Below are positions 1 through 47,550 of a stretch of 47,550 nucleotides of DNA, piece by piece. The notes beneath the pieces are model-generated. The model was given only the letters and a program-made list of their open reading frames with translations. It was not told the origin of the DNA and searched no databases. Position 1 is the stretch's first letter. Each line of letters opens with the position of its first letter. Origin of the DNA: Chthonomonadaceae bacterium (GTDB lineage Bacteria > Armatimonadota > Chthonomonadetes > Chthonomonadales > Chthonomonadaceae); contig JANXSG010000108.1 in the NCBI GenBank assembly GCA_025352825.1, positions 1 to 47,550 on the forward strand, written 5' to 3'. Made by a program: the position numbers and the translations under genes.

Positions 1-423
1 AATGAAAATATTATTTTCAACAAGATAACGCATCCGAATAAATTCGTAGGTATATGGAGGCTTCGCTGCTTGTATAAATTTACGAAGTTCTGGATCAACT
101 TGTGTAGAATAAGTATACAATTTTGAGAGATATGCTGCATAGCCCCAGTCAAAAAGTTTTTGCCTATCCTTAGGAGATTTTATCGATTTCTGCTTCAATT
201 TCTCAACGATTTCAACATGGGCGGATCCGTCTAAAAAAAGATATTCCAATCGATCTCGTGTCTCTCTAAGTTCTGTATCAGGTTCAGAAGTCCACTTCTC
301 TTGTGTCCATTTCCAGCGATAAACTTGACTCGCTGGAACCGATATAGAGAGATTCGGCGGAATAATGGTTTCATGTGTTTGAAACCGAATGAGAAAAAAT
401 ATTAATACAAAATATGCTGGCAT
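1..423 (-). CDS. Exported TPR-like protein, paralogue A (3' end cut by window edge)
   Basis: The frame is open from an ATG at 423 to the window edge (141 codons) and is preceded by a good Shine-Dalgarno (AAGGAG, 6 nt before ATG). The N-terminus is hydrophobic (residues 3-13), suggesting a signal peptide or anchor. The product closely matches the N-terminal half of the next gene upstream: shared stretches include PPNLSISVPA, WKWTQEKW, EPDTELRE, DRQKLF and RMRYLVE. The two are therefore a tandem duplication, roughly two-thirds identical by eye. The function is unknown. By comparison with the full-length paralogue, the missing C-terminal half should carry TPR-like helices. Confidence 0.75.
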   Translation of the reverse strand, partial: MPAYFVLIFFLIRFQTHETIIPPNLSISVPASQVYRWKWTQEKWTSEPDTELRETRDRLEYLFLDGSAHVEIVEKLKQKSIKSPKDRQKLFDWGYAAYLSKLYTYSTQVDPELRKFIQAAKPPYTYEFIRMRYLVENNIFI

Positions 424-467
424 TCCAGCTCCTTATAACACATTGTGTCGATATACGACCTAATCAT

Positions 468-499
468 GAGAACTGCCAATGACACCATTAGCAGTTCTC
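468..499. terminator. Hairpin between the two paralogues
   Basis: A perfect 9-bp inverted repeat (GAGAACTGC at 468-476, GCAGTTCTC at 491-499) with a 14-nt loop lies just after the stop of the 513-1328 gene. No clear U-run follows on the minus strand, so it may be a weak terminator or an RNA-processing hairpin. Confidence 0.35.
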
Positions 500-512
500 T
501 GTATGTTGAACT

Positions 513-1328
513 TTACTTACCTTTCAGTTTCGATTTTTCCAGTTCGGCAAGGATTTTATTTATTCGACCTATAAACTGAATTATGTAGTCTTTTGTTTTT
601 TGACGAGTCGGGCGATGCTCTCTGCTTAAGTATTCGTTATACCAGCGAATGGCTTCTTTTGCCGTACTCGAATCATTCACGTCCCGAATCTTCCAAATAT
701 TAAAGTACAGTTCCGCAGTTGTAATATATGCATCAGAACGAATCGGATCGATCGTTATCAGTTCATTTGCATAAATTAGTGCTTTTTTCATGCCTCCTGG
801 TTTACTTGGAACAATGCTATTGGTGACTGTTAATCGCACGGCGTAATCACTTTTATCCGCCTGCGCCAACCGCTCGCCTAGCGCCGTAAGATAATCGTTC
901 GCGAAGAAAATATTATCTTCTACCAGATAACGCATTCGCATGAACTCATAGGAAAAGGGAGGTTTAATTGTTTGTAAAGCTTTGCGAAGTTCTTTATCAA
1001 CTTGTGTTGTATATGAATATTTTTTAGAAAGATATGCCGCATATCCCCATTCAAACAATTTTTGCCTATCCCATGGCATCTTTAGCGATTTTTTCTTAAA
1101 TCTCTCGACGATCTCAACATGATCGGCACCATCAAGATAGACACGTTCTATTCTATCTCTGGCTTCTCGAAGTTCTGTATCTGGCTCAGCTAGCCACTTC
1201 TCTTGAGTCCATTTCCATAGATAGACTTGATTCGCTGGAACCGATATTGTGAGGTTCGGCGGAACAATGGATACATGCGTTTGAAACCCATTCAGAAGAA
1301 ATAAAATTAGACCCAAATATGCAGACAT
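513..1328 (-). CDS. Exported TPR-like protein, paralogue B
   Basis: This 271-aa protein has a hydrophobic N-terminus (residues about 4-13), consistent with export. The ATG is preceded by AAGGAG at 6-nt spacing, the same arrangement as in its paralogue downstream. The C-terminal half (about residues 155-265) looks helical and TPR-like, with segments around KKALIYANELITIDP and AYITTAELYFNIW that read as TPR helices. The middle carries the WKWTQEKW and EPDTELRE blocks shared with the paralogue. It is followed at once by the second copy. I do not recognise a named family. It may be a surface or periplasmic scaffold. Confidence 0.75.
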   Translation of the reverse strand: MSAYLGLILFLLNGFQTHVSIVPPNLTISVPANQVYLWKWTQEKWLAEPDTELREARDRIERVYLDGADHVEIVERFKKKSLKMPWDRQKLFEWGYAAYLSKKYSYTTQVDKELRKALQTIKPPFSYEFMRMRYLVEDNIFFANDYLTALGERLAQADKSDYAVRLTVTNSIVPSKPGGMKKALIYANELITIDPIRSDAYITTAELYFNIWKIRDVNDSSTAKEAIRWYNEYLSREHRPTRQKTKDYIIQFIGRINKILAELEKSKLKGK

Positions 1329-1396
1329 TCCAACTCCTTATTACTTAATTTTAACCTCGTTCTAAGAAATTCGATTCTCGAAGAATTTCCATTGTG

Positions 1397-2848
1397 TCAC
1401 TGATTTAAATGATTTACATTCCACTGCCATACAATATTTATCTCACCATGATAAATAATGGGGTAATTTGTCACCTGAGTAGTATAGCCATGAGAATCGT
1501 AGCCATCGCCTACCACAGCATGTCTATTGTACGAACTTCCTTTATGGCATCGGCCAGTAGTTACTGCGGTTGTCCACCACCGATATGGATCAGCCACAAT
1601 TCTAAGAAAATCGTGAGTATCTGCACATATGATTCGAGGATCGTCTGGGCAATCAACTCCTTGACCGCTATTAATAGCCTGCTGCTCTGTTATCGCCGTG
1701 TTGAAGGTGGATTGATCACCGACTACTGACATCGTAGTTGACTGCTCTGGAGTACCGCTTTTGGAGATAGTATATCCCATCACGTTGAAGATGATATCAG
1801 CCGCTGCTGTTGCTTCGGCACTTATTCCTGTGAACAAGAGAGCAACTAATCCTGAGCCGCAAACACCAGAAATAGCGGCTCCAACAGTATCACCACTGAG
1901 TGCCCACTGTTTTGCTTGTGTAGCTACCACACTCACGGGTGTAGAATTTCCTGCCGCAATGGAGTTTGACCATGCATATTTATTAACATGATCGAAGACA
2001 GGATTGATGGTAGTTGATTCATGGGCGTTCTCGATTGAATTGTGCCATACAATTTTATATTTATTTGCCGCCGAAGCATTCAAATTAGGGCGGAAATCTT
2101 GAACATTAACACTCACATCCGTGTTTGAACCAAGAGTCGTGTCTTCATCTCCAGATGCATTCATGGTGGCATGTAGGGGGGAATCATCGCCAATCGAAGC
2201 ACTGCTTCCGCTTGCAGTCCAGTCAATTCGCATATTATTAAAATGATATCCAAATATATTCGTATAGATGCTCGTGTCGAATCCTGTCGTTACTGCTTCT
2301 AGCTCCAGATTTTTGAACCATAAAACAGCGCTTCCACCGCCGGTATAATCAACCACGGCATCTACAATTATCGAGCCATCAGGGTTCCGCTGATTTAATG
2401 CTGGCAAACCATTATTCCCCTTATGAAAATTACCTCCGTATGTGTGAAACAGATCAGCATCTTCCAAACTGTGGCAAACGATAGTAACACTTCGAGGATC
2501 TACTGCTGCCGTATATTGCCAGTCCAGCATCGCTTTCCCATAACTAAAAGAAATATTATATACTGTAAAGTCACCAGTCAACATTCGAGTTTGGGTAATC
2601 GAGCCAGAAGATCCGTCAGCCTGAAACAGATGTGATCCTTCCGAATAGACTTGCGATATTAATCCTGTATATGGGGCGGGGATATTTGTAGACGAATCAC
2701 CAAAGCCATTGTCCTGTGTTCCATTGCACCAATTACCTTGAACTATATCTCCAATGGCACTCGAATTCTCATTTATATATACTTTTGCAGGAGCCGGGCT
2801 GTGATTCGGATCAGTCCAAGTAAGAACTGCCGTCACCGATATATTCAT
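1397..2848 (-). CDS. Secreted protein, main body of a frame-disrupted gene
   Basis: A 483-aa open frame beginning at ATG 2848, rich in Ser, Thr, Asn and Gly. It reads like an extracellular, beta-rich protein. No Shine-Dalgarno precedes this ATG. The frame stays open upstream to a TAG at 2942-2944, and the extra upstream codons (TATAFNGTKTTG and onward) are of the same Thr/Asn/Ser-rich style. The preceding overlapping frame (2845-3147) supplies a signal peptide and an abruptly ending mature start. The two are best read as one gene broken by a missing base near 2940. The region around residues 300-360 is Ala/Ser/Gly-rich and may be membrane-associated or inhibitor-like. The function is unknown. 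Confidence 0.55.
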   Translation of the reverse strand: MNISVTAVLTWTDPNHSPAPAKVYINENSSAIGDIVQGNWCNGTQDNGFGDSSTNIPAPYTGLISQVYSEGSHLFQADGSSGSITQTRMLTGDFTVYNISFSYGKAMLDWQYTAAVDPRSVTIVCHSLEDADLFHTYGGNFHKGNNGLPALNQRNPDGSIIVDAVVDYTGGGSAVLWFKNLELEAVTTGFDTSIYTNIFGYHFNNMRIDWTASGSSASIGDDSPLHATMNASGDEDTTLGSNTDVSVNVQDFRPNLNASAANKYKIVWHNSIENAHESTTINPVFDHVNKYAWSNSIAAGNSTPVSVVATQAKQWALSGDTVGAAISGVCGSGLVALLFTGISAEATAAADIIFNVMGYTISKSGTPEQSTTMSVVGDQSTFNTAITEQQAINSGQGVDCPDDPRIICADTHDFLRIVADPYRWWTTAVTTGRCHKGSSYNRHAVVGDGYDSHGYTTQVTNYPIIYHGEINIVWQWNVNHLNQ

Positions 2849-3147
2849 ATGGATTGCGATGGACTGGGCGCCAGATTGTTTGTATCGATGTGTTGCAGGG
2901 CTAGTTCCAGTGGTTTTAGTGCCATTGAATGCAGTTGCAGTCTACAAAACGTTCCAGTAGTATGATACGTCGTCACCCAACTACCAGTGCCACGAGCCGA
3001 ATGGGAAAGACATGAAAACAGCAAGACAGATAATAAACTAAGGGATACTATAAATCGCGGGGGGGGCAAAATTCTGCTTTTTTTACAATTCTGTACATTT
3101 GTTTTCTTCCTTTCGAACTTATAAGTAGCGATTGGCTTCGAATACAA
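2845..3147 (-). CDS. Signal-peptide fragment of the same disrupted secreted-protein gene
   Basis: This frame encodes a classic export signal (RFIVSLSLLSVLLFSCLSHSARG) followed by GTGSWVTTYHTTGTF, which continues in style into the neighbouring frame after about position 2940. Its only in-frame start is a TTG at 3147 with no Shine-Dalgarno. A much better start, ATG at 3098 with GGAAG 7 nt upstream, is one frame off and would come into frame with the signal peptide if the C8 run at 3059-3066 had nine cytosines. The gene is therefore either phase-variable, decayed, or affected by sequencing indels. Codons after about 2940 in this frame are probably not coding. Confidence 0.4.
   Translation of the reverse strand: MYSKPIATYKFERKKTNVQNCKKSRILPPPRFIVSLSLLSVLLFSCLSHSARGTGSWVTTYHTTGTFCRLQLHSMALKPLELALQHIDTNNLAPSPSQSI
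3059..3066 (-). repeat. Homopolymer C8 tract in the 5' coding region
   Basis: There are eight consecutive G on the plus strand, which are C8 in the coding strand. The tract lies between the best-supported start codon (ATG 3098) and the signal-peptide codons, and its length sets whether the two are in frame. A T7 run sits at 3078-3084. Confidence 0.6.
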
Positions 3148-3186
3148 TTTGGATTTGCAGTTTCATTATATCAGCAACATATCTGA

Positions 3187-3216
3187 TTGTCAATAGAGAT
3201 TATATTAAGATAGTAT
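3187..3216 (+). promoter_or_regulatory. Possible sigma70-type promoter for trmFO
   Basis: TTGTCA at 3187-3192 and TAGTAT at 3211-3216 are spaced by 18 nt, in AT-rich DNA upstream of trmFO. The match is moderate. Confidence 0.35.
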
Positions 3217-3386
3217 TAAAAATTTTCGATAAATCGTACAATTATTCCATAAATTCAAAAACGTGAGTGCCGGCAAAAAGTCAACTACCAGAAGCATCAA
3301 TCATAGATTTTCGCTTTATTCTGAATTCCTACAATTGCAAAGGTAGGGTATCATGGCGATACGAATGTGGTATAGGATGGGTATTT

Positions 3387-4826
3387 ATGAGCAAGAATAT
3401 AGTAACAGTAATAGGTGGTGGATTTGCTGGAGTGGAAGCGGCGTGGGCGGCTGCAGAAAGAGGCGCAGAAGTAGATCTGTACGAAATGCGGCCGGTGCGC
3501 AGCACTCCCGTACATCGCACTTCTGATCTGGCGGAGTTAGTGTGCTCGAACTCCTTTAAATCGAATTTACTCACTAACGCGAGCGGTGTGCTTAAAGAAG
3601 AGATGCGCCGGCTTGGATCGCTGATACTACCCATCGCGGAGCGTAATCGAGTTCCTGCAGGAGAAGCCCTCGCCGTAGATAGAGAGCCATTTGCGAAAGA
3701 GATCACCGGGGCTTTGGAAGCGCATCCCCGAATCACGATAAAGCGAGAGGAAGTATTAAGAATACCGGAGTGCCGTCCGTTGATCATTGCGACTGGGCCT
3801 CTTACCTCAAAGGAGTTCGGTGAGGAACTGTCACTCCTGACAGGGGGAAATTCGCTATCGTTCTATGATGCAGTCGCACCTACGGTGCTATACGAGAGTC
3901 TAGATCTCAGCAAAGTGTTTCGTGCCTCTCGCAGAGGTAAAGGAATGGGGGATGCTGGTAAAAGTGAGACCACCCTGATTCAATCTTCTCCAAACGAATC
4001 CGATCTAGAGGAGGCGCAGGGATGCGGCGGCAAAGTGGAGGAGAACGCGGACTATCTCAATTGCCCTATGAACAAGGAGGAGTACCTGGAGTTCTGGAAG
4101 GCTGTCACCGAGGCGGAACTCTCCCCGGCGCACGATTTTGAAGATTCGGACGTGGCGGCGAAGATGGTGTTTTTTGAGATGTGCGTTCCCCTGGAGGAGC
4201 TGGCACGCCGCGGCCCAAAAACGCTTGCTTTTGGTGCCATGAAGCCGGTGGGGCTTGAGGATCCGCGCACGGGAAGAAGACCCTGGGCAGTGGTACAGCT
4301 TCGCCAGGAGAATATAGAAGGAACCCTCTGGGGGTTGGTTGGTTTTCAGACAAGAATGAAATGGGGAGAACAGAAGCGCATTTTACGACTTATACCGGGG
4401 CTGGAAAATGCAGAAATTGTGCGATATGGCGTCATGCATAGAAACACATACGTGAATGCGCCTTTGATTCTAGACTTGAGCTGCCAGCTTCGAGAGAGAC
4501 CTGGAGTATATCTCGCGGGGCAGATGACGGGAGTAGAAGGATATCTAGAATCTGCAGCGATCGGCCTTCTAGCAGGCTTGAACGCTGCACGATCCATTAA
4601 AGGACTTCCTCCGGTGACTCCTCCGCGAGAAACTGTACTGGGTTCTCTTTGCCACTATCTAGTTGAGACGAATCCTAAACATTTCTCACCAATGAACTCA
4701 AATTGGGGTATTGTGCCCGAATTGGACGGCCCAGTGGTGCGGGATAAAAGAGAGCGAGCTCGATTGAAAGGGGAGCGTGCACTAGCAGCAATAGCTGGTT
4801 TTGTGCGCAGCTTATCAGTACAATAG
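3387..4826 (+). CDS. trmFO: Methylenetetrahydrofolate-tRNA-(uracil-54-C5)-methyltransferase TrmFO
   Basis: This folate- and FAD-dependent enzyme makes m5U54 (ribothymidine) in the tRNA T-loop. The ATG at 3387 is chosen because it precedes the family's conserved start and has an AGGATGG element upstream. The frame extends to 3267 but those codons do not look like the family. The product has 479 aa. The FAD-binding GGGFAGVEAA lies at residues 10-19 and Cys53 falls in LVCSNSFKSN. The second catalytic cysteine (Cys226 in B. subtilis) corresponds to Cys266 in FFEMCVPLE. About 34 acidic, Ser/Gly-rich residues (about 187-220) are inserted between RASRRGKG and ADYLNCPM, where known homologues are nearly continuous. 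The insertion accounts for most of the extra length. Confidence 0.95.
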   Translation: MSKNIVTVIGGGFAGVEAAWAAAERGAEVDLYEMRPVRSTPVHRTSDLAELVCSNSFKSNLLTNASGVLKEEMRRLGSLILPIAERNRVPAGEALAVDREPFAKEITGALEAHPRITIKREEVLRIPECRPLIIATGPLTSKEFGEELSLLTGGNSLSFYDAVAPTVLYESLDLSKVFRASRRGKGMGDAGKSETTLIQSSPNESDLEEAQGCGGKVEENADYLNCPMNKEEYLEFWKAVTEAELSPAHDFEDSDVAAKMVFFEMCVPLEELARRGPKTLAFGAMKPVGLEDPRTGRRPWAVVQLRQENIEGTLWGLVGFQTRMKWGEQKRILRLIPGLENAEIVRYGVMHRNTYVNAPLILDLSCQLRERPGVYLAGQMTGVEGYLESAAIGLLAGLNAARSIKGLPPVTPPRETVLGSLCHYLVETNPKHFSPMNSNWGIVPELDGPVVRDKRERARLKGERALAAIAGFVRSLSVQ

Positions 4827-4834
4827 TGAACATC

Positions 4835-4872
4835 TGTGAAATTGGCCGAACATTGTTTCGGCCTATTTCACA
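4835..4872. terminator. Bidirectional hairpin terminator between trmFO and the HDOD gene
   Basis: A 16-bp inverted repeat with one mismatch (TGTGAAATTGGCCGAA at 4835-4850, TTCGGCCTATTTCACA at 4857-4872) has a 6-nt loop. It lies exactly between two convergent genes, a typical place for a shared terminator. Confidence 0.75.
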
Positions 4873-4881
4873 AAGTGATCA

Positions 4882-5784
4882 TCAGGAGCTTATTGCCATC
4901 TGGAGCATTCCGGAAGATGCCTGGTACTGCATCTCCAATTCTCGGCGTGCCCAATCCATTGTCTCTTCATCGAAATCGAGCCACTCGACTACTTCTGGCA
5001 GGATCTCCTGGCCAAGAGTGTGACTGGAAGAACCGTGCCCGCATTCCCATGCCAAACAGTCCGCAGCATGTACAATGGCAGCGAGATCGAAGTTCTCCTG
5101 TTGTTGGCTGGGCTCGTGGTGTGAGCCCATCATCGCAACTAGATGAGGTGGAAAGTTCCAATACTCAGCAATCTTTCTGCCAACCGTCATATGATCTATT
5201 CCCAGAACCAACTGCTCCGATTCGGCAGAGGACTTGGATTCCCGCGAGGCGAATGCCATGGCCACTGCAAATTGAACTGGAAAATAGCTGTCGAGAAATA
5301 GAGACCCAATATCGTGCAGCAGGCCGCCAATAAACGCTTCTTCGGCTGCATTTCGCACTTTGGCAAGTCGTTTCTTGGCAAGTACACTGCTGCCTACTGC
5401 AGTAGCCACCGAGTGTTCCCAGAACTGAGTTCTGTCCAATCCGTATGGCATACTCTTCTGCGTGAGCAATCCAAAAGCAGAAACTCCGAGTACGAGATTA
5501 CGAACGGTGTTGAAGCCAAGAATCACCACTGCATGCGTGATAGTGCTTACTCTATTTGGGAATCCATAGTACGAAGAGTTCACAATTCTCAATACTTTCG
5601 TAGAGAGGCCAGGGTCCATGGATATTAACTTATTAAGCGATTCTGCTGATGTATCCGGATCATTCACAGTTTCCATTATCCGCATTACCACCGTGGGCAG
5701 CGGAGGCAGATCTGCCAGCTTCTTCTCCAGTGTCTGCTGGAACACATTTCTATCTATATGAATAGATTTTACTTCAGGCGGCAT
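4882..5784 (-). CDS. HDOD-domain signalling protein
   Basis: The HDOD domain is related to the HD phosphohydrolases and commonly occurs in bacterial signalling proteins. The start at ATG 5784 is supported by AGGA 7 nt upstream and gives 300 aa. The HDOD core spans about residues 25-235: LADLPPLPTVVMRIMETVND opens it, then SMDPGLSTKVLRIVNSSYYG, FWEHS (His124) and LLHDIG (His157-Asp158). It overlaps the 3' end of cheA by 11 nt, so the two are probably translationally coupled. The order cheW-cheA-HDOD suggests a role in the same chemosensory or taxis-like pathway. No partner receptor or CheY is in the window. Confidence 0.88.
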   Translation of the reverse strand: MPPEVKSIHIDRNVFQQTLEKKLADLPPLPTVVMRIMETVNDPDTSAESLNKLISMDPGLSTKVLRIVNSSYYGFPNRVSTITHAVVILGFNTVRNLVLGVSAFGLLTQKSMPYGLDRTQFWEHSVATAVGSSVLAKKRLAKVRNAAEEAFIGGLLHDIGSLFLDSYFPVQFAVAMAFASRESKSSAESEQLVLGIDHMTVGRKIAEYWNFPPHLVAMMGSHHEPSQQQENFDLAAIVHAADCLAWECGHGSSSHTLGQEILPEVVEWLDFDEETMDWARRELEMQYQASSGMLQMAISS

Positions 5785-8104
5785 ATGACTTTCCTTTCTC
5801 TTCTGTAGCAATACTAATCAATCCGTTCACATCTACGATGAGCGCTACGTGACCATCACCAAGAATGGTCGCTCCTGAAATGCCCTTGATATCACCAATG
5901 AATTTCCCGAGCGTTTTTATAACGACTTCCTGCTCCCCAAGCAGTGAATCTACCACCAGACCCACCTGTTTATCAGCAAGTCCGACAACTACAAGATACA
6001 GATAATTCGACTCTTCCGAGGTCGATCTTTCCATTACTAACGCTTCCGTTCTATCCAGATCAGCAAGGGTAGGCATATCCCCGCCTGATGAACTGCTTAG
6101 TTTATGCTTACTGCTATTTTTGTTCATCCTCTCCAGAGTGCGTTCCGCGGGAGTAGTGGGGGCTTCTACATGAAATATATTGCGCAGCCGTACCAGTGGA
6201 AGAGTTTTCCCACGCTGAAGAATCACCTCACGATGATTTACCAGATGTACATTACTCTCCTTGATTTTGATAGTTTCCACGACCGAAACGAGTGGCAGCG
6301 CGTAGACGCAATCCCTGATCGTAACTAGGAGGCCTCGAATAATAGCGAGAGTCAATGGCAGTTTTACTGTAAAGACAGTTCCAATTCCGACCTTACTATT
6401 GATTTCGATGTGTGCACCGAGTTTTTGGAGATTACTGGTCACTATATCCATACCAACCCCGCGCCCCGAGACATCAGAAACTTCGACAGCAGTGGAAAAC
6501 CCGGGTGCGAATATGAGATGAATGGCTTCACTATCCGTTAAGCGATTCGCAGCTTCCAGAGTCAAGGTTCCTTTCTTTACAGCATTGGCACGCATTTTCT
6601 CTGGATCTATTCCTTTACCATCATCTTCGATCTCGATAACGATGTGGTTCTCTTCATGCTTCGCCCGAAGCTGCACGGTGCCTATCGCGGGTTTACCCGC
6701 AGCTTCTCGTTCCTTGGGCATCTCTACCCCGTGATCGACGCTGTTCCGCAGCATATGAATAAGTGGATCTCCGATCACCTCAATCACTGATCGATCCAGC
6801 TCCGTTTCTTTGCCTTCCACCACGAAATTGATCTCTTTGCCAAGTTTCTGAGCAAGATCTCTAATCATTCTTGGGAAACGGTTGAATACATTATCGATCG
6901 GCAGCATTCGCGCCTTCATGATCTCTTCCTGTAGTTCGTCTGTAATTCGGCCAATGTGACTGGCAGTCTCGTTTAAATTTTCTACCAGTGGATTCAGTTC
7001 GTACTCTTGCTCAAAGCGGCTGCCGAGCTGAGCTATTCGAGTACGGTCAATTACCAGCTCACCCACCAGATTGAGTAGTTTATCCAGGCGAGTCACTTCA
7101 ACACGAACAGTCTGCGCCGCCGGGGCAGTAGTTTGCGGAGCAGCTTTCTTCTCAGCACCACCCTTATGAGCATCATCTGCTGGTACTTCCCGGGTGCATG
7201 GACCTGTATTTATTTCGCGTCTATCCTGGATTTCCGAGACTCGTTCATCTGCTAGTATGGGTGGCAAAGATGTTTCCAGAGCTTTTTTATTAATCGAGAT
7301 GCCTGCTCCATCCTCACTCATCTGCATCTGAATATACTGAATTTCTTTGATCTCAGTCAGTCGTTTCGCAATTCCTGTGATCTCTTCAATCGGGAATTCT
7401 GTTGCAAATACTACTTCAAAATCGAACTCAAACTCTTCGTTTTCTAATTTCTCCTCATCGGGCGTGGTTGCTAGAATCGAACCAAGACGTTCAAGCGACT
7501 GAAGTACAAACATGGCACGTACAGATTTCATCATGCAGTCGTTAGCTACCAGCACCTTGAGGGTATAGATACTGCATCCATTAGATAGTGCATCCTGCAT
7601 CGAGACTTTGGCAGTTTCGGAAAGCTTTGTAGTGCTTACAAAAGAATTTGCGTCTGGTGACGCGGCAGATTCAGCAGTTGCTGCTACAGATGCAGGGGGT
7701 GTCGTGTTGGGTGCTTCTGGTGCTGAATTCAGGACATTTCGAAGGCGTGCAGTTTCCACCGTTGTGTCAAGAGACGTACTACCGCTGCCAGCAACTTCAT
7801 CTTTCATTGCCTTTAATGTATCCAAGCCAGCAAAAAGCGCATCAATCAGCTCACGATTTACGGTAAGTTCATTGTTGCGAAGCTTGTCAAATACATCTTC
7901 CATCGCATGAGTGAGTTCACCCATTGAGGTAAAACCCATAGCACGGGACGAGCCTTTGAGAGTATGGGCAGCACGGAATATCTGCTGCAAAAGATCCTGT
8001 GACGGATCTTGTTCGAGCAGCAATATATTCGTTTCGAGCAGTTCCATCTGCTCGTTAGCTTCATCCAGGAACACACCTAGATACTGGCTCATATCTTCGT
8101 TCAT
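5774..8104 (-). CDS. cheA: Chemotaxis-type histidine kinase CheA
   Basis: The 776-aa protein has the usual CheA order. An N-terminal Hpt domain carries the phospho-accepting His47 (RAAHTLKGSS). It is followed by a variable linker and a P2-like region (about 165-270), the dimerisation segment (VRVEVTRLDKLLNLVGELVIDRTRI), and a HATPase domain with the N-box HMLRNSVDHGVE and the G-box SDVSGRGVGMDIV. A C-terminal CheW-like domain ends near the stop. It phosphorylates response regulators under receptor control. The gene lies between cheW and the HDOD gene. No cheY, cheB or cheR is adjacent, so the pathway may control something other than flagellar taxis, for example pili, or the remaining genes lie elsewhere. 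Confidence 0.96.
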   Translation of the reverse strand: MNEDMSQYLGVFLDEANEQMELLETNILLLEQDPSQDLLQQIFRAAHTLKGSSRAMGFTSMGELTHAMEDVFDKLRNNELTVNRELIDALFAGLDTLKAMKDEVAGSGSTSLDTTVETARLRNVLNSAPEAPNTTPPASVAATAESAASPDANSFVSTTKLSETAKVSMQDALSNGCSIYTLKVLVANDCMMKSVRAMFVLQSLERLGSILATTPDEEKLENEEFEFDFEVVFATEFPIEEITGIAKRLTEIKEIQYIQMQMSEDGAGISINKKALETSLPPILADERVSEIQDRREINTGPCTREVPADDAHKGGAEKKAAPQTTAPAAQTVRVEVTRLDKLLNLVGELVIDRTRIAQLGSRFEQEYELNPLVENLNETASHIGRITDELQEEIMKARMLPIDNVFNRFPRMIRDLAQKLGKEINFVVEGKETELDRSVIEVIGDPLIHMLRNSVDHGVEMPKEREAAGKPAIGTVQLRAKHEENHIVIEIEDDGKGIDPEKMRANAVKKGTLTLEAANRLTDSEAIHLIFAPGFSTAVEVSDVSGRGVGMDIVTSNLQKLGAHIEINSKVGIGTVFTVKLPLTLAIIRGLLVTIRDCVYALPLVSVVETIKIKESNVHLVNHREVILQRGKTLPLVRLRNIFHVEAPTTPAERTLERMNKNSSKHKLSSSSGGDMPTLADLDRTEALVMERSTSEESNYLYLVVVGLADKQVGLVVDSLLGEQEVVIKTLGKFIGDIKGISGATILGDGHVALIVDVNGLISIATEEKGKSYAA

Positions 8105-8191
8105 GTTTAGATCTACCTCTGTATGGGCTATGAGATATATTTTGGTACTATATTCTCATCAGAAAGGAAAGACAGCAATTTTACAGCACAG

Positions 8192-8650
8192 CTATATCTG
8201 TGGTATCTGAATTACGTTGTGCATGTTTAGAAGTATCACTAGCTGTTCATCTGATTTCCCGACACCCCGAATGAAATCAGTCTCAAGATCACTCACAAGT
8301 TTTGAAGGTAGCTCCACACTATCTTCGCTCATCCTCAACACTCCAGTGACACCATCCACAATCATTCCTACAGTACAGTCCGAGATTTCAACAACAATTA
8401 TTCGTGTTTCACTTGTACGTTCGGCAGCAGGCATGCTTAGCCTGGAACGCAAATCGAGTATGGGTACAATTTTCCCACGCAGATTAATGACACCTTCGAT
8501 TTCTTTATTAGTGCGCGGTATCTGTGTGATCTCTCGCATTCGGATGATCTCATGAATGAGAGAGATATTGACACCATATATCTCGCCTGCTAAATGAAAT
8601 GCGACAAGTTGTTCTTCACTATCCAGAATTTCCATTTCGGCTGCAGCCAT
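8192..8650 (-). CDS. cheW: Chemotaxis coupling protein CheW
   Basis: A single CheW domain of about 152 aa that links chemoreceptors to CheA. Conserved elements are EEQLVAFHLAGEIYGVNISLIHEIIR near the start, then GVINLRGKIVPILDLRSRL, and VGMIVDGVTGVLRM in the second half. I prefer ATG 8650 because AAGGA lies 8 nt upstream; ATG 8656 is the alternative and would crowd the ribosome-binding site. The longer frame reaching 8734 adds residues unlike the family. It lies 87 nt upstream of cheA on the same strand. Confidence 0.93.
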   Translation of the reverse strand: MAAAEMEILDSEEQLVAFHLAGEIYGVNISLIHEIIRMREITQIPRTNKEIEGVINLRGKIVPILDLRSRLSMPAAERTSETRIIVVEISDCTVGMIVDGVTGVLRMSEDSVELPSKLVSDLETDFIRGVGKSDEQLVILLNMHNVIQIPQI

Positions 8651-8884
8651 ACTCATTTTCCTTCCGGATCTGCCTGTTGTCGAAGCAAGTTTAATGCTAA
8701 ATTTAATCCGATTTAAGTAAATCTGCGATAGCATTACAGGAATTACTGAATACTAAAGTCCAGGTAAATCAGACAGATATTATGAATGCCACACTATTTT
8801 CGGCGAGCATCAACTTGAACTTTAGGGATGGGGTGAAGGAGAGTGGAAAACAGAATGCGTGATAGGAGAGGGGTGGAATTCAGA

Positions 8885-10015
8885 TTATATAATCTCATCT
8901 GTCGTAGCGACATTTCGAATGATATCAATTCCGCGCATATTTTGAGGTATGAAGTGCTTCTCAAACGAGGCAACTGCATAACGATCTGTCATTCCTGCAA
9001 TGAAATCGCATACAGCCAGACTTAGCTGCTTACTGTTTAAATGCAAATGATGGTTCGTTCCGTTCATCATATCAGGAAATTTCATATAGAAGCTAAAGAG
9101 AGCCTCGATGACATGCTGGGCTTTTCTAAACTCCTGATTGCCTCTTGCTGCATCCCAATAGATGTTTTCAAAAAGAAATTCCTTCAATCCGTCTGTTGCC
9201 AGAGCAATTGTTTCGGACATCTCCACCATTGGATGATTTTCACTGTGATATACGATATCTGTCACCATGGTAGCTATTCGTTCAGAATGAGTGGAACCAA
9301 GTGTTTTGATAAAGTTTTTGGGAAGGCTTTCCAGGCGAAGTATGCCTGCTCGAAGTGCATCATCAATATCATGGTTGATATATGCAATCCGATCAGCAAT
9401 TCGAACCACGTTTCCTTCCAGAGTAGTTGCGCGAAGCGCATGAGTGTCGCCGAGGTCTGCCCGCCCTTTGCTATGATGGGCAATTCCATCCCGCACTTCC
9501 CATGTTAAATTAAGCCCGGGGGGATAGGCATCTAGCTCTGTAGGCCCGCTGTCTCCCGTACGATGTTCCAGCATCTCCACGATTCGAAGGCTCTGATCAT
9601 AGTGCTTAAATCCCGCTTCAGAATCGTATCTTCTATAGGCAGCATCGAGCGCCTCCTCGCCTGCGTGCCCGAAGGGGGGATGCCCTAAGTCGTGCGCCAG
9701 CGCAATGGCTTCAGTTAAATCTTCGTTTAGTCGAAGAGCCCGGGCAATTGTTCGCGAAATCTGTGAAACTTCGAGAGTGTGCGTGAGTCTTGTGCGGTAG
9801 TGGTCTTCAATAGGATTTATAAATACCTGCGTTTTATGCTTTAAGCGGCGAAAGGCTTTCGAGTGCAGTATTCTATCTCGGTCGCGCTGAAAGTCGGTTC
9901 GGACAATATCCGGATTTTCCGGCAGGGCGCGTCCATTGGAGAGCGCAGATTTTGCTGCCCACTCGGCAAGATATTCCTGTTCCCATCTTTCCTGGCGATC
10001 ACGAGGGGTAGTCAT
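8885..10015 (-). CDS. dgt: Deoxyguanosinetriphosphate triphosphohydrolase-like HD protein
   Basis: This HD-superfamily dNTPase hydrolyses dNTPs to deoxynucleosides and triphosphate. The start at ATG 10015 (376 aa) has AGGAG 10 nt upstream; the upstream ATG at 10072 has no Shine-Dalgarno and adds atypical residues. Metal ligands are visible as His79 (RTRLTHTLEVSQ) and His108-Asp109 in LAHDLGHPPFGHAGE, with a later D in RIADRIAYINHDIDD. The N-terminal DRDRILHSKAFRRLKHKTQVF block is typical of the bacterial Dgt-like subfamily. It stands alone between cheW and yajQ. Confidence 0.93.
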   Translation of the reverse strand: MTTPRDRQERWEQEYLAEWAAKSALSNGRALPENPDIVRTDFQRDRDRILHSKAFRRLKHKTQVFINPIEDHYRTRLTHTLEVSQISRTIARALRLNEDLTEAIALAHDLGHPPFGHAGEEALDAAYRRYDSEAGFKHYDQSLRIVEMLEHRTGDSGPTELDAYPPGLNLTWEVRDGIAHHSKGRADLGDTHALRATTLEGNVVRIADRIAYINHDIDDALRAGILRLESLPKNFIKTLGSTHSERIATMVTDIVYHSENHPMVEMSETIALATDGLKEFLFENIYWDAARGNQEFRKAQHVIEALFSFYMKFPDMMNGTNHHLHLNSKQLSLAVCDFIAGMTDRYAVASFEKHFIPQNMRGIDIIRNVATTDEII

Positions 10016-10364
10016 AGTGTGGAAACTCCTGCATAAGTAATAAATCAATTTGTAGAACTGATACTCACTCATCTCAAACTAATATTAATAGGAAAAATTG
10101 TTTGTTGTATGAAATGAATACGACGAATAAAATGTAGATTATTATTGCTTGGCTAGAAATTGTGAAAGATTAGCTGAGTTTGGGGATAGAGATTTTGAAG
10201 AATTTATTGAAAAAGACATAATCCACCCTGAAGAGATATAGCTTATATACCGATACTATTAGTGATTCGAGTTCACCTTCCTTACTTGGGTGGCAGGGTT
10301 TGCTCTCCTTTCTCCTGCCGCCCTTTTTTATGCCTCTTCTACACCTGCGTAAATCCATGACTAG
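10016..10364. other. Intergenic stretch with no recognised feature
   Basis: This is AT-rich DNA between dgt and yajQ. A 62-codon minus-strand frame at 10170-10358 has no Shine-Dalgarno and no recognisable protein character. I saw no RNA gene, repeat or convincing promoter. Confidence 0.4.
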
Positions 10365-10859
10365 CTATCGGTAATTTGAGAAAGATACATCAAAGGGTAG
10401 ATCTTCCAGCCCCTTCACCAGGGTTTGAACTGCTTGCAAGGCATCCTTGTCTTTACCGGATACACGCAGCTGATCTCCCTGAATCTGTGAGTTCACCTTG
10501 ATCCCAGAATCTTTGATTATTTTCACAAGCTTTTTGGCTTCTTCTGTTGGAATTCCTTGCTTGATTGTGACTACCTGGCGAACAGTGCCTCCAGATGCGC
10601 CTTCAATCTTGCCATATTCAAGCGACTTCAGTGAGATATCTCTTTTTGCAAACTTGCCGCGTACAATATCCAAAACTGTATTGAGATGGTACTCATCATC
10701 CGAGACGATCTTCAATTCGCTTCCTTCAAGCTCAAATTTCGTTTTGGTTCCACGGAAATCGTAACGGCCTGCCAGTTCCTTCTCCGCTTGATCGACCGCA
10801 TTTTTCACTATTGTAATATCTACTGTTGATACAATATCGTATGAATATTCTGTTGCCAT
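10365..10859 (-). CDS. yajQ: YajQ family nucleotide-binding protein
   Basis: A 164-aa protein that matches YajQ/UPF0234 in length and sequence throughout: EYSYDIVSTVD at the start, AGRYDFRGTKTKFEL, GASGGTVRQVVTIKQGI and the C-terminal GLEDLPFDVSFSNYR. Family members have two ferredoxin-like halves and bind nucleotides. In Xanthomonas a homologue is a cyclic-di-GMP effector; whether that applies here is inference. The start codon overlaps the parB stop (TGATG), so the two are translationally coupled. Confidence 0.95.
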   Translation of the reverse strand: MATEYSYDIVSTVDITIVKNAVDQAEKELAGRYDFRGTKTKFELEGSELKIVSDDEYHLNTVLDIVRGKFAKRDISLKSLEYGKIEGASGGTVRQVVTIKQGIPTEEAKKLVKIIKDSGIKVNSQIQGDQLRVSGKDKDALQAVQTLVKGLEDLPFDVSFSNYR

Positions 10860-11779
10860 CAGACCTTCTCTCCCAGTTGTTGTCTGCAGCGCTGCAGAAG
10901 CTCATCTACAGAGCTTTTAAGTGATGTTAGAGCATCCTGAATCTGCCGTATTTCAGGCTGGGACAGCCTACCAATATTTATGCCCGAAATAGAAGGTATA
11001 AAATCTCGAATATGTTTGGCATTAGGAGTTATGCTAAGTGGTGCCTCAGCGATTTCAATACTATCTAAAAAGGCACCTGCTGGATCATCCTGATCGCCAA
11101 AGAAACGAGATAGATGATCTGCAGCAGAATTGAATATCTCCTCAGATCGATCTGGCTGTTTTTTTAATGCCCGTACGAGATTTCCTGTATCTTCACTGGA
11201 CAGTTTCTGGTTTTTGATACGGTCTGCCACAGCAGATTGCAGCTCAGGAGTCTCATTCAACTGTTTTAAAAAACGAGCATGCTTTTCTGTTATTTGTCCG
11301 TCGGCAGGGCGGTTTGGACTTGAGACCACCAATTCGCCGATATTATCAGGCAGAGCGAGAAGATCAAGTAAATAGCTAATTGTTCGTTCCGACAGGCCGA
11401 GTCTACGCGATACTTCGCGATTTGTTAAGCTGAGTGATTTCTTCACATACGAGATTGCTCGAGCTTTTTCAAGAGGCTGGAGATCTTCTCGCTGCAGATT
11501 TTCGATGAGCTGTTCGGTCAGAACTTCATCGTTAGCCAGGTGTTTTATGATGCAGGGGATCGTTTGCAGCTTGGCCATACCAGCTGATCGCCAGCGTCTT
11601 TCGCCAGAAATTAGCCTGAACTGGCCACTATCGTCCAGTCTGGTAACAGTTATTGGATTGAGTAGCCCATGCTGTTTGATGCTGTCGGCCAGACCTCTTA
11701 GCGTCTCCTCACTATTTGATTTTCTTGGCTGATTTGGGTCGATGGATATACTATCCAGAGGAATATCTACTACTTCCAC
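10859..11779 (-). CDS. parB: ParB/Spo0J-like partition protein
   Basis: A 306-aa ParB-type DNA-binding CTPase that binds parS sites and helps segregate the chromosome. The N-terminal ParB/Srx domain shows DPNQPRKS, the CTP-binding GERRWRSA, and ENLQREDLQPLEKA. A helix-turn-helix follows (LTNREVSRRLGLSERTISYLLDLLALP). The C-terminal third is probably the dimerisation region. It starts with GTG, with AGGAGG 10 nt upstream. No parA is adjacent, which is unusual for a chromosomal ParB. It forms an operon with yajQ from the promoter at 11862-11890. Other ParB-fold regulators such as Noc cannot be excluded. Confidence 0.88.
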   Translation of the reverse strand: MEVVDIPLDSISIDPNQPRKSNSEETLRGLADSIKQHGLLNPITVTRLDDSGQFRLISGERRWRSAGMAKLQTIPCIIKHLANDEVLTEQLIENLQREDLQPLEKARAISYVKKSLSLTNREVSRRLGLSERTISYLLDLLALPDNIGELVVSSPNRPADGQITEKHARFLKQLNETPELQSAVADRIKNQKLSSEDTGNLVRALKKQPDRSEEIFNSAADHLSRFFGDQDDPAGAFLDSIEIAEAPLSITPNAKHIRDFIPSISGINIGRLSQPEIRQIQDALTSLKSSVDELLQRCRQQLGEKV

Positions 11780-11861
11780 AGGGGAACCGCCTCCTGATGC
11801 ATCTCATTTGTAGAGAAGCACTTTTGATTTTAGTAATCGTAAGTCATTTTGATTATGCAGA

Positions 11862-11890
11862 ATTATAGCAGAGCTTAGCCTCGAAGTCAA
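11862..11890 (-). promoter_or_regulatory. Sigma70-type promoter for parB-yajQ
   Basis: On the minus strand TTGACT (11885-11890) and TATAAT (11862-11867) are separated by exactly 17 nt, an almost perfect consensus about 85 nt upstream of parB. Confidence 0.75.
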
Positions 11891-12014
11891 CTTTGTATAC
11901 ATTTCTCGTTATAGTCGAATCGATCATGACTGCGCATTATAGACTTAATTACTGTTTAATATACAAATTCTAGAAACAATTTCAGAAAACTCCTATTTTT
12001 ACTGGCATTTATGC

Positions 12015-12043
12015 TTGACTCTATTGGAAACAAGTTGTATACT
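12015..12043 (+). promoter_or_regulatory. Sigma70-type promoter for the HD-GYP response regulator
   Basis: TTGACT (12015-12020) and TATACT (12038-12043) are separated by 17 nt. The predicted transcript has a leader of about 200 nt before the response-regulator start. Confidence 0.7.
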
Positions 12044-12097
12044 TGCAAAGTATCATGTTGGTATTTCCTTGCTATCCATTTTTTGTGGGAGAAATAC

Positions 12098-12250
12098 ATG
12101 GTGATCATGAATATTCAATCTTCTGCATTTATTTTGCTAGCGACAACTAGTTTGTATCGCCGTAGCAAGAAATCTGTGACCCATCCCGTCAATTTAATGA
12201 CTCCTTTATTCAGTCGTCATAATATCTTTTTGACATGGGTATCTCTATGA
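12098..12250 (+). CDS. Candidate 50-codon leader ORF
   Basis: The ATG at 12098 has GGGAG 6 nt upstream and lies just downstream of the promoter at 12015-12043. The frame of 50 codons ends in a TGA that overlaps the likely ATG of the response regulator (ATGA at 12247-12250), a hallmark of translational coupling. The peptide resembles no family I know. It may be a coupling leader rather than a functional protein, or chance. Confidence 0.3.
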   Translation: MVIMNIQSSAFILLATTSLYRRSKKSVTHPVNLMTPLFSRHNIFLTWVSL

Positions 12251-13218
12251 TCAAAAGAGTGCTAATAGTAGATGATGATGCCTGGGTATGCGATGTTATT
12301 GCAAGAATATTAGTGAAAAACAAATATTTCGTCTCCACTTCGCCAAGTGCAGAACATGCTCTGGAGCTCCTTAGTATATCCACCTACGACCTAATAATTT
12401 CAGATATGATGCTGACCGGTATCAGCGGTCTCGAATTGACCTCACGCATTGTGAAAGAGTATCCTCATATTCCTGTCATATTAATTACTGCCCATAGTGA
12501 TACCGAAATAATGCGGTGTGCACTAGGCGAAGGAGCCAGTGATTTTATTCCTAAGCCGTTTAATATAGAAGCCATACCCATGTTGGTCGAAAGAAATCTA
12601 GAAAGACATTCGCTCGCGCAGAAAAAGCAGATCAAGATTGACGAAGACCTCATGTTCTCTACAGTATATGCTCTGGCAGGGGCAATAGATGCAAAAGAAC
12701 CTTTCACTGCAGAACATTCAAGAAGAGTAACATCGCTTAGTCTGAGTCTGGCTGATGCTATGGATATTCCATCCACCGAGAAAAGGTGTTTAGAACTCGC
12801 TGCACAGGTTCATGATGTAGGGAAAATTGGTGTTCCCGATTTTATTTTGAATAAACCTAGCAAGTTAAATGATGAGGAGTGGAACGTGATGCTTCTGCAC
12901 CCTGTTCGGGGCTCTGAAATTGTTGGCCGGGTAAAACAGTTATCCTATGTTGCGGATGTAGTGCGGCATCATCATGAGCGTATTGATGGGTCAGGCTATC
13001 CGGATGGGCTCCGAGCGGAAGAGATACCGCTTTTATCAAGAATGATCTCTGTGGCGGATGCGTTTGAAGTGATGACATCAAACAGAGTATACAGGGAAAA
13101 CTGCACACAAGATGAGGCGTTTCAAGAACTCCGCCTCGGTGCGGGTTCTCAGTTCGATTCGGAAATAGTTGAGACATTTATACGTATAAATTCTGAAGAA
13201 CCTGCTGCGTTTGCCTGA
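12247..13218 (+). CDS. Response regulator with HD-GYP output (cyclic-di-GMP phosphodiesterase type)
   Basis: The receiver domain (residues 1-120) has the acidic pair in LIVDDD, phospho-acceptor Asp53 (LIISDMML) and the later Thr and Lys positions (LITAHS, FIPKPF). An HD-GYP domain follows from about 140, with HDVGKIGVPDFIL and HHHERIDGSGYPDGL, and so carries the full HD and GYP signatures of active c-di-GMP phosphodiesterases. The ATG at 12247 is preferred because the family start follows directly; ATG 12235 is also possible. The length is 323 aa. It has its own promoter and no adjacent sensor kinase. CheA might be its partner, but that is inference. Confidence 0.93.
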   Translation: MIKRVLIVDDDAWVCDVIARILVKNKYFVSTSPSAEHALELLSISTYDLIISDMMLTGISGLELTSRIVKEYPHIPVILITAHSDTEIMRCALGEGASDFIPKPFNIEAIPMLVERNLERHSLAQKKQIKIDEDLMFSTVYALAGAIDAKEPFTAEHSRRVTSLSLSLADAMDIPSTEKRCLELAAQVHDVGKIGVPDFILNKPSKLNDEEWNVMLLHPVRGSEIVGRVKQLSYVADVVRHHHERIDGSGYPDGLRAEEIPLLSRMISVADAFEVMTSNRVYRENCTQDEAFQELRLGAGSQFDSEIVETFIRINSEEPAAFA

Positions 13219-13239
13219 AATAATTAGCTATAAATTCTG

Positions 13240-13272
13240 AATCCCTCATCAGCTGTTATATGATGAGGGATT
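13240..13272. terminator. Bidirectional terminator between convergent genes
   Basis: A perfect 12-bp inverted repeat (AATCCCTCATCA at 13240-13251, TGATGAGGGATT at 13261-13272) with a 9-nt loop lies between the stops of the HD-GYP and glycosyltransferase genes. The U-run is short on both strands. Confidence 0.65.
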
Positions 13273-13303
13273 TAGAATACGAGATCTGCAATGAGGAGGT
13301 AAA

Positions 13304-14488
13304 TTACTTACCATGAACTGGAATATGGCTGTCGATTTCCATTCTTAATTCATCCATGCTATTTAGCTCCACAGGAGCAGAGGTTTGCTGGCTAGCCTGG
13401 AATTGTGAATAGCAGCGTTGAATATAGACATCCATTCTTTCTCGAAATTGACTCTCATCAAAATTGTGAGCGTGTTCCGATATCTCCATTCGGTCAAAAT
13501 CGAAGGATTCAAACTGAACTATCGCTTCTGCTAAACTTTCAGCGGTCTGCGCGTAGAAAAAGTTTCCGGTTTTGCCCGCAACCACAGTCTCCTTAACACC
13601 GCCTTTTCCATATGCAATGACTGGAGTTCCAGCAGCTTGTGCTTCCAAAGGCAGTATTCCAAAGTCTTCTTCACCTGGAAATAACAGAGCGCGGGCATTG
13701 CTGAGATATTTTGCTACTGTTTCATCGGATTGCCATCCCAAAAATTTGACGGAAGGCCCCGCCTTTTCCATTAATTTTTGTTCTGATCTGCCCGTACCTA
13801 TCACCAAAAGCTTACGGTTCAATTTGGTGCAGGCTTCAACTGCGAGATCAATTCGTTTGTATGGTACGAGTCTGGAAACCACTATATAGTAATCATCAAT
13901 ATTCTGGCTGACTCGAAATCGTTCAGTTTCCACAGGTGGGAATATTACTGCAGATTCACGGCGATAGTGTTTCCGAATTCGTTGTCTCACCGTTTCAGAA
14001 ATTGCTATAAAGAAGTCGACATTGTTAGTTGTTTGCACATCCCACAATCGGAAGTAGTGCAGTAGCAGACGAATGCCCCACTTCATCATTCTGCTATGGT
14101 CATTACGCATACTTATGTGGTACATGTCCCATGCAAAACGCATCGGGGTATAGCAGTAGCATATGTGGCAAGTTTCGCTTCTAGTCAAAATACTCTTAGC
14201 GCCTACATAGCTGGAAGAGATGACCACATCAAAATCTGCAAGGTCGAAGTCCTGGAATGCGAGCATATATAAAGGCAGAAGTTTGTCGCTGCGGCGCTTT
14301 ATAAATTTCGGAAGTTTCTGCATGTAGGACGTGCGGATATCCATCTCTTTGAATGCAGGAGAAAGATTATCATAATCCACAAAACTGGTGAATATGGGAG
14401 CATCCGGATAGAGATCATGCAGAGCAAGAATGACTTTCTCTGCCCCGCCCACAACATCCAATCTTTCATGCACAATTGCAACTCTCAT
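13304..14488 (-). CDS. Glycosyltransferase family 4 (GT-B fold)
   Basis: A 394-aa GT4-type enzyme, probably transferring a sugar such as mannose to a surface glycan or lipid carrier. The N-terminal MRVAIVHERLDVVGGAEKVILAL contains the glycine-rich acceptor-side loop. The C-terminal domain has YYIVVSRLVPYKRIDLAVEA and the donor-binding EDFGILPLEAQAAGTPVIAYGKGG. ATG 14488 fits the family start; the frame extends further to 14539 without supporting sequence. It lies about 130 nt downstream of argH and may be read from the arg transcript, but there is no functional link. The specific sugar and acceptor cannot be told from sequence. Confidence 0.9.
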   Translation of the reverse strand: MRVAIVHERLDVVGGAEKVILALHDLYPDAPIFTSFVDYDNLSPAFKEMDIRTSYMQKLPKFIKRRSDKLLPLYMLAFQDFDLADFDVVISSSYVGAKSILTRSETCHICYCYTPMRFAWDMYHISMRNDHSRMMKWGIRLLLHYFRLWDVQTTNNVDFFIAISETVRQRIRKHYRRESAVIFPPVETERFRVSQNIDDYYIVVSRLVPYKRIDLAVEACTKLNRKLLVIGTGRSEQKLMEKAGPSVKFLGWQSDETVAKYLSNARALLFPGEEDFGILPLEAQAAGTPVIAYGKGGVKETVVAGKTGNFFYAQTAESLAEAIVQFESFDFDRMEISEHAHNFDESQFRERMDVYIQRCYSQFQASQQTSAPVELNSMDELRMEIDSHIPVHGK

Positions 14489-14616
14489 AAGATTCTCTTT
14501 CTTCCGGCTTCCTGACAGCATTATGGCAATGTTAAGCATTTTTATGCTTTCACAATACCCCGGATCTTCTGGAGCTAACGTCTATTACGACTTTCCATAC
14601 TTTCCGACTATCTGCA

Positions 14617-16029
14617 TCATCCATGCGCTCTCGAGAAATCTGCTGCGATCTTATGACGAGCTGTCGCTTTGTTCCACTGTTCGCGTACAGCGGCAGGAGA
14701 TGTACCACCACGAGAAGTCCTGGCTCCAACACTGTACTCCACTCGCACGACCGAAAGAACTTCCTGTGGATTCTCGGCAAGATACTGTGAGAGCCCAGGA
14801 AGACTTTCTTGAGAAAGATCTTCCAGACTGATGCCTGCCACTTCGCAGTGACGTACAACTTTTCCAACAATCTCGTGTGCTTCTCGAAATGGAAGCCCTT
14901 TTCGCACTAACAAGTCAGCCAGATCGGTGGCTGTTGAGAAATCTCCACTCGCCGCTTCTCTCATACGCTTTCTGTTAAACTTTGCCGTATACAATGTTTT
15001 CTGAAGAGCGGGTATCACCATATAAAGAGTATCTATCGCATCAAAAATGGGCTCTTTATCTTCCTGCATATCTTTATTATATGCTAGGGGAAGACCCTTC
15101 ATTAGTACAAGAAGGGTGGTTAGGGCTCCATAGACTCTTCCCGTTTTACCACGTACGAGTTCGGCAACATCTGGATTCTTCTTTTGCGGCATGATACTGC
15201 TCCCAGTAGTCACAGTGTCATCTAATTCGACGTATCTGAACTCTGGACTGTTCCATAGTATAATCTCTTCAGCAAACCTGGACAGATGCATCATGATGAT
15301 GCTGCATGCCGATAAAAACTCTATGGCAAAGTCTCGATCTCCCACGGCGTCGAGGCTGTTTTCCAGGATATCGCTAAATTTTAACGAACATGCCACCATG
15401 GCTCTATCTATAGGAAAGCCTGTTCCAGCCAGGGCGCAAGCGCCAAGGGGAAGCCTGTTCACGCGGAAATGTGTGTCGACAAGCCTTTCTCTGTCCCTAT
15501 CGATCATCCAGAAATAGGCTAATAAATGATGCGCCAACACTATCGGTTGTGCATGCTGCAAATGCGTGAAACCTGGTAATATGGTTTCCATCTCACGGTT
15601 AGCTATATCGAGCAGGGTACTCTGAAGCGCTGAAAGCTCTGAATCAATGGTTTTTATAGCAGACCGTAGATACAGCCGGATGTCCGTAGCTATCTGATCG
15701 TTGCGACTTCGAGCGGTATGTAGTTTCCCGGCGACAGTGCCGATCCGCTCACGCAGAAGCCCTTCGATAGCTGTGTGCACATCCTCCGCATCTTCTGGTA
15801 GCAGGCAAGCCCCAGAGCGTATATCTATTTCCAGTTTTTTCAGGCCACCTGTGATCGCTTTAGCATCTGCTGCCGAGATAATTCCGACTGCTCCCAACAT
15901 CTGCGCATGGGCAATACTTCCTTCAATATCTTCCGCCCATAATCTGGAATCAAAGGAAAGCGAGTTATTGAGCCGTTCGATAAGCACATCTGTATGCGCA
16001 TCAAAACGGCTTCCCCAAAGTTTTTGCAA
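14617..16029 (-). CDS. argH: Argininosuccinate lyase
   Basis: The last step of arginine synthesis, splitting argininosuccinate into arginine and fumarate. The 470-aa length is normal for the family. Diagnostic stretches are LWGSRF at the N-terminus, LHTARSRNDQIATD, and the fumarase-superfamily signature GSSIMPQKKNPD. The start is TTG at 16029, with GGGAG 7 nt upstream. It follows argG after a 199-nt gap and is the third gene of the argFGH group. Confidence 0.97.
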   Translation of the reverse strand: MQKLWGSRFDAHTDVLIERLNNSLSFDSRLWAEDIEGSIAHAQMLGAVGIISAADAKAITGGLKKLEIDIRSGACLLPEDAEDVHTAIEGLLRERIGTVAGKLHTARSRNDQIATDIRLYLRSAIKTIDSELSALQSTLLDIANREMETILPGFTHLQHAQPIVLAHHLLAYFWMIDRDRERLVDTHFRVNRLPLGACALAGTGFPIDRAMVACSLKFSDILENSLDAVGDRDFAIEFLSACSIIMMHLSRFAEEIILWNSPEFRYVELDDTVTTGSSIMPQKKNPDVAELVRGKTGRVYGALTTLLVLMKGLPLAYNKDMQEDKEPIFDAIDTLYMVIPALQKTLYTAKFNRKRMREAASGDFSTATDLADLLVRKGLPFREAHEIVGKVVRHCEVAGISLEDLSQESLPGLSQYLAENPQEVLSVVRVEYSVGARTSRGGTSPAAVREQWNKATARHKIAADFSRAHG

Positions 16030-16228
16030 CAGCCTACTCCCGATTATACCACGGTTGAATGAACCATTAACATACCATTCCCATTCCGTATAAAAAACTG
16101 GTATTTTCTAATAAAAAGCAAAATAGTAACGCATCAGTAAGGGGGAATTTCCGACATATAGATTACATTTTGCAGTAAATGTGAAATAAATATCTAGTGC
16201 ATTCACCATCGTCTGGCGAATGGAAAGG

Positions 16229-17449
16229 CTATTTCATTTTCTGTTTTAATTGCCAGTACATACGAGACTGAAGCCCATGTATCTTGACCATTCCAATCGA
16301 TTCTGCCTGGTCGAAGGTTTTGCTGTCAAAAGACGCCAGGTCTTCATTGTAGAGCGCATAAGGGCTGCTTCTCCCGATAACCACTGCGCTGCCTTTAGCA
16401 AGCCGCATATTTACCGAACCTGTGACACGAGTTTGGATAGAGTTTATAAAAGCTTCGAGGTCTTCCTTGAGAGGATCGAACCAGAGGCCTTTGTAAGCCA
16501 GCTCGCCCCACTCTCTATCCACCATCGACTTAAATTTAAGCTCTCCCTGGGTGCTTACCAACGCTTCTAATGCTTTATGCGCTGCGAGAAGCACCACGGC
16601 AGCTGGGCATTCGTAATTCTCCCGCACTTTTAGCCCCAACATGCGATCTTCCATCACATCGACTCGCCCCACTCCATTTTCACCGGCAATTTTATTCATT
16701 TGCAAAACAAGCTCAAGTGGGGAAAGTATCTTGTCATCAAGCGATACCGGCACCCCATTTTCAAATCCAATTTTCAATGTTTTTGGAGTGTCCGGGCAGT
16801 CTTTCAAGCCGCGAGTCCACTGGAAAATCTCCTCTGGCGGTGCATACCCGGGTTCTTCTAAATGTCCACCTTCAATACTTCTGCCCCACAGGTTTTCGTC
16901 AATACTCCAAATCTTATCTCTCGTTTGCGGGATTTCCACACCGTGAGCTTCGGCATAGTCGATCTCTTCAGTACGCGTCCACGGCTCTCTTGCACCATTC
17001 GGGAGCAGTCTGCCTTCTCGCATGGGGGCGATGATTTCGGCATCAGGCATAAGCGTGCGCATGATATACTCAATCCGAAACTGATCATTACCTTTGCCTG
17101 TACATCCATGTCCAAATGCATTCGCCCCAAGCTCTTTTGCTTTTTCAACAGCTTTTAAAGCGATAAGAGGCCGGGCAATGCTTGTAGAGATTGGGTATCC
17201 CTGATAATCACCGTTCGCTCGAACTGCAGGCCAACAGTACTTCTCAACAAATTCCGCTTTCGCATCAAGAGTGTAGTGCTCTGTATTCAAGCCGCGTGCC
17301 CGTACTTCTGCCTGGCGAATATCTTCGGCTGGCTGCCCAACATCGACTGTAACGGTGATGACATGATCGAAGCCGTACTCCTCTCGCATCAACGGAATGC
17401 AGACGGAGGTGTCTAGACCTCCAGAGTATACTAAAACTATGGTTTGCAT
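16229..17449 (-). CDS. argG: Argininosuccinate synthase
   Basis: Joins citrulline and aspartate with ATP to give argininosuccinate. The 406-aa length is usual for the family. The PP-loop YSGGLDTS lies at residues 8-15, followed by conserved FGHGCTGKGNDQFRIE and the citrulline/aspartate-contacting IARPLIALKAV and REPWTRTEEIDYA regions. The ATG is preceded by AAGGA at 6 nt. It lies 36 nt downstream of argF, so the two are probably co-transcribed. Confidence 0.97.
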   Translation of the reverse strand: MQTIVLVYSGGLDTSVCIPLMREEYGFDHVITVTVDVGQPAEDIRQAEVRARGLNTEHYTLDAKAEFVEKYCWPAVRANGDYQGYPISTSIARPLIALKAVEKAKELGANAFGHGCTGKGNDQFRIEYIMRTLMPDAEIIAPMREGRLLPNGAREPWTRTEEIDYAEAHGVEIPQTRDKIWSIDENLWGRSIEGGHLEEPGYAPPEEIFQWTRGLKDCPDTPKTLKIGFENGVPVSLDDKILSPLELVLQMNKIAGENGVGRVDVMEDRMLGLKVRENYECPAAVVLLAAHKALEALVSTQGELKFKSMVDREWGELAYKGLWFDPLKEDLEAFINSIQTRVTGSVNMRLAKGSAVVIGRSSPYALYNEDLASFDSKTFDQAESIGMVKIHGLQSRMYWQLKQKMK

Positions 17450-17485
17450 TCAGGTTCCTTCTGTGGTGGTAGTATGATTAAAAAC

Positions 17486-18463
17486 TTAATATCCCAACAT
17501 CAATGAGATCAGAGCTTTTTGAGTATGGAGTCTGTTTTCCGCCTGATCCATTACAGTTTTGTAATGGATTTGCATCACCTCTGTACTAATCTCTTCACCC
17601 CGATGTGCTGGCAGGCAGTGCAGTACAATCGCATCTGATTTCGCTTTCATCATCAGTTCAGCATTGACCTGATAATTTTTGAATATCTCTGCACGATGCT
17701 CCGATTCGGACTCCTGCCCCATACTCGCCCATACATCCGTATAGACAGCATCCGCGTTTTGCACCGCTTCTGCAGGATCAGTAACGATTGCGACGGCTGC
17801 ACCAGATTCATTATGGCCAATCTCCATGGCTGCACGAACATAATCGCTGTTGGGGAAATAGCCTTCAGGACAAGCTGCCGAAATGGATACTCCCATTTTA
17901 GCACATGCCAATAGCAGGGCGTGAAGCACGTTGTTTCCATCGCCTACGTATGCCAGCTTTAGCTGGTTAGGTGTAATGGGCTTATTCTCAAAAAGCGTCT
18001 GGAGATCAGCAAACGCCTGAATTGGATGCTCTCTATCACTTAACGCATTGATCACAGGGATAGATGCATTTTCTGCGAGTTCTTCAACAGTCTCGTGTCT
18101 AAAAACTCGGGCGGAGATGATATCAACCCATCTCGAAAGCGCTGCAGCTACATCTGCGGTTGATTCCCGGGTTCCAAGGCCTACATCGGAAGCTGCGAGG
18201 TTAATCGCATGACCACCGAGCTGAACCATCCCTGCCTCAAAACTTACGCGCGTGCGCAGTGAAGGTTTTTCAAACAGCATTCCGAGCGTGCGTGGATATT
18301 CCCATTGTTTCCCCGTAGTTCTGGATAAGTGTAGTTTTTTTAATTCAGACGATAATTCGAGAATTTGCTCTATCTGTATCTTAGTCACATCTAGCAGTGT
18401 GACTAGAGACTTACCTCTCCATGAATTAGTCAATTCCATGTTATTGCTATTTACCGAAGGCAC
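17486..18463 (-). CDS. argF: Ornithine carbamoyltransferase
   Basis: Makes citrulline from ornithine and carbamoyl phosphate. The carbamoyl-phosphate loop SLRTR is at residues 68-72. HPIQAFADLQT follows, and the ornithine loop HCLPAHRGEEIS lies near the C-terminus. The length is 325 aa. The GTG at 18463 is preferred because GGAG lies 6 nt upstream; the internal ATG eight codons later has no Shine-Dalgarno. A promoter-like element lies at 18490-18519. It heads the argFGH group, separated from argCJBD by the Clp N-domain gene and a gap with repeats. Confidence 0.96.
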   Translation of the reverse strand: MPSVNSNNMELTNSWRGKSLVTLLDVTKIQIEQILELSSELKKLHLSRTTGKQWEYPRTLGMLFEKPSLRTRVSFEAGMVQLGGHAINLAASDVGLGTRESTADVAAALSRWVDIISARVFRHETVEELAENASIPVINALSDREHPIQAFADLQTLFENKPITPNQLKLAYVGDGNNVLHALLLACAKMGVSISAACPEGYFPNSDYVRAAMEIGHNESGAAVAIVTDPAEAVQNADAVYTDVWASMGQESESEHRAEIFKNYQVNAELMMKAKSDAIVLHCLPAHRGEEISTEVMQIHYKTVMDQAENRLHTQKALISLMLGY

Positions 18464-18489
18464 CAGATACTCCGTTTCCTGTTTAAAAT

Positions 18490-18519
18490 ATAATAATTAC
18501 GCCTATAATGTAATTTCAA
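18490..18519 (-). promoter_or_regulatory. Possible promoter for argFGH
   Basis: On the minus strand TTGAAA (18514-18519) and TATTAT (18490-18495) are separated by 18 nt, 27 nt before the argF start. Confidence 0.45.
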
Positions 18520-18545
18520 AAGCTGGATATACCCGCATATTTCAG

Positions 18546-18590
18546 CCCTCACTTCCTTCCCCCTCTCCCAAAAACAGGAGAGGGGGAAGC
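18546..18590. repeat. Dispersed hairpin repeat, copy 1
   Basis: A 13-bp perfect stem (CTTCCCCCTCTCC at 18556-18568, GGAGAGGGGGAAG at 18577-18589) with loop CAAAAACA is preceded by CCCTCAC. Copies 2 and 3 share the stem core and the same loop. It is a short, non-coding REP-like element. Confidence 0.8.
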
Positions 18591-18687
18591 TTAAAATCGT
18601 TGGTTTCCAGTCTGCCACTTCTTCGGATATGCGCTTATATTTAGCTCAAAAAATTTATATAATGTTGAAAAACCGATGCCTTAGTCA

Positions 18688-18726
18688 CCCCTCTCCTGTT
18701 TTTGGGAGAGGGGCCGGGGGTGAGGG
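18688..18726. repeat. Dispersed hairpin repeat, copy 2 (inverted)
   Basis: CCCCTCTCC (18688-18696) pairs with GGAGAGGGG (18705-18713) around loop TGTTTTTG, the reverse complement of the copy 1 loop, followed by CCGGGGGTGAGGG. It is oriented opposite to copy 1, about 100 nt away, so the pair could also fold into one long structure. Confidence 0.8.
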
Positions 18727-18826
18727 CATGAAGAGTTTTTCAGTTACTTTGGGGTTTTTGCATTTACCGCCAATGTGATGAACATACCGAGTAATCTATG
18801 CAATTCATTCCACCGGGAGGATTGAA

Positions 18827-18970
18827 ATGTATAGCTTACTCGGTGATTTGCAGATGCAACCAAGCAGTTATCAAATGTTGAAATATCAAGATTTCAAAAT
18901 CATAGTATTTTATCAAATATATTTTCGGTATATTGGAATTATATCTTATTCACTCGTAAGAGCCCTATAA
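18827..18970 (+). CDS. Candidate 47-aa small protein
   Basis: An ATG with a strong Shine-Dalgarno (GGGAGG, 6 nt upstream) opens 47 codons ending in TAA at 18970. The C-terminal half is rich in Ile, Tyr and Phe and could be a membrane segment. A 9-bp inverted repeat (ACCGAGTAA at 18786-18794, TTACTCGGT at 18836-18844) brackets the Shine-Dalgarno and start, so the ribosome-binding site would sit in a hairpin loop. There is no homology I recognise. Its end overlaps by 25 nt the possible frameshifted extension of the opposite-strand Clp gene. Confidence 0.3.
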   Translation: MYSLLGDLQMQPSSYQMLKYQDFKIIVFYQIYFRYIGIISYSLVRAL

Positions 18971-19006
18971 TTCTTTATGCACAGCATGTAATCCTGCAGA
19001 ATAGTA

Positions 19007-19534
19007 TCAGGTTCTGCTCCACATTTTCCACATAGAGCTTGTAGATTTTCGGCTAATCATACTTGTTTTTTGCAGAGGCGTATCGATCACATCTGAAACA
19101 AGAAGCTTCCTATCTTCTTCCAGAATAATATTTCTAAGAATTTCTGGAGTAAGGCCGGCTTCCCGCAATACGATACCGCCTAATCCTTCTTCTTCCATGA
19201 TCAAACCGAGCATAATATGACGCGAGTCCAAATCTTTATGTCCGAGATCAAGCATCTGCTCTCCTGCTAAAGCCATCACATGCTGTGCTCTTGGAGTTAA
19301 TTTCAGATTCTCTTCCGGATCATGATGACCTTTTGAACACTGTTTTTTGCAAGTCTCACTCAACTGTCGGCAATCGAAACCGTTCTCCCTGAGAATTTTT
19401 GTAGCGGAGTTTGTATGTTTCAGAAGCCCCAGAAGAAGATATTCCGTATGAACGAACCTATGGTTGTACTTGCCCGCGTATTCCTTCGCATCGAAAAGTA
19501 ACTGTTTTACACCCTGGCTTTGTATTGGACGCAT
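19007..19534 (-). CDS. Stand-alone Clp N-terminal domain protein
   Basis: A 175-aa protein consisting of the double Clp_N (ClpC/ClpB N-terminal) repeat with no AAA+ module. The first repeat is at about residues 5-70 (AKEYAGKYNHRFVHTEYLLLGLLK) and the second at 80-140 (LTPRAQHVMALAGEQMLDLGHKDLDSRHIMLGLI). Such proteins may act as adaptors or substrate-binding partners for Clp proteases. The ATG has GAGG 7 nt upstream. The last 15 or so residues look out of frame: one frame over, the sequence reads LAENLQALCGKCGAEPDTIL with a CxxC motif and continues to a TAA at 18946. A base insertion near 19050 is therefore suspected. It lies downstream of argD, probably in the same transcript. Confidence 0.85.
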   Translation of the reverse strand: MRPIQSQGVKQLLFDAKEYAGKYNHRFVHTEYLLLGLLKHTNSATKILRENGFDCRQLSETCKKQCSKGHHDPEENLKLTPRAQHVMALAGEQMLDLGHKDLDSRHIMLGLIMEEEGLGGIVLREAGLTPEILRNIILEEDRKLLVSDVIDTPLQKTSMISRKSTSSMWKMWSRT

Positions 19535-19602
19535 GGTCTTGCCTCGTCTAGATTGAAATTTCCGAACGGCTTGTATATCTGCAGACGAGTTTGCCGCCGG
19601 AA

Positions 19603-20808
19603 CTACTGTGCCAGAACCATTTGAAATGCTTTTAGAAACTGGTCACAGTCCGCTGTTGTTATGTTAAGTGGTGGCAGAAGCCTTATTATGCTCTCACCAA
19701 CCGCATTAGCTACCACGCCTGCATGAAGTAACTCCTGAACTAGCTGCCTTGCGTTATTTTTAGCAAGTTCGATACCGATCATTAGCCCATATCCGCGAAT
19801 TTCGGTGATATGACCGGTATAATCCCGTTGAATTACCTGCAGATGTTCTTTCAGATAATTTCCGATTGTGATGGCATTTTCTAAAAGATGCTCCTCTTCG
19901 AGCACATCCAGAGTTGCCATCGCGGCTGCACACGCTAATGGCTGCCCGGCAAATGTGGACCCATGATCACCCGGTACCAATACGTTCGCTGCATCACCTC
20001 GAGCAAGGCATGCTCCCATTGGGAAACCATCTGCAATCCCTTTAGCCAGCGTGACGATATCACCGGTTATACCTGCACGCTGGCTTGCGAGAAATCTTCC
20101 TGTTCGCCCCATCCCGCACTGTACCTCATCCAAAATAAGCAGCACTTCTGCTTCAGTGCATAGTGCTTGAATACCCTGAAGGAATTCAGGGGATGCGGGC
20201 TTCACACCGCTCTCTCCCTGTATGGGCTCGATCATCACAGCGCACGTTTGTTCTGTGATAAGCTCGTCCAAAGCAGCAAGATCATTTAGCGGAGAGTATA
20301 TGAAGCCGGGAACCAGGGGTTCGAACGGCGTTTGATATTTAGACTGCGCGGTAGCAGTTACTGTTCCCATAGTTCGACCATGAAATGAGCCTTGGAAGGT
20401 GATTATCTCAAAACAATCGAGTCCACGTTTCTTTTTGCCCCATTTTCTGGCAATTTTAAGGGCACATTCATTCGCTTCTGCACCCGAATTACAGAAAAAA
20501 ACCTTGTCCATTCTAGCAAGAGCGTTCAGTCTGGCAGCGAGTCTCGCCTGCAGTGGGTTATGAAACAAATTGCTGACATGCATAAGTGTCTTCGCCTGGT
20601 TTGCGATGGCTTCGGCAACTTTGGGGTGGCAATGACCAACCTGAACCACAGAGATTCCACTCAGAAAATCGAGATACTCGTTTCCGTTGCTATCCCATAA
20701 ACACGAACCTTCCCCACGAACGAAAACAATCGGCTGGCGGGCGTATGTTCCCATCACATTTTCGACGTCAAGTTTTTCAATCTGTTCAGAATTTAGTAAA
20801 TTATCCAT
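19603..20808 (-). CDS. argD: Acetylornithine aminotransferase
   Basis: A PLP-dependent class-III aminotransferase that converts N-acetylglutamate semialdehyde to N-acetylornithine. It is 401 aa. Conserved parts are the N-terminal GEGSCLWDSNGNEYLDFLSG, FFCNSGAEANECALKIAR (cofactor phosphate site), LILDEVQCGMGRTG, and the PLP lysine in TLAKGIADGFPMGAC. Placement between argB and the rest of the pathway supports ArgD over other class-III aminotransferases, though such enzymes can also act on succinyl-diaminopimelate. Confidence 0.95.
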   Translation of the reverse strand: MDNLLNSEQIEKLDVENVMGTYARQPIVFVRGEGSCLWDSNGNEYLDFLSGISVVQVGHCHPKVAEAIANQAKTLMHVSNLFHNPLQARLAARLNALARMDKVFFCNSGAEANECALKIARKWGKKKRGLDCFEIITFQGSFHGRTMGTVTATAQSKYQTPFEPLVPGFIYSPLNDLAALDELITEQTCAVMIEPIQGESGVKPASPEFLQGIQALCTEAEVLLILDEVQCGMGRTGRFLASQRAGITGDIVTLAKGIADGFPMGACLARGDAANVLVPGDHGSTFAGQPLACAAAMATLDVLEEEHLLENAITIGNYLKEHLQVIQRDYTGHITEIRGYGLMIGIELAKNNARQLVQELLHAGVVANAVGESIIRLLPPLNITTADCDQFLKAFQMVLAQ

Positions 20809-20851
20809 GTTTATTCTAGTCGTATCCTAATTATAATTGCTGATTGTGCTT

Positions 20852-21718
20852 CTATGCTCGAAGCATAGTTCCGATGCCCGAATCGGTAAATATTTCAATT
20901 AAAAGTGTATGCGGAATTCTGCCATCGATTAGATGTGCCCGTTCCACACCACCCTCTACAGCTTTGATGCATGCTTCTAGTTTGGGTATCATTCCACGGT
21001 CTGCCGCACCGGAAGCAATCAATTGAAGCGCTTGTTCCACGTTCATCTCTTTGATAATGCTTGACTTATCTGGATAGTCTGCATATAGACCTTCGACATC
21101 GGTAAGTACCACAAGTTTGCAAGCGCCTACTTTGGCAGCGATATGGCCTGCCGCGTGATCTGCGTTTACATTGTAGCTGTTTCCATCTTTGCCTATTGCG
21201 ACTGAGGATATCACAGGAACATATCCCTCGGTACTTAGTAGATTCAAAATATCTGCGTTGATCTCATCTATCTCCCCAACAAACCCTAAATCCCCCAGGT
21301 CAGATTTCATTTTTGTGGCAACAATGAGGTTGGCATCCTTCCCGCTCAGACCCACCGCTTTTGCGCCTTGTTGATTCAAAAGGGCAACGATATTCTTGTT
21401 TGTTTTCCCGGTAAGTGCCATCTCCACGATTTCCATGGTGGTGGCATCGGTAACGCGGAACCCGCCCAGAAAAGAGGGTTCATGACCCATCTGCTTCATA
21501 AGCGCATTTATTTCTGGGCCACCGCCGTGCACTAGAATCGGGTGAATTCCGACATAGTGCAACAATGCAATATCCTGCATCACCTGCGATTTCAAAGACT
21601 CGTCTATCATGGCGTTTCCACCATACTTAACGACGATTGTCTTTCCATAGAATTTGCGCAAGTATGGAAGGGCTTCGATCAAAACTGCCGCTTGAGTCTC
21701 TGGATCTCTAATGCTCAT
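20852..21718 (-). CDS. argB: Acetylglutamate kinase
   Basis: Phosphorylates N-acetylglutamate, usually the regulated step of the cyclic arginine pathway. It is 288 aa. The ATP/substrate motifs are IVVKYGGNAM, ILVHGGGPEIN and VGLSGKDANLI, followed by VTDVEGLY near the nucleotide site. An N-terminal helix (ETQAAVLIEALPYLRKFYGKTIVVKYGG) resembles the one that makes arginine-sensitive hexamers, so feedback inhibition by arginine is likely but not proven. Confidence 0.96.
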   Translation of the reverse strand: MSIRDPETQAAVLIEALPYLRKFYGKTIVVKYGGNAMIDESLKSQVMQDIALLHYVGIHPILVHGGGPEINALMKQMGHEPSFLGGFRVTDATTMEIVEMALTGKTNKNIVALLNQQGAKAVGLSGKDANLIVATKMKSDLGDLGFVGEIDEINADILNLLSTEGYVPVISSVAIGKDGNSYNVNADHAAGHIAAKVGACKLVVLTDVEGLYADYPDKSSIIKEMNVEQALQLIASGAADRGMIPKLEACIKAVEGGVERAHLIDGRIPHTLLIEIFTDSGIGTMLRA

Positions 21719-21751
21719 GGAATATAGACCTTAGAATTTCTATAAAATGGT

Positions 21752-22975
21752 TTATGTGTGGTACTCTGCGTTTATCTTGATATAGTCGTAGCTATAATCG
21801 CATGTCCAGAAAGTGGCACTGTCTTCACCCATGTTCATATCGAGTGTGATTACAACCTCATTCTGAGTGAGGTAGTCGTGAGCAGCGTCTCTATTGAAGG
21901 ATATACTGCCACCATTCTCACACACAAGATGATCTCCAATCGAGACTGATATTCTGTTCGGGTCGAGCGGAGCTCCGGATTTTCCTGCAGCCATCAGCAC
22001 TCTCCCCCAGTTCGGGTCGTTGCCAAAGAGTGCCGTTTTAACCAGAGGCGATTCCGCGACAGATTTAGCTATCTGGTGTGCAGCCAACTTGGTAGCTGCA
22101 TTCAGAACTCGAATCTCCACAAGTTTGGTGGCTCCTTCGCCATCACGGGCGATCTCCTTTGCAAGAGACACGCACAACCTTGTCAGCGCTTCCACAAAAT
22201 CTTCGAATGCCGATCCCTGACGTGTTATTTCTGCATGTCCCATTCCAGAAGCCAGAAGCAGACACATGTCGTTTGTGCTAGTGTCTCCATCCACAGTAAC
22301 CCTGTTAAACGAGGCATTTGCGGCACGAGATATCGCCTCCTGCAACAGAGGTGCAGGCAATCGTGCATCTGTCGTGATGAAGGCTAGCATGGTCGCCATA
22401 TTCGGGGCGATCATCCCGGAGCCTTTGCACATCCCGCCAAACCGAATAGGGCCAACCCAGTTATCGGAATCTACTTCCACGGCCCGGAGTTTTGGATAGG
22501 TATCCGTGGTCATGATTGCCCGAGCAGATGCCATGTCTGAATTAGAGTCGCGCTCCAGCCTATCGACCACATTTATAATTCCCTCTTGAAGTCTATCCAT
22601 AGGCAGCAAGTGGCCAATTATTCCTGTGGATGCTATCAGGACACTGTCCGGTGGAACATGGAGGCGTCTGCTCACCCACTCGGCAAGGTTTCTGTTATCT
22701 GCTTCTCCTTGATCTCCATTACAGGCGTTTGCATTTCCAGCATTAATTAGTACCGCTCGTGCCATGCCCCCTTTTACTACTCGGTTGGAATATTTCACAC
22801 ACGGCGCCTGTACACGATTAGTAGTGAAAACACCTGCTGCAACCGCTGCACTATCGCTTACAAAAAGGGTAAGATCATCACCTGCTGTTTTGAGACCGCA
22901 TCGCACGGAGGCAATTACAAATCCTTCCGGGAAAGTAATACCCGCCTCGTTCTCTTCTTTCCAAACTTTTATCAT
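21752..22975 (-). CDS. argJ: Bifunctional glutamate N-acetyltransferase/ornithine acetyltransferase
   Basis: Transfers the acetyl group from N-acetylornithine to glutamate, closing the acetyl cycle. It is 407 aa. The autocleavage site Ala-Thr lies in MIAPNMATMLAFITTDA, where the Thr becomes the nucleophile at the start of the beta chain. Other conserved parts are LINAGNANACNG and the C-terminal FGNDPNWGRVLMAAG. Whether it also uses acetyl-CoA cannot be told from sequence, but no argA or argE is present in the cluster, which favours a bifunctional enzyme. It lies 18 nt after argC. Confidence 0.96.
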   Translation of the reverse strand: MIKVWKEENEAGITFPEGFVIASVRCGLKTAGDDLTLFVSDSAAVAAGVFTTNRVQAPCVKYSNRVVKGGMARAVLINAGNANACNGDQGEADNRNLAEWVSRRLHVPPDSVLIASTGIIGHLLPMDRLQEGIINVVDRLERDSNSDMASARAIMTTDTYPKLRAVEVDSDNWVGPIRFGGMCKGSGMIAPNMATMLAFITTDARLPAPLLQEAISRAANASFNRVTVDGDTSTNDMCLLLASGMGHAEITRQGSAFEDFVEALTRLCVSLAKEIARDGEGATKLVEIRVLNAATKLAAHQIAKSVAESPLVKTALFGNDPNWGRVLMAAGKSGAPLDPNRISVSIGDHLVCENGGSISFNRDAAHDYLTQNEVVITLDMNMGEDSATFWTCDYSYDYIKINAEYHT

Positions 22976-22993
22976 TCGGTCTATCGCTCCATT

Positions 22994-24040
22994 CTATGGC
23001 CAGATACCGCCACAGTCTATCAATGCGGCAGTCTCATCAAAACCGAACATTAAATTCATATTTTGCACTGCCTGGCCAGCTGCGCCTTTTACCAGATTAT
23101 CGATGGCGGATACCACAGTAATCCGCTGATTCCGGGTATCGAATGCCATTCCGATATGGCATCGGTTGCTGCCAAGCGTATGCTTAGTAGCTGGAAGCGA
23201 ATCTGGCAGAATAGTGACAAATGGTTCTGTTTTGTAGAAATCAGCGTACTGTTCATATAGTTCACTCGGTGAGAAATTTCTCAAAGCATTTGCATAACAG
23301 GTTGCTAAAATTCCTCGCGACATCGGGATCAGATGTGGAGTAAATGTGATTACCGATTTAATTCCAGTAATTTCAGAAATTATCGACTCTATTTCTGGCG
23401 TGTGCCTATGTGTTCCGGCTATTTTATAAGCACTCACACTTTCATTTATCTCAGGATAATGGTAGTCCAGAGAGAATTTTGCTCGTCCAACTCCAGAAAC
23501 ACCTGATTTAGCGTCTATCACAACTGTTTTTGGGTCAATCATCTCTGCCTTGAGCAAAGGTGCCAGTGCTAAAATGGATGCGGTGGGATAGCATCCGGGA
23601 TTACCCACCAGTCGGCTTTCTTTGATTTCCGATCTGTGTAGCTCAGGGAGGCCATAGACGGCAGTCTGATTCTCCAGTGGGCATGAATGTTGCATTTTAT
23701 ACCACTCAGGATATATCTCGATGTCACGGAAACGAAAATCTGCTGAGAGATCTACTACTTTACAACCGGCGGCTAACAGATCCGGCACGATTTTCATAGC
23801 TCTGCCATTTTCTTGAGCCAGAAAAACCATCTCACACGCTTTCAAAGCGGACATATTTCCAAGTGACTGGAATTGGAGATTGCTCATCCCATACAGTCCT
23901 GGAAAGGCTGCGTGCATAGGCTTTCCAGAATAAGTTTCAGAAATTGCAACCGTAAGATTAACGAAGGGATGCCTCAACAATATTCTTATTAGTTCCCCGC
24001 CGCCATATCCCGAAGCGCCTACAACTGCCACATTTAACAT
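22994..24040 (-). CDS. argC: N-acetyl-gamma-glutamyl-phosphate reductase
   Basis: An NADPH-dependent reductase that makes N-acetylglutamate semialdehyde. It is 348 aa. The Rossmann motif VVGASGYGGGELIRIL is at the N-terminus and the catalytic Cys lies in VGNPGCYPTASILAL. GVSGVGRAK and GTHRHTPEIE are typical of the long ArgC type. The ATG is preceded by AGGA at 8 nt. It is the first gene of the arg operon, behind a long leader with a hairpin terminator. Confidence 0.97.
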   Translation of the reverse strand: MLNVAVVGASGYGGGELIRILLRHPFVNLTVAISETYSGKPMHAAFPGLYGMSNLQFQSLGNMSALKACEMVFLAQENGRAMKIVPDLLAAGCKVVDLSADFRFRDIEIYPEWYKMQHSCPLENQTAVYGLPELHRSEIKESRLVGNPGCYPTASILALAPLLKAEMIDPKTVVIDAKSGVSGVGRAKFSLDYHYPEINESVSAYKIAGTHRHTPEIESIISEITGIKSVITFTPHLIPMSRGILATCYANALRNFSPSELYEQYADFYKTEPFVTILPDSLPATKHTLGSNRCHIGMAFDTRNQRITVVSAIDNLVKGAAGQAVQNMNLMFGFDETAALIDCGGIWP

Positions 24041-24103
24041 AGTACCGATCCTTAATTCAATTCCACTGATTTACTTTTTCATTCAGATTAAAAAAAACAA
24101 AAG

Positions 24104-24143
24104 GAGCCGTGGGGCATCTGGCTTGAGATAGTACCCACGGCTC
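24104..24143 (-). terminator. Intrinsic terminator in the argC leader (attenuator candidate)
   Basis: On the minus strand a perfect 10-bp stem (GAGCCGTGGG / CCCACGGCTC, 20-nt loop) is followed directly by CCTTTTGTTTTTTTT. It is a strong intrinsic terminator pointing toward argC, 63 nt before its start and after the only good promoter. An upstream CCCACG (minus strand, 24175-24180) could pair with the CGTGGG of the first arm and form an antiterminator. Confidence 0.7.
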
Positions 24144-24294
24144 TCTGAAAAAATTAAATACATGGCAATACGTACGTGGGCTATTTGTGATAATGCTCAC
24201 GACGGGGGCGGAAACTATTATTCTGGAACGAATATTTAACTTGAAAGATCATCAAGTAGGTGTGTCCAACCAATAAGTAAGATATAGAAGGAAC

Positions 24295-24323
24295 ATAATA
24301 CCTCCATTAAATGAAGATGTCAA
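24295..24323 (-). promoter_or_regulatory. Consensus promoter for the arg operon
   Basis: On the minus strand TTGACA (24318-24323) and TATTAT (24295-24300) are spaced by exactly 17 nt. Transcription would begin near 24288, giving a leader of about 250 nt before argC. Confidence 0.75.
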
Positions 24324-24339
24324 TGACTTTCTATTAAAA

Positions 24340-24356
24340 GAATGTAAAATACATTC
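24340..24356. promoter_or_regulatory. Palindromic operator-like site
   Basis: GAATGTA-AAA-TACATTC is a perfect 7-bp inverted repeat with a 3-nt centre, placed 17 nt upstream of the arg -35 box in the divergent arg/gsp gap. It could be a regulator site. It does not clearly match the classical ArgR box. Confidence 0.45.
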
Positions 24357-24571
24357 AAAATAATTTTTTTTTGATCTGTAGCCGAAAACTGAATAGTGAT
24401 ATTGAACTATACTGCCGCCAACGCGTCTTAACTAATCTGGTATAATCCATAAGTCGTAATCACCCTATAAATACCTGGTTATCACTAGGTTAACAAAATT
24501 CGGTTTGAGTAAACAAAATAAATGACTCTTTATACAATATGCGTGCAACCTGTAAGTATTGCCTGCGTCTA

Positions 24572-24600
24572 TTGATATTATTAATATAAGTGTTTATGAT
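24572..24600 (+). promoter_or_regulatory. Promoter for the type II secretion operon
   Basis: TTGATA (24572-24577) and TATGAT (24595-24600) are separated by 17 nt, about 73 nt upstream of the gspE start. Confidence 0.65.
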
Positions 24601-24673
24601 CCAGGCATTATATTTTTAACTGCTAACAATCGATTTTCTATCCTATTAAATGTATTTTCAGGAGACAACAGAA

Positions 24674-26380
24674 TTGCTAAAACTTAGGCGAACCATGCTA
24701 GGTGCTCTCCTTATCGAAGAAAATCTTGTTACTCCAGAACAGCTCGATGTTGCGCTCGCCGAACAGAGAAGAAGTGATAGTGGCAAACGAATTGGAGAGA
24801 CATTGGTCGCGCTCCGCTTTCTTTCGGAGCCCAATCTTCTGCGCGTGCTATCGCGTCAGTTAGACTGCCCAATCGTGGATCTTGTCCAGGAACCGCCTGA
24901 TCCATCTGTACTTGATGTCGTTCCGAGCGAATTCGCCATGAAGCATCTGCTCATACCTCTGCACCGCAACGATGACACACTCGTGGTAGCAATGGCTGAT
25001 CCACTCGATATTAATGCTATGGACGATCTGGAACTGCTGACAGGGATGGATATCGCCCCGATGCTCGCTCTGGGCAGCGATATCCGCCGAGTATGTGAGC
25101 AGTTCTATATGAAGAAGATGCTCCAGGATGTCAAAGAAGCAGAGCGAGCCATTGAAGACGAAGATAACCTTGATGTGGCTGATCTGCAGAAAATGGCGAA
25201 AGAAGAGCTTGTTATCCAAATGGTCAACCTGCTTATAAATCAGGCCATCCAGGACCGCGCATCCGACATCCATATCGAGCCGTTTGAGAAAGATCTGCGA
25301 GTTAGATATCGTGTAGATGGTGTACTTCACGAAGTGAATGCCCCGCCTAAACGTTTTCACCCTGCAGTGGTTAGCCGTATCAAAATTTTGGCTGACCTGA
25401 ATATCGCTGAACGAAGATTGCCACAGGACGGCAGAATGCGACTTAGAAGCGGCGGGCGCCAGATCGATCTTCGTGTTTCCACCCTTCCAACGCTTTACGG
25501 GGAGGGCGTGGTCATGCGAATTCTGGATAAACAGACCGCCATGCTTGGCCTCACCGAGCTCGGGATGGATCCAGACATGTTCGTAAGCTATCGCAGGCTG
25601 ATTCAGGAGCCACACGGAATTGTCCTGGTGACTGGCCCGACCGGCTCCGGTAAGACCACGACTCTCTATGCAAGCCTGAATGAGATCTACACGGTGGAAA
25701 AAAAGTTCGTGACAGTGGAGGATCCGGTCGAGTATCAGCTTAATGGTGTAAATCAGATAGCGGTAAATCCCCAAATTGGACTTACATTCGCAAATGGGTT
25801 GCGCAGTATTGTCCGGCAGGATCCCGATATCATCATGGTGGGTGAAATTCGTGATCATGAAACGGTCGAGATATCCATCCACGCCGCCCTCACCGGTCAT
25901 CTTGTCTTTTCCACACTTCACACCAATGACGCTGCTGGAGCAGTAAGCCGCTTGCTGGATATGGGAGCAGAGCCTTATCTCGTTGCCTCGTCTCTCATAG
26001 GCACTGTGGCACAGCGGCTTGTTCGCCTCAACTGTGCCCACTGCCGTACACCTTATGAAGAGAAACCGGAAATTTTGCGGGAGATTGGAATCGATCCTGC
26101 ACTTGTTAAAGACCGCCCGCTTATGAGAGGTAAAGGCTGCCCCGAGTGCCGAGGACTGGGCTTTAGGGGACGAGGCGGAATTTATGAACTCATCACGGTA
26201 GACGAGAACGTCCGTAGAATGATTATCGAACGTAAGGCAGCGAATACTGTTAAACAGTACGCCCAGGCAAGTCAGGGAATGGTGACGATGCTCCAGGATG
26301 GCCGGCGAAAAGCGCTTGAAGGCCACACCACCATCCAGGAAGTGATGCGCGTATGCCAGCGTGAGGATTTTGATGCCTGA
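24674..26380 (+). CDS. gspE: Type II secretion/type IV pilus assembly ATPase GspE/PilB
   Basis: The cytoplasmic ATPase that drives pseudopilus assembly. A TTG at 24674 is preferred because AGGAG lies 9 nt upstream; the ATG at 24650 is in frame but precedes the ribosome-binding site. It gives 568 aa. An N-terminal MshEN-type domain (MLGALLIEENLVTPEQLDVAL) leads. Walker A (GPTGSGKTTTLYA) is at about residue 321, the Walker B region (DPDIIMVGEIRD) at about 386, and the His box (LTGHLVFSTLHTND) follows. A CxxC...CxxC zinc knuckle (LNCAHC, GCPEC) is near residues 452-492. It opens an operon with all the remaining gsp genes. Confidence 0.96.
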   Translation: MLKLRRTMLGALLIEENLVTPEQLDVALAEQRRSDSGKRIGETLVALRFLSEPNLLRVLSRQLDCPIVDLVQEPPDPSVLDVVPSEFAMKHLLIPLHRNDDTLVVAMADPLDINAMDDLELLTGMDIAPMLALGSDIRRVCEQFYMKKMLQDVKEAERAIEDEDNLDVADLQKMAKEELVIQMVNLLINQAIQDRASDIHIEPFEKDLRVRYRVDGVLHEVNAPPKRFHPAVVSRIKILADLNIAERRLPQDGRMRLRSGGRQIDLRVSTLPTLYGEGVVMRILDKQTAMLGLTELGMDPDMFVSYRRLIQEPHGIVLVTGPTGSGKTTTLYASLNEIYTVEKKFVTVEDPVEYQLNGVNQIAVNPQIGLTFANGLRSIVRQDPDIIMVGEIRDHETVEISIHAALTGHLVFSTLHTNDAAGAVSRLLDMGAEPYLVASSLIGTVAQRLVRLNCAHCRTPYEEKPEILREIGIDPALVKDRPLMRGKGCPECRGLGFRGRGGIYELITVDENVRRMIIERKAANTVKQYAQASQGMVTMLQDGRRKALEGHTTIQEVMRVCQREDFDA

Positions 26381-27647
26381 TTTCACCTACCAAGCGCTGG
26401 ATAGATCCGGCAATACAATGGAAGGCACGATAGTGGCCCGTGATGACATGGATGCTGCCATAAAAGTGCGCGCACTAGGAGTCTATCCCACACGAATAGG
26501 CAGCGGAGGATTCTCCTCTTCTGCTCAAACTGCGAAACCATCAAAGAATGGAAAGCATGCTGCAAAGATTGGTAAGTCCCCTGAAACTGCAATTTCAAAT
26601 GCGGGCGGAAAGAAGGTCTCTCGGCTTCACATTCTCATGTTCACCCGTGAAATGGCCGATCTTCTGGATGCTGGGCTGCCCATGGATCGCTGTTTTTCGG
26701 TACTTATCGACCAGACCGATGTACCACAACTTCAGGCAATGCTCATTATACTTCAGGGAGATATCCGTGCAGGCGAGCCGCTATCTGAAGCGTTGAAGAG
26801 GTATCCCAAAGAATTTCCCATGCTCTATGCTAACATGGTACACGCCGGCGAGGTATCCGGCCAGCTCGCCGCAGTTATGCTTCGGCTGGCGGAGTTTATG
26901 GAGAAAGAGCAGGTACGCCGCAGCCAGGTGATAGCCGCCCTCACCTACCCCATGGTGCTGGTGAGTGTCGCTATTCTTGCGATTGGATTTCTGCTGACAT
27001 TTGTCATCCCCAAACTTTCCGGTGTGTTCAAAGAGATGGGAAGTGCTCTTCCCCTACAGACACGTCTGCTGCTGGCAACATCAGGTTTTCTTGTGGGTTA
27101 CTGGTGGGCGATTATTGTCACAGTTGCCGGTCTTGCGTATGGATATAAGTTATGGTCATCCACGGCTCATGGCAGAAATACGATCGATAATTTCAGGCTG
27201 CGCGCTCCTATGATAGGAGTGCTTGCGAATAAAATCGTCTCAGCCAGACTGGTAAGGACCCTGGGTACGCTGCTGGGAGGCGGTGTGCCTATTCTGGACG
27301 CACTTGAGATATCCGCCACAGCGGTTGGTAACGTGGTTACCAGTGAGGCAGTGCTGACAGCGCGAAGTGGAGTGCGGCAAGGAGAAACACTGCACGAAGC
27401 CATGGAAAATACCGGGGCTTTTCTGCCGGTGGTGAAGCACATGACCGCTGTAGGCGAAGAGACAGGGCGATTGCCAGCCATGCTTATTCGAACTGCCGAT
27501 ACACTCGATTTCGAAGTTGACAACGCCATGCGGCGGCTGACCAGTCTGGTAGAACCACTTGTGGTACTACTCATGGGCGGCTTCGTTGGTTTTATCGTTC
27601 TGTCTATACTGCAGCCTATTTTCGAAGTCAATTCGATGATCAAATAG
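26373..27647 (+). CDS. gspF: Inner-membrane platform protein GspF/PilC
   Basis: The polytopic inner-membrane protein that couples the ATPase to pseudopilin assembly. ATG 26373 has GAGG 6 nt upstream and overlaps the gspE stop by 8 nt. It has 424 aa with two repeated T2SSF domains: the first starts near HILMFTREMADLLDAGLPMDRCFSVL, the second near LVRTLGTLLGGGVPILDALEISA. Membrane segments are visible at VLVSVAILAIGFLLTFVIPKL, LVGYWWAIIVTVAGLAYGY and VVLLMGGFVGFIVLSIL. The N-terminal YQALDRSGNTMEGTI is typical. Confidence 0.95.
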   Translation: MPDFTYQALDRSGNTMEGTIVARDDMDAAIKVRALGVYPTRIGSGGFSSSAQTAKPSKNGKHAAKIGKSPETAISNAGGKKVSRLHILMFTREMADLLDAGLPMDRCFSVLIDQTDVPQLQAMLIILQGDIRAGEPLSEALKRYPKEFPMLYANMVHAGEVSGQLAAVMLRLAEFMEKEQVRRSQVIAALTYPMVLVSVAILAIGFLLTFVIPKLSGVFKEMGSALPLQTRLLLATSGFLVGYWWAIIVTVAGLAYGYKLWSSTAHGRNTIDNFRLRAPMIGVLANKIVSARLVRTLGTLLGGGVPILDALEISATAVGNVVTSEAVLTARSGVRQGETLHEAMENTGAFLPVVKHMTAVGEETGRLPAMLIRTADTLDFEVDNAMRRLTSLVEPLVVLLMGGFVGFIVLSILQPIFEVNSMIK

Positions 27648-27671
27648 ATTTCTAATCAAGGAGTTTACACT

Positions 27672-28106
27672 TTGAAACACAATATTTTAAGTACAGCAGG
27701 GTTAAGAAAAGCCTTCACGCTTATCGAGCTTCTGGTAGTAATGATTATTCTGGCGATTCTTGCTGCTGTGGTCATTCCAAGAGTGCTTAACCGCACAGAG
27801 GATGCCAAGGTGGGCGCGGCTATCACCCAGCTTAAGAACTTCGATACTGCGCTGGAGCTTTTTAAAGTAGACACTTCGAGCTATCCACCTTCTTTGGATG
27901 CTCTGATAGTAAACCCTGGAACTGGGAAGTGGAATGGCCCCTATTTCAAGAATGCCGATAAGATTCCTCTGGATCCGTGGGGGCATCCCTATATTTTTAA
28001 AGCCCCGGGTGATAACAATCGCGACTACGACATCTCTTCTGCCGGGCCGGACGGTCAGCCAGCCACTGCAGACGACATTCAGGGATGGAACATCCAAAAG
28101 CAGTGA
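27672..28106 (+). CDS. gspG: Major pseudopilin GspG
   Basis: A 144-aa class-III prepilin-like protein. The start is TTG at 27672 (GGAG 8 nt upstream). The leader MKHNILSTAGLRKA precedes FTLIELLVVMIILAILAAVVIPRVL, with Glu at +5 and an Ala rather than Gly at the -1 cleavage position. The globular part has the GspG hallmarks YPPSLDALIVNPG, DPWGHPYIF and the calcium-loop-like DYDISSAGPDGQPATADDI. It should be the main subunit of the pseudopilus, processed by a prepilin peptidase encoded elsewhere. Confidence 0.96.
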   Translation: MKHNILSTAGLRKAFTLIELLVVMIILAILAAVVIPRVLNRTEDAKVGAAITQLKNFDTALELFKVDTSSYPPSLDALIVNPGTGKWNGPYFKNADKIPLDPWGHPYIFKAPGDNNRDYDISSAGPDGQPATADDIQGWNIQKQ

Positions 28107-28111
28107 TTATC

Positions 28112-28663
28112 ATGGTCAAATTTCGCCTGCGAGAAGCTTTCACTCTCATAGAGCTGCTGATGATAATCATCATTATTGCCATGGTAAGCGCTATTGTGGT
28201 GCCTTCTTATGCGAGATACTGGTCGAAAGCGAAATTTGAATCGTCCGTTCACCAAATCGAGGAGATGCTTTCGGAGGCGAAGGATAAGGCAGTCGAACTG
28301 GACACAACGACAACCGTCTCGTTCGACAAGCAGTCACAGACATTCACGGTGATGAGCATACTGCCTCCTGCGCAGAACGATCAGCCATCCAGCATGTCCG
28401 CTTCAGATCAGCAGTCTTCGTTGATGTCTCAGAAAAACATCCCTACCACCATAAGTCTGGGTGGCGATATAGGCGTGGTTCAGTTTCAGGCGGGTGGGGC
28501 ATCTCCTTCTTCGAATTCAGGTGTAGCTACCACATCCAGCGCTCTCCATTTTCATGGGGATGGCTCTTCCGACGGCGCACGAATTGTTCTTGCAAGCAGT
28601 ACCGGGAATAGTACAAATCTCACGATTTGGCCAGCGAACGGCCGACTGACGAGGGAAGAGTAG
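28112..28663 (+). CDS. gspH: Minor pseudopilin GspH-like
   Basis: The prepilin-type N-terminus reads LREA|FTLIELLMIIIIIAMVSAIVVPSYARYW, again with Ala at -1. The ATG at 28112 leaves a short basic leader; a longer form from 28085 would overlap gspG. The remainder (about 155 aa) is Ser/Gln-rich with a low-complexity stretch (GGASPSSNSGVATTSSALHFHGDGSSDGARIVL). The beta-rich GspH fold is plausible. Position between gspG and gspI supports the call. Confidence 0.85.
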   Translation: MVKFRLREAFTLIELLMIIIIIAMVSAIVVPSYARYWSKAKFESSVHQIEEMLSEAKDKAVELDTTTTVSFDKQSQTFTVMSILPPAQNDQPSSMSASDQQSSLMSQKNIPTTISLGGDIGVVQFQAGGASPSSNSGVATTSSALHFHGDGSSDGARIVLASSTGNSTNLTIWPANGRLTREE

Positions 28664-28665
28664 CG

Positions 28666-29151
28666 ATGGATGCTAATACGCATATAAATCAAATAAACTT
28701 TTCCGTGCTCGGGCATCGTCGAAACCAAACAGGCTTTACGCTTGTAGAAATGATTGTTGCAACAATGCTGCTGATAATCGGAGTTGCGGCTGCCCAAACG
28801 GTGATTGCCTCGGCTACCCGAGCATCTGGAATTGCTGATAAGATCAATACAGCGACCCTCCTGCTTCAGAAAAGATGTACTGATCTTGAGCTAAATCCAG
28901 GAGGACTGTCTGGTGGCGAGGAAAGTGGTGATTTTGGGTCGGACTATCCAGGATTCAGATGGCGACAGAATGCAGAATCCACAAACTACGCAAATCTCTT
29001 TAAAGTGACGATATCCGTACTTTGGGGTGACGGAACAGCCGGATCTCAGCGAAGTATCACCACCTATCTGCGTGGAGATCAGGGTACGATCAACCAGAAT
29101 ATTCTAACTCCGCCCTCCACAACGAACTCAGCATCGAGTGGGAGCAGCTGA
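28666..29151 (+). CDS. gspI: Minor pseudopilin GspI-like
   Basis: ATG 28666 follows the gspH stop by 2 nt, with GAGGGAAGAG upstream. The leader RRNQTG|FTLVEMIVATMLLIIGVAAAQTVI has the canonical Gly at -1 and Glu at +5. The remainder, about 110 aa, contains LLLQKRCTDLELNPGG and a Trp-containing beta region as in the GspI/PilV class. It overlaps nothing and ends 1 nt before gspJ. Confidence 0.85.
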   Translation: MDANTHINQINFSVLGHRRNQTGFTLVEMIVATMLLIIGVAAAQTVIASATRASGIADKINTATLLLQKRCTDLELNPGGLSGGEESGDFGSDYPGFRWRQNAESTNYANLFKVTISVLWGDGTAGSQRSITTYLRGDQGTINQNILTPPSTTNSASSGSS

Positions 29152-29152
29152 G

Positions 29153-30019
29153 ATGAAACAAAAAGATAGCTCAATTCGATCAAAATCTGGATTCACTCTC
29201 ATTGAAGCTCTAGTAGCTCTTGTTATTTTTGGAATCATTAGTGTGGTACTTTCTGCAGCACTCACAGGGTCGCTGGATGCACAGGCACATCTACAGCAGA
29301 GACAGGAACAGTCCAGTGAAGTGAGAGCAGTTTTTGGTAATCTGACACAGGATATTCACTCGGCAGTTGGGTCGCTAAATAACCCAGATTCTGTTTTTAT
29401 TACAGGTGCATCGCAAAGCTCCTCCAGCAGCAGTACAGGAGCAGTCTCCAATTCCAGTTCGCTGCTTACTCTATCGACTATGACGCAAACTTTAATAAAT
29501 CCCGATATTTCAATGGACGGAGCTAATTCAAACGGGCCTAATCCTATCACACAACCACAGTCGGCCAGCAGTTACGTACGTTACGATCTAAACAGTGGAA
29601 CAGGCGCGCTTACTAGGTCGACAATTAATGTGCCCAATTTGCAGCAGCTTGCACAAGCCTCTCCCGGGCAAGAAACGACGTTAGCAGAGCATGTGGAGAG
29701 TCTTCAGCTTCAATTTTGGGATCCGAAAACGCAGCAGTGGACGAGTGGTTGGGACTATGAACAGTCTGTAGTGAGCCAGAGCATTCAAAGCGCGGCAGCC
29801 AGCAGTTCTTCGGCATCTGGCTCATCGTCAGCCAGCAGTTCGACCCCACCCACAGGAAATGTTGTGCTTCCTTCGGCAGTACAGGTTACTCTGGTGCTGA
29901 GAAATCGAAGCGGTGGTTCAGATACTTACACCACATCTATCCCTGTAGTAGGGGGACTGGCTCCGGCCCAGCCGCAAAATACGGCACCAGCTCCTTCGTC
30001 GAGTACAACTGGCTCATAG
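29153..30019 (+). CDS. gspJ: Minor pseudopilin GspJ-like
   Basis: ATG 29153 has GGGAG 8 nt upstream. The leader KSG|FTLIEALVALVIFGIISVVLSAAL carries Gly -1 and Glu +5. The globular part follows the GspJ plan (ELRAVFGNLTQDIHSAVG, then a long beta domain, LQLQFWDPKTQQWTSGWDYE). It has two serine-rich inserts (SQSSSSSSTGAVSNSSS and SAAASSSSASGSSSASSS) that look like flexible linkers. It is 288 aa and is followed by gspK after 20 nt. Confidence 0.85.
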   Translation: MKQKDSSIRSKSGFTLIEALVALVIFGIISVVLSAALTGSLDAQAHLQQRQEQSSEVRAVFGNLTQDIHSAVGSLNNPDSVFITGASQSSSSSSTGAVSNSSSLLTLSTMTQTLINPDISMDGANSNGPNPITQPQSASSYVRYDLNSGTGALTRSTINVPNLQQLAQASPGQETTLAEHVESLQLQFWDPKTQQWTSGWDYEQSVVSQSIQSAAASSSSASGSSSASSSTPPTGNVVLPSAVQVTLVLRNRSGGSDTYTTSIPVVGGLAPAQPQNTAPAPSSSTTGS

Positions 30020-30033
30020 GAAAGATAGTACTT

Positions 30034-31845
30034 TTGAAAATGGCGAACCCTGTTCATCAATCGAATATTATCTGCTCAAAAAAAGCAGTGCACAAATTGC
30101 TCCGCCCGATACATTCTGGGCAGGCGCTTGTGCCTATCATTTTCATCATGCTCATCTTAACGACAGTGGCAATATCCTTCGCCACATCCGCCAAAAGAGA
30201 GCTGCGGGCATCCGCTAATTTTAGCTTGAAGACTCAGCGATTTTATGCTGCCAAGGGAGCTTTAACCTACGCTGCCGCTGCGCTGGCGCAAACAAGCAAA
30301 AATGGTGCGCTGTATGGTGTGGTCACGCCAGATTCTGATGTCGATGCTAATGGCTGGCTGTCTGTGGGTGATGCCTGGATCAAGATTGAAGCGACCGATA
30401 CGGCATCAGGCATCAACTTAAACACGGTGGATGCTGCCACACTTTCAAAATTTCCGATTTTTCAGTCAAACCCTGATATACCGGCAGCGATAATAGACTG
30501 GCGAACGACGGGTGATACGGCCTCGCCAAATGGAGCCAAATCAGAATACTACCAGACATTATCACCTCCTTATAGCTCTAAAAATGCCCCGTACGATTCA
30601 GTGGATGAACTGCTGCTTGTAAAAGGGATTACCGCTTCAATGCTCACACATACGCTCTCTGGAGGCGAACCTTCGAATCTCAGTGATGGGTCAAATGGAA
30701 AAACGCCAACATCACAATCGAATCCAAGCTCAGCCTCAGGTGCTGGGGCTGCACCTTCGACAGATTTCTCTACAGTTTACAATTCCAGTTTAAGACCAGT
30801 TAGTGAGCTATTTAGCACGAGATCTATTGAAAGAAATCTAGCTGTAGATGGAACGCCGAGAGTAAATATTAACTCGGCAACATCCGATGATCTACAAAAA
30901 AAACTGGGGCTCACAGCGCAGGAGGCTACTCGTCTTATTAATTTCCGAAATGGTACAGGTCCGGGTAGTGGTGGTGGCGGCGGAGGAACTGGTGGCGGAG
31001 GAGGCAGTGCAGGTGGAGGTGTTGGCGGAGGAGGAGGAGCGGGGAGTGGTGGGAATGAGCTTGGTTCCTCCTCTGGCAATCCGGCCGGAATGAAACTCCA
31101 GGGTGGAGGTGTACTTGGGAGACCTGGAGGCTCACGCCCCGGCGGTTTAGGAGGCCAGAGTGGCCAGAGCAGTGGACAGCTGAGAGGACTCAGCCGTCAG
31201 GCTGGTGGAAGCTCTGCTGGAGGTGGCAGTGGATCAGGGTCTGGTGCCGGAGGCTCATCTGGTGCAGGTTTAGGAAGTGGTGGAGGCACTGGCTCAGGAA
31301 GCGGTTCCAGTGGTGGAACTGGATCATCAGGCGGTACAGCCAAAGCTCCCACTTTCAAGAGCATTGCAGATTTGCTGGAAGTCCCCGGCATGAATCGCAC
31401 CGTACTCCAGTCCATTGCGGATAAAGTTGCCACAGATGATAAACCCTATAGGGAAGGCGTTATTAATATCAATACCGCTCCCCGAGAAGTGCTGGCTACC
31501 ATCGCTGGAATGAATATAGATATCTTAGCTGCAATCATGGGCTACAGGCAGAATGGACAGGCTTTCCAATCGTTAAATGATCTGTTCAAAATTAACTCTA
31601 TGCAGCGTACTGATTTTGAAGCAGTTGCCGCAAAACTTACAGCTAAATCGAGCATCTATCAGGTGCATATTAAAGTGAGGATGAATGGCCAAGCTTCTAT
31701 GAGTGGGTATTATGCATTGGTAGAGATTACGGATAATGGACCGCTTATTTTGCAATGGAGAGAGGTGCAGAGATCACCGGGATGGTCAAGCTGGGTGTCG
31801 CCGCCTAAACTACCGGCACCGTCCGGAAGTGCAAGTTCCTCTTAA
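30034..31845 (+). CDS. gspK: Minor pseudopilin-like tip protein GspK
   Basis: The N-terminal hydrophobic helix (GQALVPIIFIMLILTTVAISFATSA) lacks the FTLIE motif, as in GspK, and the helix-hairpin-helix domains of GspK follow (SGINLNTVDAATLSKFPIF; INSATSDDLQKKLGLTAQEA; FKSIADLLEVPGMNRTV; ININTAPREVLATIAGM). Residues of about 305-438 are an exceptionally long Gly/Ser-rich insert, separating two helical modules. At 603 aa it is roughly double the usual GspK length. The start is TTG 30034 (or ATG 30040). Confidence 0.9.
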   Translation: MKMANPVHQSNIICSKKAVHKLLRPIHSGQALVPIIFIMLILTTVAISFATSAKRELRASANFSLKTQRFYAAKGALTYAAAALAQTSKNGALYGVVTPDSDVDANGWLSVGDAWIKIEATDTASGINLNTVDAATLSKFPIFQSNPDIPAAIIDWRTTGDTASPNGAKSEYYQTLSPPYSSKNAPYDSVDELLLVKGITASMLTHTLSGGEPSNLSDGSNGKTPTSQSNPSSASGAGAAPSTDFSTVYNSSLRPVSELFSTRSIERNLAVDGTPRVNINSATSDDLQKKLGLTAQEATRLINFRNGTGPGSGGGGGGTGGGGGSAGGGVGGGGGAGSGGNELGSSSGNPAGMKLQGGGVLGRPGGSRPGGLGGQSGQSSGQLRGLSRQAGGSSAGGGSGSGSGAGGSSGAGLGSGGGTGSGSGSSGGTGSSGGTAKAPTFKSIADLLEVPGMNRTVLQSIADKVATDDKPYREGVININTAPREVLATIAGMNIDILAAIMGYRQNGQAFQSLNDLFKINSMQRTDFEAVAAKLTAKSSIYQVHIKVRMNGQASMSGYYALVEITDNGPLILQWREVQRSPGWSSWVSPPKLPAPSGSASSS

Positions 31846-31898
31846 AAGTGCGGGTAGAGTTGATGGATAAGTAGTTTCGAATCGTTTTGGAGGACAGA

Positions 31899-33941
31899 TT
31901 GTCACTAAAATCCCCCGCAGGAAGTGCGGGAGTAAAAAATAGATGTGTTGCCCTCGATCTCGGTGCGGCTTCCGTGCGAGCCGTTGAGATAGAGTGGCTC
32001 TCTGCTGATAGGAATCCTGTAAGCGCCAGAATTGTGCGTAAAGGGGCAGCAGCACTTCCACGCGGATGCTGGGCTGATATCGATACCCATCGAGATGGCA
32101 TGTCTTCCGCGATTCGTGAGGCTCTTGCCTCTGGTGGTATCTCTGCCGGCGCTGTGGTGGCGTGCATGCCACGCAGGCTGGTTACTCTGCGCTTTGTTAA
32201 AATGCCTAATGCCACTCCAGCACAGATGCGTGGTATGGTCACGTTTGAGGCACAACAGCATGTGCTCTTCCCGCTTGACGAAGTGATGCTCGATTACCAT
32301 GTTTTGCCTGATCCTCTAGGGGCCGGAGAATTGAGAAAAGGAGAAGAGCTTCAGACAATTCTGCTGGCAGCCACCCGAAAATCCTTCATAGCTAATCTTC
32401 TTTCGGTGTTTGATAAAGCGGGACTGGAGCTGCAGCAACTCTCTATCTCCGCCCTAGCCCTTGCCGAGCATCTGAGGGACTCGCTGGAACCGGTAATAAT
32501 TTTGGATGTGGAACCGGGTGAAATGGATGTGGCTGCAGTCGCGGACGGCAGGCTCATATTCACGCGATCCTCTTCGCTCGATCTGCATGATACTCCAACA
32601 GCCGGCGCAGAGAGGCGATTGGCAGAGGAAGTAGTCCGCTCCTTCACGGCGTACCAGAATGAGTTTAGAAACAGGCCGCTATCGCATGTATATCTGGCCG
32701 GAGCCAGCTTTGGCGGACTAGATCCCTCACAGGTTGAGAGTGCCCTCAGCAGAGTGCTCGATCTCCCCGTCACCAGATGGCACAGTAGGCTACTGCCACA
32801 AAATGAGGAAGATCTGCTGCCATACGCAACCGCAATCGGAATGGCGCTTCAGACCTCCCAGAATAGTATTGCACCCATAAATCTGGTACCGAGTGAGCGG
32901 ATCGAACGGAAAGCAAATCTTCAAAAGACACAGCGAAAACAGTTTGCTCTTTTGGCGGTGGTGATACTATTCGTTGTTGGAGTTGTGTATCTTCAGAAGG
33001 CATTGAAAGAAGCATCCATAAGAGATAGAGACACCCGCACAGCGAATGATCAGTTGAAAACTGTTACCGATCTTCTTGCAGTGCGGCAGAAATCGCACGA
33101 CACCATTTCTGCCTTCGAGAAAGAGCTGGAATTGGGGCTGAATCGCAAGCATCCTGCAATAGATGTGCTGGCCGCGTTAAGCTCATCACTGCCTGGCTCT
33201 GTGGATATCTGGCTGACACAGTTCACTTTTGAAAGGGGTGGTCAGCTCACTCTGCGCGGTGAGACTAAAAAGGCATCCTCTGCTACCGATATGGTATTGG
33301 CACTGCAGGCCTCTGGCGCATTCAGCGAAGCGCGATTGAGTTATCTAGGTGATGCGCAGGATGTTCCTGCATTAGGGAGCTCATCTACACCAAAAGCAGC
33401 AGGTTCAGGTAGGACTACACCTGTTACTAGGGCAGCCGTACCCCCTCTGCCAGGTTTTAATACTAATAATGCTTCGCCGCCAACCTCGCCGTCTGCTGCT
33501 CCTGGAGCTAAGCCCGGATCAGCTCCCGGAGCCATACCTTCCATGGCGCCCGGAGGAGGTTTGCCTGGTGCAGGCGGTTTTCCCGGAGGCAGTTTTCCGG
33601 GGGCTAGCATGGATGGAGGAGGTTTTCCAGGCGGATTCACGCCTCCGCCACCACCACCGCCCGGAAATCCTCAAATTCAACCGAAGATTAGATATATTCC
33701 AAAATCTCCTAGCCCGATTAAAGCAGCTAAGAAAACAGCAAAAAGGGAGGGCACGGGTTCTGATTCTACCGAGGTGCTCACAAGTTTTGTAATTACTTGC
33801 AGAATAAATCCCAATGCAGTGACCTTGCTTCCGCCGAAAGGCCTCAAAGTTAAACCTTTCGAAACTAAGAAAAAAGTTGATAAGAAAGCTCCCTTTCCTG
33901 CTGCAAGCTCTGATGCGGGCAGCACAATAGAAGAGGATTAA
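31899..33941 (+). CDS. gspL: GspL-like assembly protein, PilM-PilN type fusion
   Basis: This 680-aa protein starts at TTG 31899 with GGAGG 5 nt upstream. The N-terminal ~330 residues are a PilM-like actin-fold domain (CVALDLGAASVRAVEIEW; ...GATFGG-like LAGASFGGLDPSQVE; LPYATAIGMAL). A single transmembrane helix follows near residues 348-366 (FALLAVVILFVVGVVYLQ), then a PilN-like coiled and globular part (AALSSSLPGSVDIWLTQFTFERGGQLTLRGET). The C-terminus is Pro/Gly-rich with a poly-proline stretch and ends in Lys-rich tails. It should anchor GspE to the membrane, as GspL does. Confidence 0.85.
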   Translation: MSLKSPAGSAGVKNRCVALDLGAASVRAVEIEWLSADRNPVSARIVRKGAAALPRGCWADIDTHRDGMSSAIREALASGGISAGAVVACMPRRLVTLRFVKMPNATPAQMRGMVTFEAQQHVLFPLDEVMLDYHVLPDPLGAGELRKGEELQTILLAATRKSFIANLLSVFDKAGLELQQLSISALALAEHLRDSLEPVIILDVEPGEMDVAAVADGRLIFTRSSSLDLHDTPTAGAERRLAEEVVRSFTAYQNEFRNRPLSHVYLAGASFGGLDPSQVESALSRVLDLPVTRWHSRLLPQNEEDLLPYATAIGMALQTSQNSIAPINLVPSERIERKANLQKTQRKQFALLAVVILFVVGVVYLQKALKEASIRDRDTRTANDQLKTVTDLLAVRQKSHDTISAFEKELELGLNRKHPAIDVLAALSSSLPGSVDIWLTQFTFERGGQLTLRGETKKASSATDMVLALQASGAFSEARLSYLGDAQDVPALGSSSTPKAAGSGRTTPVTRAAVPPLPGFNTNNASPPTSPSAAPGAKPGSAPGAIPSMAPGGGLPGAGGFPGGSFPGASMDGGGFPGGFTPPPPPPPGNPQIQPKIRYIPKSPSPIKAAKKTAKREGTGSDSTEVLTSFVITCRINPNAVTLLPPKGLKVKPFETKKKVDKKAPFPAASSDAGSTIEED

Positions 33942-34498
33942 TGATGTTGAAAACGAAGCGTGAGCGTAATCTTGTAATTATTGCGACGATTTTTGGGGTC
34001 ACAATTCTCTTATGGAGTTTTATGAATCCTCCCGGCAAAAGCGCACCTAAAGTTGCCATAATCTCCTTAGAAGAGGCAAACGCAAAGAAGAAGACAGCTC
34101 TGAAGTCGCTTGCAAGTATTTCACAGGATCAGGATAAGCTGACACCGAAAATCACTGCAATGGCTTACGATCTTCCTCCGGATCAACTTGAGCCGCGAAT
34201 TGTGCGTAATATACAAGATATTGCTCTAAAAGCGAATGTTCATATCCGGGAGATAAAGCCCATCAAGGCAAGAAAACTCGCGGATGGAAACGGCTCCAAG
34301 GTATCGATGGAGGTTCGTTTTCGAGCCGCTTTTCAGCCTAATGTGATGAAGTTTCTCTACCTTGCAGAAGATCCCACAGGTAAATTAGTAGTCGATAAAC
34401 TCAGCCTTATATCCGCCGATGCACGTTTTAGAACAGTCGAAGTATCGGCACAGATCGCAGTATTCACTCGCTCAACCGCGGTTTCGAGCGGCATATAA
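33941..34498 (+). CDS. GspM/PilO-like assembly protein
   Basis: A 185-aa single-pass inner-membrane protein: a basic N-terminus, one transmembrane helix (residues 11-27), then a periplasmic domain with a ferredoxin-like feel (RNIQDIALKANVHIREIKPIKARKL; LSLISADARFRTVEVSAQIAVF). It starts immediately at the GspL stop (TAATG), so the two are coupled. The order after a GspL-type gene and the topology match GspM/PilO. Confidence 0.8.
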   Translation: MMLKTKRERNLVIIATIFGVTILLWSFMNPPGKSAPKVAIISLEEANAKKKTALKSLASISQDQDKLTPKITAMAYDLPPDQLEPRIVRNIQDIALKANVHIREIKPIKARKLADGNGSKVSMEVRFRAAFQPNVMKFLYLAEDPTGKLVVDKLSLISADARFRTVEVSAQIAVFTRSTAVSSGI

Positions 34499-34535
34499 CA
34501 CAGGTTGCATTTAAAGGGAGAGGCAGGCAAATACA

Positions 34536-35474
34536 ATGTCGGTAAAAAAATCTATAGAATTAACATCCCTACCCATGTTCGCACAGCCCGTGGGGGTGGA
34601 GCGCCCATTCCAAACTCTCACGCAGGAGAAGGGCAGCGGTTCGAGCATAATGCTTTTTACATTTCCAACACTGATTTGTGGAGCCCTGCTTATCCTTGCA
34701 AGGCCAAATGGAGCACAAACTCTTGGAAGCGGAGCCAAACCGACAAAGACTTTCAGCGCAAAATCTGAACTAAGCGCGCCAGTCGCCATGGAGCCGATAT
34801 CTAGTCAAACGAGCTTAAAGCCTACAGTAGATCCTGCTGCTTCCGGCGTGAGTGCAGTAGATTCTAGCCGTCGCCCGCTTTCGTACTATACACAGGGAGT
34901 GCGTGACAATATGTTCAGCGCTCCTATGCCGCCGATTCCGCCTCCGCCTGCGCCGAGAGTGGTTAAGGCAGCGCCTTCGATTAAAGTTCCAGTTATGGAA
35001 GTGAACCCATTCGCAGACTGGTCTTACACGGGTACGATTAAAATGGGAATCGAGATGATGGCGCTCATAGAGAATTCTAAAACAAAAGAGGGTCAGTATG
35101 TGAAGCAAGGCGAATCTTTTATGAACGCGAAAGTCAGCTCTATAACCGAACAGATGGTCACGCTGAGTTCAGCAGGAAAACCAGTACTACTTGCGAAATC
35201 CGACATGATAACTACCACGCCTTTAGACAAGAGCGCATCCAACGCCCCGAGCCAGCCAGTGGGTGGCGCTCCAGGTATGCTCGGAATGCCAGCCATGCCA
35301 CCCGGTGTCCAGGGTATGCCGTCCGCTGGTGATGTAAGACTCCCGAATGGCAACGTGATTCCGGCGGAACGAGCTGCGCGTCGTGCTCGAAGGATGAACC
35401 GTAATTTTAACGGCGGCGGTGTGGGAGGCGGCTTTGGAGGCAATGGTGGCGGATTCAGCGGAAATGGGGGCTAA
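34536..35474 (+). CDS. GspC/PilP-like periplasmic link protein
   Basis: A 312-aa protein with a short cytoplasmic N-terminus, a membrane helix at about residues 38-56 and a periplasmic part that carries a small beta domain (PFADWSYTGTIKMGIEMMALIENSKTKEGQYVKQGESF), similar in plan to the HR/PilP domain that contacts the secretin. Pro-rich linkers precede it and the C-terminus is Met/Gly-rich. The place just before gspD supports GspC. I am less sure of the family than of the role. Confidence 0.65.
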   Translation: MSVKKSIELTSLPMFAQPVGVERPFQTLTQEKGSGSSIMLFTFPTLICGALLILARPNGAQTLGSGAKPTKTFSAKSELSAPVAMEPISSQTSLKPTVDPAASGVSAVDSSRRPLSYYTQGVRDNMFSAPMPPIPPPPAPRVVKAAPSIKVPVMEVNPFADWSYTGTIKMGIEMMALIENSKTKEGQYVKQGESFMNAKVSSITEQMVTLSSAGKPVLLAKSDMITTTPLDKSASNAPSQPVGGAPGMLGMPAMPPGVQGMPSAGDVRLPNGNVIPAERAARRARRMNRNFNGGGVGGGFGGNGGGFSGNGG

Positions 35475-35506
35475 CTCTCTGTCTTTTATGTCCAACAATT
35501 GTATCT

Positions 35507-35542
35507 CGGCTGCGATATAATTACAAAGTAGTATCGCAGCCG
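35507..35542. other. Hairpin between the GspC-like gene and gspD
   Basis: An 11-bp perfect stem (CGGCTGCGATA at 35507-35517, TATCGCAGCCG at 35532-35542) with a 14-nt loop. No U-run follows. It could stabilise the mRNA end, act as an attenuator, or be a processing site that lowers or separates gspD expression. Confidence 0.5.
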
Positions 35543-35604
35543 CTCTAAATTTGAAAATTATTGAAGTATCGAGCTGATAGTAGAGTCGATCTGGAGGATA
35601 AGTC

Positions 35605-38600
35605 GTGCAACCAAGAGAAATTGAAATATTTGCTATGAGCAGGCATAAATCTCTGCTAGCCAAGACGATGTTAGCCATTGCCCCGTTGGGGTTGGCTGCC
35701 ATCGCTCAGAGTGTCATGGCACAGGACGCGGTGCCAACAAATTCTGTTGCTGCCGCATCAAACGCAGCTCCTCCACCTGTTTCGATGAAGCCTAAAGCAC
35801 CGAAAAACGATTCGAAACAAAAAGATAGATCTACACTCAGAGTAGTGCCGATGCAGAGAAGCAGGGGCAGTAATCTTGTTCCACCTGCCGGAGCAAAATT
35901 GTTTACTCCCGATGGAAGATTTGCCGCACCTCCTGTTGGATCCAATCTGCCCATTCCGCCAGAAATGCCCGTGAAGGCTACCACATTCTCGTTTGATTTT
36001 CATGGCTCAGACATATCAAATATACTAAAATTCTACTCACAGATGTCGGGACTCACGATCACTGCCGACAAAGATCTTACTGGCCCGGTCACGATCATAT
36101 GTCCAAAGCAAGTGACCCTGGATGAATCGTTTAAAATACTCCAGTCTGTGCTGGCTGTGCGAGGTTTTACTGCGCTTCAGGATGGCGCGGTGATCTCGAT
36201 TGTCTCTTTTAAGAAAGCAGTTGGATCCACTACTATTGTTATCCCGAATGGTACGGGCATATCCTCCACGCAAGGCGGAAAAAATGGGGTTGGCTCCGCT
36301 GTTACAATCGTTCCAAATGGAACCGGAGCCGAGCAGCTTGACCCTCGAAACCAGGTCATGACCATGGTTATTCCACTTGAAAATGTGGATGCAGAGACTC
36401 TGGCAAGAGAGCTTCTTCCGCTTATTAATGAGGGTGCGAGTCTAATTGGAAGCGGTGGGACTAATGCGCTAATACTGACAGACAGCTCCAGCAATGTCAA
36501 ACGTTTTCTGACACTTGTGAACGCGCTCGATAAAAGTTCCAATTCAAACGAAATGAAAGTGTATCCGCTGAAGCATGCTGAGGCATCCGCAATAGCCGAT
36601 ATCATCAATAATATCTACAAACAGATCACGACACGTGGCAGAGGCTCTGGAGCTGGAAATGGTCTTCCCGGCGGTGGGGGCGGCCCTCCTGTAGGCTTTA
36701 ATCCGGGCAACCCTGGCCAGCCACAGCAGGCTGCAGGCGGCCGCCCATCAGTGCTGGCAGTTCCGGATTCGCGCACGAACTCAGTGATAGTGATCGCGTC
36801 CGCAGATGCACAAGAGCGCGTTGCAACCACGATTATTGCGCGGCTGGATGACGATGAGAGTAACACACTCGAGACCAAAGTCAGAAAAATTATCTATTCC
36901 GATGCTGTCAGTATCGCCAATCTGGTAAATACAGTCCTGTCGAATCAACATGGTACGGCAGCTTCCTCCTCATCGAGCGGTTCGTCGTTTCAGAATAGAG
37001 CATTTGGCGGTTTCGGCGGATTTTTTGGAGGCGGTGGAGGGCAGTCAAATTCTTCAACTACCGATAGCTCTGATCCATTTGGAAAGGTTGCTGCCGATCC
37101 ACGGACGAATTCACTGCTGATCACCGCGTCCGCGGATAAGATGGGCAAAATTGAGGAGCTAATTACTCAGCTAGATGTCAATGTGCCTGCCGAAACCTCC
37201 ACGTTTGTAATCCCTCTGAAAAATGCGCAGGCGGCTGATGTGGCATATGCTCTTGGCCAGGCGTTCCAGACCAGCCAGATCGGAAGTAATAACAATATCT
37301 TTAATTTTGGCGGCGGAGGCAACAACAATAACAATAATGGCACCAATCGACAAGCAATTAGCCGTAGGCTGGGTAACTCCAGCAGCAGTACAAATGGGCG
37401 CTCGGCAAGGCGAAATGGTATCCCGCCTGGGCCGCCAAACGCCCCCGAAGGCTACTCTGGCTCGCAAGTGGGTGATGGCTCTAACCAATCAAACGGTGTG
37501 AGCGGAGTGATGACACCACAGGGCTTCGTCCCTTATGAGACAGCTGCTGAGATCGCCAACAACCAGGACAATACCAGGCAGTTTTTCGGTGGTGGAAGAG
37601 GTGGCTTTGGAGGATTTGGTAGCCAGTCCAATCAGTCCAACGCTCCCCAGTATGGGCGAGGCCGCAGTGGCACCTACTCTAATCTGCTTCAGCTTCAGAA
37701 TAATGTGTATATTACCGCTTCACCCGGCGGCGACAGTATTATTGTAACCACTCCTCCTGCAAACTACAAAGCCGTGATGGATGTGGTAGAGGCACTCGAT
37801 GTAGTTCAGCGCCAGGTTATGATCGAGGTCATAGTAGCAGAAGTTTCGCTGGATGCAGACAAGAAGATGGGACTATCCCTCAATGGGAACTTTGCCAAGC
37901 TCTTTGGAAAATCGAATACCGCTCAGACGCTGCTAACTAACCCAATTGCAGGCGCAACCACCACACTGGACCCTGCTGCGGCAGGCGGACAGTTTGTGAT
38001 CAATAGCTCGAACTACAATGCACTGATCCAGGCTCTTGCTACAGACAGTAAAGTGAAGGTTATTTCGACTCCTAGGGTATTTACTTCGAATAGTCAGGCT
38101 GCCGAAATCGATATCACCACACAGATACCATATATTAATGGGCAGACAGCCAGCAGCTTCGTATCAACCAATGTGAGTAATAGCGTACAGTTCCTGAATG
38201 TTGGTTTTATTCTGAATGTTACGCCGAGAATCACTCGCGGGGGACAGGTTACAATAGATGTTCAGCAGGAAGCAAGTGATCTGCTGAGATACGATACACT
38301 CGGTACGGGAATCAGCGCTATCCGTGCCCCAGTCGTGAATGACCGATATGCAGACACGTCTGTCACGGCGCAGGATGGAGAGACGATAGTGATCGGTGGA
38401 CTCATCAGAAACAGTAACTCGCTGAATACCACTAAAGTTCCGTTCATTTCTGAAATTCCATTGATAGGGCAGTTCTTCCGATCGAGAGAAGTAGTGCAGA
38501 ACAAAGTAGAACTGATGATATTTCTCACTCCGCATGTGGTGGCAAATGCACAGGAAGCACGCGATATTGCCCGAAAATCGGCTGCCTTCATTTCCAAAGA

Positions 38601-38730
38601 GCTGCCCAATCTAGCCAAAGAACAGAGTAATCTAGATATCACGATGCCCCAGCCTCCATTGAAAGCGAATAGAGTAGACCGTTCAGATAGCATGCCCAAA
38701 GAAAACACTCCCAAACAGGAAGCCAACTAA
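35605..38730 (+). CDS. gspD: Type II secretion outer-membrane secretin GspD
   Basis: The 1041-aa channel-forming secretin. The GTG at 35605 has GGAGG 7 nt upstream. A signal peptide (residues 1-39, ending VMA) leads. The N0 domain starts near FSFDFHGSDISNILKFYSQM, followed by several N1-N3 repeats with the pattern DPRTNSLLITAS / DSRTNSVIVIAS. The secretin core near the C-terminus shows VQRQVMIEVIVAEVSL, KVISTPRVFTSNSQAAEI, VGFILNVTPRI and VTAQDGETIVIGGLI...VPFISEIPLIGQFF. Gly/Asn/Ser-rich inserts separate the N domains, which explains the length. It ends the gsp operon. Confidence 0.96.
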   Translation: MQPREIEIFAMSRHKSLLAKTMLAIAPLGLAAIAQSVMAQDAVPTNSVAAASNAAPPPVSMKPKAPKNDSKQKDRSTLRVVPMQRSRGSNLVPPAGAKLFTPDGRFAAPPVGSNLPIPPEMPVKATTFSFDFHGSDISNILKFYSQMSGLTITADKDLTGPVTIICPKQVTLDESFKILQSVLAVRGFTALQDGAVISIVSFKKAVGSTTIVIPNGTGISSTQGGKNGVGSAVTIVPNGTGAEQLDPRNQVMTMVIPLENVDAETLARELLPLINEGASLIGSGGTNALILTDSSSNVKRFLTLVNALDKSSNSNEMKVYPLKHAEASAIADIINNIYKQITTRGRGSGAGNGLPGGGGGPPVGFNPGNPGQPQQAAGGRPSVLAVPDSRTNSVIVIASADAQERVATTIIARLDDDESNTLETKVRKIIYSDAVSIANLVNTVLSNQHGTAASSSSSGSSFQNRAFGGFGGFFGGGGGQSNSSTTDSSDPFGKVAADPRTNSLLITASADKMGKIEELITQLDVNVPAETSTFVIPLKNAQAADVAYALGQAFQTSQIGSNNNIFNFGGGGNNNNNNGTNRQAISRRLGNSSSSTNGRSARRNGIPPGPPNAPEGYSGSQVGDGSNQSNGVSGVMTPQGFVPYETAAEIANNQDNTRQFFGGGRGGFGGFGSQSNQSNAPQYGRGRSGTYSNLLQLQNNVYITASPGGDSIIVTTPPANYKAVMDVVEALDVVQRQVMIEVIVAEVSLDADKKMGLSLNGNFAKLFGKSNTAQTLLTNPIAGATTTLDPAAAGGQFVINSSNYNALIQALATDSKVKVISTPRVFTSNSQAAEIDITTQIPYINGQTASSFVSTNVSNSVQFLNVGFILNVTPRITRGGQVTIDVQQEASDLLRYDTLGTGISAIRAPVVNDRYADTSVTAQDGETIVIGGLIRNSNSLNTTKVPFISEIPLIGQFFRSREVVQNKVELMIFLTPHVVANAQEARDIARKSAAFISKELPNLAKEQSNLDITMPQPPLKANRVDRSDSMPKENTPKQEAN

Positions 38731-38740
38731 CGCTCACCCT

Positions 38741-38785
38741 CTTCCCCTCTCCCAAAAACAGGAGAGGGGGACACTCTCACCCCCG
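38741..38785. repeat. Dispersed hairpin repeat, copy 3
   Basis: CCCCTCTCC (38744-38752) pairs with GGAGAGGGG (38761-38769) around loop CAAAAACA, the same unit as at 18556-18589. It lies 13 nt after the gspD stop and may also terminate the gsp operon. Confidence 0.8.
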
Positions 38786-39049
38786 ACATTCATAGGCGTT
38801 AATTATAGCTGTAGTATCTCAATTTCTATTATATTGAACCGTAGAGACACAAAGAGCGCATAGTAATACAAATGAGAGTCATATAAACGTGTCAACTTTT
38901 AAAGGAACACTTTGAAAATGATTTTCCGATGCGGTTTTTAACTAATTCTGGTTCTCTGCTGTTTATTTTGCAACTATTCAGTATAATCTGATTTTAGTCA
39001 TTTAAGTGGACATTAATTTCGAAATAAGTACTAATACTCAATAAAAGCG

Positions 39050-39177
39050 AGGATAAAATAGCCGCAGAAAAGCACAAATTGCGCAAATAGTGTTACTGTA
39101 TACATAATTACTTGCCAATTTATTGTGTTTAGAAATTCTAGGTAGTTATTTGTGCTTTTTGCGGATATTTTAATCCT
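39050..39177. repeat. Long imperfect inverted repeat
   Basis: The left arm (39050-39079) and right arm (39148-39177) are near-complementary over about 30 nt (shared elements AAAATA, CCGCA and AAAGCACAAAT), enclosing about 68 AT-rich nt. No coding frame is present. It may be a MITE-like or REP element. Confidence 0.6.
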
Positions 39178-39344
39178 GTCTTCGAGTTCATTCCGTCTAC
39201 AACTTCAATGTTTCAAATGTGAAGTAAGTCTATATTCGACGTCGGCGAATCGCCATGCTGAATAGTTAGTTTATTTATTTTAAATTGGGTATTGGTTAAA
39301 CTAACGCTTATGCGGACTGAGTAAGGCTAAAAAACTTTATACAC

Positions 39345-39373
39345 TTGATTCAGTAGGTCCATTGTGTTACAAT
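39345..39373 (+). promoter_or_regulatory. Promoter for the PSP1-fmdB-DUF2007-metG group
   Basis: TTGATT (39345-39350) and TACAAT (39368-39373) are separated by 17 nt, about 65 nt upstream of the first gene. Confidence 0.65.
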
Positions 39374-39437
39374 AGGCATGATTAATTTCTATTCGTAAAT
39401 TCAAGGCGAGAAGCCCTTGGTAGTCAGGGAGTTCGAA

Positions 39438-40388
39438 ATGCCCATCTGTGTCGGGATCGCCTTCAAACGAGTATCGAGATCTTACTGGTTTGATCCCGCT
39501 GGACTGGATTTGGAAGAGCAGGATCGCGTAGTCGTCGAGACAACACGCGGTGCCGAACTCGGGATTGTTAAAATCACCTCTCGCGAGATACCGGAATACG
39601 AGATTCAGGGTGCGCTGCAGAAAGTTCTGCGTATTGCAGAAGCCCGTGACATGATTCAGGAACGCCGCAATCGAGAGAAAGCGAAGCAGGCCCTGGACAT
39701 CTGCTTGGAGCGTGTGAAACATTATGAACTGCCGATGAAGCTGCTGCAGTCCGAAAACAATTTCGAGGGCAGTCAGGTCACAGTCTACTTTTCCGCCGAG
39801 ACTCGTGTCGACTTTCGCGACCTTGTGCGGGATGTTGCCTCGCAGCTCCACTGTAAATTACAGCTGCATCAAGTTGGCGCACGCGATCAGGCGAAGCTCA
39901 TCGGCGGGGTAGGGCCGTGCGGACTCACGCTCTGCTGTTCCACATTTTTATCAGACTTCGCTCCGATTTCCATGAAGATGGCCAAAGATCAGAGTCTGTT
40001 TTTGAATCCGGTCAAGTTCTCAGGAGTGTGCGGCAAACTGATGTGCTGCCTCCGTTATGAACACGAGACCTATGTCGAAACCAAAAAAAAGCTGCCACAA
40101 ATTGGCGAAATGGTGATGTCGCCCAAAGGTCAGGGGCGAGTGGTCGATCTCAATATTTTGAAAGAGACAGCACTCGTACAGCTCGAAGAATCGATGGTCG
40201 AATTGGAGTTTCCAGCGATTGAACTGCGCGTCGAGAAGACATCAAAATGTACCGACTGCCGTGGCTGCAGCGTCACTCAGCTAGCCGAAGACGAGGATGA
40301 AGCGGTTCGCCCGAATGCAGAAACGCGTGCGGGCGCTCTTGAAGTGGCTGCTGGACGTATGCAGCAGGCAGTTGAAGAGGAAGATTAA
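39438..40388 (+). CDS. PSP1-domain protein, RicT (YaaT) family
   Basis: A 316-aa PSP1-domain protein. The ATG at 39438 has GGGAG 6 nt upstream; the frame extends 21 nt to a TTG without support. In B. subtilis RicT works in an Fe-S-containing complex that tunes RNase Y and mRNA maturation. Seen here are LHQVGARDQAKLIGGVGPCGLTLCC and GVCGKLMCCLRYEHETY, the cysteine-rich motif of the family. A short Cys cluster (CTDCRGC) lies near residue 270. It is the first of four closely spaced genes ending in metG. RicA and RicF partners are not in the window. Confidence 0.92.
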   Translation: MPICVGIAFKRVSRSYWFDPAGLDLEEQDRVVVETTRGAELGIVKITSREIPEYEIQGALQKVLRIAEARDMIQERRNREKAKQALDICLERVKHYELPMKLLQSENNFEGSQVTVYFSAETRVDFRDLVRDVASQLHCKLQLHQVGARDQAKLIGGVGPCGLTLCCSTFLSDFAPISMKMAKDQSLFLNPVKFSGVCGKLMCCLRYEHETYVETKKKLPQIGEMVMSPKGQGRVVDLNILKETALVQLEESMVELEFPAIELRVEKTSKCTDCRGCSVTQLAEDEDEAVRPNAETRAGALEVAAGRMQQAVEEED

Positions 40389-40390
40389 GC

Positions 40391-40621
40391 ATGCCCATTT
40401 ACGAATTTCATTGTAAAGAGTGCCGTTCGGAGTTTAAAACTCTGCGTTCGGCTGAGAAGCTGCCAGATACAATCTGTCCGAATTGTGGTACAGATCGAGT
40501 TGCACGTCTTCTTTCGGTGACTGCGCGTTCACAGCCTTCCAATGAGACCTGCGCCATGCCGCCTGCAGGTGGCTGTGCGAGGCCAGGCGGTTGTGGATGC
40601 CGCTCCACGATGATGCAGTAA
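40391..40621 (+). CDS. FmdB-type zinc-ribbon protein
   Basis: A 76-aa protein that begins with the FmdB motif MPIYEFHCKEC and has a second pair CPNCGTDRVARL, so the two CxxC pairs bind one zinc. The tail is Cys/Gly-rich (GGCARPGGCGCR). The function of such putative regulators is mostly unknown. It lies 2 nt after the PSP1 stop. Confidence 0.88.
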   Translation: MPIYEFHCKECRSEFKTLRSAEKLPDTICPNCGTDRVARLLSVTARSQPSNETCAMPPAGGCARPGGCGCRSTMMQ

Positions 40622-40651
40622 GCTATTTGAACGACTGGTCGGAGGTGACAT

Positions 40652-41026
40652 TTGTCTAATTCTGAAGATTATAATCCGGATATAGAGTTCGCAGGTAGTA
40701 CTGGCTTGGGATACGATTCCGAGAATGAGCCGGTGCTTGTATATGAAGCATCCAACACGGAAGAGTTTGAGGTGGTGCGCGCCTCGCTGGAAGCTGCCGG
40801 TATTCCGGCCTTCCTCAAAAGCCAGACAGTCAACCCTGTTTTCGGGGCAATTGATGAGTTTGTGGATACACTATGGCACAATGGAATCTACGTTTCGCCT
40901 GCAAACGTCGAAGCTGCTCAGACACTCATAAACGCTCCGGCGCTCTCGGATGAAGAGCTTATTGCTCTGGAAGAGGGGGATCCCACTACGCTAGCAGAAG
41001 CCGAGGAACGAGTAAAGCACGCATGA
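40652..41026 (+). CDS. DUF2007-like protein
   Basis: A 124-aa acidic protein starting at TTG 40652 (GGAGG 6 nt upstream). The segment LVYEASNTEEFEVVRASLEAAGIPAFLKSQ followed by GIYVSPANVEAAQTLI fits the DUF2007 (putative signal-transducing) pattern, a small ferredoxin-like fold seen next to diverse genes. Its stop overlaps the metG start (ATGA), so translation is coupled. The function is not known. Confidence 0.75.
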   Translation: MSNSEDYNPDIEFAGSTGLGYDSENEPVLVYEASNTEEFEVVRASLEAAGIPAFLKSQTVNPVFGAIDEFVDTLWHNGIYVSPANVEAAQTLINAPALSDEELIALEEGDPTTLAEAEERVKHA

Positions 41027-43095
41027 CGGTGGGAACAGAGAAAAAGTACTACATCACCACTCCTATATACTATGTGAACGGTCTGCCGCATGTTGGGTCC
41101 GCCCTGACCACCATCTCCTGCGATGTGCTCGCGCGATATCAGCGGCTGCTGGGGAACGATGCCTACTTCCTGACTGGTACAGATGAGAATGCTCCGAAGG
41201 TTCAGGAAGCAGCCGCGAAAGCCGGCGTGCCTGTGCTGGATTTCGTGAACCGACTCGCGGAGGCCTTCGAAGACTGCTGGAAAAAACTGCATATCGAACC
41301 GAACGATTTCATCCGTACCACCGAGCCTCGGCACCTAAAAGTCGTACAGGAGTTCGTAACAAGGCTAAAAGATGCCGGCTATGTGTACCTCGATACTTAC
41401 GAGGGCTGGTACAGTGTGAGCGACGAGACATTTTTTCGCGACAGCGAAGTGAAAGAAGGCATCGCGATCGAGACTGGAAAGCCAGTGGTTCGTGTGCAGG
41501 AAGAGAACTACTTCTTCAAACTCTCCGCATTTGGAGACCGGCTTTTGGAGCATATTGAGGCGAATCCTGAGTTTTTGCAGCCGGAGTTCCGAAAAAATGA
41601 GGTGATCGGATTCATCCGTGAAGGCCTGCGAGATATGAGTATCACACGAGCCAACAAAGGGTGGGGAATTCCTGTTCCTGGCGATGGAAGCAAGGTCATC
41701 TACGTCTGGTTCGATGCACTTATCAACTATCTTGCAGTCACTGGCTGGCCGGACGATCCGAATTGGGAATCACGCTGGCCAGCCGACCTGCATTTTATGG
41801 GCAAAGAGATATTCGTCCGCTTTCATGCGACTCTCTGGCCAGCGATGCTGATGGCGCTCAATCTTCCACTTCCAAAACAGGTCTATGCGCATGGCTGGTG
41901 GACTGTCCAGGGAGCCAAAGGCGGTAAAACCGGAGCCAGCCTTCCTCATCCAACTAGACTGACTCAGCTAATATCAGACCGTTCTGGCGCGGATTTCGAT
42001 CTGGCTGCCGACGCTCAGCGATACCTACTCTGCCGCGAAATGAATTTCGGACTGGACACCGAATACAGCGTGGAGAACTGCCTGCGCCGATACAACACAG
42101 ACCTTGCGAACGATCTCGGCAACTTATTGAATAGAACCATCAATATGCTGGCAAAGTTCTGTGATGGAGTAGTTCCAAAAGCCGATCGTCACGACACAGA
42201 AATTGTGGCGCTTGCAGAACAGGTACGTACTGAATTCCAGAAGTCGATGAAAGAGTTTCGGCTGAATACGGCGCTGGAAACGGCCTGGAAACTTGTGGGG
42301 CGTATGAATAAGTATATCGACGAGCGAGCTCCCTGGGCTCAGGCTAAGGTTGCGGCGTCCGGAGATGCAACGGCGGCGAATGAGTTGGCAGTCACCCTTT
42401 ACACTTCTCTCGAATCGGCACGTGTCGTGGGAGTGCTGGTGAGTCCGTTTATGCCAGTTGCATCCGAAGCGGTACTCAAACAGCTCGGAATTTCGACATC
42501 ATCACAGACACTTCGGTGGAAGGATACAGAGTGGGGCGGCTTGATGCCCGGCTCGCGCACTGCCGACCCAATGCCGATCTTCCCACGCATTCAGGAGCTG
42601 AGTGTCGATGATGATGTTTTGTTTGCATTGGGCAGCGCGAATCCAGAACATGTGAGTACTGAAGATCAAAAAGAAGGGACATCCCCTGTGAGCGATATGA
42701 CAAATAGTTCCACTTTACCGATTGGCAGTCCGATTCCACCGCCTGATTTAGAGGCGAAAGAGGAGATCGGCCTGATCGGTATTGAAGACTTCATGAAGGT
42801 TCATTTGCAGGTTGCAGAAATACTCGCTGCTGAGCCAGTGCCTAATGCTACCAAGCTTCTTCGCTTAATAGTGCAGGCGGGTGAGGACGATACGCGTACC
42901 ATATTAGCGGGTATAGCGGAATACTACACCCCGGAAGAACTCGTGGGCCGGCAGGTAGTAGTGGTTGCAAACCTCCAGCCGCGTAAGATGCGCGGAATAG
43001 AGTCGCAGGGTATGCTTCTCGCTGCTGATCTGGACGGACGTGCAATTCTCTTGAAACCGGATCAAGTAGTGCCGGTCGGTTCCAGAGTGCGATAG
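41023..43095 (+). CDS. metG: Methionyl-tRNA synthetase with C-terminal tRNA-binding domain
   Basis: Class-I aminoacyl-tRNA synthetase of 690 aa. The HIGH region reads PHVGSAL (residues 22-28). The KMSKS loop is replaced by KGGKT (residues 299-303, in GAKGGKTGASL); the two lysines remain. The zinc-knuckle region of the usual type (EGWYxxxCExxF) has no cysteines (EGWYSVSDETFF, residues 127-138). The anticodon-binding part follows (CREMNFGLDTEYSVENCLRRYNTDLANDLGNLLNRT). The C-terminal 110 residues form an EMAP/Trbp111-type tRNA-binding domain (IEDFMKVHLQVAEILAAEP; VVVANLQPRKMRGIESQGMLLAA). It ends at a strong terminator. Confidence 0.94.
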   Translation: MTVGTEKKYYITTPIYYVNGLPHVGSALTTISCDVLARYQRLLGNDAYFLTGTDENAPKVQEAAAKAGVPVLDFVNRLAEAFEDCWKKLHIEPNDFIRTTEPRHLKVVQEFVTRLKDAGYVYLDTYEGWYSVSDETFFRDSEVKEGIAIETGKPVVRVQEENYFFKLSAFGDRLLEHIEANPEFLQPEFRKNEVIGFIREGLRDMSITRANKGWGIPVPGDGSKVIYVWFDALINYLAVTGWPDDPNWESRWPADLHFMGKEIFVRFHATLWPAMLMALNLPLPKQVYAHGWWTVQGAKGGKTGASLPHPTRLTQLISDRSGADFDLAADAQRYLLCREMNFGLDTEYSVENCLRRYNTDLANDLGNLLNRTINMLAKFCDGVVPKADRHDTEIVALAEQVRTEFQKSMKEFRLNTALETAWKLVGRMNKYIDERAPWAQAKVAASGDATAANELAVTLYTSLESARVVGVLVSPFMPVASEAVLKQLGISTSSQTLRWKDTEWGGLMPGSRTADPMPIFPRIQELSVDDDVLFALGSANPEHVSTEDQKEGTSPVSDMTNSSTLPIGSPIPPPDLEAKEEIGLIGIEDFMKVHLQVAEILAAEPVPNATKLLRLIVQAGEDDTRTILAGIAEYYTPEELVGRQVVVVANLQPRKMRGIESQGMLLAADLDGRAILLKPDQVVPVGSRVR

Positions 43096-43116
43096 TTTGA
43101 AAAGTTAACCTAATTT

Positions 43117-43140
43117 AGCCTCCCTCACAGGGAGGCTTTT
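43117..43140 (+). terminator. Intrinsic terminator after metG
   Basis: A perfect 9-bp stem (AGCCTCCCT at 43117-43125, AGGGAGGCT at 43129-43137) with loop CAC is followed by a short T-run. It lies 22 nt after the metG stop. Confidence 0.85.
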
Positions 43141-43160
43141 GTGATTCGAAATGAAAAACT

Positions 43161-45449
43161 ATGGAAAAACCAATTCCCCAACCTGATTTTTCAGAATCGT
43201 CCATTGGTCCGAAACGCCTCACCCTGGAAGCTATAATTCAGGAGAAGATATTCGAGGCTGAATCTCTGCATGAACCGCACTGGATGAAGGACAGTAAGCG
43301 ATTTAGTTACCTCGACAAGGCGCCGGGCAGCGAAATCAGCACTCTGTGGATATACGATATCGAGACAGGGATCCGTACGGCGCTGATTAATATCAAAGAT
43401 ATGGATATCAAGCCGGAATCTAGCGCGCCAGTTAAGGGCGTAGCACTTACAGAAGATTCCGATGAGGAAGCGGAATCTGACAACAACAGTACAAGCGCTT
43501 CCCTTAAAATTATTGGATATCAATGGTCGCCGGATGAGTCGCAGATTCTCTTCGCGCGGCTCCCGCATCGACGATCCTCGACACCTGATAGAGCGCTTTA
43601 TATCTATACGCTGGCAACAAGAAAACTAAAACAGATAACGGCGAGAGCAGGTTCCTACACGAATGCAAAATGGTCGCCCGACGGCAAAATGATAGGGTAT
43701 GTCCACAACGACGATCTCACTGTGTATAGCCCGCAGTCCGGAACTGAAATCCGATTAACTAGCACTTCAAGTGCGTCGATTTATAATGGCAGATTTGGAT
43801 GGGTCTACGAAGAAGAGCTGGATATAGTGGATGGATGGGCTTTCTCTCCGGACAGCAGGCAGATAGTGTATTTTCAGGTGGATGAATCGAAAGTACCTGT
43901 GGTATTTCTTACTAATTATGACGATATTTACATGAAGCCGATCGAGATGAGATATCCCAAATCAGGCGATCCCAATCCAATTATAAAGATCGGTGTTATT
44001 GATCTGGATGCTGCAATCAAAATTCGTCAGTCTCCCGGATCGAGTAAAGGTAAAGCTGCGTATCCAGCCACCCGATGGGTCGATCTCGGTGAAGATACCG
44101 ATATCTACATTCCTCGCATGCACTGGACACCAAAAGGTGTATTGTTAGTACAGCGGATGAACCGACTCCAAAATCAAATTGATCTGCTGCAAGTCGATCT
44201 GCACACCTTCAAAACCAGGGTTGTGCTTGCGGAGAAAAATGAACGCTGGGTGGAGGTGGTGAATCCGGCGTTCGTTCCGGAAAGCAATCAATTTCTTTGG
44301 CTGTCGGATAGAGACGGCTATACCCATCTCTATCTGTATGACGTGCAGCAGGGGATGCTTCGACAGCTCACCAAAGGTGAATGGGATGTCGAACGCGTGG
44401 AATCGGTGGATGCTCAGCATCGAGTCGCTTTCTTCATGGCAGCCCGCCCTAATCCGCTTGAGCGTCAGCTATTCAGCGTTCTGCTGGATGGCGGAGGAAC
44501 GGTACAATCAGTTAGTTTGGAACCTGGCACTCACAAAGCGTTGTTTTCTCAAGACTGTCAGCACTATTTGGGCACTCACTCTAGCAGGGCGTCTGCTCCT
44601 AAAGTACGCCTTCATCGTGCAAGTGGACGCGCTATAACGGAAATACATAGCAATCCGATGCCAAAACTGGAGGGGCATACTCTAGGAGATTGGGAATTCC
44701 AAACCTTTAGCGCCAAAGATGGAACCTTGATTCAGGCTGCCATTCTTAAACCGGCAGATTTTGATCCTAAAAAACGTTACCCTGTGCTCATGTACACCTA
44801 CGGTGGCCCGGGCTCACAGGTAGTGTTGGATACCTACGGTAACGGAAGCGGACTGGAGCACTATCTCGCACAAAAAGGAATCCTGTTCGTGATGGTGGAT
44901 GGCAGAGGTTCTGGATTTCGTGGTCGGGACTTCAAAAAGTGCACCTATCTGAATCTCGGTGAGCTGGAAGTAAACGACCAGATCGATGGTGCGAAATGGC
45001 TGGGTACTCTGACATATGTCGATTCAAAACGTATCGGTATCTGGGGCTGGAGTTACGGCGGATATATGGCTGCTCTCTGCATACTTCGGGGAGCAAAAGT
45101 ATTTAAATCGGCAGCATCCGTGGCTCCGGTGACACACTGGGAACTCTACGATACCATTTTTACCGAGCGCTACATGCGAACTCCAAAAGTAAATACTAAA
45201 GGCTATAAAGCCTCTTCCCCACTCACTCATGTGACAAAGCTTCGTGGCGATTTTTTACTGGCGCACGGCATGGCCGATGATAATGTGCATTTCCAGAACA
45301 GTGCCCGATTAGCGGCCAGCTTACAAAAAGAAGATCGCACATTTCACTTGATGGCCTATCCGGGTAAGCATCACAGTATGGAAGGCGTATCCAGCCATAT
45401 AAATCGCCTGATCACAGACTTTTTTGAGGAAACTCTTCTCAAAGCATAG
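43161..45449 (+). CDS. Dipeptidyl peptidase IV-like prolyl peptidase (S9B)
   Basis: A 762-aa S9 serine peptidase that removes X-Pro dipeptides. An N-terminal beta-propeller (residues ~30-490) includes the substrate-ammonium anchor WVYEEEL (about 216-222). The hydrolase domain follows: GGPGSQVV, then GWSYGGYMA with Ser631, DDNVHF with Asp706 and GKHH with His738. No signal peptide is evident, so it may be cytoplasmic. It begins only 21 nt after the metG terminator, without a clear Shine-Dalgarno. The internal acidic stretch SDEEAESDNN is a likely loop. Confidence 0.92.
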   Translation: MEKPIPQPDFSESSIGPKRLTLEAIIQEKIFEAESLHEPHWMKDSKRFSYLDKAPGSEISTLWIYDIETGIRTALINIKDMDIKPESSAPVKGVALTEDSDEEAESDNNSTSASLKIIGYQWSPDESQILFARLPHRRSSTPDRALYIYTLATRKLKQITARAGSYTNAKWSPDGKMIGYVHNDDLTVYSPQSGTEIRLTSTSSASIYNGRFGWVYEEELDIVDGWAFSPDSRQIVYFQVDESKVPVVFLTNYDDIYMKPIEMRYPKSGDPNPIIKIGVIDLDAAIKIRQSPGSSKGKAAYPATRWVDLGEDTDIYIPRMHWTPKGVLLVQRMNRLQNQIDLLQVDLHTFKTRVVLAEKNERWVEVVNPAFVPESNQFLWLSDRDGYTHLYLYDVQQGMLRQLTKGEWDVERVESVDAQHRVAFFMAARPNPLERQLFSVLLDGGGTVQSVSLEPGTHKALFSQDCQHYLGTHSSRASAPKVRLHRASGRAITEIHSNPMPKLEGHTLGDWEFQTFSAKDGTLIQAAILKPADFDPKKRYPVLMYTYGGPGSQVVLDTYGNGSGLEHYLAQKGILFVMVDGRGSGFRGRDFKKCTYLNLGELEVNDQIDGAKWLGTLTYVDSKRIGIWGWSYGGYMAALCILRGAKVFKSAASVAPVTHWELYDTIFTERYMRTPKVNTKGYKASSPLTHVTKLRGDFLLAHGMADDNVHFQNSARLAASLQKEDRTFHLMAYPGKHHSMEGVSSHINRLITDFFEETLLKA

Positions 45450-45499
45450 TCCGTTCAATCTTCACAACTTTCAAATACCAACCATTTTCCTATAGTGTA

Positions 45500-45525
45500 A
45501 TCTGCGCTCATCTGCGTAATCTGCG
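45500..45525. repeat. Three-copy ATCTGCG repeat
   Basis: ATCTGCG occurs at 45500, 45510 and 45519. It resembles the degenerate ATCTGCG arrays found in intergenic DNA of many bacteria. Confidence 0.6.
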
Positions 45526-45654
45526 GATAACGTTTTATCTTTTTTCCTTCTAATTATCATGTTTTGAGGTCGATTTATGATTCTATTTATGCAGAGAATT
45601 ATGCAATCATTTATGGTAATCTATGAATCGAAAGCTTTTGGAGGTTTCGGATAT

Positions 45655-45936
45655 ATGCCCAATGTACTGCAATCGAAAGTGCTGACAGTTCGCTTGCCAC
45701 CTGAACTTTATGCTGCTGCCCAAGAGGTCGCTCGCCAGCGTGATCTCAGTCATAATTCACTCGTGCCGGAGAGTCTTATCGCTGCCATTCAAAGTTCTGA
45801 AGAACAGGCACGGTACAATGACTATATATTCAATTCTGGAATACTATTGTCGTTTTTTGTTATGGATTTTTACATATCGCCATCAATCTCAGACCGAGCT
45901 TTAGTCCGAAAAGGAGATATTGCAGCCATTTTCTAA
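45655..45936 (+). CDS. Ribbon-helix-helix-like small DNA-binding protein
   Basis: The ATG at 45655 has GGAGG 8 nt upstream. The product (93 aa) begins SKVLTVRLPPELYAAAQEVARQRDLSHNSLV, which matches the strand-helix-helix pattern of Arc/CopG-type regulators. The C-terminal half (from about YNDYIFNSGILLSFFVMDFY) is hydrophobic and unlike the front, suggesting a truncated or frameshifted tail. No toxin gene is adjacent. An inverted repeat (GAAAAGGAG at 45908-45916, CTCCTTTTC at 45938-45946) spans the stop and may be a terminator. Confidence 0.6.
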   Translation: MPNVLQSKVLTVRLPPELYAAAQEVARQRDLSHNSLVPESLIAAIQSSEEQARYNDYIFNSGILLSFFVMDFYISPSISDRALVRKGDIAAIF

Positions 45937-45946
45937 GCTCCTTTTC
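45908..45946. terminator. Hairpin at the end of the RHH-like gene
   Basis: A 9-bp perfect inverted repeat with a 21-nt loop spans the stop codon at 45934-45936. No U-run follows, so terminator function is uncertain. Confidence 0.4.
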
Positions 45947-46026
45947 AGGTGGATTTTAGCATAGAAAATAAACATATTCACCTTTCCCGTTTTTGGGGGT
46001 AAGCATACTCCTGTTCAGTACGCTAA

Positions 46027-47232
46027 CTAACAACTTATCCCTATATTGCTCAAAGATACCTCATTTTCGAATGCGAAGAATCTTTTACAATATTCATCGC
46101 ACGAAGCACAAGTTTTATTGGGTGGTCGGTGCACCCTTCCCATCTCACGATTCTTCTGAAATTTCTCGTTGTTCCATATCTCTTTGAAGGGTTGTTTCAG
46201 TACGTTCCCATAGGAGAAAGTTTCTTTGAAGGGGGAACAGCAGCCGAGAGTAATCTCTCCTTCATGTGTTATTCGTAGATCCTGGCCCCAGAAAAAATCA
46301 CAGTCAAACTCCTTCTCAGCAGTCGTCCACGAAATATCCTCTGATGGGAACGACTTGCAGCGAACATTTAACTCTTCCATTCGTTTTGATACTGCATCGA
46401 GCTCTTGTCTGTAGTTTTTCGGAGTACGGTTATTCCGGAACCCCCAGTTGTAAGATGCGTAGGTGATACAATTGACAAAATCGACCCCGAACTCCGCAGC
46501 TTGCTCAACGAATGGCACCAGTTCCCCCTCATTCTCGTTCAGCATAACAAAGTTAATTCCGATCAAAGGCAGATCCAATTTGGAATGTTTTTTGATCTCT
46601 ACCAGACGCTTGATATTCTCATGCACTACTTCCAGTTTCCCGCCTCGGCGTACTCGCTTATAAGTATCAGGGTACGCAGCATCAATGCTGATATTCAACT
46701 CGGTAAGGCCACAGTGGATAAGCTGTTCAGCTTTGTTTTCGTCTATGAGCATCCCATTGCTATAGATTCCGATCTTGCACCATGGACGCTCTTTGCGGGT
46801 ATATTCCACCACTTCGAAAAACTGCTTGTGCATCGTCGGTTCGCCAAAGCCATTCAGTGAGAGATTCATCAGAAATGGGAACTGTGCAAGTATCTTCTTG
46901 TAGTCATCAAAACTCATATCACCGAGTGCGTAAGGCTTTAGCCCGAGTGAACGCAGACATTGTACACAAGCAAGGTTACATCGATTTGTCAGCTCAATTT
47001 CAGCGCTAGGCGGAGAGCTTTTCATTATGAGCGGGTGTTCTTTCAACTCTCTCTGATAGTGATTGTAGTTTTTTAATATTTCTGGATGCAGAATAACACC
47101 GAACGCGTGATTCTCTTTAAGTTTTTTATAATTATCGAATATTGAACTTAGCATGTCAGCATCACTCCAAACAACAAATTTCCCCTTGACTATTGTATTA
47201 TCGTTCAATAATTCATGAAAGTTCATCCGCAT
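46027..47232 (-). CDS. Radical SAM/SPASM-domain protein
   Basis: Radical SAM enzyme of about 401 aa (ATG 47232; the frame extends to a TTG at 47274). The CxxxCxxC cluster binding the SAM-dependent [4Fe-4S] is at residues 85, 89 and 92 (TNRCNLACVQCLRS). A C-terminal SPASM-like part carries further cysteines (EFDCDFFWGQDLRITHEGEITLGCCSPF; CASCDEYC), which would hold an auxiliary cluster. No peptide precursor gene is adjacent, so the substrate is unknown. The neighbouring minus-strand gene fragment offers no clear link. It could be a peptide- or carbohydrate-modifying enzyme. Confidence 0.9.
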   Translation of the reverse strand: MRMNFHELLNDNTIVKGKFVVWSDADMLSSIFDNYKKLKENHAFGVILHPEILKNYNHYQRELKEHPLIMKSSPPSAEIELTNRCNLACVQCLRSLGLKPYALGDMSFDDYKKILAQFPFLMNLSLNGFGEPTMHKQFFEVVEYTRKERPWCKIGIYSNGMLIDENKAEQLIHCGLTELNISIDAAYPDTYKRVRRGGKLEVVHENIKRLVEIKKHSKLDLPLIGINFVMLNENEGELVPFVEQAAEFGVDFVNCITYASYNWGFRNNRTPKNYRQELDAVSKRMEELNVRCKSFPSEDISWTTAEKEFDCDFFWGQDLRITHEGEITLGCCSPFKETFSYGNVLKQPFKEIWNNEKFQKNREMGRVHRPPNKTCASCDEYCKRFFAFENEVSLSNIGISC

Positions 47233-47339
47233 TCCAGCGTATTTAAACTCGAAAGTCGATAAAAAAACCAACAAATCGGGATAATAAAGTCTAGCATACG
47301 GGTTCGGGCTGGGTATGCCGAGCTCTCCGATTTGTTATG

Positions 47340-47550
47340 TTACGGATGAGTTATCTCCTGCGGGCCTTGATGATGCATCCAGCCTCCAGGCCCGAATGCA
47401 GAATCGGTGTAGATATCATTGATATTTAGGAGCCAATCACCGAAAGTATATATACTGGGAATCGAGTATGCTGAATTCGGACTGCCAGCTCCCGTCTGAT
47501 GGAAGTGAAAATCGTTTTGAGAGTAGTAGAATCCCAGCCATCGTTTTAGC
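47340..47550 (-). CDS. 3' end of an unidentified gene (5' beyond window)
   Basis: On the minus strand 69 codons are open from the window edge to a TAA at 47340. The sequence is aromatic-rich (GFYYSQNDFHFHQTG...YTFGDWLLNINDIY...GPGGWMHHQG), with a coding-like composition, and there is no competing frame. I do not recognise the family. It ends about 107 nt before the radical SAM start and may be in the same operon. Confidence 0.55.
   Translation of the reverse strand, partial: LKRWLGFYYSQNDFHFHQTGAGSPNSAYSIPSIYTFGDWLLNINDIYTDSAFGPGGWMHHQGPQEITHP

Follow-up and report, generated by a model that had tools for sequence, protein, structure and literature searches.

The locus described here raises the question of how an arginine operon is controlled when an intrinsic terminator lies between its promoter and its first gene. 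Attenuation is the textbook control of several amino acid pathways, and arginine synthesis in bacteria is usually ascribed to ArgR or to T-boxes; repression by ArgR/AhrC is one of the usual arginine-responsive controls of arg genes in other bacteria. The operon is found in a stretch of 47,550 nucleotides from a Chthonomonadaceae bacterium (phylum Armatimonadota), hereafter called the window, and its genes lie on the minus strand. The first gene of the controlled operon is argC (22994-24040), which matches TIGR01850 with 432.7 bits against a cut-off of 233.6, and it is followed on the same strand, with short gaps, by argJ (21752-22975), argB (20852-21718) and argD (19603-20808), each identified by an NCBIfam model over its cut-off. 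Further downstream, also on the minus strand, are argF (17486-18463), argG (16229-17449) and argH (14617-16029); argF is preceded by a gap of about 540 nt, which makes their co-transcription with argC uncertain, and these genes may have a promoter of their own. In that gap (18464-19006, minus strand) there are an inverted repeat, CCCTCACCCCCGGCCCCTCTCCCAAAAACAGGAGAGGGG ... CCCCCTCTCCTGTTTTTGGGAGAGGG, and a promoter-like TTGAAA/TATTAT at 18519-18490. Between argD and argF a protein of 175 amino acids is encoded (19007-19534, minus strand), whose only Pfam match is Clp_N and which has no ATPase domain. The gene upstream of the arg leader is gspE, in divergent orientation.

The argC leader runs on the minus strand from about 24288 to 24041. 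It is preceded by a sigma-70-type promoter, TTGACA-N17-TATTAT (24323-24295, with TTGACA at 24323-24318 and TATTAT at 24300-24295), which an earlier note on this DNA had already placed correctly. This promoter agrees with the consensus at 11 of 12 positions and is the top promoter-like site on both strands between 14 and 28 kb; the transcript is expected to start near 24288. The 14-codon frame that had been reported at the promoter exists, and its start would precede the transcript. It had also been stated that no arginine-codon-rich leader peptide was present, and this has to be corrected. The open reading frame (ORF) at 24252-24181 encodes the leader peptide MIFQVKYSFQNNSFRPRREHYHK, which contains RPRRE, aligned with RRRRE in the relatives. 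Its control codons CGC CCC CGT CGT (Arg Pro Arg Arg; 24210-24199), followed by GAG (Glu), align with CGN CGN CGN CGN GAR in those leaders; with arginine at three of the four control codons, the window peptide has fewer than most relatives. The start codon is uncertain: besides the ATG at 24252, the in-frame TTG codons at 24255 and 24273 are possible starts, and the Shine-Dalgarno sequence is weak (GGA about 12 nt 5' of the ATG).

Four RNA segments can be distinguished in this leader. Segment 1 (CGTCGTG, 24204-24198) overlaps the arginine codons and pairs with CACG(T)ACG at 24178-24171 in the ribosome-free fold, from which its putative function is deduced. The stop codon of the ORF directly abuts CCCACG, so that the first base of segment 2, the antiterminator half (GCCCACG, 24181-24175), is the last base of the TAG. 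Segment 2 pairs with 24139-24134, and equivalent pairing is found in the relatives. These positions lie in segment 3 (GAGCCGTGGG, 24143-24134), which is both the 5' arm of the terminator and the antiterminator partner. Segment 4 (CCCACGGCTC, 24113-24104), the 3' arm, is its perfect 10-bp complement, and the T-tract CTTTTGTTTTTTTT (24103-24090) comes next. The hairpin, with a loop of 20 nt, and the CCCACG at 24180-24175 are both where they had been described. No other perfect stem of at least 8 bp with such a T-tract exists on the two strands of the 47.5-kb window, and when the window leader was shuffled 3000 times with dinucleotides preserved, a stem of at least 9 bp with a T-tract appeared only twice. 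One terminator scan missed the hairpin solely because of the scan's loop maximum of 8 nt.

Relatives were found by an ArgC search of 17 genomes of the same family, and their argC leaders were then read. ORFs with a run of arginine codons were present in G016 (MQAVFVTANLVSRSRRRRERLGN), G003 (MQAGFAIAIYCVSRRRRESFGI), G012 (MQAGFAIANLSARSRRRRERFGI), G009 (MSFISTANFTNRRRERTGK), G013 (MKSMDQFKINRRRRERIGL), G005 (MNTIRFSANRRRREEIGL) and G007 (MRSTGLAVMPEKRLRRERTDSTLMTTLR), and a more divergent member with an arginine run occurs in G006 (LKLFLPNLSSGLRRRERRL). The peptides of this type, referred to as class A, carry RRRRE, RRRE or RRRVR, to which RPRRE corresponds in the window. The antiterminator half (CCCACG, CCCGC or CCCCGCG) follows directly after the stop codon in the window and six family relatives, and in G007 it is found just before the stop codon as GACCACG. 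The shared order is promoter, short arginine ORF, antiterminator half shortly after it, terminator and argC. A whole-leader DNA similarity search in the relatives gave nothing useful, as the element is conserved in its architecture and long sequence identity is absent. In the 14 relatives that make up every class A leader inspected, a TTGACA/TATAAT-like promoter lies directly 5' of the leader ORF. In the leader ORFs of family f24 (L129-L132, L139, L140 and L210) the ATG follows the -10 box at a distance of about 10 nt, and these upstream ORFs may therefore be leaderless.

The arginine codons show the signature of a coding sequence. Among 11 aligned leaders, the first and second positions of the Arg-Arg-Glu codons are invariant, and the third positions are T, C or A in the arginine codons and G or A in the glutamate codon. 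An ORF with such an arginine cluster arises in 3% of shuffled window leaders. Across the phylum, such an ORF together with a terminator lies in the last 400 nt before argC in 17 of 90 leaders, against 0.43 in shuffles (maximum 2); in the family alone the figures were 6 of 14 leaders against 0.04 expected. Among 79 argC loci of other phyla there were four matches to an arginine-rich ORF: three resemble the C-terminus of rpsI followed by its terminator, and the fourth is a short frame without special features (LRRCRLIWTGNMDWSNS). In the family, leuA was also checked for a preceding leucine leader, and none was found.

A covariance model of class A (R1) run on 291 genomes gave 15 positives at 60-101 bits (E < 1e-10), confined to families f1, f3 and f24, with a single copy in each genome, in every case upstream of argC. 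G081, which was outside the training set of R1, scored 65.7 bits. In this genome (L210) a gene for a GNAT-like acetyltransferase stands between the attenuator and argC, and a step like that of N-acetylglutamate synthase is possibly under the same control. A model built without the window (R3) had the window as its only hit, with 35.4 bits and an E value of 7.5e-7. A laxer R1 run on 31 genomes of the order yielded no further clear copy, and the class A model scored no higher than 24.8 bits in 32 genomes of other phyla, compared with 60-101 for true members. Within the phylum, R1 also gave weak matches of 20-25 bits (G029, G230, G286 and others), which were put down to chance. Five family members (G002, G001, G008, G010 and G011) do not have the element, and arginine control in the family can therefore do without it. 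As read from sequence and comparison, promoter, ORF, arginine codons, terminator, alternative pairing and placement before argC are all seen in three families.

The alternative pairing was analysed in 15 leaders, with segments assigned by hand because an automated picker took a second, downstream hairpin in several relatives. In each leader the stretch from the arginine run to the terminator pairs with the 5' arm of the terminator beyond dinucleotide shuffles, although weakly (p 0.03-0.24); the joint Fisher p of 1.3e-6 is optimistic, since some leaders are closely related and not independent. In the alignment, 95% of the antiterminator cells and 90% of the terminator cells pair, against 30-55% when the partners are slid. 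Changes on both sides of a pair are rare, with 2 compensatory cells in the short antiterminator, for which chance is not rejected by shuffling columns alone. The antiterminator helix is retained with different bases in G006 (TCTCGCG/CGCGAGA) and with a changed pair in G082 (GTCC/GGAC). The folds of the window point in the same direction. With a ribosome on any of the three arginine codons, segment 2 pairs with segment 3 ahead of the synthesis of segment 4 (-11.4 kcal/mol). A ribosome at the stop codon leaves the terminator as the sole structure, and in the ribosome-free RNA the terminator forms alongside a helix of segments 1 and 2. These predicted folds correspond to the three states known from classical attenuators, and geometry and folds agree in the prediction that a ribosome on the control codons frees segment 2 and one at the stop codon covers it. 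The proposals of conditional termination in the arg leader, and of CCCACG as partner of the first arm of the terminator, thus gain support from the pairing in relatives, compared with shuffles, and from the folds. The earlier note had regarded a transcript starting downstream of 24104, or a hairpin without covariation, as evidence against its reading, and both points turn out in its favour: the relatives carry a consensus promoter directly 5' of the leader ORF, and in them the hairpin is kept with some compensatory change.

The best explanation, held with high though not complete confidence, is that the leader acts as a ribosome-mediated transcription attenuator specific for arginine, which would sense the supply of Arg-tRNA. 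RNA polymerase would initiate near 24288 and the leader peptide would be translated by a ribosome. When Arg-tRNA is plentiful, the ribosome would clear the arginine codons and reach the stop codon abutting segment 2, which would then be covered or, after release of the ribosome, refolded with segment 1; with segment 2 unavailable, segments 3 and 4 would form the terminator and transcription would end before argC. When Arg-tRNA runs short, the ribosome would stall on CGC, CGT or CGT, covering segment 1 and leaving segment 2 free to pair with segment 3 while segment 4 has yet to be transcribed, so that no terminator would form and argC and the genes beyond it would be transcribed. If the leader is not translated, pairing of segments 1 and 2 would leave the terminator to form, which is known as super-attenuation. 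The scheme would predict that the leader ORF is translated, that ribosomes stall on it, that transcription terminates in vivo and that a shortage of arginine induces the operon.

The scheme resembles the attenuators of the trp, his, leu, thr, ilv and phe genes of proteobacteria and actinobacteria, which have a short leader ORF with clustered codons for the regulatory amino acid, four RNA segments with mutually exclusive antiterminator and terminator, and the terminator before the first biosynthetic gene. In the argC leaders, codons for the end product are clustered in a short ORF (RPRRE in the window, its counterparts in the relatives, and variation limited to wobble positions), an intrinsic terminator separates that ORF from the first structural gene, and a mutually exclusive antiterminator, with few compensatory changes, lies just past the control codons. 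On every feature that sequence can address, the element appears to belong to the ribosome-mediated attenuators, with arginine as the amino acid sensed. It differs from the systems mentioned in that the amino acid is arginine and the host phylum Armatimonadota, and the likeness described here is one of architecture.

Other explanations of the leader have to be weighed against this attenuator. A stalled ribosome could also result from an arrest peptide that senses free arginine in the ribosome tunnel instead of waiting for Arg-tRNA, as TnaC does with tryptophan and the fungal arginine attenuator peptide (AAP) with arginine. The AAP is an arginine-responsive upstream peptide on a gene of the arginine pathway, and it acts by nascent-peptide arrest with free arginine, as eukaryotic translational control with no terminator; it shares with the argC leader the link of an upstream peptide to arginine, and differs in having no terminator. 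The conservation of the RRRRE/RRRVR motif and the position of RARR at or next to the stop codon in the second leader class described below would suit arrest. However, the class A peptides share little beyond the arginine run and the glutamate, base pairing may be a further constraint on the codons of both, and the 18 nt from the last arginine codon to segment 2 in the window fit codon stalling, so that a peptide sensor seems improbable.

Still less probable is a metabolite riboswitch or a protein-binding antiterminator that controls the terminator while the ORF is incidental. The two halves of terminator and antiterminator do exist independently of the ORF, and a novel RNA element or a protein was the controller proposed in the earlier note; but that proposal lacks support now that an arginine leader peptide is present. 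The region between ORF and terminator varies in length and sequence and has no conserved aptamer-like core, the arginine codons carry a coding signature, and there is no Rfam match. The leader could in any case yield a terminated RNA of about 200 nt, and the hairpin might simply terminate either a separate small RNA or transcripts arriving from upstream, with no connection to arginine. This is hardly credible, because the model searches place the element nowhere but upstream of argC, the arginine codons are conserved, and the divergent orientation of gspE leaves no upstream transcript to be ended.

In families f11, f22 and f43 and, by eye, also in f42, f44 and f45, the leader ORF before argC is of another type and has RARR at or near its end. 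Examples of these class B peptides are MHTSCDLMWRNKTSLRARR, MPPTAGRLWPMTDSLRARR and MTIVFLIAKTRVRRR; the ORF is followed by AGGCAT and then by the terminator ATGCCGCCC...GGGCGGC (L220-L231, L252-L267). A model of this class (R2) found 17 copies in 16 genomes. Four held-out matches (G052, G258, G259 and G260) all have argC downstream, and RARR is encoded in the three of them whose leader was recovered. Unlike class A, the arginine codons of class B are at or next to the stop codon, and a different stalling step may be involved. A second terminator-like hairpin, GCCGC-N-GG...CC-NN-GCGGC plus T, lies between the attenuator and argC, immediately ahead of the gene, in 10 of 111 leaders (L022, L024, L030, L031, L033, L120, L126, L123, L145 and L237), where about 0.75 would be expected; it is present even in G010, which has no leader peptide, and is missing from the window.

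The usual regulators of arginine synthesis were also sought. The C-terminal domain of ArgR (PF02863) was found in none of 61 genomes of the phylum and the N-terminal domain (PF01316) was never over cut-off in them, so that no homologue of ArgR/AhrC was detected there; as controls, the search found ArgR in 8-9 of 14 named genomes. Arginine T-boxes control arg genes in other bacteria (PMC1262725). In the window, no T-box match was obtained with Rfam at the gathering threshold and none was among the weak matches of the leader, in line with the absence of a T-box signature noted before; at gathering and relaxed thresholds alike, Rfam gave no meaningful match to the leader. The balance is even on whether this phylum as a whole, where ArgR is not detectable, controls arginine synthesis by leader-peptide attenuation with at least two leader classes (A, RRRRE and then the antiterminator; B, C-terminal RARR with its own terminator) of separate origin at the same gene.

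The kind of mechanism is known, and in the open-access literature searched no precedent was found for an arginine-specific attenuator of arginine biosynthesis in bacteria, which by itself does not establish novelty. A survey of actinobacteria describes no RNA element before the arginine operons there and lists arginine T-boxes elsewhere (PMC1262725). Arginine is not mentioned in a 2010 survey of premature terminators (PMC2965389) or in two large surveys of non-coding RNA (PMC11109978, PMC6429828); a third names it only regarding a carA motif, and reports an Arg-Leu-Arg upstream ORF mainly upstream of hflX (PMC8632094). The speF leader ORF of Salmonella is likewise tied to arginine supply and differs in controlling ornithine decarboxylase (PMC6386406). 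The arginine-linked leader ORF rbfL of S. aureus controls the biofilm regulator rbf, at translation initiation, through blockage of the downstream ribosome-binding site (PMC13009471).

An arginine attenuator at argC would fill the control slot in a phylum without detectable ArgR. It would give this little-studied phylum a concrete regulator and exemplify leader peptides replacing a repressor.
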